Positions 1 to 64,000 of a stretch of 64,000 nucleotides of DNA are shown one piece after another. Every line of letters begins with the position of its first letter. Within the stretch, counting starts at the first letter, position 1. The stretch is from NCBI RefSeq assembly GCF_006385135.1, contig NZ_CP041025.1, positions 1 through 64,000 of the forward strand. Reading direction: 5' to 3'. This DNA comes from Paremcibacter congregatus (GTDB lineage Bacteria; Pseudomonadota; Alphaproteobacteria; Sphingomonadales; Emcibacteraceae). Below the pieces are notes generated by a model. It saw only the letters and a program-made list of their open reading frames with translations. It searched no databases and was not told where the DNA came from. The translations under genes were made by a program, and so were the position numbers.

Positions 1-1452
1 ATGACTGTGGCGGCACCGCAAAACGATATAATGGAAACAAACATGGAAGCAGAATGGTCAAGAGTTCTCGGGCGTCTTCGCACCGAATTTGACGATAGTG
101 TTTTCAACAGCTGGTTCAAGCCATTGGCTCTGGTCAATATCGAGGATGGCTGTGCGATCATGGCGGCCCCGACGCGGTTTATGCGCAACTGGCTTGAATC
201 CAATTATGCCGACCGTATCCGCAACGCCTGGGCGACGGAAAATGCGCTGGTGTCCGATATCAATTTTATCGTCATGACGGGTTTTACTGCGCCGGCGGCG
301 GAAGATAACCGTCCTCAGCAAGCGGCGCCATCCGCCGCCGTGGGGCGTTCTGCAGATTTCCCGCGAGGATCCGGCAACACGCAGAGCTTGTCGGATTCCC
401 GACCAGTGGAAGTCAAGGACAGCGAGTTTGGCGCCCCGCTGGACCCGCGGTTTACTTTTGAAAGCTTTGTTGTCGGCAAATCCAACGAACTTGCTTATGC
501 GGCTGCCCGCCGGGTGGCGGAAAATGAAGACGTGCATTTCAACCCCCTGTTCCTGCACAGTGGTGTCGGGCTCGGGAAAACCCATTTGATGCATGCGATT
601 GCCTGGGCCAACAAGGAACGCTTTCCCCATCGTCGGGTGGTGTATCTTTCCGCTGAACAGTTCATGTATCAGTTCATCAGTTCGATCCGCTACAAGGACA
701 CCATGTCCTTCAAGCAGAAATTCCGGTCTGTCGATCTGCTGATGATTGATGACCTGCAGTTTATCGCCAACAAGCAGTCCACCCAGGAAGAATTTTTCCA
801 TACCTTTAACGCGTTGATTGATCATCGCCGTCAGGTGATTATTTCCGCCGACCGGTCGCCGACCGATATGGAAGGCATTGAAGAGCGCATCCGGTCCCGT
901 TTGGGCTGGGGCCTGGTGGCGGATATTCATCCGACCGAGTATGAATTGCGTCTCGGTATTCTGCAGCAAAAAGCCAACCAGGTGCCGGAAGTTGAAATCA
1001 GCAATCAGGTTCTGGAATTTCTCGCCCGCAGCGTAACCAGCAATATCCGGGAGCTGGAAGGGGCGCTTAATCGCATGATCGCTCATGCGACGCTCATTGG
1101 CCGGCCGATCACGCTGGAAATGACCAAGGAGGTGTTACAGGACCTTCTGCGCGCCAATGTGCGCCGGGTCAGTATTGATGAAATTCAGCGCCGGGTGGCG
1201 GATTACTTTAACATCCGCCTGTCCGACCTTCTGTCCTCTCGCCGGGCCCGTCAGGTGGCGCGCCCGCGCCAGGTGGCCATGTATCTGGCCAAACAGCTGA
1301 CGGCGAAATCCCTGCCGGACATTGGCCGTCAGTTTGGCGGTCGTGACCATACAACCGTCATGCATGCGGTGAAACGCATTGATCAATTACGCCTCACCGA
1401 TAGTGTTCTGGAGGAGGATATTCAGCATCTGGAACGGATTTTTGGCACCTAG
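1..1452 (+). CDS. dnaA: Chromosomal replication initiator protein DnaA
   Basis: DnaA binds DnaA boxes at the origin, melts it and loads the replicative helicase. The 483-residue product shows the standard four domains: an N-terminal DnaB-interaction domain (about 15-90), a poorly conserved linker (about 95-145), the AAA+ ATPase (about 148-370) with Walker A GVGLGKT near 188-194 and Walker B LLMIDD near 246-251, and the C-terminal DNA-binding domain with the DnaA signature GGRDHTTVMHA at 446-456. The window starts exactly at this ATG, so the upstream region cannot be inspected. In-frame ATGs at 31 and 43 are alternative starts, and the conserved N-terminal domain begins only at about residue 16. 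dnaN follows on the same strand. Confidence 0.98.
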   Translation: MTVAAPQNDIMETNMEAEWSRVLGRLRTEFDDSVFNSWFKPLALVNIEDGCAIMAAPTRFMRNWLESNYADRIRNAWATENALVSDINFIVMTGFTAPAAEDNRPQQAAPSAAVGRSADFPRGSGNTQSLSDSRPVEVKDSEFGAPLDPRFTFESFVVGKSNELAYAAARRVAENEDVHFNPLFLHSGVGLGKTHLMHAIAWANKERFPHRRVVYLSAEQFMYQFISSIRYKDTMSFKQKFRSVDLLMIDDLQFIANKQSTQEEFFHTFNALIDHRRQVIISADRSPTDMEGIEERIRSRLGWGLVADIHPTEYELRLGILQQKANQVPEVEISNQVLEFLARSVTSNIRELEGALNRMIAHATLIGRPITLEMTKEVLQDLLRANVRRVSIDEIQRRVADYFNIRLSDLLSSRRARQVARPRQVAMYLAKQLTAKSLPDIGRQFGGRDHTTVMHAVKRIDQLRLTDSVLEEDIQHLERIFGT

Positions 1453-1781
1453 ATCCTGATGGTCTTCTAGCCCGAGTCGTTTCTTGCAAACGGCGGGGCT
1501 TTCTCCTGAAACGACTCAGCGCAATTCTCCCAAAAAAGACCTTTGACCAGAGGGTTCAATATGCTAATCTCTGCGGCTACAGGTTCTTTTTCTCAGAAGG
1601 CCTTTGGTTTGGGCTTTTCCGCTTGGAAACTAAAGAGTTTTTCTGAATTATATCAATACCTTATGCTTGAGATAAGGGAGGGGGTATAAATCCTGTAACC
1701 GGGGGGGTAATGCCTTCGGAAATGCCGAAGAGACGTTAAAAAATAATAGTTAAACATGCAGATGAGAAGCGCGATTATAAT
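1453..1781. other. dnaA-dnaN intergenic region with an inverted repeat
   Basis: This 329-base gap has no credible gene. It holds a perfect 10-base inverted repeat (arms 1474-1483 and 1508-1517, GAGTCGTTTC and its complement) separated by 24 bases, just after the dnaA stop. No T-run follows, so it is not a classical terminator. I see no cluster of TTATCCACA-like DnaA boxes, so there is no sign that the origin lies here. The AT-rich part near 1640-1780 presumably carries the dnaN promoter, but no convincing -35/-10 pair stands out. Confidence 0.5.
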
Positions 1782-2903
1782 ATGAAGCTCAAAATTGAAC
1801 GAAGTGCGTTATTGAAATCACTGGGTCACATTCAAAGTGTTGTTGAAAAACGCAATACCATCCCGATTTTGTCTAATGTTTTGCTGGAATGTGACGGCAC
1901 CCAGCTCAAGCTTGCGGCGACCGATTTGGACCTGGCAATTTCGGAGGCCGTAGAGGCCGAGGTGATGGCTCCTGGAGGCATCACGGCGCCGGCCCATACG
2001 CTGTATGATATCGTGCGTAAACTGCCTGATGGATCTCAGGTGCAATTGTCTTATGATGCGGAAAGTCAGCGCCTGACCATCAGCGCCGGCCGGTCGCGTT
2101 TCACGCTTTCCTGTCTGCCGCGCGAAGACTTTCCGGTGATGTCAGAAGGCGATCTGCCACACAGTTTCGCGGCCCCGGCGGCCAGCATCAAGCGCCTGAT
2201 CGACAAAACCCGTTTTGCGGTGTCTACGGAAGAAACCCGGTATTACCTCAATGGTATTTATCTGCATGCGGCCAATGACGATGACGGTGGCGCAGTCCTG
2301 CGCGGGGTGGCCACCGACGGTCACCGCCTGGCGCGGTTTGATATGGAACAGCCCGAAGGCCTGAACGACATGCCTGGCGTGATTGTGCCGCGTAAAGCCG
2401 TGGGTGAATTGCGCAAGCTGGTGGATGAATTCGAGGGCGACATTCAGGTGTCCCTGTCCGAAACAAAAATCCGCTTCACTTTTGCCGATATCGTTCTGAC
2501 TTCAAAACTGATCGACGGCACGTTTCCGGATTACAGCCGGGTGATCCCGGAAGGCAACGACAAGATCATGGAAATCGACAGCAAACAGTTCGCCGAAGCG
2601 GTGGATCGTGTTTCGACCATTTCCACGGAAAAAACCCGTTCGATCAAGCTGAGCCTGAGCGGCGATAACCTGAAATTGTCGGTCAATAGCCCGGAACATG
2701 GCACCGCCAAGGAAGAGCTGGCGGCAAGTTATGGTGCGGACGAGATGGAAATTGGCTTTAATTCCCGGTATCTGCTGGATATCCTCAGCCAGATCGAGGG
2801 CGATCTGGCCCAGATGGTGCTGGCGGATTCAACGGCTCCGACCATTTTGAAGGATCTGACCGATGAGGGCGCGCTTTATGTTCTCATGCCGATGCGGGTC
2901 TGA
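1782..2903 (+). CDS. dnaN: DNA polymerase III beta subunit (sliding clamp)
   Basis: DnaN is the ring-shaped clamp that tethers DNA polymerase III and many repair proteins to DNA. The 373-residue length is normal for the family, and the sequence runs through the three repeated clamp domains: an N-terminal segment with the typical RNTIPILSNV motif near residue 24, a central domain with GVATDGHRLA near 182, and the C-terminal end in the usual LMPMR form. It lies between dnaA and recF in the common bacterial order, all on the plus strand. ATG 1782 fits the family N-terminus (MKLKIERSALL). Confidence 0.98.
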   Translation: MKLKIERSALLKSLGHIQSVVEKRNTIPILSNVLLECDGTQLKLAATDLDLAISEAVEAEVMAPGGITAPAHTLYDIVRKLPDGSQVQLSYDAESQRLTISAGRSRFTLSCLPREDFPVMSEGDLPHSFAAPAASIKRLIDKTRFAVSTEETRYYLNGIYLHAANDDDGGAVLRGVATDGHRLARFDMEQPEGLNDMPGVIVPRKAVGELRKLVDEFEGDIQVSLSETKIRFTFADIVLTSKLIDGTFPDYSRVIPEGNDKIMEIDSKQFAEAVDRVSTISTEKTRSIKLSLSGDNLKLSVNSPEHGTAKEELAASYGADEMEIGFNSRYLLDILSQIEGDLAQMVLADSTAPTILKDLTDEGALYVLMPMRV

Positions 2904-2982
2904 TGGAAATCCTGACGGACGAATGTGACGGGGACGAGTTTAATGGGGGGTTTCTGGTGAAGCCCCGGAGAAGTAAAGGCCG

Positions 2983-4206
2983 GTGAATAACCTGGTACAG
3001 CTTAATACGATAGGGACGCGTACGGACCTGACAACGGGGCGGGATTTTCGCCGCCCTGATTTGTTCGTCGGGCGGCTGCATCTGACAGATTTCAGATCCT
3101 ACCATAGGGTGACGCTGACCCCGGAAGCGCGGTCGGTTGTCCTGACCGGGCCGAATGGCGCCGGAAAAACCAATATTCTAGAAGCTTTATCCTTTCTGGC
3201 GCCGGGCCGCGGCCTGCGCGGGTGCAAGCTTTCCGACCCAAGCCGTTTGACGGACGACCGTCATGCGGGACGATGGGCGGTGGCGGCGCGGTTGGAAACC
3301 CCGGACGGAACGACGGACCTTGGCACCGGTCTGGTGGCGGGTGCGGACGGGGACAGTCTTGACCGGGAAGCCCGTGATCGACGGATTATTCGGGTGGATG
3401 GTGAAAATGGCGCGAGCCCGGCTCACTTCAGTGATATTTTACAGGTCGCCTGGCTGACGCCGCAAATGGACCGGTTGTTTATTGAGGCGACATCAGGTCG
3501 TCGCCGTTTTCTGGACCGGATTGTTGGCAATTTCCATTCTGCCCACGCCCGTGAGGTCAATGCCTATGAGCGGGTGATGCGGGACCGTAATCGCCTGTTG
3601 AGCGAGGGAAGCCGCGACCCGGCCTGGCTGACGGCGCTGGAAAGTCGGATGGCGGAACACGGGGTTGCGGTGGCGGCGGCTCGACTGGACGCCCTTGACC
3701 GGCTGTCCCAGGCCATTGGTGCGGCGACGTCGTCTTTCCCCCGGGCGACCCTGGCGGTTGACGGCGGACTGGAACAGGGATTGATGCGGGGACCGGCAGT
3801 AGAAGTGGAAGACGAGTTTCGGCGGGTGTTACGGGAAAACCGTGGTCTTGATGCCCGCAGTGGCCGGGCCATGGCGGGCCCGCACAGGACTGACCTGCTG
3901 GTGACCCATCAGGAAAAAAATATGCCGGCGGCGTTATGTTCGACCGGGGAACAAAAGGCGCTGTTGATCGGTATTACACTGGCCAGCGCCCGAATTACGG
4001 CCACCGCTTTTGGGGCGGCACCGGTGTTGTTGCTTGATGAGGTGGTCGCCCATCTGGATCAGGCGCGACGGGCGGCGTTGTTCGACGAGTTGGCGGCCCT
4101 GGGCGCCCAGGTATGGTTGACCGGTACGGATCGGGTTTTGTTTGAGGACCTTGGGTCCCGGGCGCGATACTACCGGGTGGATAACAGTATCGTAAGTGAA
4201 GAATAA
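2983..4206 (+). CDS. recF: DNA replication and repair protein RecF
   Basis: RecF is an SMC-like ATPase that with RecO and RecR helps load RecA at single-stranded gaps. The 407-residue product has the Walker A motif GPNGAGKT at about 56-63, the conserved helix ILEALSFLAPGRGLR after it, and a C-terminal Walker B/D-loop, LLLDEVVAHLD, near 350. Translation starts at a GTG. The first 25 residues before the conserved LFVGRLHLTDFRSY segment are not conserved in the family, so the true start could be slightly further downstream. It sits between dnaN and gyrB on the same strand, the canonical neighbourhood. Confidence 0.96.
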   Translation: MNNLVQLNTIGTRTDLTTGRDFRRPDLFVGRLHLTDFRSYHRVTLTPEARSVVLTGPNGAGKTNILEALSFLAPGRGLRGCKLSDPSRLTDDRHAGRWAVAARLETPDGTTDLGTGLVAGADGDSLDREARDRRIIRVDGENGASPAHFSDILQVAWLTPQMDRLFIEATSGRRRFLDRIVGNFHSAHAREVNAYERVMRDRNRLLSEGSRDPAWLTALESRMAEHGVAVAAARLDALDRLSQAIGAATSSFPRATLAVDGGLEQGLMRGPAVEVEDEFRRVLRENRGLDARSGRAMAGPHRTDLLVTHQEKNMPAALCSTGEQKALLIGITLASARITATAFGAAPVLLLDEVVAHLDQARRAALFDELAALGAQVWLTGTDRVLFEDLGSRARYYRVDNSIVSEE

Positions 4207-4238
4207 TGTGAGCGGGAAGACGTGCGCAGCACCGGTGA

Positions 4239-6725
<2,487 letters not shown>

Positions 6726-6727
6726 GG

Positions 6728-7264
6728 ATGAGAGACGTCGTCAGGTTTTGTGTCGTCGTTGGTCTTCTTCTGGCGGGAGTGGGGGGTGCCTGGGCTTTTG
6801 GCGGCCCCTCAGAAGAAGAGCTGGTCGGGGTGATTACACCGCAAGAATTGCAGGTGGCGCCTTATCAGGCATGGTACAGCCGTCAGACGGCAGACTACGA
6901 TGTGGATAAGATAACGGCCGGTGATTTACAGGCCCTGATGACCGGGGTAGAGGTTACCATTGTGATGGGGACCTGGTGCCATGACAGCCAGCGTCAGGTG
7001 CCGCGTTTCTACAAGGTCTTGCAAACGGCGGGTATTTCACTGAACCGGGTGCGGATGCTGGCGGTGGATCAGGATTTTACCACACCGGATAAAGCGGAAA
7101 AAGGGCTGGGTATCACCAATACCCCAACCTTTATTTTCAGCCAGGATGGTGTGGAAATCAATCGCATCGTCGAAAGTCCGGTCGAAAGTCTGGAAAAGGA
7201 TATGCGGGCGATTCTCACCCGTGCATCTTATCGCCACAGTAAAATGGATGACGTCGAAGACTAG
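6728..7264 (+). CDS. Secreted thioredoxin-fold protein with one active-site cysteine
   Basis: The product has 178 residues. Residues 1-24 form a signal peptide (hydrophobic core VVVGLLLAGVGGAWA). A thioredoxin-like fold follows, with the active-site region MGTWCHDSQRQVP near 80-92 and the cis-proline segment NTPTFIFS near 130. The active site is W-C-H-D-S: only the first Cys of a CxxC pair is present, so it cannot act as an ordinary dithiol oxidoreductase and may be monothiol or non-redox. It starts two bases after gyrB and likely shares its transcript, though no functional link to gyrase is known. It is exported, probably periplasmic; its precise role is unknown. Confidence 0.8.
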   Translation: MRDVVRFCVVVGLLLAGVGGAWAFGGPSEEELVGVITPQELQVAPYQAWYSRQTADYDVDKITAGDLQALMTGVEVTIVMGTWCHDSQRQVPRFYKVLQTAGISLNRVRMLAVDQDFTTPDKAEKGLGITNTPTFIFSQDGVEINRIVESPVESLEKDMRAILTRASYRHSKMDDVED

Positions 7265-7268
7265 AGGC

Positions 7269-7784
7269 TTAAGCCCGCCCCTGCTGTTTTTGAAATTTTT
7301 GAGTTTTTCTGAGCAACATTTTACGTTTTATGGTGGAAAGGTGATCAAGAAAGATCACCCCGTCAAGATAGTCAAGTTCATGCTGGATCACGGTGGCGAG
7401 ATAGCCGTCAGCCTCGAGGGTAAGGATCTGGCCACGAATATCCTGATAGGTAAGGGTCAGACTTTTTGCCCGGGTGATTTCCGCCGATATGCCGGGAAAA
7501 CATACTGACCCTTCTTCAAAACATTGTGTTTCTGCGCTTTTTCCGGTGATCTTTGGATTGATGAAGATTTGGGGGGTGCGGTTGCCGTTGTCCTGAAGGT
7601 CGATCACGATAATGCGTTGCAAACTCCCAACCATATTTGCCCCCAGACCAACGGCTTGTTCCTGATAAAGCGTGGCGATCATGCGCTGTGTCAGGGTGGC
7701 AAGATCTGTATCAAAGGAGGTCACCGGAAGGGCGATTTGGCTAAAGATCGGATCAGGGCCGTAGATGAGCGGCAGCGGTGTCAT
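7269..7784 (-). CDS. Degenerate peptide deformylase paralogue
   Basis: This 171-residue protein aligns along its whole length with peptide deformylase, which removes the formyl group from nascent chains using a metal bound by Cys-His-His. All three family motifs are recognisable but altered. Motif 1 reads [10 protein letters not shown] (44-53), so the catalytic Gln is Met51. Motif 2 reads EGSVCFPG (91-98), so the ligand position has Ser93, with a Cys two places later. Motif 3 reads QHELDYLDG (134-142), keeping His135 and Glu136 but with Tyr139 in place of the second ligand His. It is probably inactive as a classical deformylase. Its start overlaps the end of mgsA by four bases (ATGA), so the two are translationally coupled. 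Confidence 0.8.
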
Positions 7785-8179
7785 GAGGTGACCCGCTCCG
7801 TAGTGAACAGGGGACTTTCCATGATTGCGCGGGCGGTGCCGATATTGCAGGCCATTGGCAGGTCATAGACAATGGCCAGTCGGGTCAGAGCCTTGACATC
7901 AACATCATGGGGCATGGGGCTTAGGGGGTCGACGAAGAAAATCATGGCGTCGAGTTTGCCTTCCGCGACCATGGCGCCGATCTGTTGGTCGCCGCCAAGA
8001 GGTCCGCTTTTCAGCCGGGTGAGGTCGAGATCGGGAAAACGTTCCAATATGCGGCCGCCGGTGGTGCCGGTGGAGAACAGTTTGGCGCGGTGAAACAGGT
8101 CACGATATTCTTCAACCCAGGCGACCATGGCCTCTTTTTTGGCATCATGAGCCACAAGAGCGATACGGGGATTTTGCAT
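7781..8179 (-). CDS. mgsA: Methylglyoxal synthase
   Basis: MgsA converts dihydroxyacetone phosphate to methylglyoxal and phosphate, a bypass that relieves phosphosugar stress. The 132-residue product carries the family hallmarks: ALVAHDAKK near 7-15, STGTTGG near 36-42, [17 protein letters not shown] near 58-74 with the catalytic Asp region, and [15 protein letters not shown] near 84-98. Its length is close to the usual 130-155. It is upstream of and overlaps the deformylase-like gene by four bases on the minus strand. Confidence 0.95.
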
Positions 8180-8290
8180 AGTGAATACTCAGATAAAAGG
8201 TAAATACTCAACATGAGCGGATCTCCTTTTATATGCCTGATCCGGGTAATATAGTCAAATGGAGGATCACTATGCTCCCTGTCAACGTCG

Positions 8291-8494
8291 CTATATTTCC
8301 TTTATGATTTCGATTAAAGATGTGGTTGAAACGGATGGTGTTCTCGGAAGGTAGATGACGTCACAGATATCCTTGAACTCATCAAAACGTCCGGCCCAGT
8401 CATCTCCCATGACCAAAGCATCGGCCTTGTTTTCCAGAATATATTGTCCTTTAAGATCAAGAGACTCTTCAAAGAAAACCTCATCGACATTTTT
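8291..8494 (-). pseudogene. C-terminal fragment of a glycerol-3-phosphate cytidylyltransferase-type gene
   Basis: Read on the minus strand directly after the stop of the glycosyltransferase gene, 67 open codons give a clear C-terminal half of a TagD-like nucleotidyltransferase. It contains NVDEVFFEESLDLK, ALVMGDDWAGRFDEFK and DVIYLPRTPSVSTTSL, ending at TAG 8293-8291. The N-terminal half with the catalytic HxGH motif is missing and there is no start codon in register. The fragment is in the same frame as the upstream glycosyltransferase, separated from it by one TGA. It is best read as the stump left by a deletion, with the glycosyltransferase end fused to the cytidylyltransferase end. A read-through extension of the glycosyltransferase is less likely. 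Confidence 0.75.
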
Positions 8495-9460
8495 TCATTG
8501 ACCTGAAAAGCTTTTATAGAAATGCCCATCATTTTTTTGCATCTTTGGGATCTTCGCGAGCTTGTGGAACTGGCCTCTTTTGAGGTGGCTTAACAGACCT
8601 TTTTTGAAATCTTCCCGAATGCGGCGGATCACCCGGTTATTCTTATCCTTCTGTTCCGGGGTGAGCGAATAGGTGTTTTCTGCATAGCGCCGGAAGCGCA
8701 TTTCATCACAAAGTCGATCGAGGTAATGCTGGCTGCCCCAGCCTGAATTGACGAATATATTCACGCCGCGACCGCAATGGACTTCGGGGGTCCAGCTAAA
8801 GCCATATCTGGGGTTGGCTAGCGCTATATCGGCGAAGAACAGATAATCTTCTCCCATATAACGATAATCAGGTTGGAAACGTTGGTTAGGGAATTTCTGA
8901 AAATCGTATACAATCGTTGGCGGTAGCAGGATATTGCCGGAGAATAAAATACGATCGAACATATCGCCGATGAATTCGTATTTTTCTGGCAAACCATCAA
9001 GTGGAACCATCTCATCGGAGCGTAGGCGGGTGGGAAATTTTATCTTCTGTTCCCGATCAAAGGCGCTGATGTCGCGACCCACATGATATAGATTTGAAAA
9101 GTAAAAATCATATCCACGTTCTAATACAGAAACAGCATTTATGAGATGGTCTGGTGACCATGTATCATCGGAATCAAGGAAGGCGACATATTTTCTAGTT
9201 TTTGGAATATGGTTTAAGCCTGTATTTCGGGCAGCTCCGGGACCTTGGTTTGTCTTTAACAGGACAGTCAATTTTTCCGGATATCGTTGCAATAAAGGAG
9301 CAAGCTCGTATTGAGCGGGATGAGGAGAGCCATCGTCGACAACTATTATCTCAAAATCATCAAAGCAGTTTTGATCCAAAACTGACTGTACTGCTTTTGT
9401 GATTAATCCGGCCTCATTTTGATAAAATGGTATAATAACCGAAAGTGCTATATCCCCCAT
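8495..9460 (-). CDS. Family 2 glycosyltransferase
   Basis: The product has 321 residues with a GT-A fold at the N-terminus: LSVIIPFYQNE near 6-16, the nucleotide-binding DDGSP at 42-46, NQGPGAARNTGL near 71-82, and the metal-binding DSDD at 96-99. It would transfer a sugar from an activated donor, probably for an envelope polysaccharide; donor and acceptor are unknown. The C-terminal 60 residues are basic and weakly conserved, and its stop is followed in frame by a cytidylyltransferase stump, so its natural end may have been altered by a deletion. The gene and its upstream 200 bases are noticeably AT-richer than their neighbours, consistent with transfer. Confidence 0.88.
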   Translation of the reverse strand: MGDIALSVIIPFYQNEAGLITKAVQSVLDQNCFDDFEIIVVDDGSPHPAQYELAPLLQRYPEKLTVLLKTNQGPGAARNTGLNHIPKTRKYVAFLDSDDTWSPDHLINAVSVLERGYDFYFSNLYHVGRDISAFDREQKIKFPTRLRSDEMVPLDGLPEKYEFIGDMFDRILFSGNILLPPTIVYDFQKFPNQRFQPDYRYMGEDYLFFADIALANPRYGFSWTPEVHCGRGVNIFVNSGWGSQHYLDRLCDEMRFRRYAENTYSLTPEQKDKNNRVIRRIREDFKKGLLSHLKRGQFHKLAKIPKMQKNDGHFYKSFSGQ

Positions 9461-9612
9461 ATTCTGTTCCTAATGAGTAATCTTGTGCGTAACTGTATGT
9501 ATTAATCAAAAATAGTATAAGAAAGCATTATACTAACAATAAACTTGAAATTATCAAAATATTTAAAAATTTAAGTGCCAATAATTATAGGCTGTTTTTT
9601 TCAAGAATAGTC

Positions 9613-9638
9613 TGGTGAAGGTGTAACCACCTTCACCA
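9613..9638 (-). terminator. Strong hairpin behind the VOC gene
   Basis: A perfect 11-base stem (arms 9613-9623 and 9628-9638) with a four-base loop lies 31 bases past the VOC stop on the minus strand. No long T-run follows on that strand, so it may act as a weak or Rho-assisted terminator or as an mRNA-stabilising 3' end. The surrounding 9461-9668 is AT-rich and also holds the start region of the glycosyltransferase. Confidence 0.45.
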
Positions 9639-9668
9639 ATTCTAACGGAAAGATTGATTCTTTAAACT

Positions 9669-10211
9669 TTACTTATCCTTGCTGAATTCTTCTTCATGCA
9701 GCCAGGATGCGTGACGTTGTGTGGTCTTGCTCTTGGTCCAGTCTTCCAGCATTTGAGGGGCGACGTCATGCAGACGCTGCATTTCTTCCGCGGTTGCCGT
9801 ATCATAGGCGAGTTCAAGACGATGGCCATCAGGGTCGCGGAAATAAATCGACTGGAAGATATGGTGATTGGTTGGCCCGACCACGTCATGACCATCTTTT
9901 TCCAGCCGTTCCTTGACCTTAAGGGCCGTGGCTTCATCCTTAACCTTGAAGGCGATATGCTGTACCCAATCCGGGGTATTGGGGTCCCAGGTCATTTCCG
10001 GTGAATTGGGCAGCTCAAAGAAGGCCAGAACATTACCCTGCCCTGCGTCGAGGAACAGATGCATGTAGGGATCCGGTTCGCCCGTGGAGGGAACCTTGTC
10101 CTCGGAAATGGCGAGAACAAAATCCATATCAAGATACTTCTGATAGAATTCAACGGTGGTCTTGGCGTCCATGCAGCGATAGGCGACATGGTGGATGCGC
10201 TCGAGAATCAT
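9669..10211 (-). CDS. VOC superfamily (glyoxalase/dioxygenase-fold) protein
   Basis: The 180-residue protein has the paired beta-alpha-beta-beta-beta units of the vicinal oxygen chelate fold. Likely metal ligands are visible: His7 or His8 in ERIHHVAYRC, Glu in AFFELP near 66, His85 in WVQHIAF, and Glu in HRLELAYD near 133. The pattern fits glyoxalase-I-like or extradiol-dioxygenase-like enzymes, but the substrate cannot be named. The last 40 residues form a charged extension beyond the fold. It is divergent from the PBP1A gene, separated by about 165 bases. Confidence 0.85.
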   Translation of the reverse strand: MILERIHHVAYRCMDAKTTVEFYQKYLDMDFVLAISEDKVPSTGEPDPYMHLFLDAGQGNVLAFFELPNSPEMTWDPNTPDWVQHIAFKVKDEATALKVKERLEKDGHDVVGPTNHHIFQSIYFRDPDGHRLELAYDTATAEEMQRLHDVAPQMLEDWTKSKTTQRHASWLHEEEFSKDK

Positions 10212-10376
10212 GGGTCACAGCTCCTGTTAATGATGCAATAGAGGTATAATAGTTACATATGAAACTAATGTCAAGCTTTTCCAGCGTGCAGGCTGTAAAC
10301 CCGGGCTATATTTATCATTGCCCTGATCTGGCCCATCTTTTATGGTCTGTGAACAAAAAAGAGGACGCTATCGATT

Positions 10377-12329
10377 ATGGTCAAAAGACCCCTGGGGCAC
10401 AATATGTCGCCTGACAAGAAATCAAAACCCACAAAACCTGCCTCAAAAGCGGCGGTGAGAGGGCGGCGCAAGGCTGTGACGGCTGCCGCCGATGCCAGGA
10501 AACAGCGCACGGGATGGCGCAAATTCTTCTACCGGTTTTTTGTCACGCTGGTCTGGGGGATGATCCTGATGATTCCGGTCGCGGTCTATTACGCCCATGA
10601 TCTGCCGGATATTTCCGATATGAAAGTGGCGTCTGGTCGTTCGACCATTATGGTGATGGATCGTGATAACCAGCTTCTGGCCTCTTATGGGGATGTGTAC
10701 GGGGATTGGCTGGAGTATGACGAGATTCCACAGGATCTGGTCCATGCGGTGATCGCCACAGAAGATCGGCGATTTTTCGACCATAATGGTATTGATGTAT
10801 GGGGTATTGGCCGGGCTGTGGTGCGCAATGTCACGAGCCGCCGCATGGCGCAGGGGGGCAGTACCATTACCCAGCAATTGGCGAAGAACCTGTTCCTTAG
10901 TGCAGAGAAAACCCTGAAACGCAAGGTACAGGAATTACTTCTGTCCTATTGGCTCGAGATGAACTTCTCGAAACAAGAAATCCTGACCTATTATTTTAAC
11001 CGGGTCTATTTTGGGTCTGGCGCATACGGCATTGATGCGGCGGCCCGCACGTTTTTTGGTCATGAAGCCCGGCGTCTGAATCTGGTCGAATCGGCAATGA
11101 TCGCCGGGGTTCTCAAGGGGCCTGCCCTCTATTCTCCCCTCCGGGATCTGGAACGGTCTTACCGGCGTACGGAAGTGGTGCTGGACAATATGGTTGAGGC
11201 GGGCTTTATCCCGCAGGATGCCGCCGATCGCGCCAAGGGCCGTTCGGTCAATGTGGTCAGCGCCCAAACCGGGGGGGATGAACGCTATTTTACCGACTGG
11301 ATCGTTGAACGGGCTGCCGAACTGGTGGGGCCGGTGGCGGAACCAATTATTATTTACACCACTCTTTTGCCCGATGTTCAAAGCAAGGCCGGCAAGGGTC
11401 TGCACCAGATCATGAGCCAGGAAGGCGAAAAATATAATGCTGGACAGGCGGCATTGGTGTCCCTGGATATGGATGGGGGTATTCGGGCGATGGTTGGCGG
11501 CGTTGACTATGGGGAAAGCCAGTATAATCGTGCGACTCAGGCCCGACGGCAACCGGGGTCGGCCTTTAAACTGTTCGTCTATCTGGCGGCCTTGGAGGCT
11601 GGATTGGGACCGGATGAAATCATGCGCGACAGCCCGGTGATTCTGGACGGGTGGGAGCCAAAGAATTACACAGGCGAATATCGCGGCCGGGTCAGCCTGA
11701 AGGAAGCTTTTGCGCATTCCCTCAACACGGTGGCGGTGAAATTGTCGGAACGCATAAACCGCAAGGCCGTGATGTATATGGCCCAACGCTTAGGCGTTAC
11801 GAGCCCGATTGTCGAGGAGCCGTCGATGTCTCTTGGAACATCGGAAATGTCTTTGCTGGAACTTACGGCGGCCTATACGGTGGTGGCCAATGGCGGTTAC
11901 CGGGTGGCGCCTTATGGTATTGTTGAAATTCAAAACAGCGCCGGTCAGATACTTTTCCGCCATATGCCGGGTCCGCCGGAAAAACTTTTATCTGATGAAG
12001 TGGTTATGGTGATGAATGATCTGTTGCAGGCTGTGGTCGAAAATGGCACGGCGCGGCAGGCGCAGATGCCATTCCCCGTGGCGGGCAAAACCGGCACGAC
12101 CCAGGATTACAAGGATGCCCTGTTTATGGGGTATGGTCTGAATATGGTCAATGGCGTCTGGGTGGGCAATGATGATGCGAGCCCGATGAAGCGGGTTACC
12201 GGCGGTGGCACACCCGCGCGGATCTGGCGCAATTTCATGTATCGGGTGCATATGGGGCGCGATGATGCGGCCTTGACGACCCCGAATGTTAAGCCCCGGG
12301 AAAAGCCCGACCATACATCGCCGCAATGA
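10377..12329 (+). CDS. Class A penicillin-binding protein 1A (bifunctional)
   Basis: This enzyme polymerises and cross-links peptidoglycan. It has a basic cytoplasmic tail (1-50), one membrane anchor (about 51-72), a GT51 glycosyltransferase domain with catalytic Glu129 in ATEDRRFFDHNGID, then QGGSTITQQLAKNLF (159-173), and a transpeptidase domain with SAFK (active Ser about 395), SLNT near 448 and KTGTT near 571. At 650 residues it is shorter than enterobacterial PBP1a and lacks the large inserted domain, as is common for one of several class A proteins in alphaproteobacteria. An in-frame Met at residue 10 is another possible start. Confidence 0.95.
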   Translation: MVKRPLGHNMSPDKKSKPTKPASKAAVRGRRKAVTAAADARKQRTGWRKFFYRFFVTLVWGMILMIPVAVYYAHDLPDISDMKVASGRSTIMVMDRDNQLLASYGDVYGDWLEYDEIPQDLVHAVIATEDRRFFDHNGIDVWGIGRAVVRNVTSRRMAQGGSTITQQLAKNLFLSAEKTLKRKVQELLLSYWLEMNFSKQEILTYYFNRVYFGSGAYGIDAAARTFFGHEARRLNLVESAMIAGVLKGPALYSPLRDLERSYRRTEVVLDNMVEAGFIPQDAADRAKGRSVNVVSAQTGGDERYFTDWIVERAAELVGPVAEPIIIYTTLLPDVQSKAGKGLHQIMSQEGEKYNAGQAALVSLDMDGGIRAMVGGVDYGESQYNRATQARRQPGSAFKLFVYLAALEAGLGPDEIMRDSPVILDGWEPKNYTGEYRGRVSLKEAFAHSLNTVAVKLSERINRKAVMYMAQRLGVTSPIVEEPSMSLGTSEMSLLELTAAYTVVANGGYRVAPYGIVEIQNSAGQILFRHMPGPPEKLLSDEVVMVMNDLLQAVVENGTARQAQMPFPVAGKTGTTQDYKDALFMGYGLNMVNGVWVGNDDASPMKRVTGGGTPARIWRNFMYRVHMGRDDAALTTPNVKPREKPDHTSPQ

Positions 12330-12445
12330 CGTGCGGTGGACTGGTTTGATGTGAATCATGGGCGCCGGATAAAATTAGAGTCATCATTGACGTTTCTGTA
12401 AGATTCCCCTGATAAGGTAGGGCGTAATCATAACGGGCGGCAATC

Positions 12446-12922
12446 ATGGGACAACCAATGGCGCATATGAAAATAGCGATTAAAGACATTAAACGATATA
12501 TTGGCCGGGAAATCGGCGTCTCGGACTGGATTGATATCAGTCAAGAACGGGTGAATCTTTTTGCCGAGGCCACGGGGGATTTTCAATGGGTGCATGTGGA
12601 TGAAAAACGGGCCCGGACGGAATTGTCTGATGGTAAAACAATCGCCCATAATTTTCTTCTGCTGTCTATGATCCCTCAACTGTTTGATCAGGTGGTATCC
12701 ATTACCGGTTTGCGCTACGGTCTTAACAAAGGTGGCGAGAGAGTCCGGTTTATCAAGCCTGTCTCCACAGGCAGTCGCATTCGCGCCCGCATCGGGCTCA
12801 ACAAACTGGAATATGTCGATCAGACCGGCATGACGGCGACATTTCATATCCTCATGGAACTGGATGGCGGCGAGAAACCGGTCTTGAGCATGGATCTGCA
12901 GTTGTTGTTGGTGGCGGGGTAG
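12446..12922 (+). CDS. MaoC/NodN-like hot-dog dehydratase
   Basis: This 158-residue single hot-dog domain resembles MaoC-type enoyl-CoA hydratases of the NodN subgroup. The hydratase motif is visible as FAEATGDFQWVHVDEKRA near 40-57 (catalytic Asp and His) followed by KTIAHNFLLLSM near 64-75. NodN-like proteins are thought to hydrate or dehydrate acyl-CoA thioesters; the physiological substrate here is unknown. Met residues at positions 1, 5 and 8 all lie before the conserved region, so the exact start is uncertain. It follows the PBP gene on the same strand but after 116 bases, and is convergent with the next gene. Confidence 0.87.
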   Translation: MGQPMAHMKIAIKDIKRYIGREIGVSDWIDISQERVNLFAEATGDFQWVHVDEKRARTELSDGKTIAHNFLLLSMIPQLFDQVVSITGLRYGLNKGGERVRFIKPVSTGSRIRARIGLNKLEYVDQTGMTATFHILMELDGGEKPVLSMDLQLLLVAG

Positions 12923-12971
12923 TTTCAGGCCCCTATATTTTCCGTGCCAGATATTTCCTGTCCAGATATTT

Positions 12972-13652
12972 CTAGCCAATAAGCATCAGGCGGCTGCCTT
13001 CCGTTTTGAGCCACCGGCGGGATTCTTTCCATTCGGGATCAAGGTGGGCGACAATTTTCCAGAAATTCGGGCCGTGGTTCATTTCTTTCAAATGCGCCAT
13101 TTCATGGGCAACCACATAAGACAAAATTTCCGGGGGCGCCATGATCAGGCGCCAGGAAAACGACAGGGTGCGGCGACTTGAACAACTGCCCCAGCGGCTC
13201 TTGGTATCCCGGACCGATACGGTATGAGGTTTGGGGCTGACATGGGGGGTGAATTGCTCAACGGCGGCCAGCAAGGCAAGACGCGCCTGTTTCTTCAACC
13301 AGTTTTCCAGCCTTTTTTCAAAACCTTCTCCTGGTCCCCCAACCCGTAGGCTGCGGCCTTCGATGGTCACGCGGGCTGGCAGGTCCCGATCATGCAGGAT
13401 GCGAAAATTACACCCCTGATAGGGAATGGTTTCGCCGGGCAGGAAACGAATACGTTTCGGGCTGCTATCGGATTGCGCCTGAATCCAGTCATGATGTTTG
13501 TGGGCAAACTGAACCGCTTTACGGTCGGACACACCGGGGGGCAGGGTGATGCGGGCGGCGCCTTCCTGGGCGTCAAACCGCAGTTTCAACTGGCGGGCGC
13601 GGGGGTGACGCCGTAGAATGAGGGGGAAATCACCGACATAATGTTCGGTCAT
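12972..13652 (-). CDS. YgjP-type (DUF45/M48-like) metallopeptidase
   Basis: The 226-residue protein carries the zinc-peptidase signature VAHEMAHLKEMNHGPNFW, with HEMAH at 183-187 and the third ligand His193, plus the typical RDTKSRWGSCSS segment near 148-159. This arrangement matches the YgjP/SprT-like family, soluble predicted proteases of poorly known function. Its ATG overlaps the stop of the upstream ycgN-like gene by four bases, so the two are translationally coupled. Confidence 0.92.
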   Translation of the reverse strand: MTEHYVGDFPLILRRHPRARQLKLRFDAQEGAARITLPPGVSDRKAVQFAHKHHDWIQAQSDSSPKRIRFLPGETIPYQGCNFRILHDRDLPARVTIEGRSLRVGGPGEGFEKRLENWLKKQARLALLAAVEQFTPHVSPKPHTVSVRDTKSRWGSCSSRRTLSFSWRLIMAPPEILSYVVAHEMAHLKEMNHGPNFWKIVAHLDPEWKESRRWLKTEGSRLMLIG

Positions 13653-14140
13653 CTGTCTTCCTCCGGACCGTCATCCTCAGCTGCCGGACTGTTGGGCATC
13701 AGCTCATCCCATTCAACGAGATGATCTTCCATATCACCGGCATCTCTTTCCGAGATCACTTTGCCACGGACGGAAATCCCGGCGTCATGGACGCTTTCGG
13801 GGTTTCCGGAATTCAAGGGGTGCCAGGGGGCGAGATCCTTACCTTCGCTGATCAGGCGGTACGCGCAACTTTCCGGCAACCAGTGAAAATCCCCGATCTG
13901 ATCCGGGGTCAACTGTACACAGTCAGGCACCAGTTGCTTGCGCACCGGATAATTCCGGCATTGGCAACTGGTGGTGTCGAGTAGGCGGCAGGCAACATTG
14001 GTATAGGAGACTTCGTGGGTGTCGGCGTCTTCCAGCTTGTGCAGGCAACACAGGCCGCACCCGTCACAGAGGGATTCCCACTCTGCCACGGACATTTCGG
14101 TCAGTTTTTTGTTGTGCCAGAATTTACCCTGTGACGTCAT
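13649..14140 (-). CDS. YcgN family cysteine-cluster protein
   Basis: This 163-residue protein belongs to the YcgN/UPF0260 family. It has the signature WESLCDGCGLCCLHKLED near 21-38, with Cys25, Cys28, Cys31 and Cys32, and more conserved cysteines at NVACRLLDTTSCQCRNY (about 48-64), suggesting a bound metal or iron-sulfur cluster. The biochemical function of the family is not established. It is the first gene of a coupled pair with the YgjP-type peptidase, and its start lies only two bases after the end of the SCO gene, so the three minus-strand genes likely form an operon. Confidence 0.92.
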   Translation of the reverse strand: MTSQGKFWHNKKLTEMSVAEWESLCDGCGLCCLHKLEDADTHEVSYTNVACRLLDTTSCQCRNYPVRKQLVPDCVQLTPDQIGDFHWLPESCAYRLISEGKDLAPWHPLNSGNPESVHDAGISVRGKVISERDAGDMEDHLVEWDELMPNSPAAEDDGPEEDR

Positions 14141-14142
14141 GA

Positions 14143-14763
14143 CTAACCGATAATATCCTGCAGGCGCTTGGCCATGACTTCGGGGTCGGTCTGGCTGGTG
14201 AAATGGGTGACATATTCGCCATTGCGGTCCATCAGATAGGTATAGGATGTGTGGCTGACCAGATAGGCCTGTGGATCGGCGCCCTCTTCGACTTTATCAA
14301 TGGCGGAATAGACGCGATAAGCTTTTTTCACTGTCTTCACCTGGTCCGGGGTTCCCGTCAGGCCGACCATGTTTGGATGAAATGCCGGGGCGTACTGTGC
14401 GAGAATTTCAATGCTGTCCCGGGCCGGGTCAACGCTGATAAACAGGGGGACAACCTCGGCCAGTGTTTCTGGCGGCACCCGGTCGAGGGCATCGGCCATA
14501 ATCTGTAATTCGGTTGGGCAGACGTCCGGGCAATACGTATAGCCGAAATAGATCAACATGTATTTGCCCTTGAAGTCGGCCTCGGTCACGGTTTTGCCAT
14601 GATGGTCGGTTAGGGAAAAGGGGCCTCCGATCAGCGCCTTGGTATTTTCCAGCGCAGTGCGCGGCTTCTCTCCTGTAAACAGGCCAGGATAGAAGACAAG
14701 CAAGAGCGCCAGAATGGCGGCCATCAGGATCGTGGGAAGAATAATGAGTTTCGATTTTGGCAT
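14143..14763 (-). CDS. SCO1/SenC family copper-binding protein
   Basis: SCO proteins deliver copper to the CuA site of cytochrome c oxidase or act as thiol oxidoreductases. The 206-residue product has an N-terminal membrane anchor (about 6-26) and a periplasmic thioredoxin fold with the copper-binding YCPDVCP motif (Cys78 and Cys82) and the distal ligand His171 in LVSHTSYTYLMD. All three copper ligands are present, so it is likely functional. It heads the minus-strand group SCO-ycgN-ygjP and is divergent from the ankyrin gene. No oxidase genes are in the window. Confidence 0.93.
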   Translation of the reverse strand: MPKSKLIILPTILMAAILALLLVFYPGLFTGEKPRTALENTKALIGGPFSLTDHHGKTVTEADFKGKYMLIYFGYTYCPDVCPTELQIMADALDRVPPETLAEVVPLFISVDPARDSIEILAQYAPAFHPNMVGLTGTPDQVKTVKKAYRVYSAIDKVEEGADPQAYLVSHTSYTYLMDRNGEYVTHFTSQTDPEVMAKRLQDIIG

Positions 14764-14884
14764 ATGCGATTCCTGTGGTACTTTCTGCGAGTTAAGGTTT
14801 AAGGACTTTAACTTGACGGTTTCCCCCTATATATAAGGGGCATCGATGATGAATGCGAGATATATTGAACAACGGGAGTATTAT

Positions 14885-15466
14885 ATGCGGATGACCAGAC
14901 TTTATGCTGTTTTGGGGATAATGACCATGATGGGTCTGACAACAGTTTTGAATCCGGGAATCGCGCAGGCGCAAAGTTTTTCCGCGTCTTATAAATTCCT
15001 CAAGTCCATCAAAGAACTCAATTATCGTGAAATCAAGATGGCGGTGGAAAAAGGCGTCAACGTCAACACCCGTGATTACGATGACAACACCACGCCTTTG
15101 ATCATGGCGGCCAAGATGAAAGAAGTTGCCCTGGTCGGTTATCTTCTGTCCAATGGCGCCAAAACGGATCTGTACGGGAAGGATGGACGCACGGCGCTTA
15201 ATGTCGCGGCTGCTGCGGGGGACAAGGCTACCGTGGAGGTGCTGATTAAAGTCGGTGCTGATCTGAATATGGCCGATGACAATGGCTCAACGCCCCTGAT
15301 TTCTGCGGTATTGGCGAAAAAACATCACATTGTGAAAATTTTACTGGAGGCTGGCGCGAACTACGACCTGGAAGATTATTCAGGACGTTCCGCGTTACAG
15401 CACGCCATCGACACCCGCCGTCGCCGGACGGAGCAACTGCTACGGGATGCCGGGGCCACGCGTTAG
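14885..15466 (+). CDS. Secreted ankyrin-repeat protein
   Basis: I place the start at ATG 14885 because a GGGAG ribosome site lies six bases upstream and a clean signal peptide follows (core LYAVLGIMTMMGLTTV, cleavage after AQA); an in-frame ATG at 14846 would add 13 unlikely residues. The mature part of about 160 residues holds four ankyrin repeats with the usual TPLIMAAKMKEVALVGYLLS, RTALNVAAAAGDK and STPLISAVLAKKHH patterns. It is probably a periplasmic protein-interaction module; the partner is unknown. It converges on the EAL-like gene, with only four bases between the two stops. Confidence 0.88.
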   Translation: MRMTRLYAVLGIMTMMGLTTVLNPGIAQAQSFSASYKFLKSIKELNYREIKMAVEKGVNVNTRDYDDNTTPLIMAAKMKEVALVGYLLSNGAKTDLYGKDGRTALNVAAAAGDKATVEVLIKVGADLNMADDNGSTPLISAVLAKKHHIVKILLEAGANYDLEDYSGRSALQHAIDTRRRRTEQLLRDAGATR

Positions 15467-15470
15467 GACA

Positions 15471-16805
15471 TTATTTAGTGGAGGGGCCGTATTTCTTGTC
15501 AATCAGAAAGCCCTGATACATGTGAACGCCGGCGGCCTTGCCAAATTCCAGCGCTTCGGGCGTATCGCAATGGCACAAGACGATACGCATCTTGCCGTGA
15601 TCCTTTATGGCGTCGATAATCTTGGTTTCCGCCGCAGACCCCAACAGATTCTTGTAATCGGCGCGCCAGTTTATTTTCAGGAAATCAACACTGAGAATTT
15701 CGCGGTCCAGCACTGCGAGAGATTCCGCGTCAATTGCATCCATGGAAATGCGGCAATCAAGCTGAGTCAGCTTGTCCCGGGCCTTGTAATAATTCCGGAT
15801 ATCAGAAATCACATCAAACAGGCACATTTCCAGGATCAGGGGCTGATGATTGCCTTTCTTGAATTTGGCAATGAATGTATCAAATTCCGGCGTGAAGACG
15901 GTCTCCACATTGATATTGATGCTGGTGACCGTGTGAGGATCAATATATTTTTCCGGCAAGGCGCGCATCAGTTTGCGGTCAAACGTGCGGGTCAGCCGTT
16001 GAAACAGCCATTTGTCCGCATGAATATTGTAGTTGGGCAGGAACTTATTTTTAATTTCGCTTACGGAGACAAAATGCTCGACGAAAATCGGTTGCGGGTC
16101 TGCTTGTCCAACGATCACATAGGCGGTCTGCTGTGACAGCAATTGTTGCATTTCAATATTGACCAGGTTGCGTTCAAGCTGGTCGAGCTGCACAGGTCCC
16201 ATGGGAGGCACGACAGGTTTTCGCAGGGCAATAGGATCGTAGAGCGGCCGGGTTGTCGCCTGTGGCTTTTCAGGTTCTTTTTTCTCTGACGTCAGGGAGG
16301 GAACCAAATTCTTGACCATATCTTTCAGGCTTTGAGGCGCGGCGGGGGCAGCGGCGGCATCCGGCAGAACTTTAAGAGTTTCCACTTTGGCGACGAATTG
16401 GTCCAGGTCCTTTTCCAGGTCATACCAGTCACAAAGGTCAGCGTCGCGGCCGGCGTCCTTGTATTCTTTGATGATGGGGCTGTCCTGGACGGCGCGCCGT
16501 GCGGCGACAATGGCAATGTCCATTTCGGAAATGCTGGCGTCCTTGCACATAAACAGAACATCAAATTTACGGGTCCAGAAAAGCTGCCCCTGTTTGTTCT
16601 TCACCAGTTTATTGAATGCGGTGGCGATTTGGCGACGATGATAGGGCTGCTGATGATGGCGATCGAGCAGGGAAAAATGTAAATGGATCGCGCGGTAACC
16701 ACCGGGGTGGCGCCGGACCTGACGCAGGGCAGAAAGCAACTCATCCACCTGACAAGGAGGAGCGGAACTTTCCATTGGGCTAGAGCTTTCCATCGGCTTC
16801 ATCAT
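15471..16805 (-). CDS. Degenerate EAL-domain protein
   Basis: The 444-residue cytoplasmic protein has an unrecognised N-terminal region (1-130), a Pro/Ala/Lys linker (about 140-195) and a C-terminal half (about 215-440) that follows the EAL phosphodiesterase fold. Traces include LTRTFDRKLMRAL, TSININVETVFTPEFDTF, ILEMCLFDVISD, DFLKINW and the end FGKAAGVHMYQGFLIDK. The catalytic EAL triplet, the DDFGTG loop and metal-binding acidic residues are not preserved, so it is more likely a c-di-GMP-binding or protein-interaction module than a phosphodiesterase. It lies downstream of the LapG-like protease gene on the same strand. Confidence 0.72.
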   Translation of the reverse strand: MMKPMESSSPMESSAPPCQVDELLSALRQVRRHPGGYRAIHLHFSLLDRHHQQPYHRRQIATAFNKLVKNKQGQLFWTRKFDVLFMCKDASISEMDIAIVAARRAVQDSPIIKEYKDAGRDADLCDWYDLEKDLDQFVAKVETLKVLPDAAAAPAAPQSLKDMVKNLVPSLTSEKKEPEKPQATTRPLYDPIALRKPVVPPMGPVQLDQLERNLVNIEMQQLLSQQTAYVIVGQADPQPIFVEHFVSVSEIKNKFLPNYNIHADKWLFQRLTRTFDRKLMRALPEKYIDPHTVTSININVETVFTPEFDTFIAKFKKGNHQPLILEMCLFDVISDIRNYYKARDKLTQLDCRISMDAIDAESLAVLDREILSVDFLKINWRADYKNLLGSAAETKIIDAIKDHGKMRIVLCHCDTPEALEFGKAAGVHMYQGFLIDKKYGPSTK

Positions 16806-16929
16806 GCACGTCCAATTAAGAGATACAGTATATATTTCCTTATATTACGCGTAGTAAGGGCGTATGACCAGCCTATTTTTAGCATGTTGCCGGGCGGGGA
16901 GTAACGATTATTTGTCCGTCGCGGCCGTC

Positions 16930-17649
16930 TTACATACGGTGCAGCCACCAGGCGTTCTCGTTAATCGAATACAGCGGTTTGTAATGCAGGACCGCTTTTT
17001 CTTTGACCACATAGGAAATTTGATTGTCGAGCACCAGCCGGGTATCCCCGACAGAAACCACGAGAACGGCATGGGGCACGTCAAGATTGGTGTCCTGAAC
17101 GACGACAATGCGCATTGCATCCACATCAAAGCCGAGTTCCTTGAGCGACAGATATTTGGCGATGGCGTAATCTTCGCAGTCGCCGTCCTTACGAAAGAAT
17201 TGTCGTAAAGTCGCCCAGTAATCGGGCACCCCCCAATTGCGCATGTCTGTGATATAGGGCGCCTTGTTCATATAGAGGTTAATCTCTGTAATCTGTTGAT
17301 CAGGGCTTCGGTCTTCCAGAGAGTTCAACAGGCTGTGCCATTTCGTGACCTGGCATTTCCGCCTTAACAGCGGATTGCGGGATTGGGAGGTCACGCAGTC
17401 GATGTTTTCCTGAGACAAAGCCGCACTCTGGTTTTCACTTTGTTGCTCGGTCTTGCTCCGCTCCAGCATGCTGTTCCATTTTTTGAATGCGACCATTTGC
17501 CGGCTCATGGTTTCATGGGAGCCAAACAGGCCCGTTTTTGGGGCGGCGGATGCCGGGGACAATAAGACGCCAAACCCGCAGGCCAGAATGAAGAAAGGGC
17601 GGCAGAATGTCAGGAGAAAAGAATGGCCGGGAACAGGGAACTTCATCAA
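16930..17649 (-). CDS. LapG-like periplasmic transglutaminase-fold cysteine protease
   Basis: The 239-residue protein has an N-terminal signal (hydrophobic 12-32, ending in ASA) and the bacterial transglutaminase-like cysteine protease domain. The catalytic triad is visible: Cys158 in KDGDCEDYAIAKY, His193 in VPHAVLVV and Asp208 in VLDNQ. In the LapG family such proteases cut surface adhesins such as LapA in the periplasm and are held back by the c-di-GMP receptor LapD. No LapA-like adhesin or LapD is in the window, but a degenerate EAL gene follows and a membrane sensor with a broken HD-GYP domain is divergent. Start at residue 1 or 2 (MMKFP). Confidence 0.88.
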   Translation of the reverse strand: MMKFPVPGHSFLLTFCRPFFILACGFGVLLSPASAAPKTGLFGSHETMSRQMVAFKKWNSMLERSKTEQQSENQSAALSQENIDCVTSQSRNPLLRRKCQVTKWHSLLNSLEDRSPDQQITEINLYMNKAPYITDMRNWGVPDYWATLRQFFRKDGDCEDYAIAKYLSLKELGFDVDAMRIVVVQDTNLDVPHAVLVVSVGDTRLVLDNQISYVVKEKAVLHYKPLYSINENAWWLHRM

Positions 17650-17789
17650 TACGCATCCAGGGTTGTCGAAAAGATCTTGTTTGGTTATTAAGGGCTTGCA
17701 TCATAGTCATATTATGACAGATAATCCATACCATCGTTGCCGAATTATAGCCGCGGTAAGGTTACCTAAATCTTAAGGAAAGACAGAGC

Positions 17790-19910
17790 ATGACGAATTC
17801 TTCCACAGGAAAAACCATGACGGCGGGGGGCGTATTGGCCATTCTGGTGATCCTGGGGGCTGTTGCCGCGATGTTTCTGGCCTTACGTTTTGCCCAGTCA
17901 GAGGCTGACCGGGACAGCCTGGTCTGGCAACGCCAGATGGCGGTGGTGATCAACAGCCGTGAAGTGGCGCTGGAAGAATGGCTTGCGGAACAGAAGAAGG
18001 TTATGGCCCGGCTGGCGGAAAACCCGTCTTTGAGAATTTATCTCGGCAATATTACCGCAAAAAATGCCGAGGCGACGGCCCCCAGTCAGGATGATCAGGC
18101 GCAGGCGGCGTATCTTGAAAACCAGATGAAGGCGGTGGCGCTTCAGAACGGATATGTTTCGGCGCGGGACCCGGACTATCAGGTCAAAGCCGAATTACCG
18201 CAAAAGAGCATTTCGGGACTGGCGCTGACGGACCCTGCTGGGCAGCTGGTGGTCTCTACGCCCCATATGCCGTCGGTTATTCGTAGCGTGGCGGATTTTC
18301 TGAAACGCGGGGCGGGTAGTGAGGTGATTATTTCCGGCCCTTATCTGGCAGAAGACGGGACGCCGGTTCTGGGTCTGATCGCGCCGGTTTTCGGGGTGCA
18401 GGACGACAGCAGCAGCCCTGCAATAGGTTTCGCCGTGGGCATTAAGAAGGTCCCGCAGGACTTTTATCAAAAACTGCGGCAACCGGGTGATACAAGTGCG
18501 ACGGCCAAGAATTATCTGGTGCGTAAGGTGAACAAGGCGGTGGAATACCTTTCTGGCATGCGGGATCAGCGCGGGGCGGATTTGCCTCCTCTCAGTCTGA
18601 CGCTGGATGGGGGGAATATGTCTCTGGCCGCCGTGTATGCTCTGGAAAGCGCCGGGGAGAATACGGGGGGATTTGCCGAAAAAGTCAATTACAACGGTGA
18701 AAAGGTTCTGGTGACCGGTCGTAAAATCAAAGATACGGATTGGGTGTTGGTGCGGACGGTGGATTCAGCGGAAGTTCTGGGCGCCATCAAGGCGCGGAAA
18801 AGAACGATCATCTGGATTGCGGGTCTGACCATTCTGGCGGTGACGATTGCGATTTTGCTGGTCTGGCGTCACGGGGTATCGGTGCGGGTGGCGCGCTCTG
18901 CGGAGCAACAGCGCATCCTGGCCCGTAAATACGAGAAACTCAGCCATTTCCTGCAGATTGTCACGGACAGTCAGCCGACGGCGATTGCCGCAGTGGATCA
19001 TGACGGTCAGTATAATTTCGCCAATATTCAGGCGGCGAAGGATACGGGTCTTGCCCGGGATCAAATGATGGGGCAGAAAATTTCCGCCCTGAAAGGGGCG
19101 TTCATTTCCCCTCATGCTGAACAATATGTGCGGCAGGTCATGACAGATCATCAACCGTTGTCGGTTCTGGAAAAATTACCGGACAGCCAGCTGACCATAA
19201 AATCGGATTATGTCCCGTTGAATGTGGATCAGGAGAAAGGCGTCCTGATGGTCACGGAGGATATCTCCGAAGTGGTCCGCGAGCGGGAGCTGAAGGAAGC
19301 AGCGCTGAAAAATCTGGTCAGCACCCTGACGATGGTGATCGACAGCCGGGATCCATACAGCGCCCGTCATTCGGAACGGGTGGCCAAGGTGTCATTGGCG
19401 ATCGCGGTGGAAATGAATGTGGACGATGTGACCCGGGATACGGCGAACATCGCGGGGGCGTTGATGAATCTCGGGAAGATTCTGGTGCCGCGGGAATTGC
19501 TGACCCGGCCGAAAGGGTTGTCGGAAAAAGAACTGGCGACGGTGCGCAACAGCATTATGAAAAGCGCCGATATGCTGGAATCGGTTGAATTTGATGGCCC
19601 GGTGGTGGAAACCTTGCGCCAGATCAGAGCAAACTGGGATGGGTCTGGCATACCGGAAGGCTTGCAGGGGGAAGATATTCTGCTGTCTGCGCGCATTGTT
19701 TCGGTGGCCAATGCTTTTGTCGGCATGTCCAGCGCCCGCGCCCATCGTGCCGGAATGGATATGGTACAGGCGGCAACATTGTTGTTGAATGATGCGGATC
19801 GAATTTATGACCGTAAGCCGGTCACGGCCTTGATGAATTATCTGGAAAATAAAGACGGGCTGGATCAATGGCGCGACTTTGGGGTGCCTCTGCCGGAAGA
19901 GGCTAAATGA
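17790..19910 (+). CDS. Membrane sensor with PAS and degenerate HD-GYP domain
   Basis: The 706-residue protein has a first membrane helix (about 12-33), a large periplasmic double-Cache-like sensor (about 34-337), a second helix (about 338-359), a PAS-like domain (about 375-490) and a C-terminal HD-GYP-type domain (about 505-690). The HD-GYP core is recognisable (SARHSERVAKVSLAIA, His527) but the metal-binding His-Asp pair is Met559-Asn560 in GALMNLGKI, GYP is Gly-Ile-Pro (620-622), and the later conserved Asp is Asn in SVANAF. Hydrolysis of c-di-GMP is therefore unlikely; a binding or signalling role is more plausible. It is divergent from the LapG-like gene across 140 bases. Confidence 0.85.
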   Translation: MTNSSTGKTMTAGGVLAILVILGAVAAMFLALRFAQSEADRDSLVWQRQMAVVINSREVALEEWLAEQKKVMARLAENPSLRIYLGNITAKNAEATAPSQDDQAQAAYLENQMKAVALQNGYVSARDPDYQVKAELPQKSISGLALTDPAGQLVVSTPHMPSVIRSVADFLKRGAGSEVIISGPYLAEDGTPVLGLIAPVFGVQDDSSSPAIGFAVGIKKVPQDFYQKLRQPGDTSATAKNYLVRKVNKAVEYLSGMRDQRGADLPPLSLTLDGGNMSLAAVYALESAGENTGGFAEKVNYNGEKVLVTGRKIKDTDWVLVRTVDSAEVLGAIKARKRTIIWIAGLTILAVTIAILLVWRHGVSVRVARSAEQQRILARKYEKLSHFLQIVTDSQPTAIAAVDHDGQYNFANIQAAKDTGLARDQMMGQKISALKGAFISPHAEQYVRQVMTDHQPLSVLEKLPDSQLTIKSDYVPLNVDQEKGVLMVTEDISEVVRERELKEAALKNLVSTLTMVIDSRDPYSARHSERVAKVSLAIAVEMNVDDVTRDTANIAGALMNLGKILVPRELLTRPKGLSEKELATVRNSIMKSADMLESVEFDGPVVETLRQIRANWDGSGIPEGLQGEDILLSARIVSVANAFVGMSSARAHRAGMDMVQAATLLLNDADRIYDRKPVTALMNYLENKDGLDQWRDFGVPLPEEAK

Positions 19911-19923
19911 TCAGAAGGCGACG

Positions 19924-20346
19924 TCAGGCGTGAGCGATGGCGGCGTCTTTGACCATCTTGTGCAGACGGAGGAGAACTTTGTCGCCTTCCGGCCCACCGG
20001 AGCCTGATATTTTATCGCGATTTACCTGATCCATGGCTTCGATGTGATCTCTGATGATGGTGATGTCGACTTCTGCGACGGTTTCTTTGTAGCGCATATA
20101 CTCGCACAGGGATGTCGCGATATCTGTCATGAGATAATAGCCGAAATTGCTGCCCAATCCTTTCATGTTATGAACAATCTGGAAAATGTCGGGAATCACA
20201 GAGTCGGGCTTGTCAGTCTTATTCTCTTCAAGGATGTGAAGGTTACTTTTTAGCTTACTTAACTGGTTTCCTGTCCAGTTTAAGTAGGTATTCTTCAAGT
20301 TTCTGGTTCCCTGCGGATCAGGGAATCGGGGGTAGTTACGCGTCAT
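19924..20346 (-). CDS. Hpt-domain histidine phosphotransfer protein
   Basis: This 140-residue helical protein contains the Hpt signature IFQIVHNMKGLGSNFGY, with the phospho-acceptor His59 followed by the usual Met-Lys-Gly. Hpt proteins pass phosphoryl groups between receiver domains in multistep phosphorelays. No histidine kinase or response regulator is adjacent, so its partners lie elsewhere. The gene converges with the HD-GYP-like gene, with 13 bases between the stops. Confidence 0.8.
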   Translation of the reverse strand: MTRNYPRFPDPQGTRNLKNTYLNWTGNQLSKLKSNLHILEENKTDKPDSVIPDIFQIVHNMKGLGSNFGYYLMTDIATSLCEYMRYKETVAEVDITIIRDHIEAMDQVNRDKISGSGGPEGDKVLLRLHKMVKDAAIAHA

Positions 20347-20509
20347 GATAAACAGTACCTGGATTATGGTTTACGAGGCCCTCTGAAGGCCCAGGTTAAC
20401 AAATCGTATACAAAATCTTACGGGCAGGAAGTAAAGAATGTCTTAACTTTTCGGGGAAGAGAAAATTAAACCACAATCTATGGGAGGTGTGCGTTAGGAT
20501 AATGTTAAA

Positions 20510-20542
20510 CAAAAAAAACGCCCTGCCATAAAGGCAAGGCGT
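20510..20542 (-). terminator. Rho-independent terminator of the small membrane protein gene
   Basis: On the minus strand a 10-base-pair stem (arms 20518-20527 and 20533-20542, one G-U pair) with a five-base loop is followed by a run of eight T. It lies about 95 bases past the stop of the small minus-strand gene at 20638, with an untranslated stretch between. The rest of 20347-20637 shows no gene. Confidence 0.85.
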
Positions 20543-20637
20543 AGTATCAAGTACTTATCAGGGCTAAAGTACTCAGGGTATCTAACAGAAAAAGATCCTG
20601 AGAGTTCAGCCTAAAAATTCAGCGAAACTGCCAAAAA

Positions 20638-20835
20638 TCAGGCGTCCCAGTCTTTCATGATCTCGGCACGACGTTTAATCATGCCACTTGCGATATAAAC
20701 GCAAAGACCACCAACAAGAACGACTACGATCATAAAGGTCGCGGGCAGTAACAGATGTGGCCCGGCCAACATGATGGACATCACAAGTAGTAAAGTAATG
20801 ACGCCGCATCCAATGAACGTAATTGCATTTGCCAT
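20638..20835 (-). CDS. Small two-helix membrane protein
   Basis: The 65-residue product has two hydrophobic segments (about 4-23 and 28-50) and a basic-acidic tail KRRAEIMKDWDA. A good ribosome site (AAAGGA, about six bases before the ATG) and a strong terminator downstream argue that it is a real, independently expressed gene. I do not recognise a family. Confidence 0.65.
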   Translation of the reverse strand: MANAITFIGCGVITLLLVMSIMLAGPHLLLPATFMIVVVLVGGLCVYIASGMIKRRAEIMKDWDA

Positions 20836-20929
20836 GAGTAATCCTTTTCAATTACAAGAGTAGTTATAACAGCCCTTTGAAACTGTTCACCTTGATATAA
20901 ATCAATTAATCTGAGGTTTCAATAGTCTT

Positions 20930-20999
20930 GTGGCCCCGATGTAAATTGGGGCCACATAAAAGATGTCTTTATTGACTTCTGAGGGGGCGTTGATGCCCC
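20930..20999 (-). terminator. Two GC-rich hairpins behind the cell wall hydrolase
   Basis: Past the stop of the minus-strand hydrolase lie two hairpins: a five-base stem (arms 20984-20988 and 20995-20999) and a perfect eight-base stem GTGGCCCC with its complement (20930-20937 and 20948-20955). Neither has a long T-run, so termination is likely but not certain. Confidence 0.5.
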
Positions 21000-21009
21000 G
21001 GTTCACTTC

Positions 21010-21612
21010 CTACAGATCTTCGCGGTAGAAAACATGCTGACCCACCTTGATGGTCGGTTGCAGATGTTTGGCCCAGCGGGGCTGGACATAAGTGGCATGG
21101 TAATGGGTTGACCGGGCGGTGACATCGCTCATGGCGTTTTTCAAGGTTCCGCCAGCGACGCGCCGGGCCTGATTCCAGGCGACCATTTCATAAGGGTTGT
21201 CGGACAGGCCGTCACAGGCGAAGGAAAACTGACACATGTTGCGGCGTTTCTCATTCTGGAAGACGACGCCACAGATATTGTCCGGGTAGCGTTTGTCCTT
21301 CACCCGGTTGAGAATTACATACGCCACGGCGACCTGGCCTTCGAAAGGTTCGCTGCGGGCTTCAAAATAGACGGCCTGGGCCAGGCAATGGAATTCCTGT
21401 TCGCTGATCCCGGACGGCAATTGCGCCAACAGAAGGTCAAGGTCTGCATCATAGGCGTTGGCAGGCGTATAACTTTTCAGGGCTGAGGCCTGAACGATTT
21501 CGCCAGTCGGAATAGAGGCTTCGACTTCTGAATAAGACAGAATATAAAAAGTCGACAGGCACGCCACAATAACGGCGGGTATGATACTTATGATGAGTTT
21601 ATGCTTTCTCAT
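21010..21612 (-). CDS. SleB/CwlJ-type cell wall hydrolase
   Basis: The 200-residue protein has an N-terminal signal or anchor (about 6-27) and a hydrolase_2 domain. It shows the signature FHCLAQAVYFEARSEPFEGQ near 74-93 with the presumed catalytic Glu, then AVAYVILNRVKDKRYPDNIC near 95-114, and a Cys-containing CQFSFACDGL segment. Members cleave peptidoglycan and in alphaproteobacteria are thought to remodel the wall. The gene stands alone with its own promoter, which contains a palindrome over the -10 site. Confidence 0.9.
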   Translation of the reverse strand: MRKHKLIISIIPAVIVACLSTFYILSYSEVEASIPTGEIVQASALKSYTPANAYDADLDLLLAQLPSGISEQEFHCLAQAVYFEARSEPFEGQVAVAYVILNRVKDKRYPDNICGVVFQNEKRRNMCQFSFACDGLSDNPYEMVAWNQARRVAGGTLKNAMSDVTARSTHYHATYVQPRWAKHLQPTIKVGQHVFYREDL

Positions 21613-21657
21613 AAGTCATGCTCCTTATTTACCGGTTTTTTGACCGGATGGTGTAAA

Positions 21658-21681
21658 TTTGCTGAAATTATATTCAGCAAA
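21658..21681 (-). promoter_or_regulatory. Palindromic operator centred on a TATAAT -10 box
   Basis: Nine-base inverted arms (21658-21666 TTTGCTGAA and 21673-21681 TTCAGCAAA) flank exactly TATAAT read on the minus strand. This perfect -10 hexamer would place the transcript start near 21660, about 48 bases before the hydrolase ATG. The -35 match is poor, as expected for an activated or repressed promoter. A dimeric regulator could bind the arms and control access to the -10 site. Confidence 0.55.
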
Positions 21682-21905
21682 CCAATTCCGACGGAAATGT
21701 TCCATCGAAACCCTCTTGCAACATGGCGCCGTTAACGGCCTTATTATTATGATAATTTTTTGGGCATGATTTTTTCATGTCCCGTACCGGTTCAGCTCTC
21801 CCGGATTTTTCCTCTCAAATTTCACCTGCGATTTATATATGGTGAATTTATATTGCGGTGCAGCATCAAGCTGCGATTCGGAGCGATTTATAACAAATTT
21901 TAACT

Positions 21906-21936
21906 TTTTGTCAACCTTTTGTCAATCTTCTAACAA
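21906..21936 (+). repeat. Three 11-base phased direct repeats
   Basis: TTTTGTCAA at 21906-21914 and 21917-21925, and a variant TTCTAACAA at 21928-21936, recur with an exact 11-base step, close to one helical turn. They lie 70-100 bases before the start of the gene at 22007 and could be a regulator-binding array, or chance within an AT-rich tract. Confidence 0.4.
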
Positions 21937-22006
21937 TTTCGTGAGAAGTGGCTTAGACAGTAAAAAAGCCCGTGCAAAGATAATTTGTTCATAGTATTCT
22001 GCGGCT

Positions 22007-22342
22007 ATGAAGAAAAAACCCATAAAACTCAATCCGTTACAAAAACGCACATTGGCGTTATTGCAACTTCTTGCGCAGAGTCCGGAAAGCTCCATCCCTG
22101 ATGCGGATACAGGAGAAGTTACCGTGGCCTATTTACCTAATCCTCATGGCGACCATGTTCATATCGGGGCTTACGTCGTATCGGCCAAGGATGTCAGCGG
22201 GTTCAGCAATGAGGCGGTATGGCGCGCCCTGGACCGCAAAGGTCTGATTCGGTCGGGGTTTCCTGTGCAGGCGACATTGACGGTGGCGGGGCTTGGCTAT
22301 GAAACGGGGCTTCAGGATCAATTCGAACACTCTAACCATTAA
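22007..22342 (+). CDS. Conserved hypothetical protein
   Basis: The 111-residue protein is soluble and compact. After a Lys-rich start it has a helix (NPLQKRTLALLQLLAQ), then a beta-rich part, AYLPNPHGDHVHIGAYVVSA, and a winged-helix-like end (EAVWRALDRKGLIRSGFP...ATLTVAGLGYE). The histidine-rich HGDHVHIG segment and conserved length resemble an uncharacterised alphaproteobacterial family; I cannot assign a function. The C-terminal LDRKGLI...LTVAGLGYE hints at a winged-helix fold. Confidence 0.75.
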   Translation: MKKKPIKLNPLQKRTLALLQLLAQSPESSIPDADTGEVTVAYLPNPHGDHVHIGAYVVSAKDVSGFSNEAVWRALDRKGLIRSGFPVQATLTVAGLGYETGLQDQFEHSNH

Positions 22343-22364
22343 AATTAAAAAGGATGTGTATATT

Positions 22365-23198
22365 ATGACTTTGGGAACGACATTGGGACTAACGGGAGGA
22401 AAGGTGAAGGCATGGACATTGGCCTGCATCGGGGCTGTGACGTTAAGCGTGACTGCTGCGCCTGTCATGGCGAAAACCCTTGACGAAGTTATCGCCGGCG
22501 ATCACCGCAGCGCGAAAAACAAGGCGCGTGATTCCTATCGCCATCCGAAAGAAACGCTGGAATTTTTTGGCCTTCAGCCGGATATGACAGTTGTGGAAAT
22601 CTGGCCGGGTGGCGGCTGGTATCAGGAAATTCTGGCCCCTTACCTGCATGAGAAAGGTACCTATTATGGAGCTGGATATGACGTTGAGGCCACCCGAGGC
22701 TATCGGGTGCGCGCTCTTAAAGAGACCTTGGCCCGCAAGACAGAAATGCCGGATCTGTATGGCACAATGAAAATTACAGAGCTTTCGCCTCCGGCAAAGC
22801 TGGAGATTGCCCCGGCCGGATCGGCCGATATGGTTCTGTCCTTCCGCAATTTCCATAATTGGAAGATGGGGGGCACAGAAGACCAGGTTTTGGGCGCAAT
22901 TTACAAGGCATTGAAACCAGGGGGCATTTTTGGCATCACCGACCACCGCAATGAAAACTCCGCCGGTCGGGATGGCTATGTCAAGCCGTCTGACCTGATG
23001 GCGGCGGCGCAGAAAGCCGGCTTTGTTTTTGTCGCCAAAAGTGAAGTTAACGCCAATCCCAAAGACACCAAAGATCATGAACGTGGTGTCTGGACCCTGC
23101 CCCCGAGCCTGAGCGGCAATCCGGAAAATCATGACAAGATGCGGTCCATCGGTGAAAGTGACCGTCTGACCTATAAATTTATGAAACCGGTAAAATAA
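22365..23198 (+). CDS. Exported SAM-dependent methyltransferase-like protein
   Basis: The start is placed at ATG 22365, which has an AAAGGA ribosome site and begins a signal peptide (core TLACIGAVTLSVTAAP, cleavage after VMA); a longer in-frame start at 22293 would overlap the upstream gene. The 277-residue product follows the COG4798-type methyltransferase pattern: DMTVVEIWPGGGWYQEIL near 70-87 as the SAM-binding loop, and a later DMVLSFRNFHNW. Export of a methyltransferase fold is a known trait of this family, but the substrate is unknown. It is followed by a bidirectional terminator. Confidence 0.83.
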   Translation: MTLGTTLGLTGGKVKAWTLACIGAVTLSVTAAPVMAKTLDEVIAGDHRSAKNKARDSYRHPKETLEFFGLQPDMTVVEIWPGGGWYQEILAPYLHEKGTYYGAGYDVEATRGYRVRALKETLARKTEMPDLYGTMKITELSPPAKLEIAPAGSADMVLSFRNFHNWKMGGTEDQVLGAIYKALKPGGIFGITDHRNENSAGRDGYVKPSDLMAAAQKAGFVFVAKSEVNANPKDTKDHERGVWTLPPSLSGNPENHDKMRSIGESDRLTYKFMKPVK

Positions 23199-23219
23199 TC
23201 CGGCGTCCGGTATGATCTG

Positions 23220-23253
23220 AAAAAAGCCCTCCGTACATCGCGGGGGGCTTTTT
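23220..23253. terminator. Bidirectional terminator between the methyltransferase and nadB
   Basis: The arms AAAAAGCCCTCCG (23221-23233) and CGGGGGGCTTTTT (23241-23253) pair with one wobble and end in T-runs on both strands. The hairpin separates two convergent genes. Confidence 0.85.
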
Positions 23254-23261
23254 AGTATCGT

Positions 23262-24893
23262 TTATTTGGTATAGGGCCGTTTCGGGGGCCTTAGAATGGT
23301 GTCCCGTTGATCCATATAGGGGTCCGTCTTGGGGTAATCGAGCATATAGTGTAAGCCGCGACTCTCGGTACGGGCCAGGGCCGACCGAATGATCAGATCG
23401 GCGACAACCACAAGATTGCGCAGTTCCAGGCTGTCGGGCGTCACGCGGTAGCGGCTATAAAATTCACGAATTTCCCCGGCCAGCATATCGACACGGCGCG
23501 CGGCGCGTTCCAGCCGGCGGGTAGACCGCACAATACCGACGTAATCCCACATGAAATGGCGCAGTTCGTTCCAGTTATGGGAGACCACCACTTCTTCGTC
23601 GCTGTCCATGACCCGGCTTTCATCCCAGGCCTGGATTTCAAAATCAACGCCGGGGCGTTTGATCAGTTGCAGAATGTCGCGGGCGGCGCTGTCGGCATAA
23701 ACCAGACATTCCAGCAGGGAATTGCTCGCCATACGGTTGGCGCCGTGCAGACCGGTGTGGGCCACTTCGCCGATGGCATACAGGCCACTGACGTCGGTTT
23801 GCCCTGACAGGTCTGTCATCACCCCGCCACAGGTATAATGTGCGGCCGGCACCACCGGTATGCGCTCTTTCGTCAGATCATAACCAAGGCTCAGACAGCG
23901 CTCGTAAATGGTCGGGAAATGTTCCTTGATGAAGGCGGGCTCTTTATGGCTGATATCCAGATAGACGCATTGGATACCGAGCCGCTTCATTTCATGGTCG
24001 ATGGCGCGGGCGACAATATCGCGTGGGGCGAGTTCCAGCCGCGCATCAAAGCGGTTCATGAAACGCTCTCCGTCCGGCAGACGCAAATAAGCGCCTTCGC
24101 CACGCAGGGCTTCGGTCAGCAGGAAAGTGCGGGTTTCCGGATGATACAGACAGGTCGGATGGAACTGATTGAATTCCATATTGGCCACCCGGCAGCCAAA
24201 CCGCCAGGCCATGGCGATGCCGTCGCCTGTGGACCCGTCCGGGTTGGAGGTATAGAGATAGACCCGGCTTGCCCCGCCGGTGGCGAGAACCGTCGCCTTG
24301 GCGCGGAACACATCCTTGCAGTTTTTTTTCGTATCAAGCACATAGGCCCCGAGGCAGCGGCGTTGTTCCGGGTCCGGGTGACGGTCGCTGATCAGATCGA
24401 CGGTCATGTGATTTTCAAACAAGGTAATGTTGGGATGCCTGCGGGCCTTGTCTTCCAGGGATTCCTGCACCGCCTTGCCGGTGGCATCGGTGGCGTGCAC
24501 CACCCGGCGGAAAGAATGCCCGCCTTCTTTGGTCAGATGATAATCGCCGTCGACAAAGGCGTCCTTGGCGGCGGGGTTGTCTTTGGTAAAGGCGACGCCC
24601 TGTTCCACAAGCCAGGCGATGGCCTCACGGCCCTGTTCCACCACATGGGCGACGGTCTTCCGGTGACAGAGCCCGGCACCGGCGATCATGGTGTCTTCAA
24701 TATGGCTTTCGATGGTATCGCGGGTGTCAAGCACGGCGGCGATGCCGCCCTGGGCCCAGTTGGTGCTGCCTTCGTTGAGTTTGTTCTTTGACAGGATGGC
24801 GACCCGGGCATGGTCGGCGACCTTCAGGCCGAGGGTCAGCCCCGCCGCACCGCTGCCGATAACCAAGACATCAAAATCATGAAACTCTGACAT
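23262..24893 (-). CDS. nadB: L-aspartate oxidase
   Basis: NadB is the FAD enzyme that oxidises L-aspartate to iminoaspartate, the first step of de novo NAD synthesis. The 543-residue protein has the FAD-binding motif [15 protein letters not shown] near 11-25, [13 protein letters not shown] near 42-54, and the family active-site region [15 protein letters not shown] with a catalytic-type His and Arg further on ([17 protein letters not shown]). nadA and nadC are not in the window. It lies 24 bases downstream of an ABC ATPase gene on the same strand and may be cotranscribed with it. Confidence 0.95.
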
Positions 24894-24917
24894 GACAATT
24901 TTCCTTCAACTATGGCG

Positions 24918-25877
24918 TTATGCCGTGTCTTTGACCTGGGCCTTGGCGGAGGTGATCTGCAGGAAGATATCTTCCAGATCGCTTTCCTGGGTCGAGAGAT
25001 CGGTGATTTCAATCCCGGCATCCTGAAGATGCTGCAGAATCTGACCAATACTGACATGGCTCGGGCTGAAATGCACCACGATTTCGCCCAGACTGTTGAT
25101 CTGCGCCCCCAGGGCGGTCAGCGCCGGCGGCAGGGCCGAGAGGGGCGCCGTCGTCCGGATGGTGACAATCTTCTCATCAATATGGTTCAGCAGATTTTTC
25201 GTACTGTCGCAGGCGACCACTTCGCCGTGGTTAATAATGGCGATCTCGTCGCACAGTTCTTCTGCTTCTTCCAGATAATGGGTGGTGAGCACGATGGTGA
25301 CGCCCCGGGCGTTGAGTTCCCGCACATATTGCCAGAGGTTCTGGCGCAGCTCCACATCGACCCCGGCGGTGGGTTCGTCCAGCACCAGAATCGGCGGGTT
25401 ATGAACCATGGCCTTGGCCACCAACAGGCGGCGTTTCATGCCGCCGGACAGATGCCGGGTATAGCTGTCGGCTTTATCCAGCAGGCTGACGGCATCCAAA
25501 ATCTCCGCGCTGCGGCGGCCTTCGGCTGGAATGCCGTAGAAACCGGCCTGCAGTTCCATCATTTCCCGCGGCGAGAAGAAAGCGTCGAAATAGACTTCCT
25601 GGGGCACGATGCCGATGCTGGCCTTGGCGTTGCGGGGCTGCTCGTCAATGTCAAATCCCCAGATTTTGGCGCTGCCGGCCGTTTTGCGCACCAGACCGGC
25701 GAGGATATTGATGGTGGTGGACTTGCCGGCACCGTTCGGGCCAAGCAAGCCGAAGATGCTGCCCCGCTTCACCGAAAGATCAATGCCTTTCAGAGCATGC
25801 TTCGGGGCCGCCTTCTTACTGCCGCTGTAGATTTTTTCCAATCCCCGAATTTCCAGGGCCAAGGGGTGGTCTGTCAT
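24918..25877 (-). CDS. ABC transporter ATP-binding protein (ABC-2/CcmA type)
   Basis: The 319-residue ATPase has Walker A GPNGAGKST near 45-53, Q-loop IGIVPQEVYFD near 92-102, signature LSGGMKRR near 142-149, Walker B ILVLDEPTAGVD near 162-173 and the switch His in LTTHYLEEAEEL. The 90-residue C-terminal extension is typical of drug- or polysaccharide-export ATPases of the ABC-2 class. No permease gene is next to it, so its membrane partner must be elsewhere. nadB follows closely. Confidence 0.9.
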   Translation of the reverse strand: MTDHPLALEIRGLEKIYSGSKKAAPKHALKGIDLSVKRGSIFGLLGPNGAGKSTTINILAGLVRKTAGSAKIWGFDIDEQPRNAKASIGIVPQEVYFDAFFSPREMMELQAGFYGIPAEGRRSAEILDAVSLLDKADSYTRHLSGGMKRRLLVAKAMVHNPPILVLDEPTAGVDVELRQNLWQYVRELNARGVTIVLTTHYLEEAEELCDEIAIINHGEVVACDSTKNLLNHIDEKIVTIRTTAPLSALPPALTALGAQINSLGEIVVHFSPSHVSIGQILQHLQDAGIEITDLSTQESDLEDIFLQITSAKAQVKDTA

Positions 25878-26044
25878 AAAAATACCTTGTGTAACCGGCG
25901 GGAGCGCATTAGATTCTCAAGCCTATTTACCCGGTCATCTTGCGGGCAAGGATTATCGGTATCACCCGGTTAATCTTTGGTCAATGACTATTGATAAAAA
26001 CATGGGATCCCTACATGGGGGATTACAGGAATTAAGGGCTCTTC

Positions 26045-28837
26045 ATGACCGATAATACGCCGACGGCGATACCACAGCATCTTTACTTGATTGACGCATC
26101 AGCGTTTATTTTTCGGGCTTATCATGCCCTGCCGCCTTTGACCCGCCATGACGGCACGCCGATTAATGCCGTGATGGGCTTTTCCAACATGTTGTTCAAG
26201 TTGCTGAAGGATTTCGACGACAATGTGCGGCCGACCCATCTGGCCTGTATATTTGACCGAGCGCGCAAGACATTCCGCAATGATATCTATCCGGAATATA
26301 AAGCCCACCGTCCCCCGGCCCCGGAAGATCTGGTGCCGCAGTTCCCGATTATCCGTGAGGTGGTTGACGCCTTCAATGTACCGGCCATCGACAGCGATGG
26401 TTATGAGGCGGATGATGTGATTGCCACCTATGCCCGTCAGGCCGAAGCAAAGGGGTTTGAGGTCACCATCGTATCTTCGGACAAGGATCTGATGCAGCTG
26501 ATCAGTGACAAGATCAATATGTTTGACGGTATGAAGAATAAATTTATCGGGGCGCAAGAGGTGTTCGAGAAATTCGGTGTCGGGCCGGAAAAGGTGATTG
26601 AAATACAGGCGCTGGCCGGCGACAGCGCCGATAATATTCCGGGTGTGCCGGGCATCGGGGTCAAGACCGCCGCCCAGCTGATCATCGAATATGGCGATCT
26701 CGACAGCCTGCTGGCCCGCGCCCATGAAATCAAGCAGCCCAAGCGACGGGAAAAGCTGATGGAAAATGCCGACATGGCGCGCACAAGCCGGGAACTGGTC
26801 ACGCTTGTCACGGATGTTCAGGGGTTGCCGGACATTGACACGTTGAAGGTGCAGGATATAGATGCGGAGCAGGTATTGCCGTTTCTGGAAGAACAGGGTT
26901 TTAGAAGTCTTCAGGTCAAGGTGATGTCCCATATGGCCCCCGACCAAATTCCTGATTCTGTACAAAATATGGCAGAGGCGGTGCCGGCAGAAGTCGTCTA
27001 TGAGACCGTTACTACATTGGCACAATTGGAAAAGTGGGTCGCCAGTATCCGGGCCGCGCATCAGGTGGCGGTTGATACGGAGACCACATCCTTGAATGCG
27101 ATGGCGGCGAAGCTTGTGGGGATTTCCCTGTCAGTCACCAGCGGGCGGGCCTGTTATATTCCTTTACGTCATACGACGGTGGTGGCGGGCGAGCTTGATT
27201 TTGGCGACGCTCAGGCGCCGGACCAGATTCCCGTTGATAAAGCGCTGGCCGCCTTAAAACCGGTTCTGGAAGACCCGGCGATCCTTAAAATCGGCCAGAA
27301 CATCAAATATGATTATCTGATCCTCGCCAAGGAAGGCATTCATATTCATCCCTATGATGATACGATGATGATGTCTTACGTTCTGGATGCCGGGGTACAT
27401 GGCCATGGCATGGACGAATTGGCGAAGCTGCATCTGAATCACGACTGCATTCCCTTCAAGACGGTCTGTGGCAGTGGCAAAAACCAGATCACGTTTGATC
27501 AGGTGCCGGTCGACAAGGCCACCCAATATGCCGCTGAAGATGCGGATATCACCGGGCGGTTGCATCGGGTGTTGAAACCCCGGCTGTCGAGAGAAAAAAT
27601 GACCACGGTCTATGAGACAATAGACCGGCCGTTGGCGGCGGTGGTCGCGGGTATGGAGCAGCATGGCATATTGGTTGACCGTCAGATGTTGCACCGGCTG
27701 TCCAATGATTTTGCCGAACGCCTTGCGGTGCTGGAAAAGGAGATCCACGGTCTTGCCGGGCGCGAATTTAATATCGCTTCCCCAAAACAGCTGGGGGAAA
27801 TTCTTTTCGGTGAGCTGGGTCTGCCGGGGGGCAAGAAAAACAAGAATGGCAGCTACAGCACCAATGTGGACGTCATGGAGAAACTGGCCGGAGAAGGCCA
27901 TGACCTGCCGCGGCGGGTACTGGACTGGCGGCAACTGGCCAAGCTGAAAAGCACCTATACCGATGCGCTGCAGAATGAAATAAATGTCGACAGTGGCCGC
28001 ATTCACACATCTTACTCCCTGGCGGCAACCACCACCGGGCGGCTGTCGTCCAATGAGCCGAATTTGCAGAATATTCCGATCCGCACCGAGGAGGGCCGGA
28101 AAATCCGGCAGGCCTTTATCCCCAAGCCGGGACATAAATTCCTTGCCGCCGATTATAGCCAGATTGAACTGCGTCTGCTGGCCCATATCGCCGATCTTGA
28201 CAGCCTGAAGCAGGCTTTTCGTGACGGAATAGACATTCACGCCATGACCGCGAGCCAGGTGTTTGGCGTCCCGCTTGAGGGGATGGACCCGATTGTCCGC
28301 CGACAGGCCAAGGCGATCAATTTCGGGATTATTTACGGCATCAGCGCCTTCGGGCTGGCGCGGCAACTGGGGATCGGCAACGGGGAAGCCAAGCAGTTCA
28401 TTGACACTTATTTTGAACGTTTTCCCGGTATTCGTCACTATATGGAAGAGACCAAGGATTTCTGCCGCCGTCATGGCTATGTGGAGACCATCTTTGGGCG
28501 CCGTTGCCATATTGCCAACATCAATGACAAGAACGGCATGCAGCGGTCCTTTGGCGAGCGGGCGGCGATTAACGCGCCGATACAGGGGGCGGCGGCGGAC
28601 ATCATTCGACGGGCAATGAGCCAAATGCCATCCGCGCTGCAGGAAGCCGGACTTGATGCCAAAATGCTGCTGCAGGTGCATGATGAACTGGTGTTCGAAG
28701 TGCCGGAAGACCAGATTGAAGCGACCATTCCGGTGGTTAAGCGGACAATGGAGCAGGCAGCGTTGCCGGCGCTTGAAATCAGTGTCCCTCTTACGGTCGA
28801 TTGTGGCACCGGCGACAACTGGGACGAGGCGCATTGA
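26045..28837 (+). CDS. polA: DNA polymerase I
   Basis: PolA fills repair gaps and removes RNA primers. The 930-residue product has three domains: a 5'-3' nuclease (1-290) with LIDASAFIFRAYHAL near 15-29 and DGYEADDVIATYA near 118-130; a 3'-5' exonuclease (about 330-520) that keeps the catalytic VDTETTSL near 343-350; and the family A polymerase (about 560-930) with LAADYSQIELRLLAHI, the O-helix RRQAKAINFGIIYGISAFG and the final QVHDELVFEV. It appears fully active, including proofreading. The gene is divergent from the ABC ATPase and ends at a strong terminator. Confidence 0.97.
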   Translation: MTDNTPTAIPQHLYLIDASAFIFRAYHALPPLTRHDGTPINAVMGFSNMLFKLLKDFDDNVRPTHLACIFDRARKTFRNDIYPEYKAHRPPAPEDLVPQFPIIREVVDAFNVPAIDSDGYEADDVIATYARQAEAKGFEVTIVSSDKDLMQLISDKINMFDGMKNKFIGAQEVFEKFGVGPEKVIEIQALAGDSADNIPGVPGIGVKTAAQLIIEYGDLDSLLARAHEIKQPKRREKLMENADMARTSRELVTLVTDVQGLPDIDTLKVQDIDAEQVLPFLEEQGFRSLQVKVMSHMAPDQIPDSVQNMAEAVPAEVVYETVTTLAQLEKWVASIRAAHQVAVDTETTSLNAMAAKLVGISLSVTSGRACYIPLRHTTVVAGELDFGDAQAPDQIPVDKALAALKPVLEDPAILKIGQNIKYDYLILAKEGIHIHPYDDTMMMSYVLDAGVHGHGMDELAKLHLNHDCIPFKTVCGSGKNQITFDQVPVDKATQYAAEDADITGRLHRVLKPRLSREKMTTVYETIDRPLAAVVAGMEQHGILVDRQMLHRLSNDFAERLAVLEKEIHGLAGREFNIASPKQLGEILFGELGLPGGKKNKNGSYSTNVDVMEKLAGEGHDLPRRVLDWRQLAKLKSTYTDALQNEINVDSGRIHTSYSLAATTTGRLSSNEPNLQNIPIRTEEGRKIRQAFIPKPGHKFLAADYSQIELRLLAHIADLDSLKQAFRDGIDIHAMTASQVFGVPLEGMDPIVRRQAKAINFGIIYGISAFGLARQLGIGNGEAKQFIDTYFERFPGIRHYMEETKDFCRRHGYVETIFGRRCHIANINDKNGMQRSFGERAAINAPIQGAAADIIRRAMSQMPSALQEAGLDAKMLLQVHDELVFEVPEDQIEATIPVVKRTMEQAALPALEISVPLTVDCGTGDNWDEAH

Positions 28838-28880
28838 TGGGGAACGTTTTTTGACGGATAATGAGGCTAAATAAAGAGAA

Positions 28881-28914
28881 GGGCGGAATAACAGTCACGT
28901 TATTCCGCCCTTTT
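28881..28914. terminator. Terminator between polA and the TonB receptor gene
   Basis: A perfect 12-base stem (28881-28892 and 28899-28910) with a six-base loop is followed by TTTT on the plus strand. It lies between two convergent genes and likely serves both, more strongly polA. Confidence 0.85.
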
Positions 28915-28931
28915 GGTTTGCTGCTGTGGCC

Positions 28932-31496
28932 TTAAAAATTCATCATGGCCTGCAGTGTGAAGGTGCGGCCGCGGCCGATGAAGTTATAGGTCGATTTGGC
29001 GCCGAAGCTGCTGCCGGACAGGGGTGCGTCCCCGCCAAACAACAAGACCCGCTTGTCCGTCAGATTTTGTCCCAGAACCGCAATTTCCCACCCCCCGGCT
29101 ATATTCGCCAGCGCCACACGGGCATTAATCTTGGCATAGCCTTTCTGGACCAATACCGGATCAAGACTGGCAGAAGCATGATATTCGGAGGTATAGAACA
29201 TATTGATGTTGGTGCGCAGTTCCAGATCATCAGTTATATACATATTGTGGTCCAGTCCCAGGGTGCCCTGCCATTCGGAAACCAGTTGATTGGTTTCGCC
29301 GCTATAATCGCAGAAATCCTGGCCATTGATCACACTGTCCGGGGTTTGCAGGAAATTACACCGACCAAGCGGATAATCTTTGAACTCGAAATCATTGTAA
29401 GCCGCGGAACCGGAAAGAACCAGCCCCTCGGCCACCTGCCAGCGGCCGTCAACTTCGATGCCTTTGATGTCCGCTTTGGCCGCGTTGCCGACGTTAAAAC
29501 CGAGCGTGCCGTCAAAGATCGATACCTGCAGGTCTTTATATTGGGTATAGAAGGCGGCAAAATTCAGCTCAGCCGCGCCGTCCGCCAGTTTCAGCTTGCC
29601 GCCTAGCTCATAGTTGGTGGCGTTTTCGTCTTCAAATTCGAAGGAGTCCTCCATGGTGGCGGAAGCCGCTTTGTTGTTGGCGCGGAAGTCAAACCCGCCG
29701 GATTTGGAGCCTTTGGAGAAGCTGGCGTAGAGCATGGCGTCGTCGGTGGCGTCAAATTGCAGTTTGATATCAGGAGAGAATTTTGTCTCGCTGCGCTCCC
29801 CGGTAACCGGGTGGGTGCCCAAGGCTGAAGCTTTAGCGCCGAAGGCCCCGGCGACTTGTGCTGCGACCACAGGCCCAGCTACAGGGCCGTATATTCCTGA
29901 GTAAACCGAGGTCAACAGAGGTAGAACCTCAGCCCCAAGTTCTGCACCTCTGATATTGGATGCCCCAAGTTCAAAAGCGAGACCAAAGAAGTCTGGGGCC
30001 AGGCTGGCCTGGGCGCCGGTAAGGGGTGTGCCGTCAATGTTAGTTACCGTCATTTCCCGGGCGCCGGATTTTTTCTCATGAGTCAGGCGGCCGCCCAGTT
30101 GCAAGGTCAGTCGGTCGGACATGTGATAGGACAGTTGTGCAAAACCGGAATAGACATCCGCGTCCACATGGGCCGCCCGGGGAACAGCGGTATTTTTAAA
30201 CAGGTCGCCGGCTCCGGCAAGACCATTCACCGCAAAAATGGGCCCAAAAGGCGCAAAGGCTGGGTTGGCGTTTAATGCGTTAATCAGAACCGAGTCCTCC
30301 GTGACGCGCAGCTGATCTGTGAAATCATGGTCGCTGGTCTGGAAGTAAGCCCCAAGAATATAATCAATTTTTTCACCGCCAGGGGAAACTAGGCGAATTT
30401 CCTGGGAAAACTGTTTGTATTTTTCTGTCATGGGCAGGTCGAAGACATCAGCACCGGTGAAATCGCAATCACAATTTTGATCATAGTTGAAATTGCTGTA
30501 TCCGGTGATGCTGGTCAGGGTATGTTCGCCCATGCGGTAATTCAGCGTCATCACCGCTTCGGTGCTTTTGTTGTTGCTAAAATCGCCGTTGGAATGACGC
30601 TTGTCATCCCGGGTGTTATTGAGCACAGATGCATCCGCGCCAAAAACGCCAACCAGGATTTGGCTGTAGGTCAGGCCGCCAAAGGATGGTATGACGCTGG
30701 GCAGCTCATTGGCGATTTCAATATTGCGCCCCAATGTATCAAATCGGCTGTGCTCCAGCTTAAAAGTCATTTCAAGGTCATCACTGAGATCGGCAACCAC
30801 GGTACCGCGCAGGGCCCAGTCTTCTTCTTGGGGTTCGTCACGATTGAGTGTCTGGTTTTCCATATAACCGTCGAGATCATGATAACGCCCGGCGAGGCGG
30901 ACACGGATCTTGTCGGATATTGGGCCGGAGACATAGCCGGTGAATTCTTTTTCATTGTCCGAGGGTTCATAGCCGGCCCGGACGGAGCCTTCAAATTCCA
31001 GGGTTGGTTTGGCGGTGACAATATTCAGGGCCCCGGCAACGGAGTTTTTACCAAACAGAATGGATTGCGGTCCGCGCAGAACCTCGACCCGTTCCATATC
31101 CATAAAGGGTTGACGGGATTGCTGGGCGCGCCCATGATGGATGCCGTCAACGTAGATGCCAACGCTTTGTTCAAACCCCTGATTGTTGCCTGATCCGGCG
31201 CCGCGGATAAAGACGTTGGTGCCGATACCGCTTTCCGCCATGGTGAAGTTCGGGACGGCGAACTGCAGGTCAGCCATTTTTTCAATGGATCGTTCACGCA
31301 TATCCATCCCACCTATGGCGGCGACAGAAATGGGAACATCTTTCAGGCTCTGTTCGCGATACTGGGAGGTTACGACGATTTCTTCAAGCGTCATAACTTC
31401 TTCTTCGGCAAAGGCAACTGATGATGTGGTAGCGCCAGAAAGAAGCGTCAGGGTAATCAGTGCGGATGTGGTTCTCAGGTGTGCGAAAGTATACAA
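28932..31496 (-). CDS. TonB-dependent outer-membrane receptor
   Basis: The 854-residue protein has a signal peptide (about 1-30), a TonB box region (LEEIVVTSQYREQSLKDVP, about 37-55), a plug domain with GTNVFIRGAGSGNNQG near 91-106 and VEVLRGPQSILFGKNSVAG near 132-150, and a long beta-barrel ending in the typical aromatic FTLQAMMNF. Such receptors import iron complexes, vitamins or glycans using TonB energy; the ligand cannot be inferred. It resembles the large sphingomonad/Caulobacter-type receptors. No TonB or transport gene is adjacent. Confidence 0.93.
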   Translation of the reverse strand: MYTFAHLRTTSALITLTLLSGATTSSVAFAEEEVMTLEEIVVTSQYREQSLKDVPISVAAIGGMDMRERSIEKMADLQFAVPNFTMAESGIGTNVFIRGAGSGNNQGFEQSVGIYVDGIHHGRAQQSRQPFMDMERVEVLRGPQSILFGKNSVAGALNIVTAKPTLEFEGSVRAGYEPSDNEKEFTGYVSGPISDKIRVRLAGRYHDLDGYMENQTLNRDEPQEEDWALRGTVVADLSDDLEMTFKLEHSRFDTLGRNIEIANELPSVIPSFGGLTYSQILVGVFGADASVLNNTRDDKRHSNGDFSNNKSTEAVMTLNYRMGEHTLTSITGYSNFNYDQNCDCDFTGADVFDLPMTEKYKQFSQEIRLVSPGGEKIDYILGAYFQTSDHDFTDQLRVTEDSVLINALNANPAFAPFGPIFAVNGLAGAGDLFKNTAVPRAAHVDADVYSGFAQLSYHMSDRLTLQLGGRLTHEKKSGAREMTVTNIDGTPLTGAQASLAPDFFGLAFELGASNIRGAELGAEVLPLLTSVYSGIYGPVAGPVVAAQVAGAFGAKASALGTHPVTGERSETKFSPDIKLQFDATDDAMLYASFSKGSKSGGFDFRANNKAASATMEDSFEFEDENATNYELGGKLKLADGAAELNFAAFYTQYKDLQVSIFDGTLGFNVGNAAKADIKGIEVDGRWQVAEGLVLSGSAAYNDFEFKDYPLGRCNFLQTPDSVINGQDFCDYSGETNQLVSEWQGTLGLDHNMYITDDLELRTNINMFYTSEYHASASLDPVLVQKGYAKINARVALANIAGGWEIAVLGQNLTDKRVLLFGGDAPLSGSSFGAKSTYNFIGRGRTFTLQAMMNF

Positions 31497-31857
31497 TTTA
31501 GTCCTCCCGTGGATATGTAATGACTGGCTGTACGTTTCCTCAGCAGGTGACTTTTCGGTATTTTTTCCGTGTCTTTTATTATTGCATGAAACGACAGGCC
31601 TGGTTGCCGGTACAGCGGCCCCTAATTTACCGCTTGCTTTATTATACTATATTTGCGTTGAAAATCAACATAAAACAGTCGTTTGTTTATTAATTGTCTG
31701 GCTGGACACAGTTTCTTCTCTTAAAATACGTAAGACGCTGAAATAGAACATATAATCAGGACTATCAGGATTTGATGCCTGATATGTACTTGTTGAAATA
31801 TGTATATTAATGCGTGTAATTAGGGAAGTCTAATGCCAAAATGGCGAATTCGAGGGC
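31497..31857. other. Region upstream of the TonB receptor gene
   Basis: This 361-base AT-rich gap contains the receptor promoter, which I cannot pinpoint, and a seven-base hairpin (31763-31769 and 31778-31784) that could end the transcript of the upstream minus-strand gene. I see no gene in it. Confidence 0.5.
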
Positions 31858-32277
31858 CTATCGTTTATTGATTGAGACATCGGAGATGAGAAGTTTGGCA
31901 TCCTCATGGCCTAAAACACGATTGGTGGCGATCTGTAGCGTATCGCCAAGGGCGGCGACGCTGACCGGCCTGTTTACGTCGAAATAATCGTGCGACAGGC
32001 GGTTGGTCTCAATCAAATAAGCATTGCTGAGGCGCGGCATGTATTTTTGGGCCTGGGCGCGTTTTTTGTTGTCCACCACCCGCAAGCTGGCGCGAATGGT
32101 CATGCTGCCTTTGGGGCGTCCCTTATGATACATGGTGACGGCATAGGGGGGAATGGTGAGGTAAATTTCTTCTGTGAGAGCGCCGCTGTCTTTTTTGTCT
32201 TCTGCAGTCGCGGGAAGAGCTGTCATCAAGGTGAGGAAGCCTGTTATCATCAGAATGCTAAAATGGCGTCGTTTCAT
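31858..32277 (-). CDS. Secreted FliL-like periplasmic protein
   Basis: The 139-residue protein has a signal peptide (about 1-25, ending TAEDKK) and a domain that follows the FliL C-terminal pattern: IYLTIPPYAVTMYHKGRPKG near 38-57, MTIRASLRVVDNKK, a middle helix with MPRLSNAYL, and an end LGHEDAKLLISDVSIN. FliL supports the flagellar motor at the stator. The match is to the general pattern rather than strong motifs, so a FliL relative or another small periplasmic family are both possible. A FlaEY-like gene is nearby on the same strand, which favours a flagellar link. Confidence 0.6.
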   Translation of the reverse strand: MKRRHFSILMITGFLTLMTALPATAEDKKDSGALTEEIYLTIPPYAVTMYHKGRPKGSMTIRASLRVVDNKKRAQAQKYMPRLSNAYLIETNRLSHDYFDVNRPVSVAALGDTLQIATNRVLGHEDAKLLISDVSINKR

Positions 32278-32524
32278 GGTTATGTCTCTTGTATCACCGG
32301 TTGGTCGGGGAGGTGTCTCATGTTACAGGTTGGTCGCAGATCAACAGAATAACAAGGGAATGTCATTTTTTGGTTAATGCGGGAAAAATCTGGGCAGAAG
32401 ATAATTTTGCAAATTGCAATGAAAAATGCAAAAACACATTTTATATTTATTACATTTTGCAATAAATTTGGTCTTTTCGGGGCAAAGTCTAACAAAAAGG
32501 TGCAGATATCAAAGGATCCAAAAG

Positions 32525-32541
32525 TTGGCATGGGATGTGCA
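32525..32541 (+). promoter_or_regulatory. Putative sigma-54 promoter
   Basis: TTGGCATGGGATGTGCA matches the sigma-54 consensus (TGGCAC-N5-TTGCA): the -24 GG (32527-32528) and -12 GC (32539-32540) are exactly ten bases apart. It predicts a transcript start near 32552, precisely where a structured RNA begins. A TATAGA at 32545 is a competing sigma-70 -10 reading, but with a poor -35 distance. Confidence 0.5.
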
Positions 32542-32551
32542 TAGTATAGAT

Positions 32552-32883
32552 TGCCTCTGGAGCAGGGGCGGAGAAACAGGCACTTATCCGACCCCCAACG
32601 GACCGCTTGCCTCCGCCAACTCCATGCTTCATCTGATGAAGTGGAGTTAGGCGGCCCAGTTGAGTATCGGCCGTCGCCTCATCAGGCAAGTGTAGATTAA
32701 CGGATTTTCTCTTCTGAGTATGCGTAGGAGGAAATTCTCAAAATCGACGATGGCGGCCCTGTTGTGTATTGGTCGCTTGCTCACACAGTAACTGAGTAGT
32801 GAGATATGTCTTTTCTGCATAGTATGTTTTAAGACTGCAAAGATTTTAGGCGCCTCGAGTTGTGTATCGGGCGCCTTTTTTTG
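32552..32883 (+). ncRNA. Putative structured small RNA with three repeated hairpin loops
   Basis: No gene is visible in 32278-32897 on either strand, yet the plus strand is rich in structure and ends at a clear terminator. Its first part (32551-32689) can close on itself (TTGCCT pairing with AGGCAA) around a long hairpin at about 32612-32655 with roughly 18 base pairs. The loop motif GTTGNGTATYGG occurs three times (32659-32670, 32761-32772, 32859-32870), each flanked by GC-rich pairing arms beginning GGCG, with spacings of about 100 bases; the third copy is the terminator hairpin. I recognise no known family; it could be one RNA of about 330 bases or processed pieces. The AT-rich stretch 32278-32524 holds only promoter-like sequence. 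Confidence 0.45.
32848..32883 (+). terminator. Rho-independent terminator on the plus strand
   Basis: AGGCGCC (32848-32854) and GGCGCCT (32870-32876) form a stem followed by seven T. It points away from the minus-strand FlaEY-like gene, so it must end a plus-strand transcript; no plus-strand protein gene lies upstream, which supports a non-coding RNA. Confidence 0.8.
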
Positions 32884-32897
32884 CGTTTAAAGGGGGA

Positions 32898-35717
32898 TTA
32901 GATAAACAGGCTGCCGCTGTAATTCCCGGTCAGGGCGGAAATGCGGTTAAGCCCGTCCTGATAATTGTTCAGCTGACTGAGCAGATGGGGCGGTACGGTG
33001 CCTTTTTTAATTTTTGCCTGTTTCAGGATATCGGCTTTTACGGGATCATAGGTCAGGGAGCGATAAGCACGCTCGATGGTTTCCAATGCTGCCGCGATCT
33101 GACCGCTGACATATTCGGCTTCTTTTTTGGTGCGCAAGGAAAAACCGGACAGTAATGCCAATCCAAAAACACCACCAAGATTCTCCGGATCGGTGCCTAA
33201 TGTTTCTTCGCCAATGGCGTAAACTTTATCAGAAGGCAGAATTTTTGTGGGTTCCATGCCGAGCTTGATCAAGGCATCCTGGGCGCCTTTGCCTGCGGAG
33301 ATGTCGATTGTTGCGCCAGCCTGGCTTTCAATCTTTAGCTCAGGCCCGTTCTCGCCAATGATCTGCACGGCCTTGACGTAGCGGAAAGAGGCCCGCTGAA
33401 CTTTTGTTGCAAGATCCGCAAAGGTATCGTCGGCTTCCAGTGTAATCTTCCGCTGACTGCCGCCATTGACCGAGATATAGAAGTAGTCGCCGGTCCGGGC
33501 CGAGGTCTGGGTGTCTATATCGTGGGTTTGTCTGTTGTTATAAAGGCCGGTTGGCAAGCCGAGCTTGGTCAGCACAGATGATCCAGTTGCGGAAAATGCC
33601 AAGGATGAGCTGCCTTTATAGCCGGTGGAACCGCCAAATTGTCTCAGCCAGTCGGCAGTACCTGTTGTGGCGTCAATCTTGGCGGCAAAGCCATCGGTGG
33701 TTCCGAATTTTGTTTCGCCCGGCAGGGTGCCGTCGGTTTTACCGGCAAGATAAACAGCCCCGTTATGTACGGTAAGCCCTTCGAGGCGGTCATTGCCGCT
33801 TGACCCGAGATAATGGGTCCAGTTGGCGGTGAGCGAGGCGCCGTTGTCGGTGAGTTTGGTCAGAAAACCATCGGCGCTGCCGCTGTGGGCATTGGTGGTC
33901 GTGCCGCCTGAAAGGCTGCCGTTATAAGATGTGCCGGTGATAAAGACCTGACCGCTGTCGTCTACGGCTATATCGGCGATTTTGCCGCCCGCCAGATTAC
34001 CAAGATCATACGTCGCCAGCTCATTGGTCAGGTCCGTCGCATCCAGCTTGCGGATGATTGCGCGCCCATCTTCCCGGGAGGCAATGAGAATATTGCCGTC
34101 GCTGGCGATGGTGACGGCCTCGCCATATTCACTGCCTGTGCCGCCGATCTGTGTTAAATCGGCTATAACGCCGTCTGCGCCGCCCAGTCGGGTGACATAG
34201 ATATCAGAACCGCCGCCAGCGGTGGTTGTGCTGTCGAGCCTGCCGGAAATGGAGCCTGTGACGATGACATCGCCATTGGCGTCGATGGCCAGGCTGTTGG
34301 CCTGGTCCTTGGCAATGGTGTCCTGTTGATATGTCCAGAGTTCTTCCCCGGCGCTGTCGAATTTGCTGATAAAGCTGTCGAGGCCGCTGAATGTATCGGA
34401 AGTCACCAGTTCGCCATTGACCTGGCCGGCGATGACCACATTGTCATTGCCGTCAATAACCAGATCGAAAGCCTCTGCTTCATCGGAGGCGCCGAGCAGC
34501 CGTGACCAGAGAACATTGCCGGCTGCATCCTGCTTGCTCAGGAAAACATCCTGATTCTGAGATGTATTTATCTGTGTCCCAAAATCGCCTTTTGTCGTAC
34601 CGACCACATAGACGTTACCCTGACTGTCGACCACGCTGGCGGTAGCTTTGGTTTCGAAAAGTTCGGCAGGCGCCGTGATCGTTTCCCCGTCCTCATCGGT
34701 GCTGGGTGGGATGAAATTATTCAAATTTGTTCCGGCAATCTGGGTATTGAATTCCGTAGTGGGGTCTGCCGCCGCAAGATTCCGCAATTTGGTCAGGGTA
34801 GCGGTTTCGACACTGTCGGAACCAACCGCCTTGTGAGAACCGGTCACATAGAGGGCGGGTTCAGTAATCTGGGCTGATAAAGTCACTTTTTCACTACTTA
34901 TGCCATCGACCATTAAGGCAAATTTGCCGGTGCTGACTTCTTTTACGCCAAAACGACTGTCATATTTCGAGACCTCGTTCCCTTCGGTGTCCAGTTTTGT
35001 AAGGGAAATAATCTGCTGGTTAATGTAGGAACTCAGACTGCTCAGTGTAATGGGTTCCGTGATTTGCGACAGGTCAATGGTGATGTCATCATTGACTGTG
35101 CCTGTATTCAGATTGACGGTAAAGACTTCTGTGCCGGAAAGTCCAGGGATTACCTGTGTTTTTGAAGAAACCGAGAGGGCGGAACCAATAATATCATAAT
35201 TATTTTTACCCAGAGAAACATCGCTCTGGAGCCGTGGTTCCTTTTTTCCGAACATCAGGCTCAGTTTGTCGAGTTCTGCGGCGCGGATATAGTCCTGTAC
35301 TTGGCTTAATCCGCCGCGAAACTGATCGCTCAATTTGGCCAAAATCGCTGTTGGGGTTGATTCTTCCTTGGCATAGTCGGCCACGGTCTTCAGATTATTG
35401 AGGGCCTGATACAAAGCAAAAAGGGCGCGTTCGTCCTTATCGCGGGTCTGCCGAACGTTATCGGTATTGAGGTCAATAAAGTTGGTTTTACCGCGCAAGG
35501 CGTTGTATTTTGCCGCCAAGGTGCGGTCGGAACCGGCCAGGGCATCCCACGGCGTAATTACCGCCGGGCCACGCTCAATCCTTGTCGGGGCATTTTGAAT
35601 GGCGGAGACAGTTCGGGTGACAGTTCGGGCGTTGAAATAGGAGCCAAGCAAATTCGCATCAAAATTAATCAATGTGAATGAGCTGGTTGATGTATTGTTA
35701 GAATTAAACCCAAACAT
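32898..35717 (-). CDS. FlaEY-like flagellar protein with SBBP-type beta-propeller repeats
   Basis: The 939-residue protein has no signal peptide. The N-terminal 170 residues and the C-terminal 100 residues are helical and resemble secreted flagellar/flagellin-type ends. The middle (about 350-710) is built of SBBP-like repeats such as ASVVDSQGNVYVVGTTKGDF, NDNVVIAGQVNG and NGDVIVTGSISG, which form a beta-propeller. A further FlgK/flagellin-like insert follows (YFYISVNGGSQRKITLEADD). This architecture matches the Caulobacter regulatory flagellar protein FlaEY. A ribosome site AAGGAT precedes the ATG, and a hairpin lies just upstream in the leader. No other core flagellar genes are in the window. 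Confidence 0.8.
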   Translation of the reverse strand: MFGFNSNNTSTSSFTLINFDANLLGSYFNARTVTRTVSAIQNAPTRIERGPAVITPWDALAGSDRTLAAKYNALRGKTNFIDLNTDNVRQTRDKDERALFALYQALNNLKTVADYAKEESTPTAILAKLSDQFRGGLSQVQDYIRAAELDKLSLMFGKKEPRLQSDVSLGKNNYDIIGSALSVSSKTQVIPGLSGTEVFTVNLNTGTVNDDITIDLSQITEPITLSSLSSYINQQIISLTKLDTEGNEVSKYDSRFGVKEVSTGKFALMVDGISSEKVTLSAQITEPALYVTGSHKAVGSDSVETATLTKLRNLAAADPTTEFNTQIAGTNLNNFIPPSTDEDGETITAPAELFETKATASVVDSQGNVYVVGTTKGDFGTQINTSQNQDVFLSKQDAAGNVLWSRLLGASDEAEAFDLVIDGNDNVVIAGQVNGELVTSDTFSGLDSFISKFDSAGEELWTYQQDTIAKDQANSLAIDANGDVIVTGSISGRLDSTTTAGGGSDIYVTRLGGADGVIADLTQIGGTGSEYGEAVTIASDGNILIASREDGRAIIRKLDATDLTNELATYDLGNLAGGKIADIAVDDSGQVFITGTSYNGSLSGGTTTNAHSGSADGFLTKLTDNGASLTANWTHYLGSSGNDRLEGLTVHNGAVYLAGKTDGTLPGETKFGTTDGFAAKIDATTGTADWLRQFGGSTGYKGSSSLAFSATGSSVLTKLGLPTGLYNNRQTHDIDTQTSARTGDYFYISVNGGSQRKITLEADDTFADLATKVQRASFRYVKAVQIIGENGPELKIESQAGATIDISAGKGAQDALIKLGMEPTKILPSDKVYAIGEETLGTDPENLGGVFGLALLSGFSLRTKKEAEYVSGQIAAALETIERAYRSLTYDPVKADILKQAKIKKGTVPPHLLSQLNNYQDGLNRISALTGNYSGSLFI

Positions 35718-35735
35718 ATGGCATCCTTACATAAA

Positions 35736-35757
35736 TTCGTATCCCCGCGGGTACGAA
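35736..35757 (-). promoter_or_regulatory. Leader hairpin before the FlaEY-like gene
   Basis: Six-base arms (35736-35741 TTCGTA and 35752-35757 TACGAA), extended by a CCC/GGG pairing inside, form a hairpin about 18 bases upstream of the start codon and just ahead of the AAGGAT ribosome site. It may affect translation or mRNA stability. The remaining bases up to 35993 hold another small hairpin (GCGCCA...TGGCGC near 35870) and no gene. Confidence 0.4.
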
Positions 35758-35993
35758 CAGAGTTCCATTACTCAGTATACTAAGAATCAGTTAACAAAGT
35801 ATCACTTAAAGATAGCATGTGATATGTCGCACAACAATAGGACGATTTTGCCTAGTGATCCCGGCAGCGCCAAAGGGCTGGCGCTTATTGATTTTTTAGG
35901 GTGTTTTCGGGGCTAATTCAAATGAACTATTGAACTCGCCGCCGATCAGGCTTAAATCTTTGACATCAGGAAATTCTAAAACAGGAAAGTGGT

Positions 35994-36293
35994 ATGGGCG
36001 GTTTTGCGTATGATTTGGCGTGGTTGGTGGGCGCTGTGTTCGGGGCGATCAAATTTGGTCTACTGGTGTATATTGTGCTCGGCCTGCTGGTTTCTTTCTC
36101 TGTCGTCAACAGTCACAATCAATTTGTCGCGCTGGTCATGGGGGCGCTTTATCGTGTTTTTGAACCGATGCTGGCGCCGATCCGGGCTATACTGCCCAAT
36201 ATGGGCGGGTTGGATTTCTCGCCGGTTCTGTTGTTTATCGCGCTCGAATTCGTCAGCCGTATTCTGATGCGGGTGTTGTATAGCCTGGCGTAA
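35994..36293 (+). CDS. YggT family membrane protein
   Basis: The 99-residue protein has two hydrophobic regions (about 14-45 and 75-95) with the conserved YggT loop YRVFEPMLAPIRAILPNMGGLDFSP near 53-77. YggT proteins are small inner-membrane proteins of uncertain role, linked in various bacteria to osmotic tolerance and cell division. It starts a plus-strand group with yggU six bases downstream and folD overlapping. Confidence 0.9.
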   Translation: MGGFAYDLAWLVGAVFGAIKFGLLVYIVLGLLVSFSVVNSHNQFVALVMGALYRVFEPMLAPIRAILPNMGGLDFSPVLLFIALEFVSRILMRVLYSLA

Positions 36294-36299
36294 CGCCTG

Positions 36300-36617
36300 A
36301 TGCCGCTTACCCCGCAGGAAAAGGGTGTCCGTCTCGCCATCCGTCTGACCCCCAAGGCCTCGAAGAACGGTTTTGGTGCGGTGGAGCAGACAGCGGACGG
36401 CGGCGCACAGGTTAAAGCCTATGTCACCACAGTACCCGAGGACGGTAAAGCCAATAAAAGCCTGATCAAGTTACTGTCGAAAGCGCTGAAAATACCCGCA
36501 AGCCAGATTTCTGTTGCATCGGGCCAGACAAATCGTAATAAACAGATCTTATTTGACGGTGCGCCAGACGAGCTGATGCGCCGGTTAGGTCATTGGATAG
36601 AGGATCTCACCCCATGA
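36300..36617 (+). CDS. YggU/DUF167 family protein
   Basis: The 105-residue protein matches the UPF0235/DUF167 family: [15 protein letters not shown] near 12-26, [26 protein letters not shown] near 39-64 and [14 protein letters not shown] near 77-90. The function is not established. It is six bases behind yggT and its stop overlaps the folD start (ATGA), giving a tightly packed operon. Confidence 0.93.
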
Positions 36618-37513
36618 GTACAAACACCACGGCAGATAATATCATCGACGGAAAAGCCTTTGCGGCGAAACTGAAGGAAAAAGTCGGTCGGCAGGTGGCT
36701 ATTCTAAAGGAACAGCATGGCCTCATCCCTGGCCTTGCGGTGGTTCTGGTGGGGGCGGACCCGGCGAGCGAAGTCTATGTACGCAACAAGAACAGCTCGA
36801 CCAAGGCCGCCGGCATGAACAGCTATGAGCATCGTCTGGACGCATGCGTCAGTGAAGCCGAGTTGCTGACTTTGGTTGAACAGCTTAATCACGATCCGGC
36901 GGTGCATGGTATTCTGGTGCAGCTTCCCCTGCCGAAGCATATCAATGAGGCGGCAGTGATCGACGCCATTTCGCCGGACAAGGATGTGGACGGTTTTCAT
37001 GTCATCAATTCAGGCCTGCTGGCCACCGGCGGCAAAGGCATGGTGCCCTGCACGCCACTTGGCTGCATCATGATGTTGAAAGACCGTCTCGGCAATCTGT
37101 CGGGCCTGGATGCGGTGGTGGTCGGGCGCTCCAATATCGTCGGCAAGCCGATGGCGCAATTGCTGCTGAATGAAAGCTGTACGGTGACCATCGCTCACAG
37201 CCGGACGAAGAATCTGCCCGATGTGGTGCGGCGCGCCGATATTGTTGTTGCCGCGGTGGGTGTGCCGGAACTGGTCAAGGGCGACTGGATCAAAAAGGGC
37301 GCGACCGTGATTGATGTGGGCATCAACCGCATCACGACAGATGAGGGCAAGACCCGTCTGGTCGGCGATGTGGAATTTGCGGCCGCCGCCAAAAACGCCG
37401 CCGCCATCACCCCGGTGCCGGGCGGTGTGGGACCAATGACCATTGGCGTTCTGCTGCAGAATACCGTCACCGCCGCCTGCCGTCAGGCGGGCGTCACCGA
37501 GCCTGAGGTTTAA
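36614..37513 (+). CDS. folD: Bifunctional methylenetetrahydrofolate dehydrogenase/cyclohydrolase
   Basis: FolD interconverts 5,10-methylene- and 10-formyl-tetrahydrofolate. I start it at ATG 36614, which overlaps the yggU stop; an in-frame GTG-type start at 36593 would add seven residues inside yggU. The 299-residue product shows the catalytic Lys region [40 protein letters not shown] and the NADP-binding [18 protein letters not shown], ending with [19 protein letters not shown]. All hallmark residues are present. Confidence 0.96.
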
Positions 37514-37595
37514 CGCTGATGATCTGGTTTTTTCACTCGTCCTGGAGGTGAATTCGGCGTAGAGTTCTGGTGTAATTCGTTAAGGAGGGGGAAAT

Positions 37596-38309
37596 GTGTT
37601 GACCATCACCGATGCCTATCTAATCCATACGTTCTTTGACCTTATCGCGGCGCTGGGGGCTGTTGCCGGGGGATATTGTGTTTATCGCTGGCGACTGGAG
37701 GAACATTTACCACAGATGACCGATAGGATTGGCTATGGCTATTTTCTGTTTCTTAGTCTGGGCAGTATCGTCGGAGCCTTTCTGTTCGGAACGCTTAATC
37801 TGTATCTGTCGGGTATTCCGGAAATTGGCCGCAGTATTATCGGGGCCATTTTCGGCGCAACACTTATGGTGGAACTCTATAAAGGTCGAAGAGGCACAAG
37901 AGGATCTACGGGTTATATTTACGTGATTCCCTTGATAGTTGTGATCATCATTGGTCGGCTGGGATGTTTGTTTTCCGGTCTGGCGGATGACACTTTCGGC
38001 GTAGCGACTGGAAAAGCGTGGGGTTGGGATTTCGGTGATCAGGTTTTGCGACATCCCGTCGCGCTTTATGAAAGTGTGTCGATGCTACTCTTTTTGATTG
38101 GCAGTCTGGCGATCTTGCAGGCGCGGGTTGATCTTTTCACACGTTATGGATTTTATGTCTGTATTGGCTATTATGCCGTTCAACGGTTCTTTTGGGAGTT
38201 TCTTAAACCTTATCAGGATATCGCAGGGCTGTTAAATGTGTTTCAGATAATTTGCCTGATATTGGTTTTCTACAGCATAATAATGATAGGTAAAGCACGA
38301 TATGAGTAA
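37596..38309 (+). CDS. Lgt-like (prolipoprotein diacylglyceryl transferase family) membrane protein
   Basis: The 237-residue protein has about seven membrane segments and the two best-kept Lgt marks: GRLGCLFSGLADDTFGV near 128-144 and RHPVALYES near 158-166. Lgt moves a diacylglyceryl group from phosphatidylglycerol to a lipoprotein cysteine. This protein is shorter than true Lgt (about 290) and the loop with the essential His is not evident, so it is a divergent paralogue that may act on another lipid or protein. Translation starts at a GTG after a strong AGGAGGGGG ribosome site. It overlaps the radical SAM gene by eight bases. The segment is visibly AT-richer than folD. Confidence 0.78.
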   Translation: MLTITDAYLIHTFFDLIAALGAVAGGYCVYRWRLEEHLPQMTDRIGYGYFLFLSLGSIVGAFLFGTLNLYLSGIPEIGRSIIGAIFGATLMVELYKGRRGTRGSTGYIYVIPLIVVIIIGRLGCLFSGLADDTFGVATGKAWGWDFGDQVLRHPVALYESVSMLLFLIGSLAILQARVDLFTRYGFYVCIGYYAVQRFFWEFLKPYQDIAGLLNVFQIICLILVFYSIIMIGKARYE

Positions 38310-39720
38310 CGAGACGCGCAAGCAGACGCCTTATATATTTTATGGTCAAACCACCTCTTTATGTGAGGAATGTCTTGATCTGGTGCCTGCAAAAATCCTG
38401 ATTGAAGGTACGGATGTTTTTTATCAAAAGCGGTGCGCTATGCATGGCGTTCAAAAAACAAAAGTGTCAAGTGATGCGGATTATTTTCGTAAGACGAAAG
38501 CGTATATTAAACCAGGCGACCGGCCTCTCACGTATCAAAGCAAGACGGACTATGGCTGCCCCTTGGATTGTGGGCTGTGCCCGGATCATGAACAGCATAG
38601 TTGTCTTGCCCTGATTGAAATCAATGAAGAATGTAATCTGGAATGCCCAGTCTGCTTTGCAGAATCCTCACCGGAGAAGAAAACACATCGTTCTCTTGTC
38701 GAAATAGAAGCCATGATGGATGCATTGGTGCGTAGCGAGGGCGAACCGGATGTTTTGCAGATCAGTGGTGGAGAGCCCACCATCCATCCGCAAATTTTCG
38801 ACATCTTGGATAGTGCGAAATCCAGACCTATTAAACATCTTATGATCAATACCAATGGCGTTCGCCTGGCGCGAGACCGGGATTTTGTCCGGAAACTTGC
38901 GGATTATGCACCGGGGTTCGAAGTTTATCTGCAATTTGACTCTCTGGAGAAGGCGGTGCTTGAGAATCTGCGCGGTATCGATTTGAGGACGATACGCCGT
39001 AAGGCCTTGGAACATCTTGAGGAATTTAATATCTCGACCTCTCTGGTCGTGACGGTTAAAAAAGGGGTAAACGACCATGAAATCGGTGCGATCATTGATC
39101 ATGCCCTGACCTTTAAATGTGTACGGGGCATCACCTTCCAACCGGTGCAGGATGTGGGACGTAACGCGGGATTTGACAAAAACACGGACCGGCTTCTTCT
39201 TACCGATGTACGCCGTGCAATTTATGAGCAGTCCGATATTTTCACACCTGACGACATCATCCCCTTGCCGTGTAACCCGGAATCCATCGCGATTGCATAC
39301 GGCTTGCGTTTGGGCAAGCAGGTCATGCCGATTACATCGCTAATCCCGCAGGAGGATTTGATCGCGGAAGTGCCCAATGCCGTAGCCTTCGAGAAAAATG
39401 ACAGGTTGCGCGACAAAGTGATTGATTTGTTCTCTCTCTCAAGCGGTGACTTGAATACGGCCGAGCGCATGAGCTCTTTGCTCTGTTGTTTGCCTGAGGT
39501 GCCTGTTCTGGAAAATTTGGGGTATGAGAATATCTTCCGGATTACAATTGTTCAGTTTCTTGATGCGGCTAATTTCTGCGTCGGGAATGTAAAACGATCT
39601 TGTATTCATTTTATCACACCGGAGTTGGAAATCATTCCTTTTGATACTTATAATCTTTTTTATCGCAATGGGCTGGTTCATGAGATGAGAAAGAAACAAA
39701 GGGGATTATATGACAGTTAA
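38302..39720 (+). CDS. Radical SAM enzyme of the tetraether-synthase-like (MJ0619/COG1964) family
   Basis: The 472-residue protein has a Cys-rich N-terminal region (LCEECLDLVPAKI near 20-32 and KRCAMHG near 43-49, rubredoxin-like), a second cluster motif YGCPLDCGLCPDHEQHSC near 84-101, and the radical SAM motif CNLECPVC near 112-119 followed by ISGGEPTIHPQI near 154-165. This layout is that of the archaeal MJ0619/Tes family, which couples lipid chains through a radical reaction. Which substrate this bacterial member uses is unknown; relatives methylate or cross-link. It overlaps the Lgt-like gene upstream and a small membrane protein gene downstream, so the three are one operon. Confidence 0.85.
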   Translation: MSNETRKQTPYIFYGQTTSLCEECLDLVPAKILIEGTDVFYQKRCAMHGVQKTKVSSDADYFRKTKAYIKPGDRPLTYQSKTDYGCPLDCGLCPDHEQHSCLALIEINEECNLECPVCFAESSPEKKTHRSLVEIEAMMDALVRSEGEPDVLQISGGEPTIHPQIFDILDSAKSRPIKHLMINTNGVRLARDRDFVRKLADYAPGFEVYLQFDSLEKAVLENLRGIDLRTIRRKALEHLEEFNISTSLVVTVKKGVNDHEIGAIIDHALTFKCVRGITFQPVQDVGRNAGFDKNTDRLLLTDVRRAIYEQSDIFTPDDIIPLPCNPESIAIAYGLRLGKQVMPITSLIPQEDLIAEVPNAVAFEKNDRLRDKVIDLFSLSSGDLNTAERMSSLLCCLPEVPVLENLGYENIFRITIVQFLDAANFCVGNVKRSCIHFITPELEIIPFDTYNLFYRNGLVHEMRKKQRGLYDS

Positions 39721-39943
39721 AAAATTCTTTGGACATCTTTTAAGGGCAGGTGGAATTCTTATGGCTGTGCTGGCTGGGGGCTGTGGGTTGGTTTTCATGG
39801 TTGTAGATATATCGTTTGGCGAGCTCGTCTTGATACTTGGTGGCGTCCCCTGCTTGATTGGTATAGGGTTATTTTATTGGGGAAAGAATATACTCAAGAA
39901 AGAAAATGTCGATGTTGAAAAGGACATGAGTGTCTGGGATTAG
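39710..39943 (+). CDS. Small two-helix membrane protein in the radical SAM operon
   Basis: The 77-residue protein has two hydrophobic helices (about 13-33 and 37-58), with a Gly-Gly-Cys-Gly in the first, and a charged tail (KKENVDVEKDMSVWD). It overlaps the radical SAM gene by 11 bases, which argues for coupled expression. I recognise no family; it may anchor or assist the two upstream proteins at the membrane. Confidence 0.68.
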   Translation: MTVKKFFGHLLRAGGILMAVLAGGCGLVFMVVDISFGELVLILGGVPCLIGIGLFYWGKNILKKENVDVEKDMSVWD

Positions 39944-40018
39944 TCGTGTAATAACTTAACAGGTAAAAAAAAGAGAGGGCCCCCATCCTTTCTGACATAC
40001 CTTCATTTAAGTTGTTTT

Positions 40019-40222
40019 AGGATCACTAAACCCGCACGAAATTGCCGTGTGGAAGCCGAGGCTGATGGGTTTCAGGTGCACCGGTCCTGGTGGATTTCGG
40101 CGGACAGGGTGGTGAAAACCCGTCGTGACGGGCGCAAGATTGTTCTGATTATGCGCAATGGTCTGGAAATTCCGGTGTCGCGAACCCATCAGGCGATGGT
40201 CAAAGAACGATTTTTAGGGTAA
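40019..40222 (+). pseudogene. C-terminal fragment of a LytTR-domain regulator
   Basis: In one open frame ending at TAA 40220-40222, about 55 codons give a clear LytTR DNA-binding domain end: GFQVHRSWWISADRVVK, GRKIVLIMRNGLEIP and VSRTHQAMVKERF. The N-terminal part of the domain and everything before it are absent and no suitable start is present. The homology fades about 75 bases after the end of the small membrane protein gene. It looks like the stump of a regulator cut off where the AT-rich cassette begins. The left edge given here is approximate. Confidence 0.72.
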
Positions 40223-40259
40223 CTGTAACAGAGGGGATGTCTGTTACTGCAGGGAGTGA

Positions 40260-40982
40260 ATGATGTACGAGCTATTTATTGCGACTTTTGTGACTTTCTT
40301 TGTGGTGATTGATCCTCTGGGGATTGCGCCGATTTTTGCTGTCATGACCGATGGGGCCAGTACGTCTTTCAAGCGACGCATGGTGTTTAAATCAACCCTG
40401 ACAGGGGCTATTATCCTGCTTTTGTTCGCGTTCCTCGGCAGTGGTTTTCTGTCGGCGCTTGGCATTAGCATGATGGCCTTCAAGACCGCGGGCGGGGTAT
40501 TGCTGTTTATGATTGCATTGGAAATGGTGTTCGAAAAACGCACCGAACGCCGCGAGAAAACTTCCGAGGCTGTGTTGCATGAACATGAACTGGAGCATGA
40601 ACAGGAAGAAGCCGTCCGGGTGCAGCAGGCCTCAACAAAGGGCGGTCAGAAAGCCGTGGTGCCAGTGAGTGATGAGGAGGATTTCGAAGATATTTCTGTC
40701 TTTCCCATGGCCATTCCTTTTATTGCAGGGCCCGGCAGTATCGCAACCATCATGTTGATGATGACCCATCATGAAGGCAGCCGCACGGAACAGGGTGTGA
40801 TTATCGGGGCGCTGCTGATCACAATTCTGGTGACGATCATCATGTTGCTGATGGCGAGTAAGATCATTGATCTGATGGGTCAGACAGTCGCCAATGCCAT
40901 CACCCGCATTTTGGGTGTGATCTTGGCCGCGATGGCCATTCAATATATATTTGACGGCATCAAAGCCACCTTTATGGGGTGA
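40260..40982 (+). CDS. MarC family membrane protein
   Basis: The 240-residue protein has six predicted helices with MarC features: FVVIDPLGIAPIFAVMT near 15-31, and PMAIPFIAGPGSIATIMLM near 149-167. The role of the family is unclear despite its name. Between the two halves (about 95-140) sits an unusually long charged loop rich in Glu, His and Arg (HEHELEHEQEEAVR), larger than in typical members. A ribosome site AGGGAG precedes the two possible ATG starts (40260, 40263). Confidence 0.9.
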   Translation: MMYELFIATFVTFFVVIDPLGIAPIFAVMTDGASTSFKRRMVFKSTLTGAIILLLFAFLGSGFLSALGISMMAFKTAGGVLLFMIALEMVFEKRTERREKTSEAVLHEHELEHEQEEAVRVQQASTKGGQKAVVPVSDEEDFEDISVFPMAIPFIAGPGSIATIMLMMTHHEGSRTEQGVIIGALLITILVTIIMLLMASKIIDLMGQTVANAITRILGVILAAMAIQYIFDGIKATFMG

Positions 40983-41034
40983 GGCCGGTATTTTGAAGAA
41001 TTTAACTGATACTATAAAAAAAAGAGACTGATTT

Positions 41035-42897
41035 ATGGCGAGAAAGACGGGATTATGGGGCTACGTGGTGGCCGGTATTTTGGGTATGGTGAGCATCGGG
41101 ATCACAGCGGCGACGGCGCGCGATCCCCACTCCTTTGCTAATGTGGAGCAAGTGGCGAGTACGCACCTCAATCTGGATATTATCGTTGATTTTGACCGGA
41201 AGGTTTTTGAAGGTACGGCGGAATATGACATCAAACGCCTGACGCCTGGCGCGCATCCTTTCGTTCTGGATACCCGTGATCTGGTGATCCATAAGGTTGA
41301 GGTCAAGGCCTTGGACCAGGATTGGGAATTGGCGTCGTTTGAACTCGCCAAGGCGTTGCCGCCGTTAGGCTCGAAGCTGACCGTCACTCTGCCGGTCACG
41401 GCCAAGAAGGTGCGTATCCATTATGCCACGCGACCGGAGGCCACCGGCCTGCAGTGGTTGACCCCGGCCCAGACCGCGGGCAAGAAACATCCGTATGTCT
41501 TCACGGAATCTCAGCCCATTCATACCCGCAGCTGGGTGCCGATTCAGGATACGCCGGCATTGCGTTTGACGTATCATGCGCGGATTCGTACACCGGAAGA
41601 CCTGAAGGCGGTGATGAGCGCGCTTAATGATCCGGATGCGCCCCGCGACGGTGATTATGAATTCGATATGCCGCACAAAATTCCCCCGTATCTGATGGCG
41701 CTGGGGGTGGGGGACCTGTATTTTAAATCCATGTCTGAAAATACTGGCGTGTATGGCGAAGCCTATATTCTGGATGGGGCCGCCGCTGAATTTGCCGATA
41801 CCTATAAAATGATGCAAGTGGCGGAAAAAATGTATGGCCCTTACCAATGGGGACGTTACGACATTCTGATGATGCCGCCGAGCTATCCCATGGGCGGTAT
41901 GGAAAATCCGATGTTAAGCTTCATCACGCCGACGGTTATCGCCGGTGATAAAAGCCTGGTGGGGCTGATTGCCCATGAATTGGCGCACAGCTGGTCTGGA
42001 AATTTGGTGACCAATGCCAACTGGAATGACTTGTGGCTCAATGAAGGCACCACATCCTATGTGGAAAACCGTATTATGGAAGAAGTGTATGGTCCGAAGC
42101 GCGCCTTGATGGAACAGGTATTGGCGGTTCAGGGCTTGCACCGGGGACTGAAACGGCTTGACCCGGCCGACACCAGCCTGCATGCAAATTTGGACGGTCG
42201 GGACCCTGACGATGCTTTTAGCGAGATTCCTTATGATAAAGGGCAGCTGTTTTTACGTTATCTGGAAGAGAAATTTGGCCGGGCGCGGTTCGACCCTTTC
42301 CTGAAGGGGTATTTTACCGCCCATGCATTCGAGAATATTTCATCGGAAAAATTTATCGCCTACCTTCAGGCCAACCTGTTGAAAAAATATCCGGGCGTTG
42401 TGTCTATGGAGAAGGTCAGGGAATGGATTTATGGCACTGGCCTGCCTGAAGATGCGCCAAATCCGACATCCAATGTGTTTGAGGTGGTTGCGCAGCAACA
42501 GAGCGACTGGTTGGGGGGCAAGATGCAGCTCAGCCAGATTCCGACCGGTGAGTGGACAGTTCATGAATGGCTGTATTTTATCACAAATCTGCCCAAGGAC
42601 CTGAAGGCTCAACATATGGCGGAGCTGGACCGGGCCTTTGACCTGACGCGCTCCACCAACAACGAGATCGCCCATGCCTGGCTGTTGCAGGGCCTGAAAC
42701 ATGATTATAAGGCGGTCACGTCCCGCTTGCGGGAATATTTGCCGGTGATCGGGCGCAAGAAACTGATCCTGCCGCTTTATGAGCAGTTGGCGACAACACC
42801 CGACGGCTTGAAGCTGGCCCGCGAGATTTACGTTGCGGCCCGTGAAGGTTATCATCCTTCGGCGCAAAAGGCTCTGGATAAGGTTTTGGCGCAGTGA
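41035..42897 (+). CDS. Secreted M1 family aminopeptidase
   Basis: The 620-residue enzyme belongs to the M1 (leukotriene A4 hydrolase-like) zinc aminopeptidases. It has a signal peptide (about 1-25), the substrate-binding GGMENPM near 285-291, the zinc motif HELAHSW (His314, Glu315, His318) with the third ligand Glu in WLNEGTTSYVENR, and the C-terminal helical domain found in LTA4H-type enzymes. It would trim peptides in the periplasm. It is transcribed alone and ends at a strong terminator. Confidence 0.93.
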   Translation: MARKTGLWGYVVAGILGMVSIGITAATARDPHSFANVEQVASTHLNLDIIVDFDRKVFEGTAEYDIKRLTPGAHPFVLDTRDLVIHKVEVKALDQDWELASFELAKALPPLGSKLTVTLPVTAKKVRIHYATRPEATGLQWLTPAQTAGKKHPYVFTESQPIHTRSWVPIQDTPALRLTYHARIRTPEDLKAVMSALNDPDAPRDGDYEFDMPHKIPPYLMALGVGDLYFKSMSENTGVYGEAYILDGAAAEFADTYKMMQVAEKMYGPYQWGRYDILMMPPSYPMGGMENPMLSFITPTVIAGDKSLVGLIAHELAHSWSGNLVTNANWNDLWLNEGTTSYVENRIMEEVYGPKRALMEQVLAVQGLHRGLKRLDPADTSLHANLDGRDPDDAFSEIPYDKGQLFLRYLEEKFGRARFDPFLKGYFTAHAFENISSEKFIAYLQANLLKKYPGVVSMEKVREWIYGTGLPEDAPNPTSNVFEVVAQQQSDWLGGKMQLSQIPTGEWTVHEWLYFITNLPKDLKAQHMAELDRAFDLTRSTNNEIAHAWLLQGLKHDYKAVTSRLREYLPVIGRKKLILPLYEQLATTPDGLKLAREIYVAAREGYHPSAQKALDKVLAQ

Positions 42898-42940
42898 AAT
42901 GAGAATTTAATTAATTCTCAAACAATAGTGAAAAATATGA

Positions 42941-42977
42941 ACAGTTAGTGGTGCAAATCACTAACTGTTTTTGTTTT
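42941..42977 (+). terminator. Terminator of the M1 aminopeptidase gene
   Basis: A perfect ten-base stem ACAGTTAGTG and complement (42941-42950 and 42959-42968) with an eight-base loop is followed by a T-rich run. A smaller AT palindrome (42901-42919) lies just before it. Confidence 0.9.
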
Positions 42978-43048
42978 GTGCGCTGTTAAAATTCATAAAA
43001 GTCATATTAATTCATATTTTTCAATGACTTGTCGATTTATAAATAAAC

Positions 43049-43065
43049 TGGCACGGTCTGTGCAA
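43049..43065 (+). promoter_or_regulatory. Sigma-54-type promoter before the small Arg-rich gene
   Basis: TGGCACGGTCTGTGCAA fits the sigma-54 consensus nearly perfectly: TGGCACG at the -24 element and TGCA at the -12 element, with the GG (43050-43051) and GC (43062-43063) exactly ten bases apart. The predicted start is near 43075, 36 bases before the ATG at 43111. It lies in a true intergenic region right after a terminator. Confidence 0.65.
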
Positions 43066-43110
43066 TGTAGGAAATATCAAACAAACAACCTTTACTTACG
43101 GAGATAAGAT

Positions 43111-43239
43111 ATGACCTTTTTTGACAAATTGACCAAGAAGAAAACTGACACTAAATCCATGTTTCAGGCCCAGCCGGTGACGGCGCAATATGCCCGTCGG
43201 GCGCGTCGTAGCCGCCGGTCGTCCTTTTCCTTTGCCTGA
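43111..43239 (+). CDS. Small Arg-rich protein (42 residues)
   Basis: A 43-codon reading frame (MTFFDKLTKKKTDTKS... ending RRSSFSFA, TGA 43237-43239) starts behind an ACGGAGAT ribosome site eight bases upstream and a near-consensus sigma-54 promoter. The N-terminal half is an amphipathic Lys-rich stretch, and the C-terminal half has the run ARRARRSRRSS, very basic. I recognise no family; it could bind RNA, DNA or membranes. The NTF2-like gene begins 28 bases after its stop and may share the transcript. Confidence 0.6.
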   Translation: MTFFDKLTKKKTDTKSMFQAQPVTAQYARRARRSRRSSFSFA

Positions 43240-43267
43240 TCACATGACCATTTTGGGAGGAAGAATG

Positions 43268-43816
43268 ATGACTGAAAAATTTTTGATGATTGTTATGACT
43301 GTCATGAGCTTTGCGATCCTGATCCTGGGATTGGTCAGCTTTCCGATGATGGCCTCGGCCGGGGAAAGGGAGGATCTATCGCGCCTTCTCGCTGCAAAAG
43401 ATCGCCAGCTTTTTGATAACAGCTTTGGCAATTGCAATGCGGCGGAGATCGACAAGATTATCGCGCCGGATTTTGAATTTTATCATGATAAAGGCGGCGC
43501 GACCCTGTCGAAGGAAGCCTTTATGCAGGATGTGGCCAACGGCATGTGCAAAACGCAGGACCCGGAGAGCGGTTATAAGTCTTTTCGGGTGTTGACAGAA
43601 GGCAGCCTGAAGGTTTTTCCCCTCTATACCAATAGCAAACAGGAGACGCTCTACGGCGCGGTGCAGACCGGGGAGCATTCCTTTTATGAAAGCTATCACG
43701 GCTCCAACCCGCAATTTCGCTCCGTGGCCAAATTCACCCACCTGTGGATGCTACAGGACGGTGTCTGGCGTATCACAAGGGTGATCAGCTATGATCATCA
43801 GGCCCCGGCGGAGTAA
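43268..43816 (+). CDS. Exported NTF2-like (DUF4440) protein
   Basis: I choose ATG 43268 (43265 is one codon earlier) because of the GGGAGG site just upstream; a longer in-frame start at 43190 would lie inside the small upstream gene. The protein starts with a signal peptide (core IVMTVMSFAILILGLVSF, cleavage near MASA) followed by a 140-residue cone-shaped fold of the DUF4440/SnoaL type: LLAAKDRQLFDNSFG, APDFEFYHDKGG and KFTHLWMLQDGVWRITRVISYDH. Its function is unknown; such proteins are often found with beta-lactamase-fold hydrolases, as here with the convergent neighbour. Confidence 0.82.
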   Translation: MTEKFLMIVMTVMSFAILILGLVSFPMMASAGEREDLSRLLAAKDRQLFDNSFGNCNAAEIDKIIAPDFEFYHDKGGATLSKEAFMQDVANGMCKTQDPESGYKSFRVLTEGSLKVFPLYTNSKQETLYGAVQTGEHSFYESYHGSNPQFRSVAKFTHLWMLQDGVWRITRVISYDHQAPAE

Positions 43817-43827
43817 AGGGTTTGTTG

Positions 43828-44904
43828 TTAGGGGGATTTGTGGAGGATATCCTCCACATCGCTATATATTGCCTCTGGATCAATGATTTGAATATTGGAC
43901 AGAATGATGGTGATGGTCTGATTTTCCGGCGAGACGGCAACCAGGCTGTTGACGCCGAGAGACGGGCCACCCTCATGACCATAATAGGCGTGGGTGAGTC
44001 CTGATTTAGTCGATCTATAGTCCACCATCCAGGTGGCATAACCATAGAAATTCCCTTTCTCTTCCGCATGCTTCGTCCGCATCAGACGCTTGGCGTCCGG
44101 CTGAAGAAAATCCCCGAAATACAGAGCCCGGGCGAAAGTCACTAGATCATCCGCCGTGGAATATATCGCTGAGGCGCCCCCCGCGATATCGCGAGAGACA
44201 TAAGGGGCGGGAGTATAGCGCGCGCCCATGGTCATATAAAGTTGGGCGGCGTTATCCTGCGGTCCGGTGAAATAGCCGGTATTGGGCAAATCCAAAGGTT
44301 TTAAGATATAAGTCTCCAGCACCTCGGCATAAGGCCGTCCGGTGACTTTCTCAATGATGGCGGTCAGATAGACGTAATTGGTGTCGGTATATTTAAAGCC
44401 CTGACCCGGCGGGAAGAGCAGGTCGCGCTGACAATAGGCGATCACTTCTTCCAAACTATGTTGCTGCCCGATAAACGCCAGCAGATCAAAGTCCGGACCC
44501 AGTCCTTCGTAAAATTCCGGCAGGCCGGACTGGTGAGACAGCAGATGATGAAGGGTGATCTTTTCACCAAGTTCCCGTCGGAGATAGGGGAAATATTTCC
44601 CCAAGCTGTCGTTGAGCGAAATCTGTTCCGCTTCGACCAACTTGAGGATCAGCGCGGCGGTGAAAATTTTGGACGGAGACGCGAGATAAAAGCGGCTGTT
44701 GGGGGTGAGGGCGATGTTCCGCGCTTTATCATGGAACCCCTGGGCGGCTCGGTAGAGCGTATCCGTTTGATCGGCGACGAGGACAACGCCGTTGAAGCGA
44801 CCTGCCGCAAAGGCATCCGATAAATAACGGTCTAATGTCAGGTCTTTAGCGGGTGACATCTGAGGAAGTAAGGTCAGACTCAAGATTAGTAAAAACAGAC
44901 GCAT
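43828..44904 (-). CDS. Secreted serine hydrolase (beta-lactamase/DD-peptidase family)
   Basis: I start at the Met at 44904, which begins a proper signal peptide (LFLLILSLTLLPQMSPA); an extended in-frame start at 44988 adds 28 residues that do not look like protein. The 358-residue hydrolase has the nucleophile motif SPSK (in LASPSKIFTAA), YTDTNY as the second motif and GHEGGPSLG as the third. It is a class C-like serine hydrolase, for example a D-aminopeptidase or esterase; the substrate is not known. It converges with the NTF2-like gene. Confidence 0.88.
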   Translation of the reverse strand: MRLFLLILSLTLLPQMSPAKDLTLDRYLSDAFAAGRFNGVVLVADQTDTLYRAAQGFHDKARNIALTPNSRFYLASPSKIFTAALILKLVEAEQISLNDSLGKYFPYLRRELGEKITLHHLLSHQSGLPEFYEGLGPDFDLLAFIGQQHSLEEVIAYCQRDLLFPPGQGFKYTDTNYVYLTAIIEKVTGRPYAEVLETYILKPLDLPNTGYFTGPQDNAAQLYMTMGARYTPAPYVSRDIAGGASAIYSTADDLVTFARALYFGDFLQPDAKRLMRTKHAEEKGNFYGYATWMVDYRSTKSGLTHAYYGHEGGPSLGVNSLVAVSPENQTITIILSNIQIIDPEAIYSDVEDILHKSP

Positions 44905-45087
44905 ATATTTTCCTCGGATTTTATTTTTCCGAACTCTAGGGGGGATGCAGGGGCCTGTCAATCCAGCGGGCCATTTTGGGGGATGCAAAAAAATAATGTC
45001 TTTTTGTCGATCTGGTCCAGCTTTGTTCGTTTTTATGGCGGGACCGAAATAAATCGGTTACCGTTAAAATCTGAACAGGAGAATGAC

Positions 45088-45444
45088 ATGAAATATATGG
45101 CCTTGATTTATGAAAATGAAAAATTGTCCCCGGCACCGGGGACCGATGCGTTTAACAAACTGATTGCCGCGTTCATGGCGGCGGAGGAAACTTTCAATAA
45201 GGATGGGGTCTATGTGGCCGGTGAGCCTCTTGAAAATATCAGCTCGGCAACGACCGTACGTGTGCGTCACGATAAAATGGAGACTACCGACGGCCCCTTT
45301 GCCGAAACCCGGGAACAGCTAGGCGGCTTTTATATTTTCGAGTGCGCTTCTCTGGATGACGCCCTGAAATATGCTGCGATGATCCCTTGTGCCAAGACGG
45401 GCTCCGTCGAAGTGCGCCCGGTCATGTCCATTCCCGGCATGTAA
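45088..45444 (+). CDS. YCII-related DGPF-domain protein
   Basis: The start at ATG 45088 follows an ACAGGAG ribosome site; the longer in-frame start at 44983 has no support. The 118-residue product is a YCII/DGPF protein, with MKYMALIYENE at the N-terminus and the signature TDGPFAETREQLGGFY near 73-88. These proteins are regularly encoded beside ECF42-type sigma factors, as here with ten bases between the genes. Their biochemical role is uncertain. Confidence 0.93.
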   Translation: MKYMALIYENEKLSPAPGTDAFNKLIAAFMAAEETFNKDGVYVAGEPLENISSATTVRVRHDKMETTDGPFAETREQLGGFYIFECASLDDALKYAAMIPCAKTGSVEVRPVMSIPGM

Positions 45445-45453
45445 GACACGCCC

Positions 45454-46707
45454 ATGGCTCCTCCCCTGAGATTTGATGTTGCCCTCCAGGCCATCGTCAA
45501 GGAGACGTGGGGGAGCCTGCTGTCGGGTCTGATCCGGCGCTGCGGAGATTTTCAATTGGCGGAGGATTCCCTGCAAGATGCGGTGGAAACCGCCTTGACC
45601 CGCTGGCGAGAGACGGGTCTGCCCGACCACCCGCAAGCTTGGCTTTATAAAGTCGCCTGGCGCAAAGCGCTCGACAGGATGCGGCGTGATCAAAATTTTC
45701 ACAAAAAACAGGCGGAAGTACAATTTCTCCTCGAACAGGAACAGACGGCGGAGCTGGGGGAGAGTGACTATGATATTCCCGACGAGCGGTTGCGGCTAAT
45801 TTTCACCTGTTGCCATCCGGCGCTGGACCGCAAAGTCTCCGTCGCGCTTACCTTGCAACTGGTGGGCGGTTTGACGACGGCAGAAATTGCCCGTGCCTAT
45901 CTGGTCAAACCCGAGACCATGGCCCAGAGATTGGTTCGTGGCAAACGCAAGATTCGCACCACTGCTATCGCTTATGAAATCCCGTCCGCAGCGGATTTCG
46001 CCGACCGTCTGTCGGCAGTGCTGGCAGTGCTCTATCTGATTTTCAACGAGGGCTACGCGGCTTCTTTTGGCGCGGAACCCATTCGCAAGGATTTATGCCT
46101 TGAGGCCATTCGCCTGGCCCGTATTCTGTGCCTGCTCTGTCCCACTGCGCTGGAGGCCCATGGTCTGTTGGCCCTGATGTTGTTACATGATAGCCGCCGT
46201 CCGGCACGTTATGATTGCCACGGGGCTTTCATTCCTCTGGAGGATCAGGATCGCACAGTATGGCTCAAGGATCAGAGCGAGGAAGGACGTCGGCTGGTCC
46301 GCCGGATCTTAGCTCACGGCGCACGACGGGGGGAGGCGGCGGGCGTCTATCAATTGCAGGCGGCGATCAGCGCGGTGCATAGCGATGCCATGCGGGCGGA
46401 AGAGACAAATTGGCGGGAAATCAGCTTGATCTATGAGCTGCTTTACCGGCTCAAGCCGACGCCGGTCATTGCGCTCAACCGACTGGTCGCCCGGTCCTAT
46501 GTTGAGCCGCTGCCGTTCATTTTAGAGCAATTGCAGGCGCTGGCCTTCGGGTTGGAAAATTATCAGGCTTTCTATGCGGTGGAAGCCGATTTTCACCGAC
46601 GGTTGGGGCAGCGGCAGGCCGCGCGGACAAGTTATCTCAAGGCGATTGAGCTGAGCGCCAATGAGGCGGAGCAGGCGTTCCTGACCGCGCGCATGCAGGC
46701 CCTGTAA
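45454..46707 (+). CDS. ECF42-type RNA polymerase sigma factor
   Basis: The 417-residue protein has sigma region 2 (about 10-75, with EDSLQDAVETALTRW and PQAWLYKVAWRKALD), region 4 (about 115-175, with LTTAEIARAYLVKPETMAQRL) and a long C-terminal extension of about 230 residues with TPR-like helices, all typical of ECF42. In this group control is thought to run through the C-terminal extension rather than an anti-sigma factor. The DGPF partner gene is immediately upstream. Confidence 0.93.
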   Translation: MAPPLRFDVALQAIVKETWGSLLSGLIRRCGDFQLAEDSLQDAVETALTRWRETGLPDHPQAWLYKVAWRKALDRMRRDQNFHKKQAEVQFLLEQEQTAELGESDYDIPDERLRLIFTCCHPALDRKVSVALTLQLVGGLTTAEIARAYLVKPETMAQRLVRGKRKIRTTAIAYEIPSAADFADRLSAVLAVLYLIFNEGYAASFGAEPIRKDLCLEAIRLARILCLLCPTALEAHGLLALMLLHDSRRPARYDCHGAFIPLEDQDRTVWLKDQSEEGRRLVRRILAHGARRGEAAGVYQLQAAISAVHSDAMRAEETNWREISLIYELLYRLKPTPVIALNRLVARSYVEPLPFILEQLQALAFGLENYQAFYAVEADFHRRLGQRQAARTSYLKAIELSANEAEQAFLTARMQAL

Positions 46708-46825
46708 CGATGTGACGACGCGCCTGCGCTATGCGTGGGTGAAATTTCTCTCTTTTCCGGCGTGACTTTAGGGGGGCTTCCTTTTATGAAGAAACCTCGT
46801 GTATTTTCAGGCAGGACGAGAGACG

Positions 46826-48229
46826 ATGGCAGAGCGGGACATTTCCATTGCACCCGAAGCGGTGAAGGCGCGGATCAGGCGGCAGTTCTCGGAACTGACC
46901 CGTCTGTCCTTTCCGATCGTCTTTCAGCGGCTGGGCATCATGACCATGGGGCTGGTCGATACCTTGATGGTCGGGCGCTTCTCTTCCACGGAACTGGCCT
47001 ATCAGAGCATCGGCAATGTGCCGGTATCGACGATGATTGTGCTCGCCATTGGCCTGATGATGGGCACCATGGTGCTGACCTCCAATGCCTTCGGGGCGGA
47101 GCAGTTTATCAGATGTGGCCGGATCTGGCGGCGCGGGGTGCTGTATGGCCTGTTTCTTGGCCTGATCGGTTTTGGCCTCTGTCTGATGGGAGAGCCGCTG
47201 CTGCTGGCGCTGGGTCAGGAGGCGGATATCGCGCGCGGCGGCGGGATCATGATGCAGGCCATTGCCTTTGGCATTCCCATGACCAATGTGATGCTGGCTT
47301 GCACCTTCTTTCTCGAAGGCATCAACCGTCCCCTGCCGGGCATGATGTATATTTTGGTTGCCAATCTGATCAATATTTTTCTCAACTGGATGCTGGTTTA
47401 CGGCCATTTCGGCTTTGATCCCATGGGGGCGGAAGGCTCCGCCTGGGCGACAACTATCGTGCGGACGTTTTTGGCGTTGGGGCTGGTGCTGTTCGTCTGG
47501 CGGATGAAAGATCACGCCCGCTATGGCATTCGTGAAAAAGTCGACCTGCGTCTTAAAAAATGGAAGCGGCAGCGTAATATCGGTTATGCCTCCGGCCTGA
47601 CGGTGGGGATGGAGCATTCCGGCTTCGCCGCCCTGCAGGTGATGGCGGGCTGGCTCGGGCCGCTGACCCTGGGCGCTTTCGCCATTACCTTCAATGTCTA
47701 CGGCCTGCCCTTTATGATTGCTTACGGTGTCGCAGGCGCGACGTCGGTGCGGGTAGGGATCGCCATGGGACGGCGCGATCATCGCGACCTGCTGCTGGCG
47801 GGCAGCTGCGGTCTGGCCTTTAATTTCATGCTAATGTTGCCGTTGATGGCGATCCTGCTGATTTTCCCGAGGGAAATAGCCAGCCTGTTCACGGTTGAGG
47901 CCGATCTGATTGCCGCGACCGTACCGCTGATGATCCTCACCGGCTGGATGTTGCTGGTGGACAGTGCCCAGGCGGTGATCGGAAACGGGCTCCGGGGCCG
48001 CCGGGACGTGTGGTTGCCGACGGCGCTGTATTTCCTCAGCTATATTGTCATCATGACGCCGCTGGCCTGGTATCTTGCTTTTCCACTGGGCCGGGGGGCG
48101 GAAGGGTTGTTCGAAAGCACTGTCATTGCCAGTATTGTTTCCTGCATCTTGCTGGTGGCGCGGTTTTATTATCTGTCCTACCTGGATTTTGCCCCGGAAC
48201 GACAGCGGGCAATCGCCGGTCAATCCTGA
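46826..48229 (+). CDS. MATE family multidrug efflux transporter
   Basis: I choose ATG 46826; an in-frame GTG nine codons earlier is possible but has no better site. The 467-residue protein has 12 predicted helices and MATE features such as FPIVFQRLGIMTMGLVDTLMVGR near the N-terminus and AEGSAWATTIVRTF in the middle. Such pumps use Na+ or H+ gradients to expel cationic compounds. It converges on the RND genes with only 46 bases between. Confidence 0.93.
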   Translation: MAERDISIAPEAVKARIRRQFSELTRLSFPIVFQRLGIMTMGLVDTLMVGRFSSTELAYQSIGNVPVSTMIVLAIGLMMGTMVLTSNAFGAEQFIRCGRIWRRGVLYGLFLGLIGFGLCLMGEPLLLALGQEADIARGGGIMMQAIAFGIPMTNVMLACTFFLEGINRPLPGMMYILVANLINIFLNWMLVYGHFGFDPMGAEGSAWATTIVRTFLALGLVLFVWRMKDHARYGIREKVDLRLKKWKRQRNIGYASGLTVGMEHSGFAALQVMAGWLGPLTLGAFAITFNVYGLPFMIAYGVAGATSVRVGIAMGRRDHRDLLLAGSCGLAFNFMLMLPLMAILLIFPREIASLFTVEADLIAATVPLMILTGWMLLVDSAQAVIGNGLRGRRDVWLPTALYFLSYIVIMTPLAWYLAFPLGRGAEGLFESTVIASIVSCILLVARFYYLSYLDFAPERQRAIAGQS

Positions 48230-48275
48230 TCCCCGCCGATCGCGATTCTGCCCGTTCACACCTTGCCTGTTTTGA

Positions 48276-51200
48276 TCAGGCAGCCTTGACCTGAGGCCGG
48301 GCTGCGGATGCCTGATTGCGTATTGACAGTTTCCGCGCCCGGCGCCGGACCCGGATGTAATAGAGGGACGGCACGAAAATCAATGCCAGAATCGTGGCCC
48401 CGACCATGCCGCCGGCAATGGCGGTGGCCAGCGGCGGCCACATCACGCCACCAAACAGAATGAGCGGCGCAAATCCACCCAGCGTCGTCAGGGTGGTGGA
48501 AACAATATGACGGCTGCTGTTGATCACGACAGTGACGATGGCTTCCGGGTCGGCGAGCCGGGCCTGTTCATTGGCCCGCAAAGCCGCCAGCACAACGATA
48601 CTGTCGTTGATGGCCAGCCCGATCAGCCCCATGGTGCCCATGATGCCGGTGAAGCCCATGGGGAAGCCAAAGAGCCAGATGGCGAGGAAAGCCAGTCCCA
48701 TACTGAAAAAAGCTACCCCCCCGATGATCAGGGCTGACGTAAAGCTGTTGAACGCCAACACCAGAATACCCATCATGATCACCAGAAGGGGCAGGACAGT
48801 TGAGAATAACTTGCCTTGGGATTCAGACCGTTTTTCGGCCTCGCCCCCAAATTCGATGCGATAGCCGGCGGGGAGTTCCACATTTGCCTGGGCCAGCCGT
48901 TGTTGAAAATCCGCCAGTGCCGTACTCGGCAGACTGTAGGGGGCGATATGAGCCTGAAGGATGTTGAGCCGTTGATTATCCCGGCGACTGATGATGCTGT
49001 AGGTGGGCACCAGTTCTAAGGTCCCGAGACTGCTGAGCGGCACGCCGCCCATCTGCTGACCGCTGGGCAGCAGGCTGCCGTTCGGTGACACCAGGGAATT
49101 CTGAAAGATATTTTCGATGTCGGAACGGTTCTCTCCGCCAACCCGCACCCGGACAGGCAAATTTTCGCTCCCTTCCAGTACGCTGCCGCCCACATGCCCT
49201 TCGAGAGTGCTGTTGAGCTGTCGCGCGATCTGGTTGAGGTCAAAGCCGGCGGCGCGGGCGGCGTCTTCATCCGGGACAAAGTTCAGCTTTGGCTGATTGC
49301 GGGATATTTTTGCCTGAGTATAGGTGACATTCTTGGTTTCACCAAGTATCCGGCGAATTTCCTCGCCCTTTTCCGCCAGAATGCTCAGGTCCTGCCCATA
49401 GATGAAAACTTCGATCGGGGCTTCAAACGGAGGCCCCTGTTCAAAAGGCAGAGCCAGAATGATCGCATCAGGCAGGGCGTCCATCAGGTCCTGTTGTAGG
49501 CGAGGCAGGATATTCAGGGTTGCTTCGTCTGATGTGACATTGACGAAACCGCCGGCGAAACTGTTCTGCCCGGTCTGGTTCAGAAACGTGTTGTAGAAAA
49601 CCGCCGGCGCTGCCTCGGCAATCACCCAGTAATCCTGGGTGATTTCGGGATATCTCGCCATCACGTCACGGGCGATATTAACCTGGCGGGTGGTTTCTTC
49701 GAGACTCGTCTGGCGGGGCAATTGCAGTTGCAGTTGGAACTGATCCCGGTCCACAGGCGGGAAGAATTGCTGCACCAGAGTGGTGCTGAGCAGGAAGCCG
49801 AGAATGGGCAGGGTGACGGACAGGCCGGTGGCTTTCCACGGGTGGGCGAGACACCAACGTAGGCTGGCGCGGAATTTTTCGCGCAGGGCGATATTCTGAT
49901 AGCCGTTTTGCAGGATACTGCGGTTGTCGTTCAGCAATTCTCCGCGGTCGAAATACCCGGCCAGAGCCGGAATGATGGTCATGGCGAGGAACAGACTGGA
50001 GAAGAGGGACAGGATCACCGCCACCCCGAGCGAGCCGATAAATTCGCCTGTCGGGCCGGGCGAGAGCACAATTGGCATAAAGGTCAGCGAGGTGGTTACC
50101 GTCGAAGCCAGCAGGGGAATGAACAGATGCCGGACCATGGTGGTGATGGCTTCGCCAATTTCCTTGCCGGCGCTACGGGATTTGCGATATTCATCAATGG
50201 CGACAATGGCATTGTCTATTAACAGTCCCAGCGCAATGATCAGGCCGGTAATCGACATCTGGTGCAGCGGGATATCCATGATCTGGAATGCTGTCATGAC
50301 CATCAGAACGGTCAGGGGCAAGGCGGTGGCGACCAATATGGCCGAACGCCAGCCCATCATGAAAATCATTACCAGGATGATGATGCTCGCGCCGAGGAAA
50401 ATATTCCCCATCAGACCCGACAATCGTTTGGTGGCATAGACATCCTGGCTAAAGATAACGTCCATTTTGACGCCCTCGGGCAGGGTCTCAGCATATTTTT
50501 CCGTTTCGGCCCGCAGACGGTCCACCCATTTGTCGACGCGAATGCCGCTGCCGATTTTTGCCCCGACAATGATGCCCTGTTTGCCGTTGAGCAGCGCGGT
50601 GCTATAGACCGGATCTTGATAGGACTTCTTGACAGTCGCCACATCCCCGACCCGCAGAAAGTTTCCGTCTGCGGTTTGGGTCAGGGGAATGTTACGGATG
50701 TCTTCTTCGGATTTCAGTTCACCACTGACTTCCAGCACCAGATCGTGGCGGCTGCCCCGCAATTGGCCCGCCGGAATTTTGGAGTCTGCCTCGGCGATGG
50801 CGCGGGATACGGCTTCGGCTGTCAAGCCGACGGACGCCAGCGCATCGGGATCGACCGTCACCAGATATTCTTCATCCAGTTCACCAAAGATATCGGTTTC
50901 ATCCGTACCGGGAAGCGGAGAAAGATGCCGTTCCAGATCGCGGGCGAAACGCCCGAGAATATCAAGTTGCGGCGCTTCGGATGCGCCGTCCGGCATATCC
51001 CAGGTGACCCCGACCATGAAGGTAAAGACAGCGCTTTTGCGGTCTATGATATAGGGGGTTTCCGCCCCGGCCGGCAGGTCGCGCTGGGCGTCTTTCAGTT
51101 TGTCGCGAATCTGGGACCAGACGTTGGGAATATTGGCGGCGGGAACCTCGTCTTCCAACTGAATGGCGACAGTCGAGAAGCCGGTGCGGGACGTGCTTAT

Positions 51201-51437
51201 CAGTTGCTTGATTTCTTCGATTTCACTAAGAGCGGCTTCAATTTTCTCGGTGACCAGGGCTTCGACCCGTTCGGCGCTGGCGCCGGGGAAGCGGGTGTTG
51301 GCGGCATCAAAGCGGTGGAGGAAGGTAGGGTCTTCCTGTCGTGGCAGGGTGCTGATCGCGGAAAAACCGGCGACGAGAATAAGGCCGATGACCAGGGTGG
51401 TCAGGCGGCGATTGCGGAAAAACAGATTTTGCCACAT
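48276..51437 (-). CDS. RND efflux pump inner-membrane permease
   Basis: The 1053-residue protein is an AcrB/HAE1-type permease. It has a first helix (about 10-28), two large periplasmic loops, and two clusters of membrane helices. SITGLIIALGLLIDNAIVAIDE near 395-416 holds acidic residues typical of the proton relay, and MGTMGLIGLAINDSIVVLAA lies in the second half. It likely expels drugs or lipophilic compounds with the adaptor encoded two bases upstream and an outer-membrane channel encoded elsewhere. Confidence 0.95.
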   Translation of the reverse strand: MWQNLFFRNRRLTTLVIGLILVAGFSAISTLPRQEDPTFLHRFDAANTRFPGASAERVEALVTEKIEAALSEIEEIKQLISTSRTGFSTVAIQLEDEVPAANIPNVWSQIRDKLKDAQRDLPAGAETPYIIDRKSAVFTFMVGVTWDMPDGASEAPQLDILGRFARDLERHLSPLPGTDETDIFGELDEEYLVTVDPDALASVGLTAEAVSRAIAEADSKIPAGQLRGSRHDLVLEVSGELKSEEDIRNIPLTQTADGNFLRVGDVATVKKSYQDPVYSTALLNGKQGIIVGAKIGSGIRVDKWVDRLRAETEKYAETLPEGVKMDVIFSQDVYATKRLSGLMGNIFLGASIIILVMIFMMGWRSAILVATALPLTVLMVMTAFQIMDIPLHQMSITGLIIALGLLIDNAIVAIDEYRKSRSAGKEIGEAITTMVRHLFIPLLASTVTTSLTFMPIVLSPGPTGEFIGSLGVAVILSLFSSLFLAMTIIPALAGYFDRGELLNDNRSILQNGYQNIALREKFRASLRWCLAHPWKATGLSVTLPILGFLLSTTLVQQFFPPVDRDQFQLQLQLPRQTSLEETTRQVNIARDVMARYPEITQDYWVIAEAAPAVFYNTFLNQTGQNSFAGGFVNVTSDEATLNILPRLQQDLMDALPDAIILALPFEQGPPFEAPIEVFIYGQDLSILAEKGEEIRRILGETKNVTYTQAKISRNQPKLNFVPDEDAARAAGFDLNQIARQLNSTLEGHVGGSVLEGSENLPVRVRVGGENRSDIENIFQNSLVSPNGSLLPSGQQMGGVPLSSLGTLELVPTYSIISRRDNQRLNILQAHIAPYSLPSTALADFQQRLAQANVELPAGYRIEFGGEAEKRSESQGKLFSTVLPLLVIMMGILVLAFNSFTSALIIGGVAFFSMGLAFLAIWLFGFPMGFTGIMGTMGLIGLAINDSIVVLAALRANEQARLADPEAIVTVVINSSRHIVSTTLTTLGGFAPLILFGGVMWPPLATAIAGGMVGATILALIFVPSLYYIRVRRRARKLSIRNQASAARPQVKAA

Positions 51438-51439
51438 GG

Positions 51440-52681
51440 TTATTGCCCTTTCGCCAATTTGACCATTTGGCCGGGCACCAGGCGATGCAGGCCGCCGGTG
51501 ACGATGCGGTCACCGTCCTGCAGGGTGCCGCGGACAAAGACCCGTTCCGAATCTGTATAGAGCAGTTGTAGCTCCTGTCGGGCCACGGTGCCATGGGTGG
51601 CGCCATGATTGCCTTTTGCCGGGGTGACAGTATAAACGCTCCACAGGCCGCGCCGGCTTTCGGCCAGAGCATCACTGGGCAGCCAGAAGCCGTTGGCGGG
51701 AACCTCATGGGCGAGGGTGAGTTGCGCCAGACTGCCGGCATGCACCGGGGCGCTGGTTTCCAGGATATCAAAGAGAGCGGTCACGGTGCGGGTTGCCGGG
51801 TCCAGGCGGGCATGGGTGGCGCGCAAACGCGCGGTGAGGCGGGTACCGTTTTGTTGAAAAACATGGATGTCGCCGGGGCTGAGTTTGGCCACGGCCGCTT
51901 CGGGCAGGCCGAGATGAATTTCCAGTTTTTCATCTTCAATCAGACGAATGACCGGGGCGCCGGCCCCGAGGGCGGTACCCTCATCCTGATAACGTCGTAC
52001 AACGCTACCGTCAAAGCGGGCGGTAAGGGTCGCGAGAGCCTGGTCAACCCGCAGGCTTTTCAGGGCGGCCTTGGTACGAAGAATGGCGGATTCGGCAGCG
52101 GTTTTCTGAGCCTTCCGGCCCGCCAGATCGAATTTGACCTGATCAAATTTCTCGGCTGAAATATGGCTCTGTTGTCGCAGGACCTTATATCGGTCATAGG
52201 TCGCCTGGGCGCGATCCAGTTGCGCCCCGGCCTGATGATCCAGGGCGATGCTTTGGCTCAGTTCTGCGTCCAGTTCTCCGAGCCGGGCCTCCAGCCGTCG
52301 CATGTCCAGCCGGGCGAGACTGTCGCCTTTCTTGACCCGCTGGCCTTCGTCAACCAGGACTTCCGCCAGCAAACCGCCTTTGTCAAATCCGTGGTCGCTT
52401 TCCCGGCCGGCGACAATACGCCCGCTGTATTTCTGGTGAATTTGATAGTGATCCTGCGCCTTGATTTGGCTGGTTTCCACCATGAGAGCCCGGGCCAGTC
52501 TGGTCTGTTCTTCATCGAGATTGGCCTGCGCCGATGATCTGGTGTAAAGCACGGCCCCGGCAATGGTCAGCAACAGAACACCGCCAATGATGATTTTCAT
52601 TCTGGCGGGTCTGGCGCGGGCAGCGCCGGTTTTATCGGTGGGATTGGCGGTGGCGTCACGGGGGTCCGGGGTCTGGGTCAT
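51440..52681 (-). CDS. RND efflux periplasmic adaptor (membrane fusion protein)
   Basis: I start at the Met at 52681; the longer in-frame start at 52738 would lie almost at the predicted transcript start. The 413-residue protein has one N-terminal helix (about residues 28-46), the lipoyl-like halves (GLLAEVLVDEGQRVKKGDSLARLD and later ATLTARFDGSVVRRYQDEG) separated by a coiled-coil hairpin (about 110-190), and a C-terminal membrane-proximal domain. It couples the RND permease to an outer-membrane channel; a TolC-type gene is not adjacent. Confidence 0.93.
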   Translation of the reverse strand: MTQTPDPRDATANPTDKTGAARARPARMKIIIGGVLLLTIAGAVLYTRSSAQANLDEEQTRLARALMVETSQIKAQDHYQIHQKYSGRIVAGRESDHGFDKGGLLAEVLVDEGQRVKKGDSLARLDMRRLEARLGELDAELSQSIALDHQAGAQLDRAQATYDRYKVLRQQSHISAEKFDQVKFDLAGRKAQKTAAESAILRTKAALKSLRVDQALATLTARFDGSVVRRYQDEGTALGAGAPVIRLIEDEKLEIHLGLPEAAVAKLSPGDIHVFQQNGTRLTARLRATHARLDPATRTVTALFDILETSAPVHAGSLAQLTLAHEVPANGFWLPSDALAESRRGLWSVYTVTPAKGNHGATHGTVARQELQLLYTDSERVFVRGTLQDGDRIVTGGLHRLVPGQMVKLAKGQ

Positions 52682-52746
52682 GATTTTCTCTATGGCTTCT
52701 CGGGTCGCGGTGTTGTGTGGTTTTGCAAAAGGAATCACAAACTATG

Positions 52747-52788
52747 TTTACGGTGACAACATATCATTAATATTTACACTGTCAACAT
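52747..52788 (-). promoter_or_regulatory. RND promoter with duplicated operator
   Basis: On the minus strand TTGACA (52785-52780) and TATGTT (52763-52758), 16 bases apart, form a good promoter for the adaptor-permease pair. Two copies of TTTACNNTGNCAACAT (52747-52762 and 52773-52788, 26 bases apart) overlap the -10 and -35 boxes respectively. The second contains the near-palindrome TTGACA-G-TGTAAA, of the kind bound by TetR-type repressors. A repressor bound here would block transcription; no regulator gene is adjacent. The rest of 52682-52972 shows no gene. Confidence 0.6.
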
Positions 52789-52972
52789 CGCTGTTGCAAT
52801 TATTCTTTTGGTCGGGGGATGTGCGGGGGCTTGCCGCACTCGGACAAAAGGCAAAAAGCCGTGTGTCTTCAACATTTTGACAAACTGCATTTGAGTAAAT
52901 AATATGAAAGGTGGCGCCGGAGCATTATACCGTGTCACGGGGATCGTTAACCGGGGGTTTTAGGGTATTTGT

Positions 52973-53701
52973 ATGAATTATTTACGCAGTTTTTTGTTTA
53001 ACGCCTTTTTTTGGATTTTGGCGCCGCTGTGGATTCTTCTTGTTCTGACGCCATTGTCGTTTTTCAAGTCCCCGGCACCGATGCGCAAGGCGATTATGAT
53101 CTGGTTCCACATTGTGTTTTTCATGCTGGATAAAATCAGCGGGATCAAAGTTGAAGAACGCGGGATTGAAAACCTGCCCAAGGATCAGGGTTTCATTCTA
53201 TGTTGTAAACATATGAGCAATCTGGAAGCGTTGATTGCCTATCGTCGTATGCCGAATTTGACGGCGCTGGCGAAAATTGAGCTGTTTCGAATTCCGGGTG
53301 TGCGCCATGTACTTAACAAGATGGGGGTGGTGCCGATTGATCGGGGCAAGGGCACGGCCCAGGTCAAAACGCCAGAGATCGCGGCGACCTTGCAGGAAAA
53401 GAAAATCCCTTTGTTGTTGTTTGTTGAAGGCACCCGCATTCCGGTGGGGGAGCGCCGGCGGCTGAAGACCGGGGTTTATTATCTCCAGAAGGACACCAAT
53501 CTGCCGGTGATTTGCGCCTCGACCAACACCGGGGTGCATTGGTTGAAAGGCAGCCCGTTTAATAAACCCGGCACGATTGTGATGCAGTATCATCCGGCTC
53601 TCGAATTTGACCTGCCCAAAGCGGAATTCATGGAGGAGGTGCGGCAAAAGGTCGTCCTCCACAGTGAGGAACTGATGGGGGTCGAGGGGAAAGAGGTGTG
53701 A
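52973..53701 (+). CDS. plsC: 1-acyl-sn-glycerol-3-phosphate acyltransferase
   Basis: PlsC adds the second acyl chain to lysophosphatidic acid. The 242-residue membrane protein has an N-terminal hydrophobic region (about 5-52), the acyltransferase motif KHMSNLEA (His80 and Glu85, the HX4E variant of HX4D seen in many proteobacterial members) and VEGTRIPVGERRRLKTG near 149-165. All other motif blocks are present. It is divergent from the RND operon. Confidence 0.9.
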   Translation: MNYLRSFLFNAFFWILAPLWILLVLTPLSFFKSPAPMRKAIMIWFHIVFFMLDKISGIKVEERGIENLPKDQGFILCCKHMSNLEALIAYRRMPNLTALAKIELFRIPGVRHVLNKMGVVPIDRGKGTAQVKTPEIAATLQEKKIPLLLFVEGTRIPVGERRRLKTGVYYLQKDTNLPVICASTNTGVHWLKGSPFNKPGTIVMQYHPALEFDLPKAEFMEEVRQKVVLHSEELMGVEGKEV

Positions 53702-53707
53702 TCTTGC

Positions 53708-53986
53708 TCACAATTCCGCCCATTGCCGCAGAAGATTGTGGTAGGTGGCGGTTAGGGAGAGGACGATCTCGTGATCCTCGCCAAGGGTTTGGCGCGCTTT
53801 CAAAATATTACGATCAAAATCATAGAGCAGGCCGCGCTGGCCGTCGTCCTTGACCATCGACTGGGTCCAGAAGAAGCTCGCCCACCGGCTGCCCCGGGTG
53901 ATCGGTTCGACCCGATGCAGGCTGGTGGCAGGATAAATCACCATATCACCGGCGGCGAGTTTGACGCGCTGTTCGCTGACAGTATC
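53708..53986 (-). pseudogene. C-terminal stump of a PKHD-type Fe(II) hydroxylase (PiuC/YbiX family)
   Basis: Read on the minus strand, the frame ending at 53708 encodes [19 protein letters not shown], then [19 protein letters not shown] and the usual [12 protein letters not shown] helix, a typical end of a PKHD hydroxylase with one iron-binding His and the 2-oxoglutarate Arg. The N-terminal half with the HxD iron motif is missing. Homology stops near 53986, exactly where plus-strand homology to another family begins. It is a deletion remnant; translation from the ATG at 53944 would give only 78 residues. Confidence 0.72.
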
Positions 53987-54136
53987 GCCGGGGCGCTGAT
54001 CATGTTGTGCCTCACCGGTATGCTGCTGTGGACCAAATTACATGGCACCCGTATTGCCGCGATGCTGCTGTTCAGTGGGGCCATCATTACGGGCGTGATT
54101 GTGACTTTACCGAGCCTGATGGCCTATAGTCTATGA
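53981..54136 (+). pseudogene. C-terminal stump of a PepSY-type membrane protein
   Basis: From about 53981 the plus strand reads [20 protein letters not shown] followed by HGTRIAAMLLFSGAIITG and stops at 54136. This is the pattern of the last two membrane helices of PepSY-associated proteins, often encoded near PiuC hydroxylases and TonB receptors. The N-terminal part is absent. Together with the opposing PKHD stump it shows that one deletion removed both N-terminal halves and the divergent promoter between the two genes. A frame open from 53771 across the joint is accidental. Confidence 0.55.
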
Positions 54137-54232
54137 GGAAAATCATATTGTCATCTGTAAATGCGCACATGTTTTCCCTATATGTGTTGAAACCCGTTGG
54201 GACTTTTCAATTTACAAGGCGAGGTGAGCAAG

Positions 54233-54538
54233 ATGAAGTATGAAATGATGGTGGGGCTCGAGGTGACCGATGATGACCTCTACAGTCAGTATCGCGCGGC
54301 GATGATGCCGATCCTGCAGCGCTACGGCGGCGGGTTTCGTTATGATTTCCGGGTGTCAGAGGTGTTAAAGAACGCTGAAGGGCGTCCCATCAACCGGGTT
54401 TTCGCGATCTATTGTGACAGCAAAGCCAGTATGGACGCGTTTTTCGCCGATGAAGGCTATCTACAGGCCAAGCAGGAATTCTTCGCACCGTCAGTAGGAG
54501 AAACCACAATCATTTCACAATATGAAATTGCGATATAA
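54233..54538 (+). CDS. DUF1330 family protein
   Basis: I start at ATG 54233, with a GAGGTGAG site eight bases upstream. The 101-residue protein resembles the ferredoxin-like DUF1330 family, including the central YRAAMMPILQRYGGGFRYDF and a later AFFADEGYLQAKQEFFAPSV. Function is unknown. It converges with the outer-membrane protein gene. Confidence 0.8.
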   Translation: MKYEMMVGLEVTDDDLYSQYRAAMMPILQRYGGGFRYDFRVSEVLKNAEGRPINRVFAIYCDSKASMDAFFADEGYLQAKQEFFAPSVGETTIISQYEIAI

Positions 54539-54547
54539 GATTAAGAA

Positions 54548-54579
54548 AAGGCCCGGCTTATGGGGTTAAGACGGGCCTT
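54548..54579 (-). terminator. Terminator of the outer-membrane protein gene
   Basis: AAGGCCCG (54548-54555) and CGGGCCTT (54572-54579) form an eight-base stem with a 16-base loop; on the minus strand a T-run follows, so it mainly serves the minus-strand gene at 54604. Confidence 0.75.
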
Positions 54580-54603
54580 CAAGAAACTGCTGTCAATTTA
54601 TAC

Positions 54604-55350
54604 TCAATCCATATGGAGAATCAGCCCGATGCGCAGGGCTTCGGTGCTGGGGTCGAACGTCAGGCTGTCGGCATTGGTGCGCCAGTTGATGTCAGAATGG
54701 GCGGTGCGGACATATTCTATCCGGAGCGCGATATCTTCCATAATGCCGACTTCAAACCCGGCGCCATAACGATATCCGCCGGCGGAAGACGAGAAGTCCT
54801 GCCCGCTGACACTGGCTTTGAATTTGGTGGACGTATAGCCACCGAGGCCATAGACCAGAACCCGGTCAGATACGGTAAAGCCAAGGCGGGCGTTAATATC
54901 AAATGCAAATCCGGCTTTCAGCTTCAGAGTATCTGTGCCATAGGCGGCGGGGGTGACGGTGGGTTCTCCTCCGTCCGGATCGGGGGTTTCGAAAGCGGGG
55001 GTGACGGTGTTGACGGTGGCGGTGCTGCTGCCGCCGGCAAGGCCAAGGGCGCCTTCAATGCTGACATACATGGGGCCCCAGAAGTTGGTGCCGATGCCGC
55101 CATACAGGCTGCCGCCATATCCGGTGTTTTTAGCGCCGTTTCCAATACCGGTGAAAAAATTGTTATCGAGTTCATCCACGCCGGGTTCCAGGTCTTCGTA
55201 GGAGTTTTTGGATTTGACCTTGGAATAATTGGCGTTGAAGCCAAGATAAAGCCCTTCGAACGGATTGCCGTCTAGGCCGGCCTGCGCAGAAGTTGAGGCG
55301 AACCCGAGCATTGTGGCGCCAAGCAAGGCGATTTTAAGTTTGTGAGACAT
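54604..55350 (-). CDS. Outer-membrane beta-barrel protein
   Basis: The 248-residue protein has a signal peptide (about 1-24, cleavage after AQA) and alternating amphipathic strands of a small eight-stranded OmpA/OmpW-like barrel: FEGLYLGFNANYSKVK near the start, GGSLYGGIGTNFWGPMYVSI, VLVYGLGGYTS and the final strand ALRIGLILHMD. One loop (about 115-140) is rich in Pro, Asp and Thr. Its role is structural or adhesive; no specific function can be named. Confidence 0.87.
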   Translation of the reverse strand: MSHKLKIALLGATMLGFASTSAQAGLDGNPFEGLYLGFNANYSKVKSKNSYEDLEPGVDELDNNFFTGIGNGAKNTGYGGSLYGGIGTNFWGPMYVSIEGALGLAGGSSTATVNTVTPAFETPDPDGGEPTVTPAAYGTDTLKLKAGFAFDINARLGFTVSDRVLVYGLGGYTSTKFKASVSGQDFSSSAGGYRYGAGFEVGIMEDIALRIEYVRTAHSDINWRTNADSLTFDPSTEALRIGLILHMD

Positions 55351-55680
55351 TGTGTCCTTATTCCCTTTTTATTTTTAGTCTTGTCCGGTCTGTTTATCCG
55401 GCTCTGCTGTGTCAGATTTGTGTCCATATTACATTTTTTTGCCCGACAGGAAACAAGAACTTGACTCTGACCTGATTTCCTCATATTTTCCGGCCATTCC
55501 ACGAAGATAAGTTTCTTATCGTGTCCGAGGATACACATCAGTCAGCGAAGGTTCGCCCACTGGTGTCTTTGTGTTATGTAATTTTGTTGAAGGTTGTGAT
55601 GGCCAAAAACCAGGACAGCCTTGAGCGTGTTTCAGGGGACCGCAGGGCGGAACCGGAAACAAAACAAAAAAGAGAATTAT
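55351..55680. other. Intergenic region upstream of ffh
   Basis: This 330-base gap has no gene. It contains the start of the minus-strand barrel gene's leader and, on the plus strand, a good promoter for ffh (55461-55489). I looked for an SRP RNA gene here and saw none. Confidence 0.6.
55461..55489 (+). promoter_or_regulatory. Sigma-70 promoter for the ffh region
   Basis: TTGACT (55461-55466) and TATTTT (55484-55489) are 17 bases apart. This predicts a leader of nearly 190 bases before the ffh ATG at 55681. Confidence 0.5.
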
Positions 55681-57042
55681 ATGTTTGACAGTTTAAGTGA
55701 CAAACTGGGCGGTATATTTGACAAGCTGAAACGGCAGGGCGCTCTGAAAGAGAGCCATGTCAACGAGGCCATGCGCGAAGTGCGTGTGGCGCTGCTCGAG
55801 GCCGACGTGGCCTTGCCGGTTGTCAAAGATTTTATCGCCAGTGTCACCAAACGGGCTGTCGGACAGGAAGTCATGAAGTCGGTGTCTCCCGGCCAGATGG
55901 TGGTCAAGATTGTCAATGATCATCTGGTGGAAATGCTCGGCAGCGAAACCGTCAGCATCAGTCTTGCCGCCGCGGCCCCCGTACCGATTCTGATGGTCGG
56001 CCTGCAGGGGTCTGGTAAAACCACCTCTGCGGCGAAAATCGCGAAACGTCTGACGGAAAAAGAAAACAAGAAAGTCATGATGGCTTCCCTGGACGTTTAT
56101 CGTCCGGCGGCCATGGAACAGTTGAAGATCCTCGGTGAGCAGATCGGGGTCGCGACCCTGCCGATCATCGATGGCCAGATGCCGGTGGATATCGCCAAAC
56201 GGGCGATGACGGCGGCGAAACTGCAGGGCTTTGACGTTGTGATGCTCGATACAGCGGGCCGCCTGCATATTGACCAGTCCCTGATGGGCGAAGTGGTCGG
56301 GGTGCGTAATGCGGTCAATCCCCACGAGACGCTTCTGGTGGTCGACAGCCTGACCGGTCAGGATGCGGTCAATGTGGCGCAGCAGTTCAGTGACCAGATC
56401 GGCATCACCGGTGTGGTTCTGACCCGTATGGACGGCGATGGCCGTGGCGGGGCGGCGCTCAGCATGCGGGCGGTTACCGGTCAACCGATCAAGCTGGTCG
56501 GGGTCGGTGAAAAGCTGGAGGATATGGAAGAATTCCATCCGGAGCGTGTCGCGTCCCGGATTCTCGGCATGGGCGATGTGGTGTCCCTGGTGGAAAAAGC
56601 CGCTGAAACCATCGAGGCTGAAGAAGCCGAGGTGATGATCAAGAAGATGAAGAAAGGCCAGTTCGATTTCGAAGATCTGCGGTCTCAGCTTCGTCAGATG
56701 AAAAAGCTTGGCGGCATGTCCAGCATTCTTGGGATGTTGCCAGGGCTTGGCAAGGCCCAGAAGCAGATGGCCAGCGCCAATATTAATGACAACCTGCTGA
56801 AACGTCAGGAAGCAATGATCAACAGCATGACGCCGCAGGAACGCAGTAATCCGAAATTACTCAATGCGTCGCGCAAGAAGCGAATCGCCGCCGGGTCCGG
56901 TGTGTCGGTTCAGGACTTGAACAAGCTGATCAAGATGCAAAAGCAGATGGCGACAATGATGAAGAAAATGGGCAAAGGCGGTCGCGGCATGGGGATGCCC
57001 GGACAGCTGCCGCCCGGAATGGAAGGCTTGCTTCCGAAATAA
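55681..57042 (+). CDS. ffh: Signal recognition particle protein Ffh
   Basis: Ffh binds SRP RNA and hydrophobic signal sequences and brings ribosomes to the membrane with FtsY. The start is ATG 55681, matching the family start MFDSLSDKLGGIFDKL; an in-frame ATG-like extension to 55621 is not needed. The 453-residue product has the N domain, the GTPase domain with LQGSGKTTSAAK near 106-117, DTAGRL near 190 and TRMDGDGRGGAAL, and a Met-rich M domain that ends MEGLLPK. Its final codons are duplicated just after the stop. Confidence 0.97.
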   Translation: MFDSLSDKLGGIFDKLKRQGALKESHVNEAMREVRVALLEADVALPVVKDFIASVTKRAVGQEVMKSVSPGQMVVKIVNDHLVEMLGSETVSISLAAAAPVPILMVGLQGSGKTTSAAKIAKRLTEKENKKVMMASLDVYRPAAMEQLKILGEQIGVATLPIIDGQMPVDIAKRAMTAAKLQGFDVVMLDTAGRLHIDQSLMGEVVGVRNAVNPHETLLVVDSLTGQDAVNVAQQFSDQIGITGVVLTRMDGDGRGGAALSMRAVTGQPIKLVGVGEKLEDMEEFHPERVASRILGMGDVVSLVEKAAETIEAEEAEVMIKKMKKGQFDFEDLRSQLRQMKKLGGMSSILGMLPGLGKAQKQMASANINDNLLKRQEAMINSMTPQERSNPKLLNASRKKRIAAGSGVSVQDLNKLIKMQKQMATMMKKMGKGGRGMGMPGQLPPGMEGLLPK

Positions 57043-57069
57043 AGAATGGAAGGCCTGCTTCCGAAATAA
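57017..57069 (+). repeat. Tandem duplication of the ffh 3' end
   Basis: The 26 bases at 57017-57042, which hold the last codons and stop of ffh, recur at 57044-57069 with one T-to-C change. The second copy lies outside the reading frame's stop and has no coding role. It looks like a recent slippage duplication. Confidence 0.9.
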
Positions 57070-57151
57070 TACCGAAGCCCGTCAGGGCTGAGGCCAGACT
57101 AAAGAATGACTAAAGTAAATACTGTTTAACTAACTGAAAGGATAAGCCGCA

Positions 57152-57577
57152 ATGGCTGTTAAAATTAGATTGTCTCGTGGTGGTGCGAAAAAGCGTCCTT
57201 ATTACCGTGTTGTTGTGGCTGATGCCCGCTCCCCACGTGATGGCCGTTACATTGAAAAAGTGGGTACGCATAACCCGTTGCTGCCAAAAGACCATGAAGA
57301 TCGTGTGAAGCTTGACGTTGAGCGGATCAAACATTGGTTGGCCGAAGGCGCTCAGCCGACAGACCGCGTTGCCCGTTTCCTGGACGCCGCCGGTATCCTG
57401 AAGCGCGAAGCCCGCAATAACCCGAATAAAGGTAAAGCCGGCGCGAAAGCTCTGGAGCGGATTGAAGAGCGTAAAGCCAAAGCTGAAGCTGCCCTTGAAG
57501 CCGCCGCCGAAGCCGCTGCTGCCGCCAAGGAAGCCCCTGCTGAAGAAGCGCCTGCAGAAGAAACTGCAGAAGCCTAA
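57152..57577 (+). CDS. rpsP: 30S ribosomal protein S16
   Basis: S16 helps assemble the 30S subunit. The first 85 residues are the standard protein ([54 protein letters not shown]). A 50-residue Ala/Glu/Lys-rich tail makes it longer than the usual 80-100; alphaproteobacterial S16 often carries such low-complexity tails. A ribosome site AAAGGA precedes the ATG. rimM and trmD follow in the conserved order. Confidence 0.97.
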
Positions 57578-57609
57578 GGCTGGGCCGACACCGCAAGGAA
57601 GAACCGCAG

Positions 57610-58212
57610 ATGTCTCGACCACAATATGTACATTCCCGACGTGAAGAGCCGGAGATTGGTCCCGAGTGGATTTCAGTCGGCGTGATCGTCGGGGCTGTCG
57701 GGGTCAAGGGCGCGGTTCGCCTGAAGGTGTTTTCCGAAGATCTGGAGGCGATACTGGCCCGAGGGCCGGTGACGCTGTTCCCCGATGTCAACAGCACAGG
57801 TGAGCAGGTTGACTGCAAGCTGATGCATAAGATCAAGGTAGGCTACGCCGTGCAACTGGCGGGCCTGACCGATCGGACGGAAGCGGAAAACCTGAAGGGT
57901 GTGAAGCTTTATGTGGCGCGGGATAGTCTGCCGGAAATCGAAGATGACGCCAGTTTCTATTACGAAGACATGGAAGGCCTCATCGCCCGGGATCAGACAG
58001 GAACGCCTTTCGGGGTGGTTCAGTCGATTTATAACTTCGGGGCCGGCGACCTGATTGAGGTCGCGCTGGATGACCGGGACAATAACCCGGCGTCCGGCAC
58101 ACAGATGTATCCTTTCCGGGACGAATTCGTTCCGGAAGTGAATATTAAAGACGGTTATCTGGTGATTGATCGCAAGGCCTTTGGCGACGATCAGGCATCG
58201 GATGAGGCATAG
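57610..58212 (+). CDS. rimM: 16S rRNA processing protein RimM
   Basis: RimM binds S19 and helps mature the 30S head. The 200-residue product has the RimM N-terminal domain (WISVGVIVGAVGVKGAVRLK near 20-39) and a PRC-barrel second half (FYYEDMEGLIARDQTGTPFG, IEVALDDRDN, PFRDEFVPEVN). The first 18 residues are not conserved. It sits between rpsP and trmD on one transcript. Confidence 0.95.
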   Translation: MSRPQYVHSRREEPEIGPEWISVGVIVGAVGVKGAVRLKVFSEDLEAILARGPVTLFPDVNSTGEQVDCKLMHKIKVGYAVQLAGLTDRTEAENLKGVKLYVARDSLPEIEDDASFYYEDMEGLIARDQTGTPFGVVQSIYNFGAGDLIEVALDDRDNNPASGTQMYPFRDEFVPEVNIKDGYLVIDRKAFGDDQASDEA

Positions 58213-58230
58213 GACCTTAAAGGAGACCGG

Positions 58231-58995
58231 ATGATGGCACAAGTGAGCACGCCCCTGTGGCAGGCCCAGATCTTGACCTTGTTTCCGGAAATGTTCCCCG
58301 GTCCCCTGGGGGTTTCCCTGGCGGGGAAGGCTCTGGAGAAAGGGATTTGGACCATGGATGTGGTGCAGATCCGGGATTATGCCACGGACAAGCATCGCAA
58401 TGTGGACGATACGCCGGCGGGCGGAGGTCCGGGCATGGTGATGCGGGCGGATGTACTGGGCGCGGCCATAGATGATGTGGTGGCCCGGCGCCAGACGCTG
58501 GATCAGGACGCACCGTCAGGGGGCGGAGAGCTTGCGGATTTTCCCGTGGTCTATCTGTCGCCGCGGGGCAAACGACTGGATCAGGCGCTGATTCGGGAAT
58601 TTGCCGCCAAGAAGGGCATAACGCTGATTTGCGGCCGGTTTGAGGGTGTCGATGAGCGGGTTTTGGAAGGACGTAATGTCATGGAGGTCAGCCTCGGTGA
58701 TTTTATTCTTTCCGGCGGAGAAGTGGCGGCGATGGCATTGATGGATGCGGTTGTCCGGACGCTTCCCGGGGTGATCGGGCAACCGGAAACCCTGGACGAA
58801 GAAAGTTTTGAATCGGGGTTGCTTGAGTATCCCCACTATACCCGACCCAAGGTTTGGGAAGGGCGTGAGATACCGGACGTGCTGCAATCGGGGCACCATG
58901 GCAAGATCAAGGATTGGCGCCTTGAACAGTCAAAAAAACTGACTGAGGAGAGACGGCCGGATCTTTGGGAAAAATATCTGCGCGATCAGGAATGA
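58231..58995 (+). CDS. trmD: tRNA (guanine-N1)-methyltransferase
   Basis: TrmD methylates G37 of tRNAs that read CNN codons, preventing frameshifts. The 254-residue product shows the SPOUT knot motifs: [17 protein letters not shown] near 69-85, [14 protein letters not shown] near 131-144 and [19 protein letters not shown] near 152-170, plus [18 protein letters not shown]. Starts at 58231 or 58234 are both possible. It overlaps no neighbour but follows rimM after 18 bases. Confidence 0.97.
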
Positions 58996-59135
58996 CGTGC
59001 TGCGAGACGTAATTGAGACGGTGGATGACGGGTTTTTTTGACCGGAAATTCTGTCAAAAGCCGGTGATGAAATTTGATGTTGGAATTTGACGGCCCTTGC
59101 TATATAAGCGGGGCAGCTGATAAAGAGAGAGCGTT

Positions 59136-59552
59136 ATGAATATTATTGAAAAATTTGAGCAAGAGCAGATTGCCAAGCTGACTGACGGCAAGGTTATTCC
59201 TGAATTTGCAGCCGGTGACACTCTGCGTGTGAACGTGAAAGTTATCGAAGGCACCCGCGAACGTATCCAGGCCTATGAAGGGGTATGTATTGCCCGTTCA
59301 AACAGCGCCCTGAATTCATCCTTCACGGTGCGTAAAATCTCCTACGGTGAAGGTGTGGAGCGTGTATTCCCGCTTTACTCTCCGAATGTAGAAAGCATCG
59401 AAGTGATTCGTCGCGGTAAAGTCCGGCGTGCGAAACTTTACTATCTTCGTCCTCTGCGCGGCAAGAAAGCCCGTATTGCGGAACGTAAAGACTGGATGAA
59501 AAAAGCAGCTCCTAAAAAAACTGAGGCCATTACCACCTCAGAGGAAGCCTGA
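59136..59552 (+). CDS. rplS: 50S ribosomal protein L19
   Basis: L19 sits at the 30S-50S interface. The 138-residue product has the expected [20 protein letters not shown] near 26-45, [20 protein letters not shown] near 64-83 and [19 protein letters not shown] near 97-115, with a short extra C-terminal tail. An AGAGAG ribosome site precedes the ATG. It is followed by a strong terminator and the leucine genes. Confidence 0.97.
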
Positions 59553-59612
59553 TTGCTTAAAGACATTTAAGAAATCCGGGCTCCTTAAGCAAGAGAGCCC
59601 AAGCAAAGAATC

Positions 59613-59645
59613 AAGGGGCTCGGATCAAACGAGCCCCTTTTTTTA
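59613..59645 (+). terminator. Terminator behind rplS
   Basis: AAGGGGCTCG (59613-59622) and CGAGCCCCTT (59630-59639) form a perfect ten-base stem followed by eight T. A smaller hairpin (59578-59583 with 59595-59600) lies just before it. Confidence 0.9.
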
Positions 59646-59735
59646 CATCTGCTCTTTAACTAGACTGTGGAAATCTGTTTCAACTATCGACCTCATGCCA
59701 TCGCCACAAATGGCCGGGTCAGACGTGAGACTATA

Positions 59736-61154
59736 ATGACTGATAAAACTGAACACCAGAAGACCCTCTATGACAAGCTGTGGGACGCCCATGTGGTCGA
59801 ACAGCAGGAAGACGGCAATTGCCTGATTTATATTGATCGCCAGATCATTCATGAAGTGACAAGCCCCCAGGCCTTTGAAGGTCTGCGCATTGCCGGACGG
59901 CCGCTCGCCAACGCCAAGGCCATGTTGGCGGTGCCGGATCATAACGTACCGACCTCCGCCGACCGGGCGACCGCCAAAAACGCCGAGGATTCACAGATCC
60001 AGCTCGATACGCTGGAAAAAAACTGCGCCGAGTTTGGCGTGGAATATATCCCCATGATGGATCTGCGTCAGGGCATCGTCCATATCGTCGGACCGGAACA
60101 GGGCTTTACCCTGCCGGGCATGACCATTGTCTGCGGCGACAGCCATACCTCGACCCACGGGGCCTTCGGGGCGCTGGCCTTCGGCATCGGCACCTCGGAA
60201 GTCGAACATGTCATGGCGACGCAAACGTTGGTGCTCAGCCGTCAGAAAAACATGCGCATTGATGTGGACGGGGTGCTCGGCAATGGCGTCACGGCCAAGG
60301 ATGTGGCGCTGGCCGTGATTGGCGAAATTGGCACTGCCGGTGGCACGGGCCATGTGATTGAGTTCACCGGCTCCGCCATTCGGGGACTTAGCATGGAAGG
60401 CCGCATGACGCTGTGTAACATGTCAATCGAAGCCGGCGCCCGTTCCGGGCTCATAGCCCCCGATCAGGTGACCTTTGATTATGTCATGGGCCGGCCCAAA
60501 TCGCCGAAGGGCGGCGCGTTCGAACAGGCCGTGTCCTACTGGAAGACGCTGACCAGTGATGCAGGCGCCACCTATGACAAGGAAGTCTTTATCCGGGCCG
60601 AGGATATCACGCCGCAGGTCACCTGGGGCACCAGTCCGGAAAATGTTCTCCCGATCACCGGGGTTGTCCCCAATCCGGCCGATGTCCGTGATCCGGAACG
60701 CAAAATCGCCATGCAGCGGGCCCTGGATTACATGGGGCTCGAGCCGGGCACGAAACTCAGTGATATTCCCATCGAACGGGTGTTTATTGGGTCCTGCACC
60801 AATGGCCGGATCGAAGACATTCGCGCCGTCGCCGACGTTGTGAAAGGCCGCAAGGTTCACGCCGATGTCGCCGCCTGGGTGGTGCCGGGCTCCGGTCTGG
60901 TGAAACTGCAGGCGGAAGAAGAAGGCCTGGACCAGATTCTGATCGAGGCGGGCTTTGACTGGCGCGAGCCGGGCTGTTCCATGTGTCTGGCGATGAATGC
61001 CGACAAGCTGGAGCCCCATGAGCGTTGCGCCTCCACGTCGAACCGTAATTTTGAAGGCCGTCAGGGGCCGAAGGGCCGTACCCACCTGATGAGCCCCGCC
61101 ATGGCGGCGGCGGCGGCCTTAACCGGTTATCTGACCGATGTCAGGGAGCTTTGA
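59736..61154 (+). CDS. leuC: 3-isopropylmalate dehydratase large subunit
   Basis: LeuC with LeuD isomerises 2- to 3-isopropylmalate in leucine synthesis. I start at ATG 59736 ([21 protein letters not shown]), which matches the family; an in-frame start at 59667 would add 23 odd residues. The 472-residue protein has [21 protein letters not shown] near 129-149, the cluster ligand [13 protein letters not shown] near 352, and GCSMCLAMN with two more cluster cysteines. It overlaps nothing and is followed by leuD after two bases. Confidence 0.96.
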
Positions 61155-61156
61155 TC

Positions 61157-61771
61157 ATGGATAAATTCACCAAATTGTCCGCCGTGGCGGCACCTCTGCC
61201 GATGGCCAATATCGACACCGACATGATCATCCCGCAGAAACACCTGAAGACCATCAAGCGCACCGGGCTCGGCATTTACGCCTTTTCCAATATTCGCTAT
61301 CAGGATGACGGCACGGAGCGGGAAGATTTCGTGCTCAACCAGCCGGCCTACCGCAAGGCGGAAATTCTGGTTACCGGCGAGAATTTCGGCTGCGGATCAA
61401 GCCGCGAGCATGCGCCCTGGGCCCTGAAGGATTTCGGCATCAAATGTGTGATTGCGCCGAGCTTTGCCGATATTTTTTATGGCAACTGCTTCAAGAACGG
61501 CATCTTGCCGATCACCTTGCCGCAGGACACCATTGACCTGTTGCTTGATGATGCGAGCCGCGGGGCCAACGCCATTATCACTGTCGATCTGGAAAATCTG
61601 GAAATTTCCGGCCCGGACGGCGGCAAGGTTTCGTTCGAGATCGACCCCTATCGGCGGCATTGTCTGCTCAACGGGCTGGATGACATCGGTCTGACCTTGC
61701 AGAAAAAAGACACAATTTCTGACTATGAAGCGGAAAAGCGATTGAGTCAGCCTTGGTTGTTTAGCGACTAA
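61157..61771 (+). CDS. leuD: 3-isopropylmalate dehydratase small subunit
   Basis: LeuD is the swivel-domain partner of LeuC. The start is ATG 61157, with GGGAG about eight bases upstream; an alternative start at 61151 is a TTG. The 204-residue product has [16 protein letters not shown] near 15-30 and [15 protein letters not shown] near 76-90, the classic LeuD motif. leuB follows after 20 bases. Confidence 0.96.
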
Positions 61772-61791
61772 GGGAATACTAAGGAAAAAAG

Positions 61792-62889
61792 ATGCGTAAA
61801 GAACTTTCTTTATTGATGTTGCCCGGCGACGGGATCGGGCCTGAAATTATGATCGAAGCCCGGCGGGTGATTGACTGGCTGGCGGAAAACCGCAGCCTGA
61901 AAATCACGGTGCATGAGGATATGGTTGGCGGGGCCGCCTATGATGCCTATGGAAAGCCCTTGTCCGACGAGGCGTTGGCATTGGCCAAGCAGGTCGATGC
62001 GGTGCTTCTCGGTGCGGTCGGTGGACCGAAATGGGACGGGGTGGATTACGACAAACGTCCGGAAGCGGGGTTGTTGACCCTGCGCAAGGAGCTGGACCTG
62101 TTCGCCAATCTGCGGCCGGCGGTTTGTTTCGAAGCGCTGGTGGACGCCTCCAGTCTGAAGCCGGAACTGGTCAGTGGCCTCGACATCATGATCGTGCGCG
62201 AACTGACCGGCGGGGTTTATTTTGGCGAACCGCGTGGCATTGAAACTCTGGAAAACGGGGAACGTCGCGGGATCAATACCCAGGTCTATACCACGTCTGA
62301 AATTCATCGTATCGCCCATGTGGCGTTCGATCTGGCGGGCAAGCGCGATGGACGGGTGACCTCGTCCGAAAAAGCGAATGTGATGGAAAGCGGCCTGCTG
62401 TGGCGGGAAGAAGTCATTAAGGTCGCGGAATCCTATCCGGATATTACCCTCGACCATATGCTGGCCGACAGCTGCGCCATGCAATTGGTGCGGGCGCCGA
62501 AACAGTTTGATGTGATTGTCACGGACAATCTGTTCGGAGATCTGCTCAGCGATGTGGCCGCCATGTTGACCGGTTCGCTCGGCATGTTGCCGTCGGCTTC
62601 TCTGGGGGCCAAGGGGGGCGGGGCGTTGTATGAGCCGGTGCATGGCAGTGCGCCGGATATCGCGGGCCAAGGCATCGCCAACCCGATCGCGACGATCCTC
62701 AGTCTCGCCATGGCGCTGCGCTATACCTATGAACGTCCAGAGGAAGCGCAATTGATCGAGGATGCCGTACAAGGCGTGCTCGCCGGGGGTCTGCGCACCG
62801 CCGATATTATGCAGCCGGGCAAGGCCAAGGTATCCACCTCGGTCATGGGGGACAGTATTTTGCGTCAGCTGGATCGGCTGAACGCATAA
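61792..62889 (+). CDS. leuB: 3-isopropylmalate dehydrogenase
   Basis: LeuB oxidises and decarboxylates 3-isopropylmalate, the third dedicated step to leucine. The 365-residue product has [11 protein letters not shown] near 9-19, [12 protein letters not shown] near 70-81, [10 protein letters not shown] near 140-149 and the metal/NAD-binding [12 protein letters not shown] near 243-254. The gene is preceded by an AGGAAAA site. A very long open frame on the opposite strand is only a shadow of its base composition. Confidence 0.97.
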
Positions 62890-62960
62890 CGTAATGCGAA
62901 AAGACAAGAGACACTCTGTACGAGAGACACTCTATTTAAATAAAAGATTAGGAGTACACT

Positions 62961-63980
62961 ATGTCATATAAAATAGCCGTTGTCGGCGCCACCGGTAATG
63001 TCGGTCGGGAAATGCTGAACATTCTGGCGGAACGCCAGTTCCCGGCATCGGAAGTGGTGGCGCTTGCCTCCCGCCGGTCCCTGGGTCAGGAAGTCACATA
63101 TGGTGAGAAAACCCTGAAAACAAAATGTCTGGATGATTATGATTTCACCGGAACAGATATCGCGTTGATGTCTGCGGGCGGGTCGATTTCAAAAGCCTGG
63201 GGCGAGAAGATCGGCGCCACCGGTTGTGTGGTGATCGACAATAGTTCCCATTTCCGCATGGACCCGGATGTGCCGTTGATCGTGCCGGAAGTCAATCCGG
63301 ACGCCCTTGCCGGTTACACCAAGAAGAACATCATCGCCAACCCCAACTGCTCCACGGCGCAGATGATGGTGGCGTTGAAGCCGTTGCATGATTACGCGAC
63401 CATCAAACGGGTTGTGGTGTCCACATACCAGTCCGTGTCCGGCAGTGGCAAGGCGGCGATGGAAGAGCTCTGGAGCCAGACCCGGGCGATTTTTGTCAAT
63501 GATCCGATCGAACCGACTGTCTATCCGAAACAGATTGCCTTCAATGTGATCCCGCAGATCGACGTCTTCATGGACAGTGGCGATACCAAGGAAGAATGGA
63601 AAATGGTTGCCGAGACTGGCAAGATCCTTGACCCGGACATCCGGGTTACCGCAACATGTGTGCGTGTGCCGGTGTTTCTTGGCCATTCTGAATCAATCAA
63701 TATCGAATTCGAGAAGCCGATTGATGAAACCCGCATTTACGAAATTCTGCGGGAAGCCCCCGGTCTGATGGTGGTCGACAAGCGCGAAGACGGCGGTTAT
63801 GTCACGCCGGTGGAATGCGCCGGGGAATTCGCCACTTACATCAGCCGCATGCGCCGCGATGTCACGGTGGAGAATGGCATTAATCTGTGGTGCGTGTCCG
63901 ACAACCTGCTGAAAGGCGCAGCCCTGAACGCGGTGCAGATCGCGGAAAGCCTGTGCAACAGATACCTGAAAAAAGGTTAA
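62961..63980 (+). CDS. asd: Aspartate-semialdehyde dehydrogenase
   Basis: Asd reduces aspartyl phosphate to the semialdehyde that leads to lysine, threonine, methionine and diaminopimelate. The 339-residue product has the NADP-binding VVGATGNVGREML near 7-19, the catalytic Cys in NPNCSTAQMM near 128-137, SVSGSGKAAMEEL near 158-170, and the later active-site His region CVRVPVFLGHSES. It is 71 bases downstream of leuB on the same strand. The gene is complete within the window. Confidence 0.97.
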   Translation: MSYKIAVVGATGNVGREMLNILAERQFPASEVVALASRRSLGQEVTYGEKTLKTKCLDDYDFTGTDIALMSAGGSISKAWGEKIGATGCVVIDNSSHFRMDPDVPLIVPEVNPDALAGYTKKNIIANPNCSTAQMMVALKPLHDYATIKRVVVSTYQSVSGSGKAAMEELWSQTRAIFVNDPIEPTVYPKQIAFNVIPQIDVFMDSGDTKEEWKMVAETGKILDPDIRVTATCVRVPVFLGHSESINIEFEKPIDETRIYEILREAPGLMVVDKREDGGYVTPVECAGEFATYISRMRRDVTVENGINLWCVSDNLLKGAALNAVQIAESLCNRYLKKG

Positions 63981-64000
63981 GGCATGGTTTGCCGCCAAAG

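Follow-up and report, generated by a model that had tools for sequence, protein, structure and literature searches.

What might a bacterium make with a relative of the prolipoprotein diacylglyceryl transferase Lgt, a radical SAM (rSAM) enzyme resembling the archaeal tetraether synthase Tes, and a small membrane protein, all encoded in one short run of overlapping genes? The question is raised by the genome of Paremcibacter congregatus, in which such a cassette lies within the 64,000-nucleotide stretch of contig NZ_CP041025.1 that we analysed as a whole (here called the window). A sequence-only reading of this DNA had suggested that the cassette is a lipid- or lipoprotein-modifying pathway, and we have followed its suggestions through the genes, their relatives and their neighbourhoods.

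An inserted gene set with fixed partners

The first gene of the cassette (37596-38309, + strand, with a GTG start) encodes the Lgt-like protein, an integral membrane protein of 237 aa, the second (38302-39720, +) the rSAM protein of 472 aa, and the third (39710-39943, +), an ORF of 77 aa, the small two-helix membrane protein; at the majority of other loci, too, the rSAM gene is followed by such a protein. All three are present on one strand and overlap by 8 and 11 bases, just as had been described, and they are indeed AT-richer than folD (GC 0.462, 0.466 and 0.423 in gene order, against 0.586 for folD; 0.534 for the window). Between 35500 and 42000 there were no Rfam matches at the gathering score, no tRNA was found in the 64-kb window, and searches for promoters and terminators gave 5 where 3.7 were expected and 4 where 3.2 were expected, respectively.

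The cassette has been acquired in this genome: the site is empty in relatives from the same genus, where folD adjoins marC, so that what had been put forward only as a possible acquisition is supported as an insertion. Its right edge is marked by the remnant (40049-40222, +) of a LytTR regulator gene that was cut off by the cassette. The truncation, which had been suspected from the sequence, is real, as the remnant holds about the C-terminal half of the domain (profile positions 47-96 of 98), and 53 codons of it match, with 70% identity, the 3' end of a LytTR gene of 260 codons located at the same place, next to and before marC, in a genus relative (G066). A link with folD (one-carbon supply for a methylase) was considered since folD adjoins the cassette here, but was set aside because folD adjoins marC in the genus relatives that have no cassette.

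The Lgt-like, rSAM and small membrane proteins form one conserved unit. In a sample consisting of the closest relatives (the best 80 of at least 585 stretches), an Lgt-like gene adjoins the rSAM gene at 77 of the 80 loci, and the stretches of the other three begin no more than about 110 bases from the rSAM gene. The same adjacency was found in 13 of 13 order-level relatives and 14 of 14 Pseudomonadota genomes, so the neighbourhood comparison that the earlier reading had itself proposed bears it out. Moreover, the rSAM gene and the cassette-type Lgt gene occur in an identical set of 14 among 397 Pseudomonadota genomes, the cassette Lgt scoring at least 199 bits in those 14 and the next best match only 101. 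The same small gene set is present in bacteria of several phyla; judging by record titles, the genera include Bradyrhizobium, Sphingomonas, Novosphingobium, Caulobacter and Paenibacillus, with cultivated strains among them. (Eight of the ten matched plasmid records were examined, H6 and H10 being left out, and one set of relatives gave loci for 30 of 35 matches, some flanks ending at contig ends.) No description of an Lgt-radical SAM gene pair was found in the open-licence literature searched, in which three papers contain both terms, with a single mention of the transferase in each.

Could the pairing be accidental, the first gene simply providing a spare lipoprotein Lgt? The protein is a genuine member of the LGT family, and a canonical Lgt is also encoded in the genome (1787968-1788714), but this idea, which we find barely credible, is as good as refuted by the identical sets of 14 genomes; in addition, the pairing spans phyla and the active site differs.

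The radical SAM enzyme, a diverged Tes relative

To what family does the rSAM protein belong? It is a diverged relative of Tes. The expected cysteine layout is present at residue level, with a rubredoxin-type site (C21-X2-C24-X20-C45-X2-H48), an N-auxiliary set (C86-X3-C90-X2-C93, in GCPLDCGLC, plus H96, the choice of histidine as ligand being assumed) and the RS motif (C111-X3-C115-X2-C118, in CNLECPVC); the motifs CX2CX20CX2H and CX3CX2C plus His are those given for Tes in PMC9433317. The protein matches 7tol in sequence (E 8e-62), and its model (pLDDT 77, weak in places and over the greatest length at 375-406) matched 7tom in Foldseek over the whole length (E 1.3e-34, TMq 0.76, 495 columns, 30% identity), which bears out the proposed place in the Tes superfamily. 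The likeness to Tes/GDGT-MAS (MJ0619; 7TOL, 7TOM) takes in the whole-length fold, judged from the model, together with the rubredoxin-type, N-auxiliary plus His and RS motifs. Pfam showed nothing above cut-off beyond Radical_SAM (72.4 bits), an HMPTM zinc ribbon (56.7 bits) and Fer4_12, and no obvious membrane segment was seen. A defence system was rejected, as the PADLOC matches were to viperin only and were limited to the radical SAM core (E 1.8e-14).

An ordinary Tes, however, is ruled out. The protein scores 261.8 bits against the cut-off of 450 for the Tes family (NF045702), and its partners, an Lgt-like and a small cysteine protein, set it apart, as do its other C-terminal ligands: in the C-terminal domain, Met439, Tyr459, CC and PFC of Tes are replaced by V417, F437, SC and PFD, and there are extra invariant cysteines (C324, C395 and C396). 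According to PMC9433317, Met439 and Tyr459 are conserved in 1000 archaeal Tes homologues, and the M439A, Y459F and Y459L variants of Tes keep activity; a Tes-like reaction could therefore still be open to the cassette enzyme. Carbon–carbon coupling or methylation of acyl chains, which the sequence-only reading had thought possible, is nevertheless not established, with scores below the cut-offs of both Tes and TrsS and several C-terminal Tes residues replaced.

The closest NCBIfam model by score is in fact that of the TrsS radical SAM (seleno)protein (NF045646), at 303.8 bits, although this is below its cut-off of 490; the best matches in four further cassette genomes gave 278.8 to 330.5. The higher score for TrsS than for Tes, and the replaced Tes residues, favour an alternative in which the rSAM enzyme acts on a small molecule or a redox partner and not on lipid, and the haloarchaeal enzymes that are related to it, like those in Mycolicibacterium vanbaalenii, are encoded beside a methyltransferase and thioredoxin-fold proteins. 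We consider this decidedly unlikely in view of the neighbourhoods in the TrsS part of the tree. There, none of 24 Bacillota loci has an Lgt-like gene in its flanks, and four of five scored proteins from this Lgt-less side pass the TrsS cut-off, at 646 to 707; L170, L174, L176 and L179, which pass, have no Lgt-like gene in 1.5 kb flanks, and a methyltransferase-like ORF was seen by eye near the three that were read (L170, L174 and L176). Likewise, none of 25 Lgt-less rSAM loci passes, on the downstream side to which it was applied, the fixed test for a small cysteine protein (described below), although one of them, L169 (L196), has such a protein upstream. The cassette clade therefore has different, membrane partners. 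Among the rows of the locus comparison, L099, L103, L166 and L169 were labelled as lacking Lgt: L099 and L103 begin at a contig edge, L169 is on a 4775-base contig, and the Lgt ORF of L166 is cut by the locus end and is seen whole in L194. Tes homologues from Acidobacteria and various Proteobacteria (456 homologues), proposed for branched GDGT synthesis in PMC8941075, are of the same superfamily as the cassette enzyme, and the term Lgt is absent from the main text of that paper.

The Lgt-like protein and the small cysteine proteins

The Lgt-like enzyme is a diverged relative of Lgt. It scores 55.8 bits with Pfam LGT (cut-off 24.9), the family profile matches E. coli Lgt (5azb) at E 4e-13, and its AF2 model (pLDDT 89.9) had 5azb as the first VIA-align match (Z 12.7, rmsd 4.4, 218 residues aligned; next Z 6.2), while Foldseek alone gave that model no significant match (best E 0.31). 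Residues R121, Y193, R197, E201 and E159 correspond to R143, Y235, R239, E243 and E202 of E. coli Lgt, the two catalytic arginines R143 and R239 among them (for the roles of the core residues, see PMC4728403 and PMC8689077); R121, Y193 and R197 are present in all 20 aligned rows and E201 in 18, with Asp in two Paenibacillus rows. In contrast, other residues essential to Lgt are replaced, so that an ordinary Lgt is ruled out: I82, C124, L129 and K204 stand at the places of His103, Asn146, Glu151 and Arg246, and F13 at that of Tyr26 (a placement made by eye). Neither Tyr at the Tyr26 place nor Glu at the Glu151 place occurs in any of the 20 rows; Cys replaces Asn146 in all of them, and Arg246 is represented by Lys in 17 and Arg in three. 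The HGG motif containing His103, found in 17 of 17 other LGT matches examined, occurs in none of the 82 Lgt-like proteins checked from cassettes (AAHGG is present in one further cassette ORF, L213, outside any alignment), whereas GRxGC, with Cys for Asn146, is in all 82. According to PMC4728403, E. coli Lgt is inactivated by mutation of Tyr26, His103, Glu151, Arg246 or Asn146, and even R246K fails. Transfer by the Lgt mechanism is therefore not assured.

What, then, might be the acceptor? A candidate, on sequence grounds, is the small membrane protein. The two-helix protein that had been noticed is present, but it is not a plain one: the members of its family often occur in tandem and have a buried cysteine that is nearly invariant. 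A small protein was called directly 3' of the rSAM gene at 75 of 81 loci, and a cysteine lies in the hydrophobic stretch of 109 of the 112 small ORFs called, a total that includes at least four seemingly spurious ones (the third and fourth at L065, the second and third at L080), and whose N-termini, being script-chosen, could be truncated. A strict motif is passed by 97 of the 112, at 74 of 81 loci, and two or more copies are present at 27 loci as called, or at 20 if each copy has to show that motif. Under the fixed test, 71 of 80 loci (the best 80 of at least 585 stretches) have a small cysteine protein, against 3 of 568 other genes, controls from a simple ORF caller that include false ORFs and of which 38 have a small hydrophobic ORF downstream. 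None was found at two of 81 loci (L033 and L075), and the case of L108 is weak.

These proteins are dissimilar (42 clusters at 45% identity), the cysteine being among their most conserved positions. It is preceded by a median of 19 uncharged residues, and K or R comes before the uncharged run in 72 of the 77 cases with a preceding charge, an arrangement resembling a lipoprotein signal. It lies towards the outward-facing end of a helix, with a predicted position close to the membrane's outer face, and has the same sense in the last-helix architectures of Paenibacillus, Persicobacter, mycobacteria, Nonomuraea and distant Bacillota. Ordinary lipobox proteins are ruled out, as only 3 of 109 match the strict lipobox [LV][ASTVI][GAS]C. 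In the window, Cys25 (codon 39782-39784, +) is the family's conserved membrane cysteine and the putative modification site; its context, LAGGC, departs from the lipobox at -3 and -2, and the protein fails the strict motif by one residue (an uncharged run of 12). Pfam had no family above cut-off for this protein or for the scanned small proteins of other loci.

Often tandem proteins with a near-invariant cysteine look like precursors, and the rSAM enzyme might modify the small protein itself, as radical SAM peptide maturases do (for example by giving its cysteine a thioether or a cross-link), with the Lgt-like protein lipidating or docking the product. The precursors of such maturases are usually soluble, however, unlike these two hydrophobic helices. 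The maturase SkfB is the next Foldseek entry after 7tom and 7tol, at E 1.2e-9 and over about the radical SAM core, but the best match, over the whole length, is to a lipid enzyme, and the rSAM protein has no additional Pfam domain above cut-off; we therefore think this route quite unlikely, even though bonds between cluster sulfur and carbon have a precedent in the Tes fold (S-archaetidylglycerol; PMC9433317).

Since His103 and further residues of Lgt are lost, the acceptor may be something other than a lipobox, or transfer may not take place at all, which is in keeping with a pathway for free lipids. The rSAM enzyme would then act on ordinary phospholipids, coupling their acyl tails or modifying them in another way, much as Tes acts on archaeal lipids; the Lgt-like protein would transfer diacylglyceryl to an acceptor that is a small molecule or a lipid, or would do no more than present lipids; and the small protein would be a scaffold holding a soluble enzyme at the membrane, its cysteine serving for packing only. 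Besides the fold match, this has the precedent of Tes, whose pocket bound phospholipids of E. coli (PMC9433317). It seems to us somewhat unlikely, as it leaves unexplained both the conserved cysteine of such dissimilar proteins and the tandem copies.

A possible lipid-modifying unit

The association of an rSAM enzyme with an Lgt relative and small cysteine proteins suggests an unrecognised modification of membrane lipids or lipid-anchored proteins. The explanation that we tentatively prefer, as possible rather than probable, is that the cassette is a phospholipid-dependent unit that lipidates the cysteine of the small protein and also alters acyl chains by radical chemistry. The Lgt-like enzyme would use the two arginines that it shares with Lgt to bind a phospholipid (probably phosphatidylglycerol), and would pass the diacylglyceryl group of this lipid on to the small membrane protein or proteins, at the conserved cysteine. 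That residue would lie close to the membrane's outer face at about lipobox depth, and cleavage by signal peptidase II would probably not follow. The rSAM enzyme, having no obvious membrane segment, should act on the cytosolic side. There, either before the transfer or following it, a 5'-deoxyadenosyl radical would activate an unreactive position in an acyl chain of that phospholipid, and the C-terminal cluster would help to form a C-C or C-S bond. The end result would be a lipid altered covalently, carried by the small membrane protein or present in the membrane.

In favour of this lipidating unit are the adjacency and reciprocal presence of the genes, the Lgt core residues that are kept, the cysteine of the small proteins and the fold match over the whole length to GDGT-MAS, which binds two phospholipids (PMC9433317). 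Against it are the mismatch between a cytosolic site of action for the rSAM enzyme and a cysteine predicted close to the outer face, C-terminal ligands that are not those of Tes, the replaced Lgt residues together with the scarcity of lipobox matches, and the loci with a missing or weak small cysteine protein. A more far-reaching version, which we regard as unlikely, is that a protein-bound lipid of a new class is made in several phyla: a membrane cysteine carrying diacylglyceryl, with an acyl tail joined through radical chemistry to another chain or residue, and possibly membrane-spanning while anchored to protein.

According to PMC9433317, Tes homologues occur in bacteria not known for biphytanyl chains, and the reactions of these homologues are left open there. 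For one clade of them, the fixed partner set of an Lgt relative and small cysteine proteins provides a concrete substrate hypothesis. If it is true, bacterial membrane biology would gain a modification of lipids or lipoproteins, and the tracing of bacterial tetraether-type biomarkers to genes would be affected.

Setting and acquisition of the cassette

Three overlapping plus-strand genes lie between folD (36593-37513) and a remnant comprising roughly the C-terminal half of a LytTR domain (40049-40222), after which comes marC (40260-40982). They encode a relative of the prolipoprotein diacylglyceryl transferase Lgt (37596-38309; 237 aa), a radical SAM protein of 472 aa (38302-39720) and a 77-residue membrane protein (39710-39943). 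Within the cassette Pfam finds LGT (55.8 bits), Radical_SAM and an HMPTM zinc ribbon, and places the small protein of the window in no family above cut-off. The genome contains one match to the radical SAM protein, a single canonical Lgt elsewhere, and no second match to the small protein at E up to 1. Upstream of the cassette, a minus-strand ORF of 939 residues (32898-35717) has repeat-like GNVYVVGTT/GDVIVTGS stretches.

The sequence-only reading described the cassette as AT-richer than folD, bounded by a truncated regulator and perhaps acquired, and in all of this it was right. The three genes have GC contents of 0.462, 0.466 and 0.423 (folD, 0.586; window, 0.534). The radical SAM gene was found in none of 15 other genomes of the genus, several of them incomplete (E 1e-30), and by coordinates the folD and marC matches adjoin in four relatives (20, 16, 4 and 312 bases between them in G036, G106, G109 and G101). 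In a further congener, G066, a LytTR gene of 260 codons ends 36 bases ahead of marC, and the remnant in the window matches its 3' end over 53 codons (70% amino-acid identity). The cassette is an acquisition of this genome. Given the empty folD–marC sites and the match of the remnant to the G066 gene, it seems that a single local event, or a series of them, both brought it in and removed the 5' part of the regulator.

Distribution of the Lgt-like/radical SAM pair

A check proposed from the sequence alone, whether the Lgt-like gene is a conserved neighbour, can be answered positively at several depths. The radical SAM gene occurs in 14 of 396 genomes of the order, and in all 13 other than that of the window it is adjoined by the Lgt-like gene. 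At least 585 stretches of a GTDB contig collection gave a match. The best 80 loci, whose record titles point to Alphaproteobacteria, Gammaproteobacteria, Planctomycetota, Paenibacillus and a Caenarcaniphilales bin, have the two genes as neighbours in 77 cases; at the remaining three (L061, L099 and L103) the locus starts about 110 bases or less from the radical SAM gene, so that any upstream gene is invisible. An even draw of 397 Pseudomonadota genomes yielded 14 with the radical SAM gene, invariably with the Lgt-like gene within 1.5 kb. A reverse search of these genomes with the Lgt-like profile, under the same settings, gave 14 with scores of at least 199 bits (the following one reached 101 bits), and they were the same 14; the chance of two independent sets of this size coinciding is about 10^-25, a figure that ignores shared ancestry. 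The pairing is thus real and reciprocal. In one Planctomycetota bin the Lgt-like gene is downstream of the radical SAM gene (L069:9525-10421), and the radical SAM protein of this locus sits among proteobacterial ones in the tree.

Further afield, a superfamily member is present in 30 of 348 Bacillota genomes (the Paenibacillus centre counted in), and of the 30 loci fetched four are flanked by an Lgt-like gene and 26 are not. Two of the four are distant members (L166/L194 and L167/L195) whose Lgt-like gene lies downstream rather than upstream, so the link survives altered gene order. In the first of these (L194:4616-6888), genes for an ICMT/PEMT-type methyltransferase and a DUF4395 protein lie between the pair. 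In a 62-row tree, where at least three rows are labelled 'none' for Lgt solely because their loci are cut, the Lgt label takes 5 changes against 20.6 in shuffles, and one side consists of 27 rows without Lgt (24 Bacillota and three haloarchaeal). Of five proteins scored from the Lgt-less side, four reach 646 to 707 bits and so exceed the TrsS cut-off of 490, the fifth (L188) scoring 394.7; the Lgt-linked L166, L167 and L128 fail it. Three actinobacterial loci (L128, L129 and L130) have the order Lgt-like gene, small membrane protein gene(s), radical SAM gene, with small proteins ending in GxCTGxNP; the radical SAM proteins of the first two are without the N-auxiliary GCPxDCGLC cysteines.

Ten plasmid records were matched and eight opened. 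The pair is on plasmids of Persicobacter, Nonomuraea, Mycobacterium branderi and M. avium; on those of Mycolicibacterium vanbaalenii, Salinirubellus and two Haloarcula a methyltransferase gene comes after the radical SAM gene, and the stretch shown has no Lgt annotation. Thioredoxin-fold genes are near the Tes-like radical SAM gene on the M. vanbaalenii plasmid (L125) and on haloarchaeal plasmids (L126, L127 and L131), the latter having DUF547 nearby as well, and the L125 and L126 proteins score under both the Tes and TrsS cut-offs. This is apparently a different, plasmid-borne system.

Comparison of the two enzymes with Lgt and Tes

The three MJ0619/Tes-type cysteine sets first noted in the radical SAM protein are present as described. 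The rubredoxin-type, N-auxiliary and RS sets (Tes motifs as given in PMC9433317) are kept in all rows of an alignment of these proteins (A4) that are long enough to reach them; the C-terminal set differs from that of Tes. The archaeal tetraether synthase Tes (GDGT-MAS) is matched along 495 columns by the structural model (E 1.3e-34, TMq 0.76), which is weak at 375-406 and in some shorter stretches; no later entry does better than E 1e-9, and these cover some 200-340 columns. Residues of the C-terminal domain differ: V417 and F437 stand in place of Met439 and Tyr459 of Tes, S433 in place of the first cysteine of the CC pair, and PFD448 (Glu in some relatives) in place of PFC. C324, C395, C396 and C434 are invariant in A4 and may bind the C-terminal cluster, for which the relevant passage of PMC9433317 names only Met439 as a ligand. 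Since the same source describes M439A and Y459F/L variants as active, the V417 and F437 replacements alone are compatible with tail coupling. With NCBIfam scores under both cut-offs (TrsS, 303.8 against 490 bits; Tes, 261.8 against 450), the protein belongs to neither family and represents a separate clade.

The Lgt-like profile aligns to E. coli Lgt (5azb) with E 4e-13, and an AlphaFold2 model (pLDDT 89.9) superposes on that structure with Z 12.7 (218 residues, rmsd 4.4; next match Z 6.2); Foldseek alone gave no significant match. In the alignment the places of R143, Y235, R239, E243 and E202 in Lgt are taken by R121, Y193, R197, E201 and E159, which are kept in 20 of 20 rows save for two Asp at E201. 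According to PMC4728403 and PMC8689077 the Lgt residues belong to the phospholipid-binding polar network, and complementation is lost in mutants of R143, R239 and E243 and in most of those of Y235, while E202 mutants stay active at least in part. Further residues that are essential or belong to the network (Tyr26, His103, Asn146, Glu151 and Arg246) are not kept: Asn146 is replaced by an invariant C124, and Arg246 by Lys in 17 of 20 rows, a change (R246K) that fails in E. coli. In one set, HGG is found in none of 82 cassette proteins and GRxGC in all 82; HGG is in all 17 other LGT hits examined. Since the site retains its central arginines and is otherwise much changed, the protein may be a modified transferase, or may still bind lipid but have lost the transfer reaction.

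The small membrane proteins and a possible lipid pathway

Small hydrophobic ORFs directly follow the radical SAM gene at 75 of 81 loci, with two or more called at 27. Of 112 called, some spurious, 109 have a cysteine in a hydrophobic stretch, and at 20 loci each of two or three passes the strict motif. A looser search found a small cysteine ORF elsewhere in or beside the cassette at L031, L066, L068 and (weakly) L108, and none at L033 or L075. A fixed test for an ORF with the cysteine motif is passed after the radical SAM gene at 71 of the 80 contig loci, after other genes of the same contigs in 3 of 568 cases, and after Lgt-less radical SAM genes in 0 of 25; the small ORF of the window, outside the 80, misses the motif by one residue.

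These proteins form 42 clusters at 45% identity, and none of those scanned, from the window and other loci, has a Pfam match above cut-off. They share two glycine columns and a 90% conserved cysteine (Cys25 in the window, codon 39782-39784), often with Gly at -2 (84/107). In front of this cysteine is a median of 19 uncharged residues; in the 77 cases where a charge stands ahead of them, it is K or R in 72. In Paenibacillus, Persicobacter, actinobacteria and distant Bacillota the cysteine is in the last helix, in the same sense. Under the positive-inside rule, the cysteine is predicted to lie near the outer face, at lipobox depth. It is not a lipobox, the strict pattern fitting only 3 of 109. 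Small proteins of L034-L062 (mainly Bradyrhizobium), frequently in tandem, commonly carry a further cysteine (SGCLTA) where the first helix meets the cytosol, some 20 residues ahead of the conserved one. At L198:1948-2244, upstream of the Lgt-like gene, a small protein starts with what resembles a B-box zinc finger (a weak match, below cut-off), and its last helix terminates in an AICG cysteine.

No description of the pair or trio was recognised in the open-licence literature searched, and the enzymes belong to already known superfamilies. The three genes form one conserved unit, composed of a diverged Lgt fold with the central arginines of Lgt, a Tes-fold radical SAM protein and often tandem small proteins with a near-invariant buried cysteine. 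In the most likely reading, a phospholipid, probably phosphatidylglycerol, would be the donor, the cysteine of the small protein would be the acceptor, and the radical SAM enzyme would act on an acyl chain of that same lipid. This has to be weighed chiefly against the Lgt residues lost, the altered C-terminal ligands of the radical SAM protein, and the expected cytosolic location of that protein when the cysteine faces outward; taken as a whole the reading seems to us tentative, somewhat short of an even chance.
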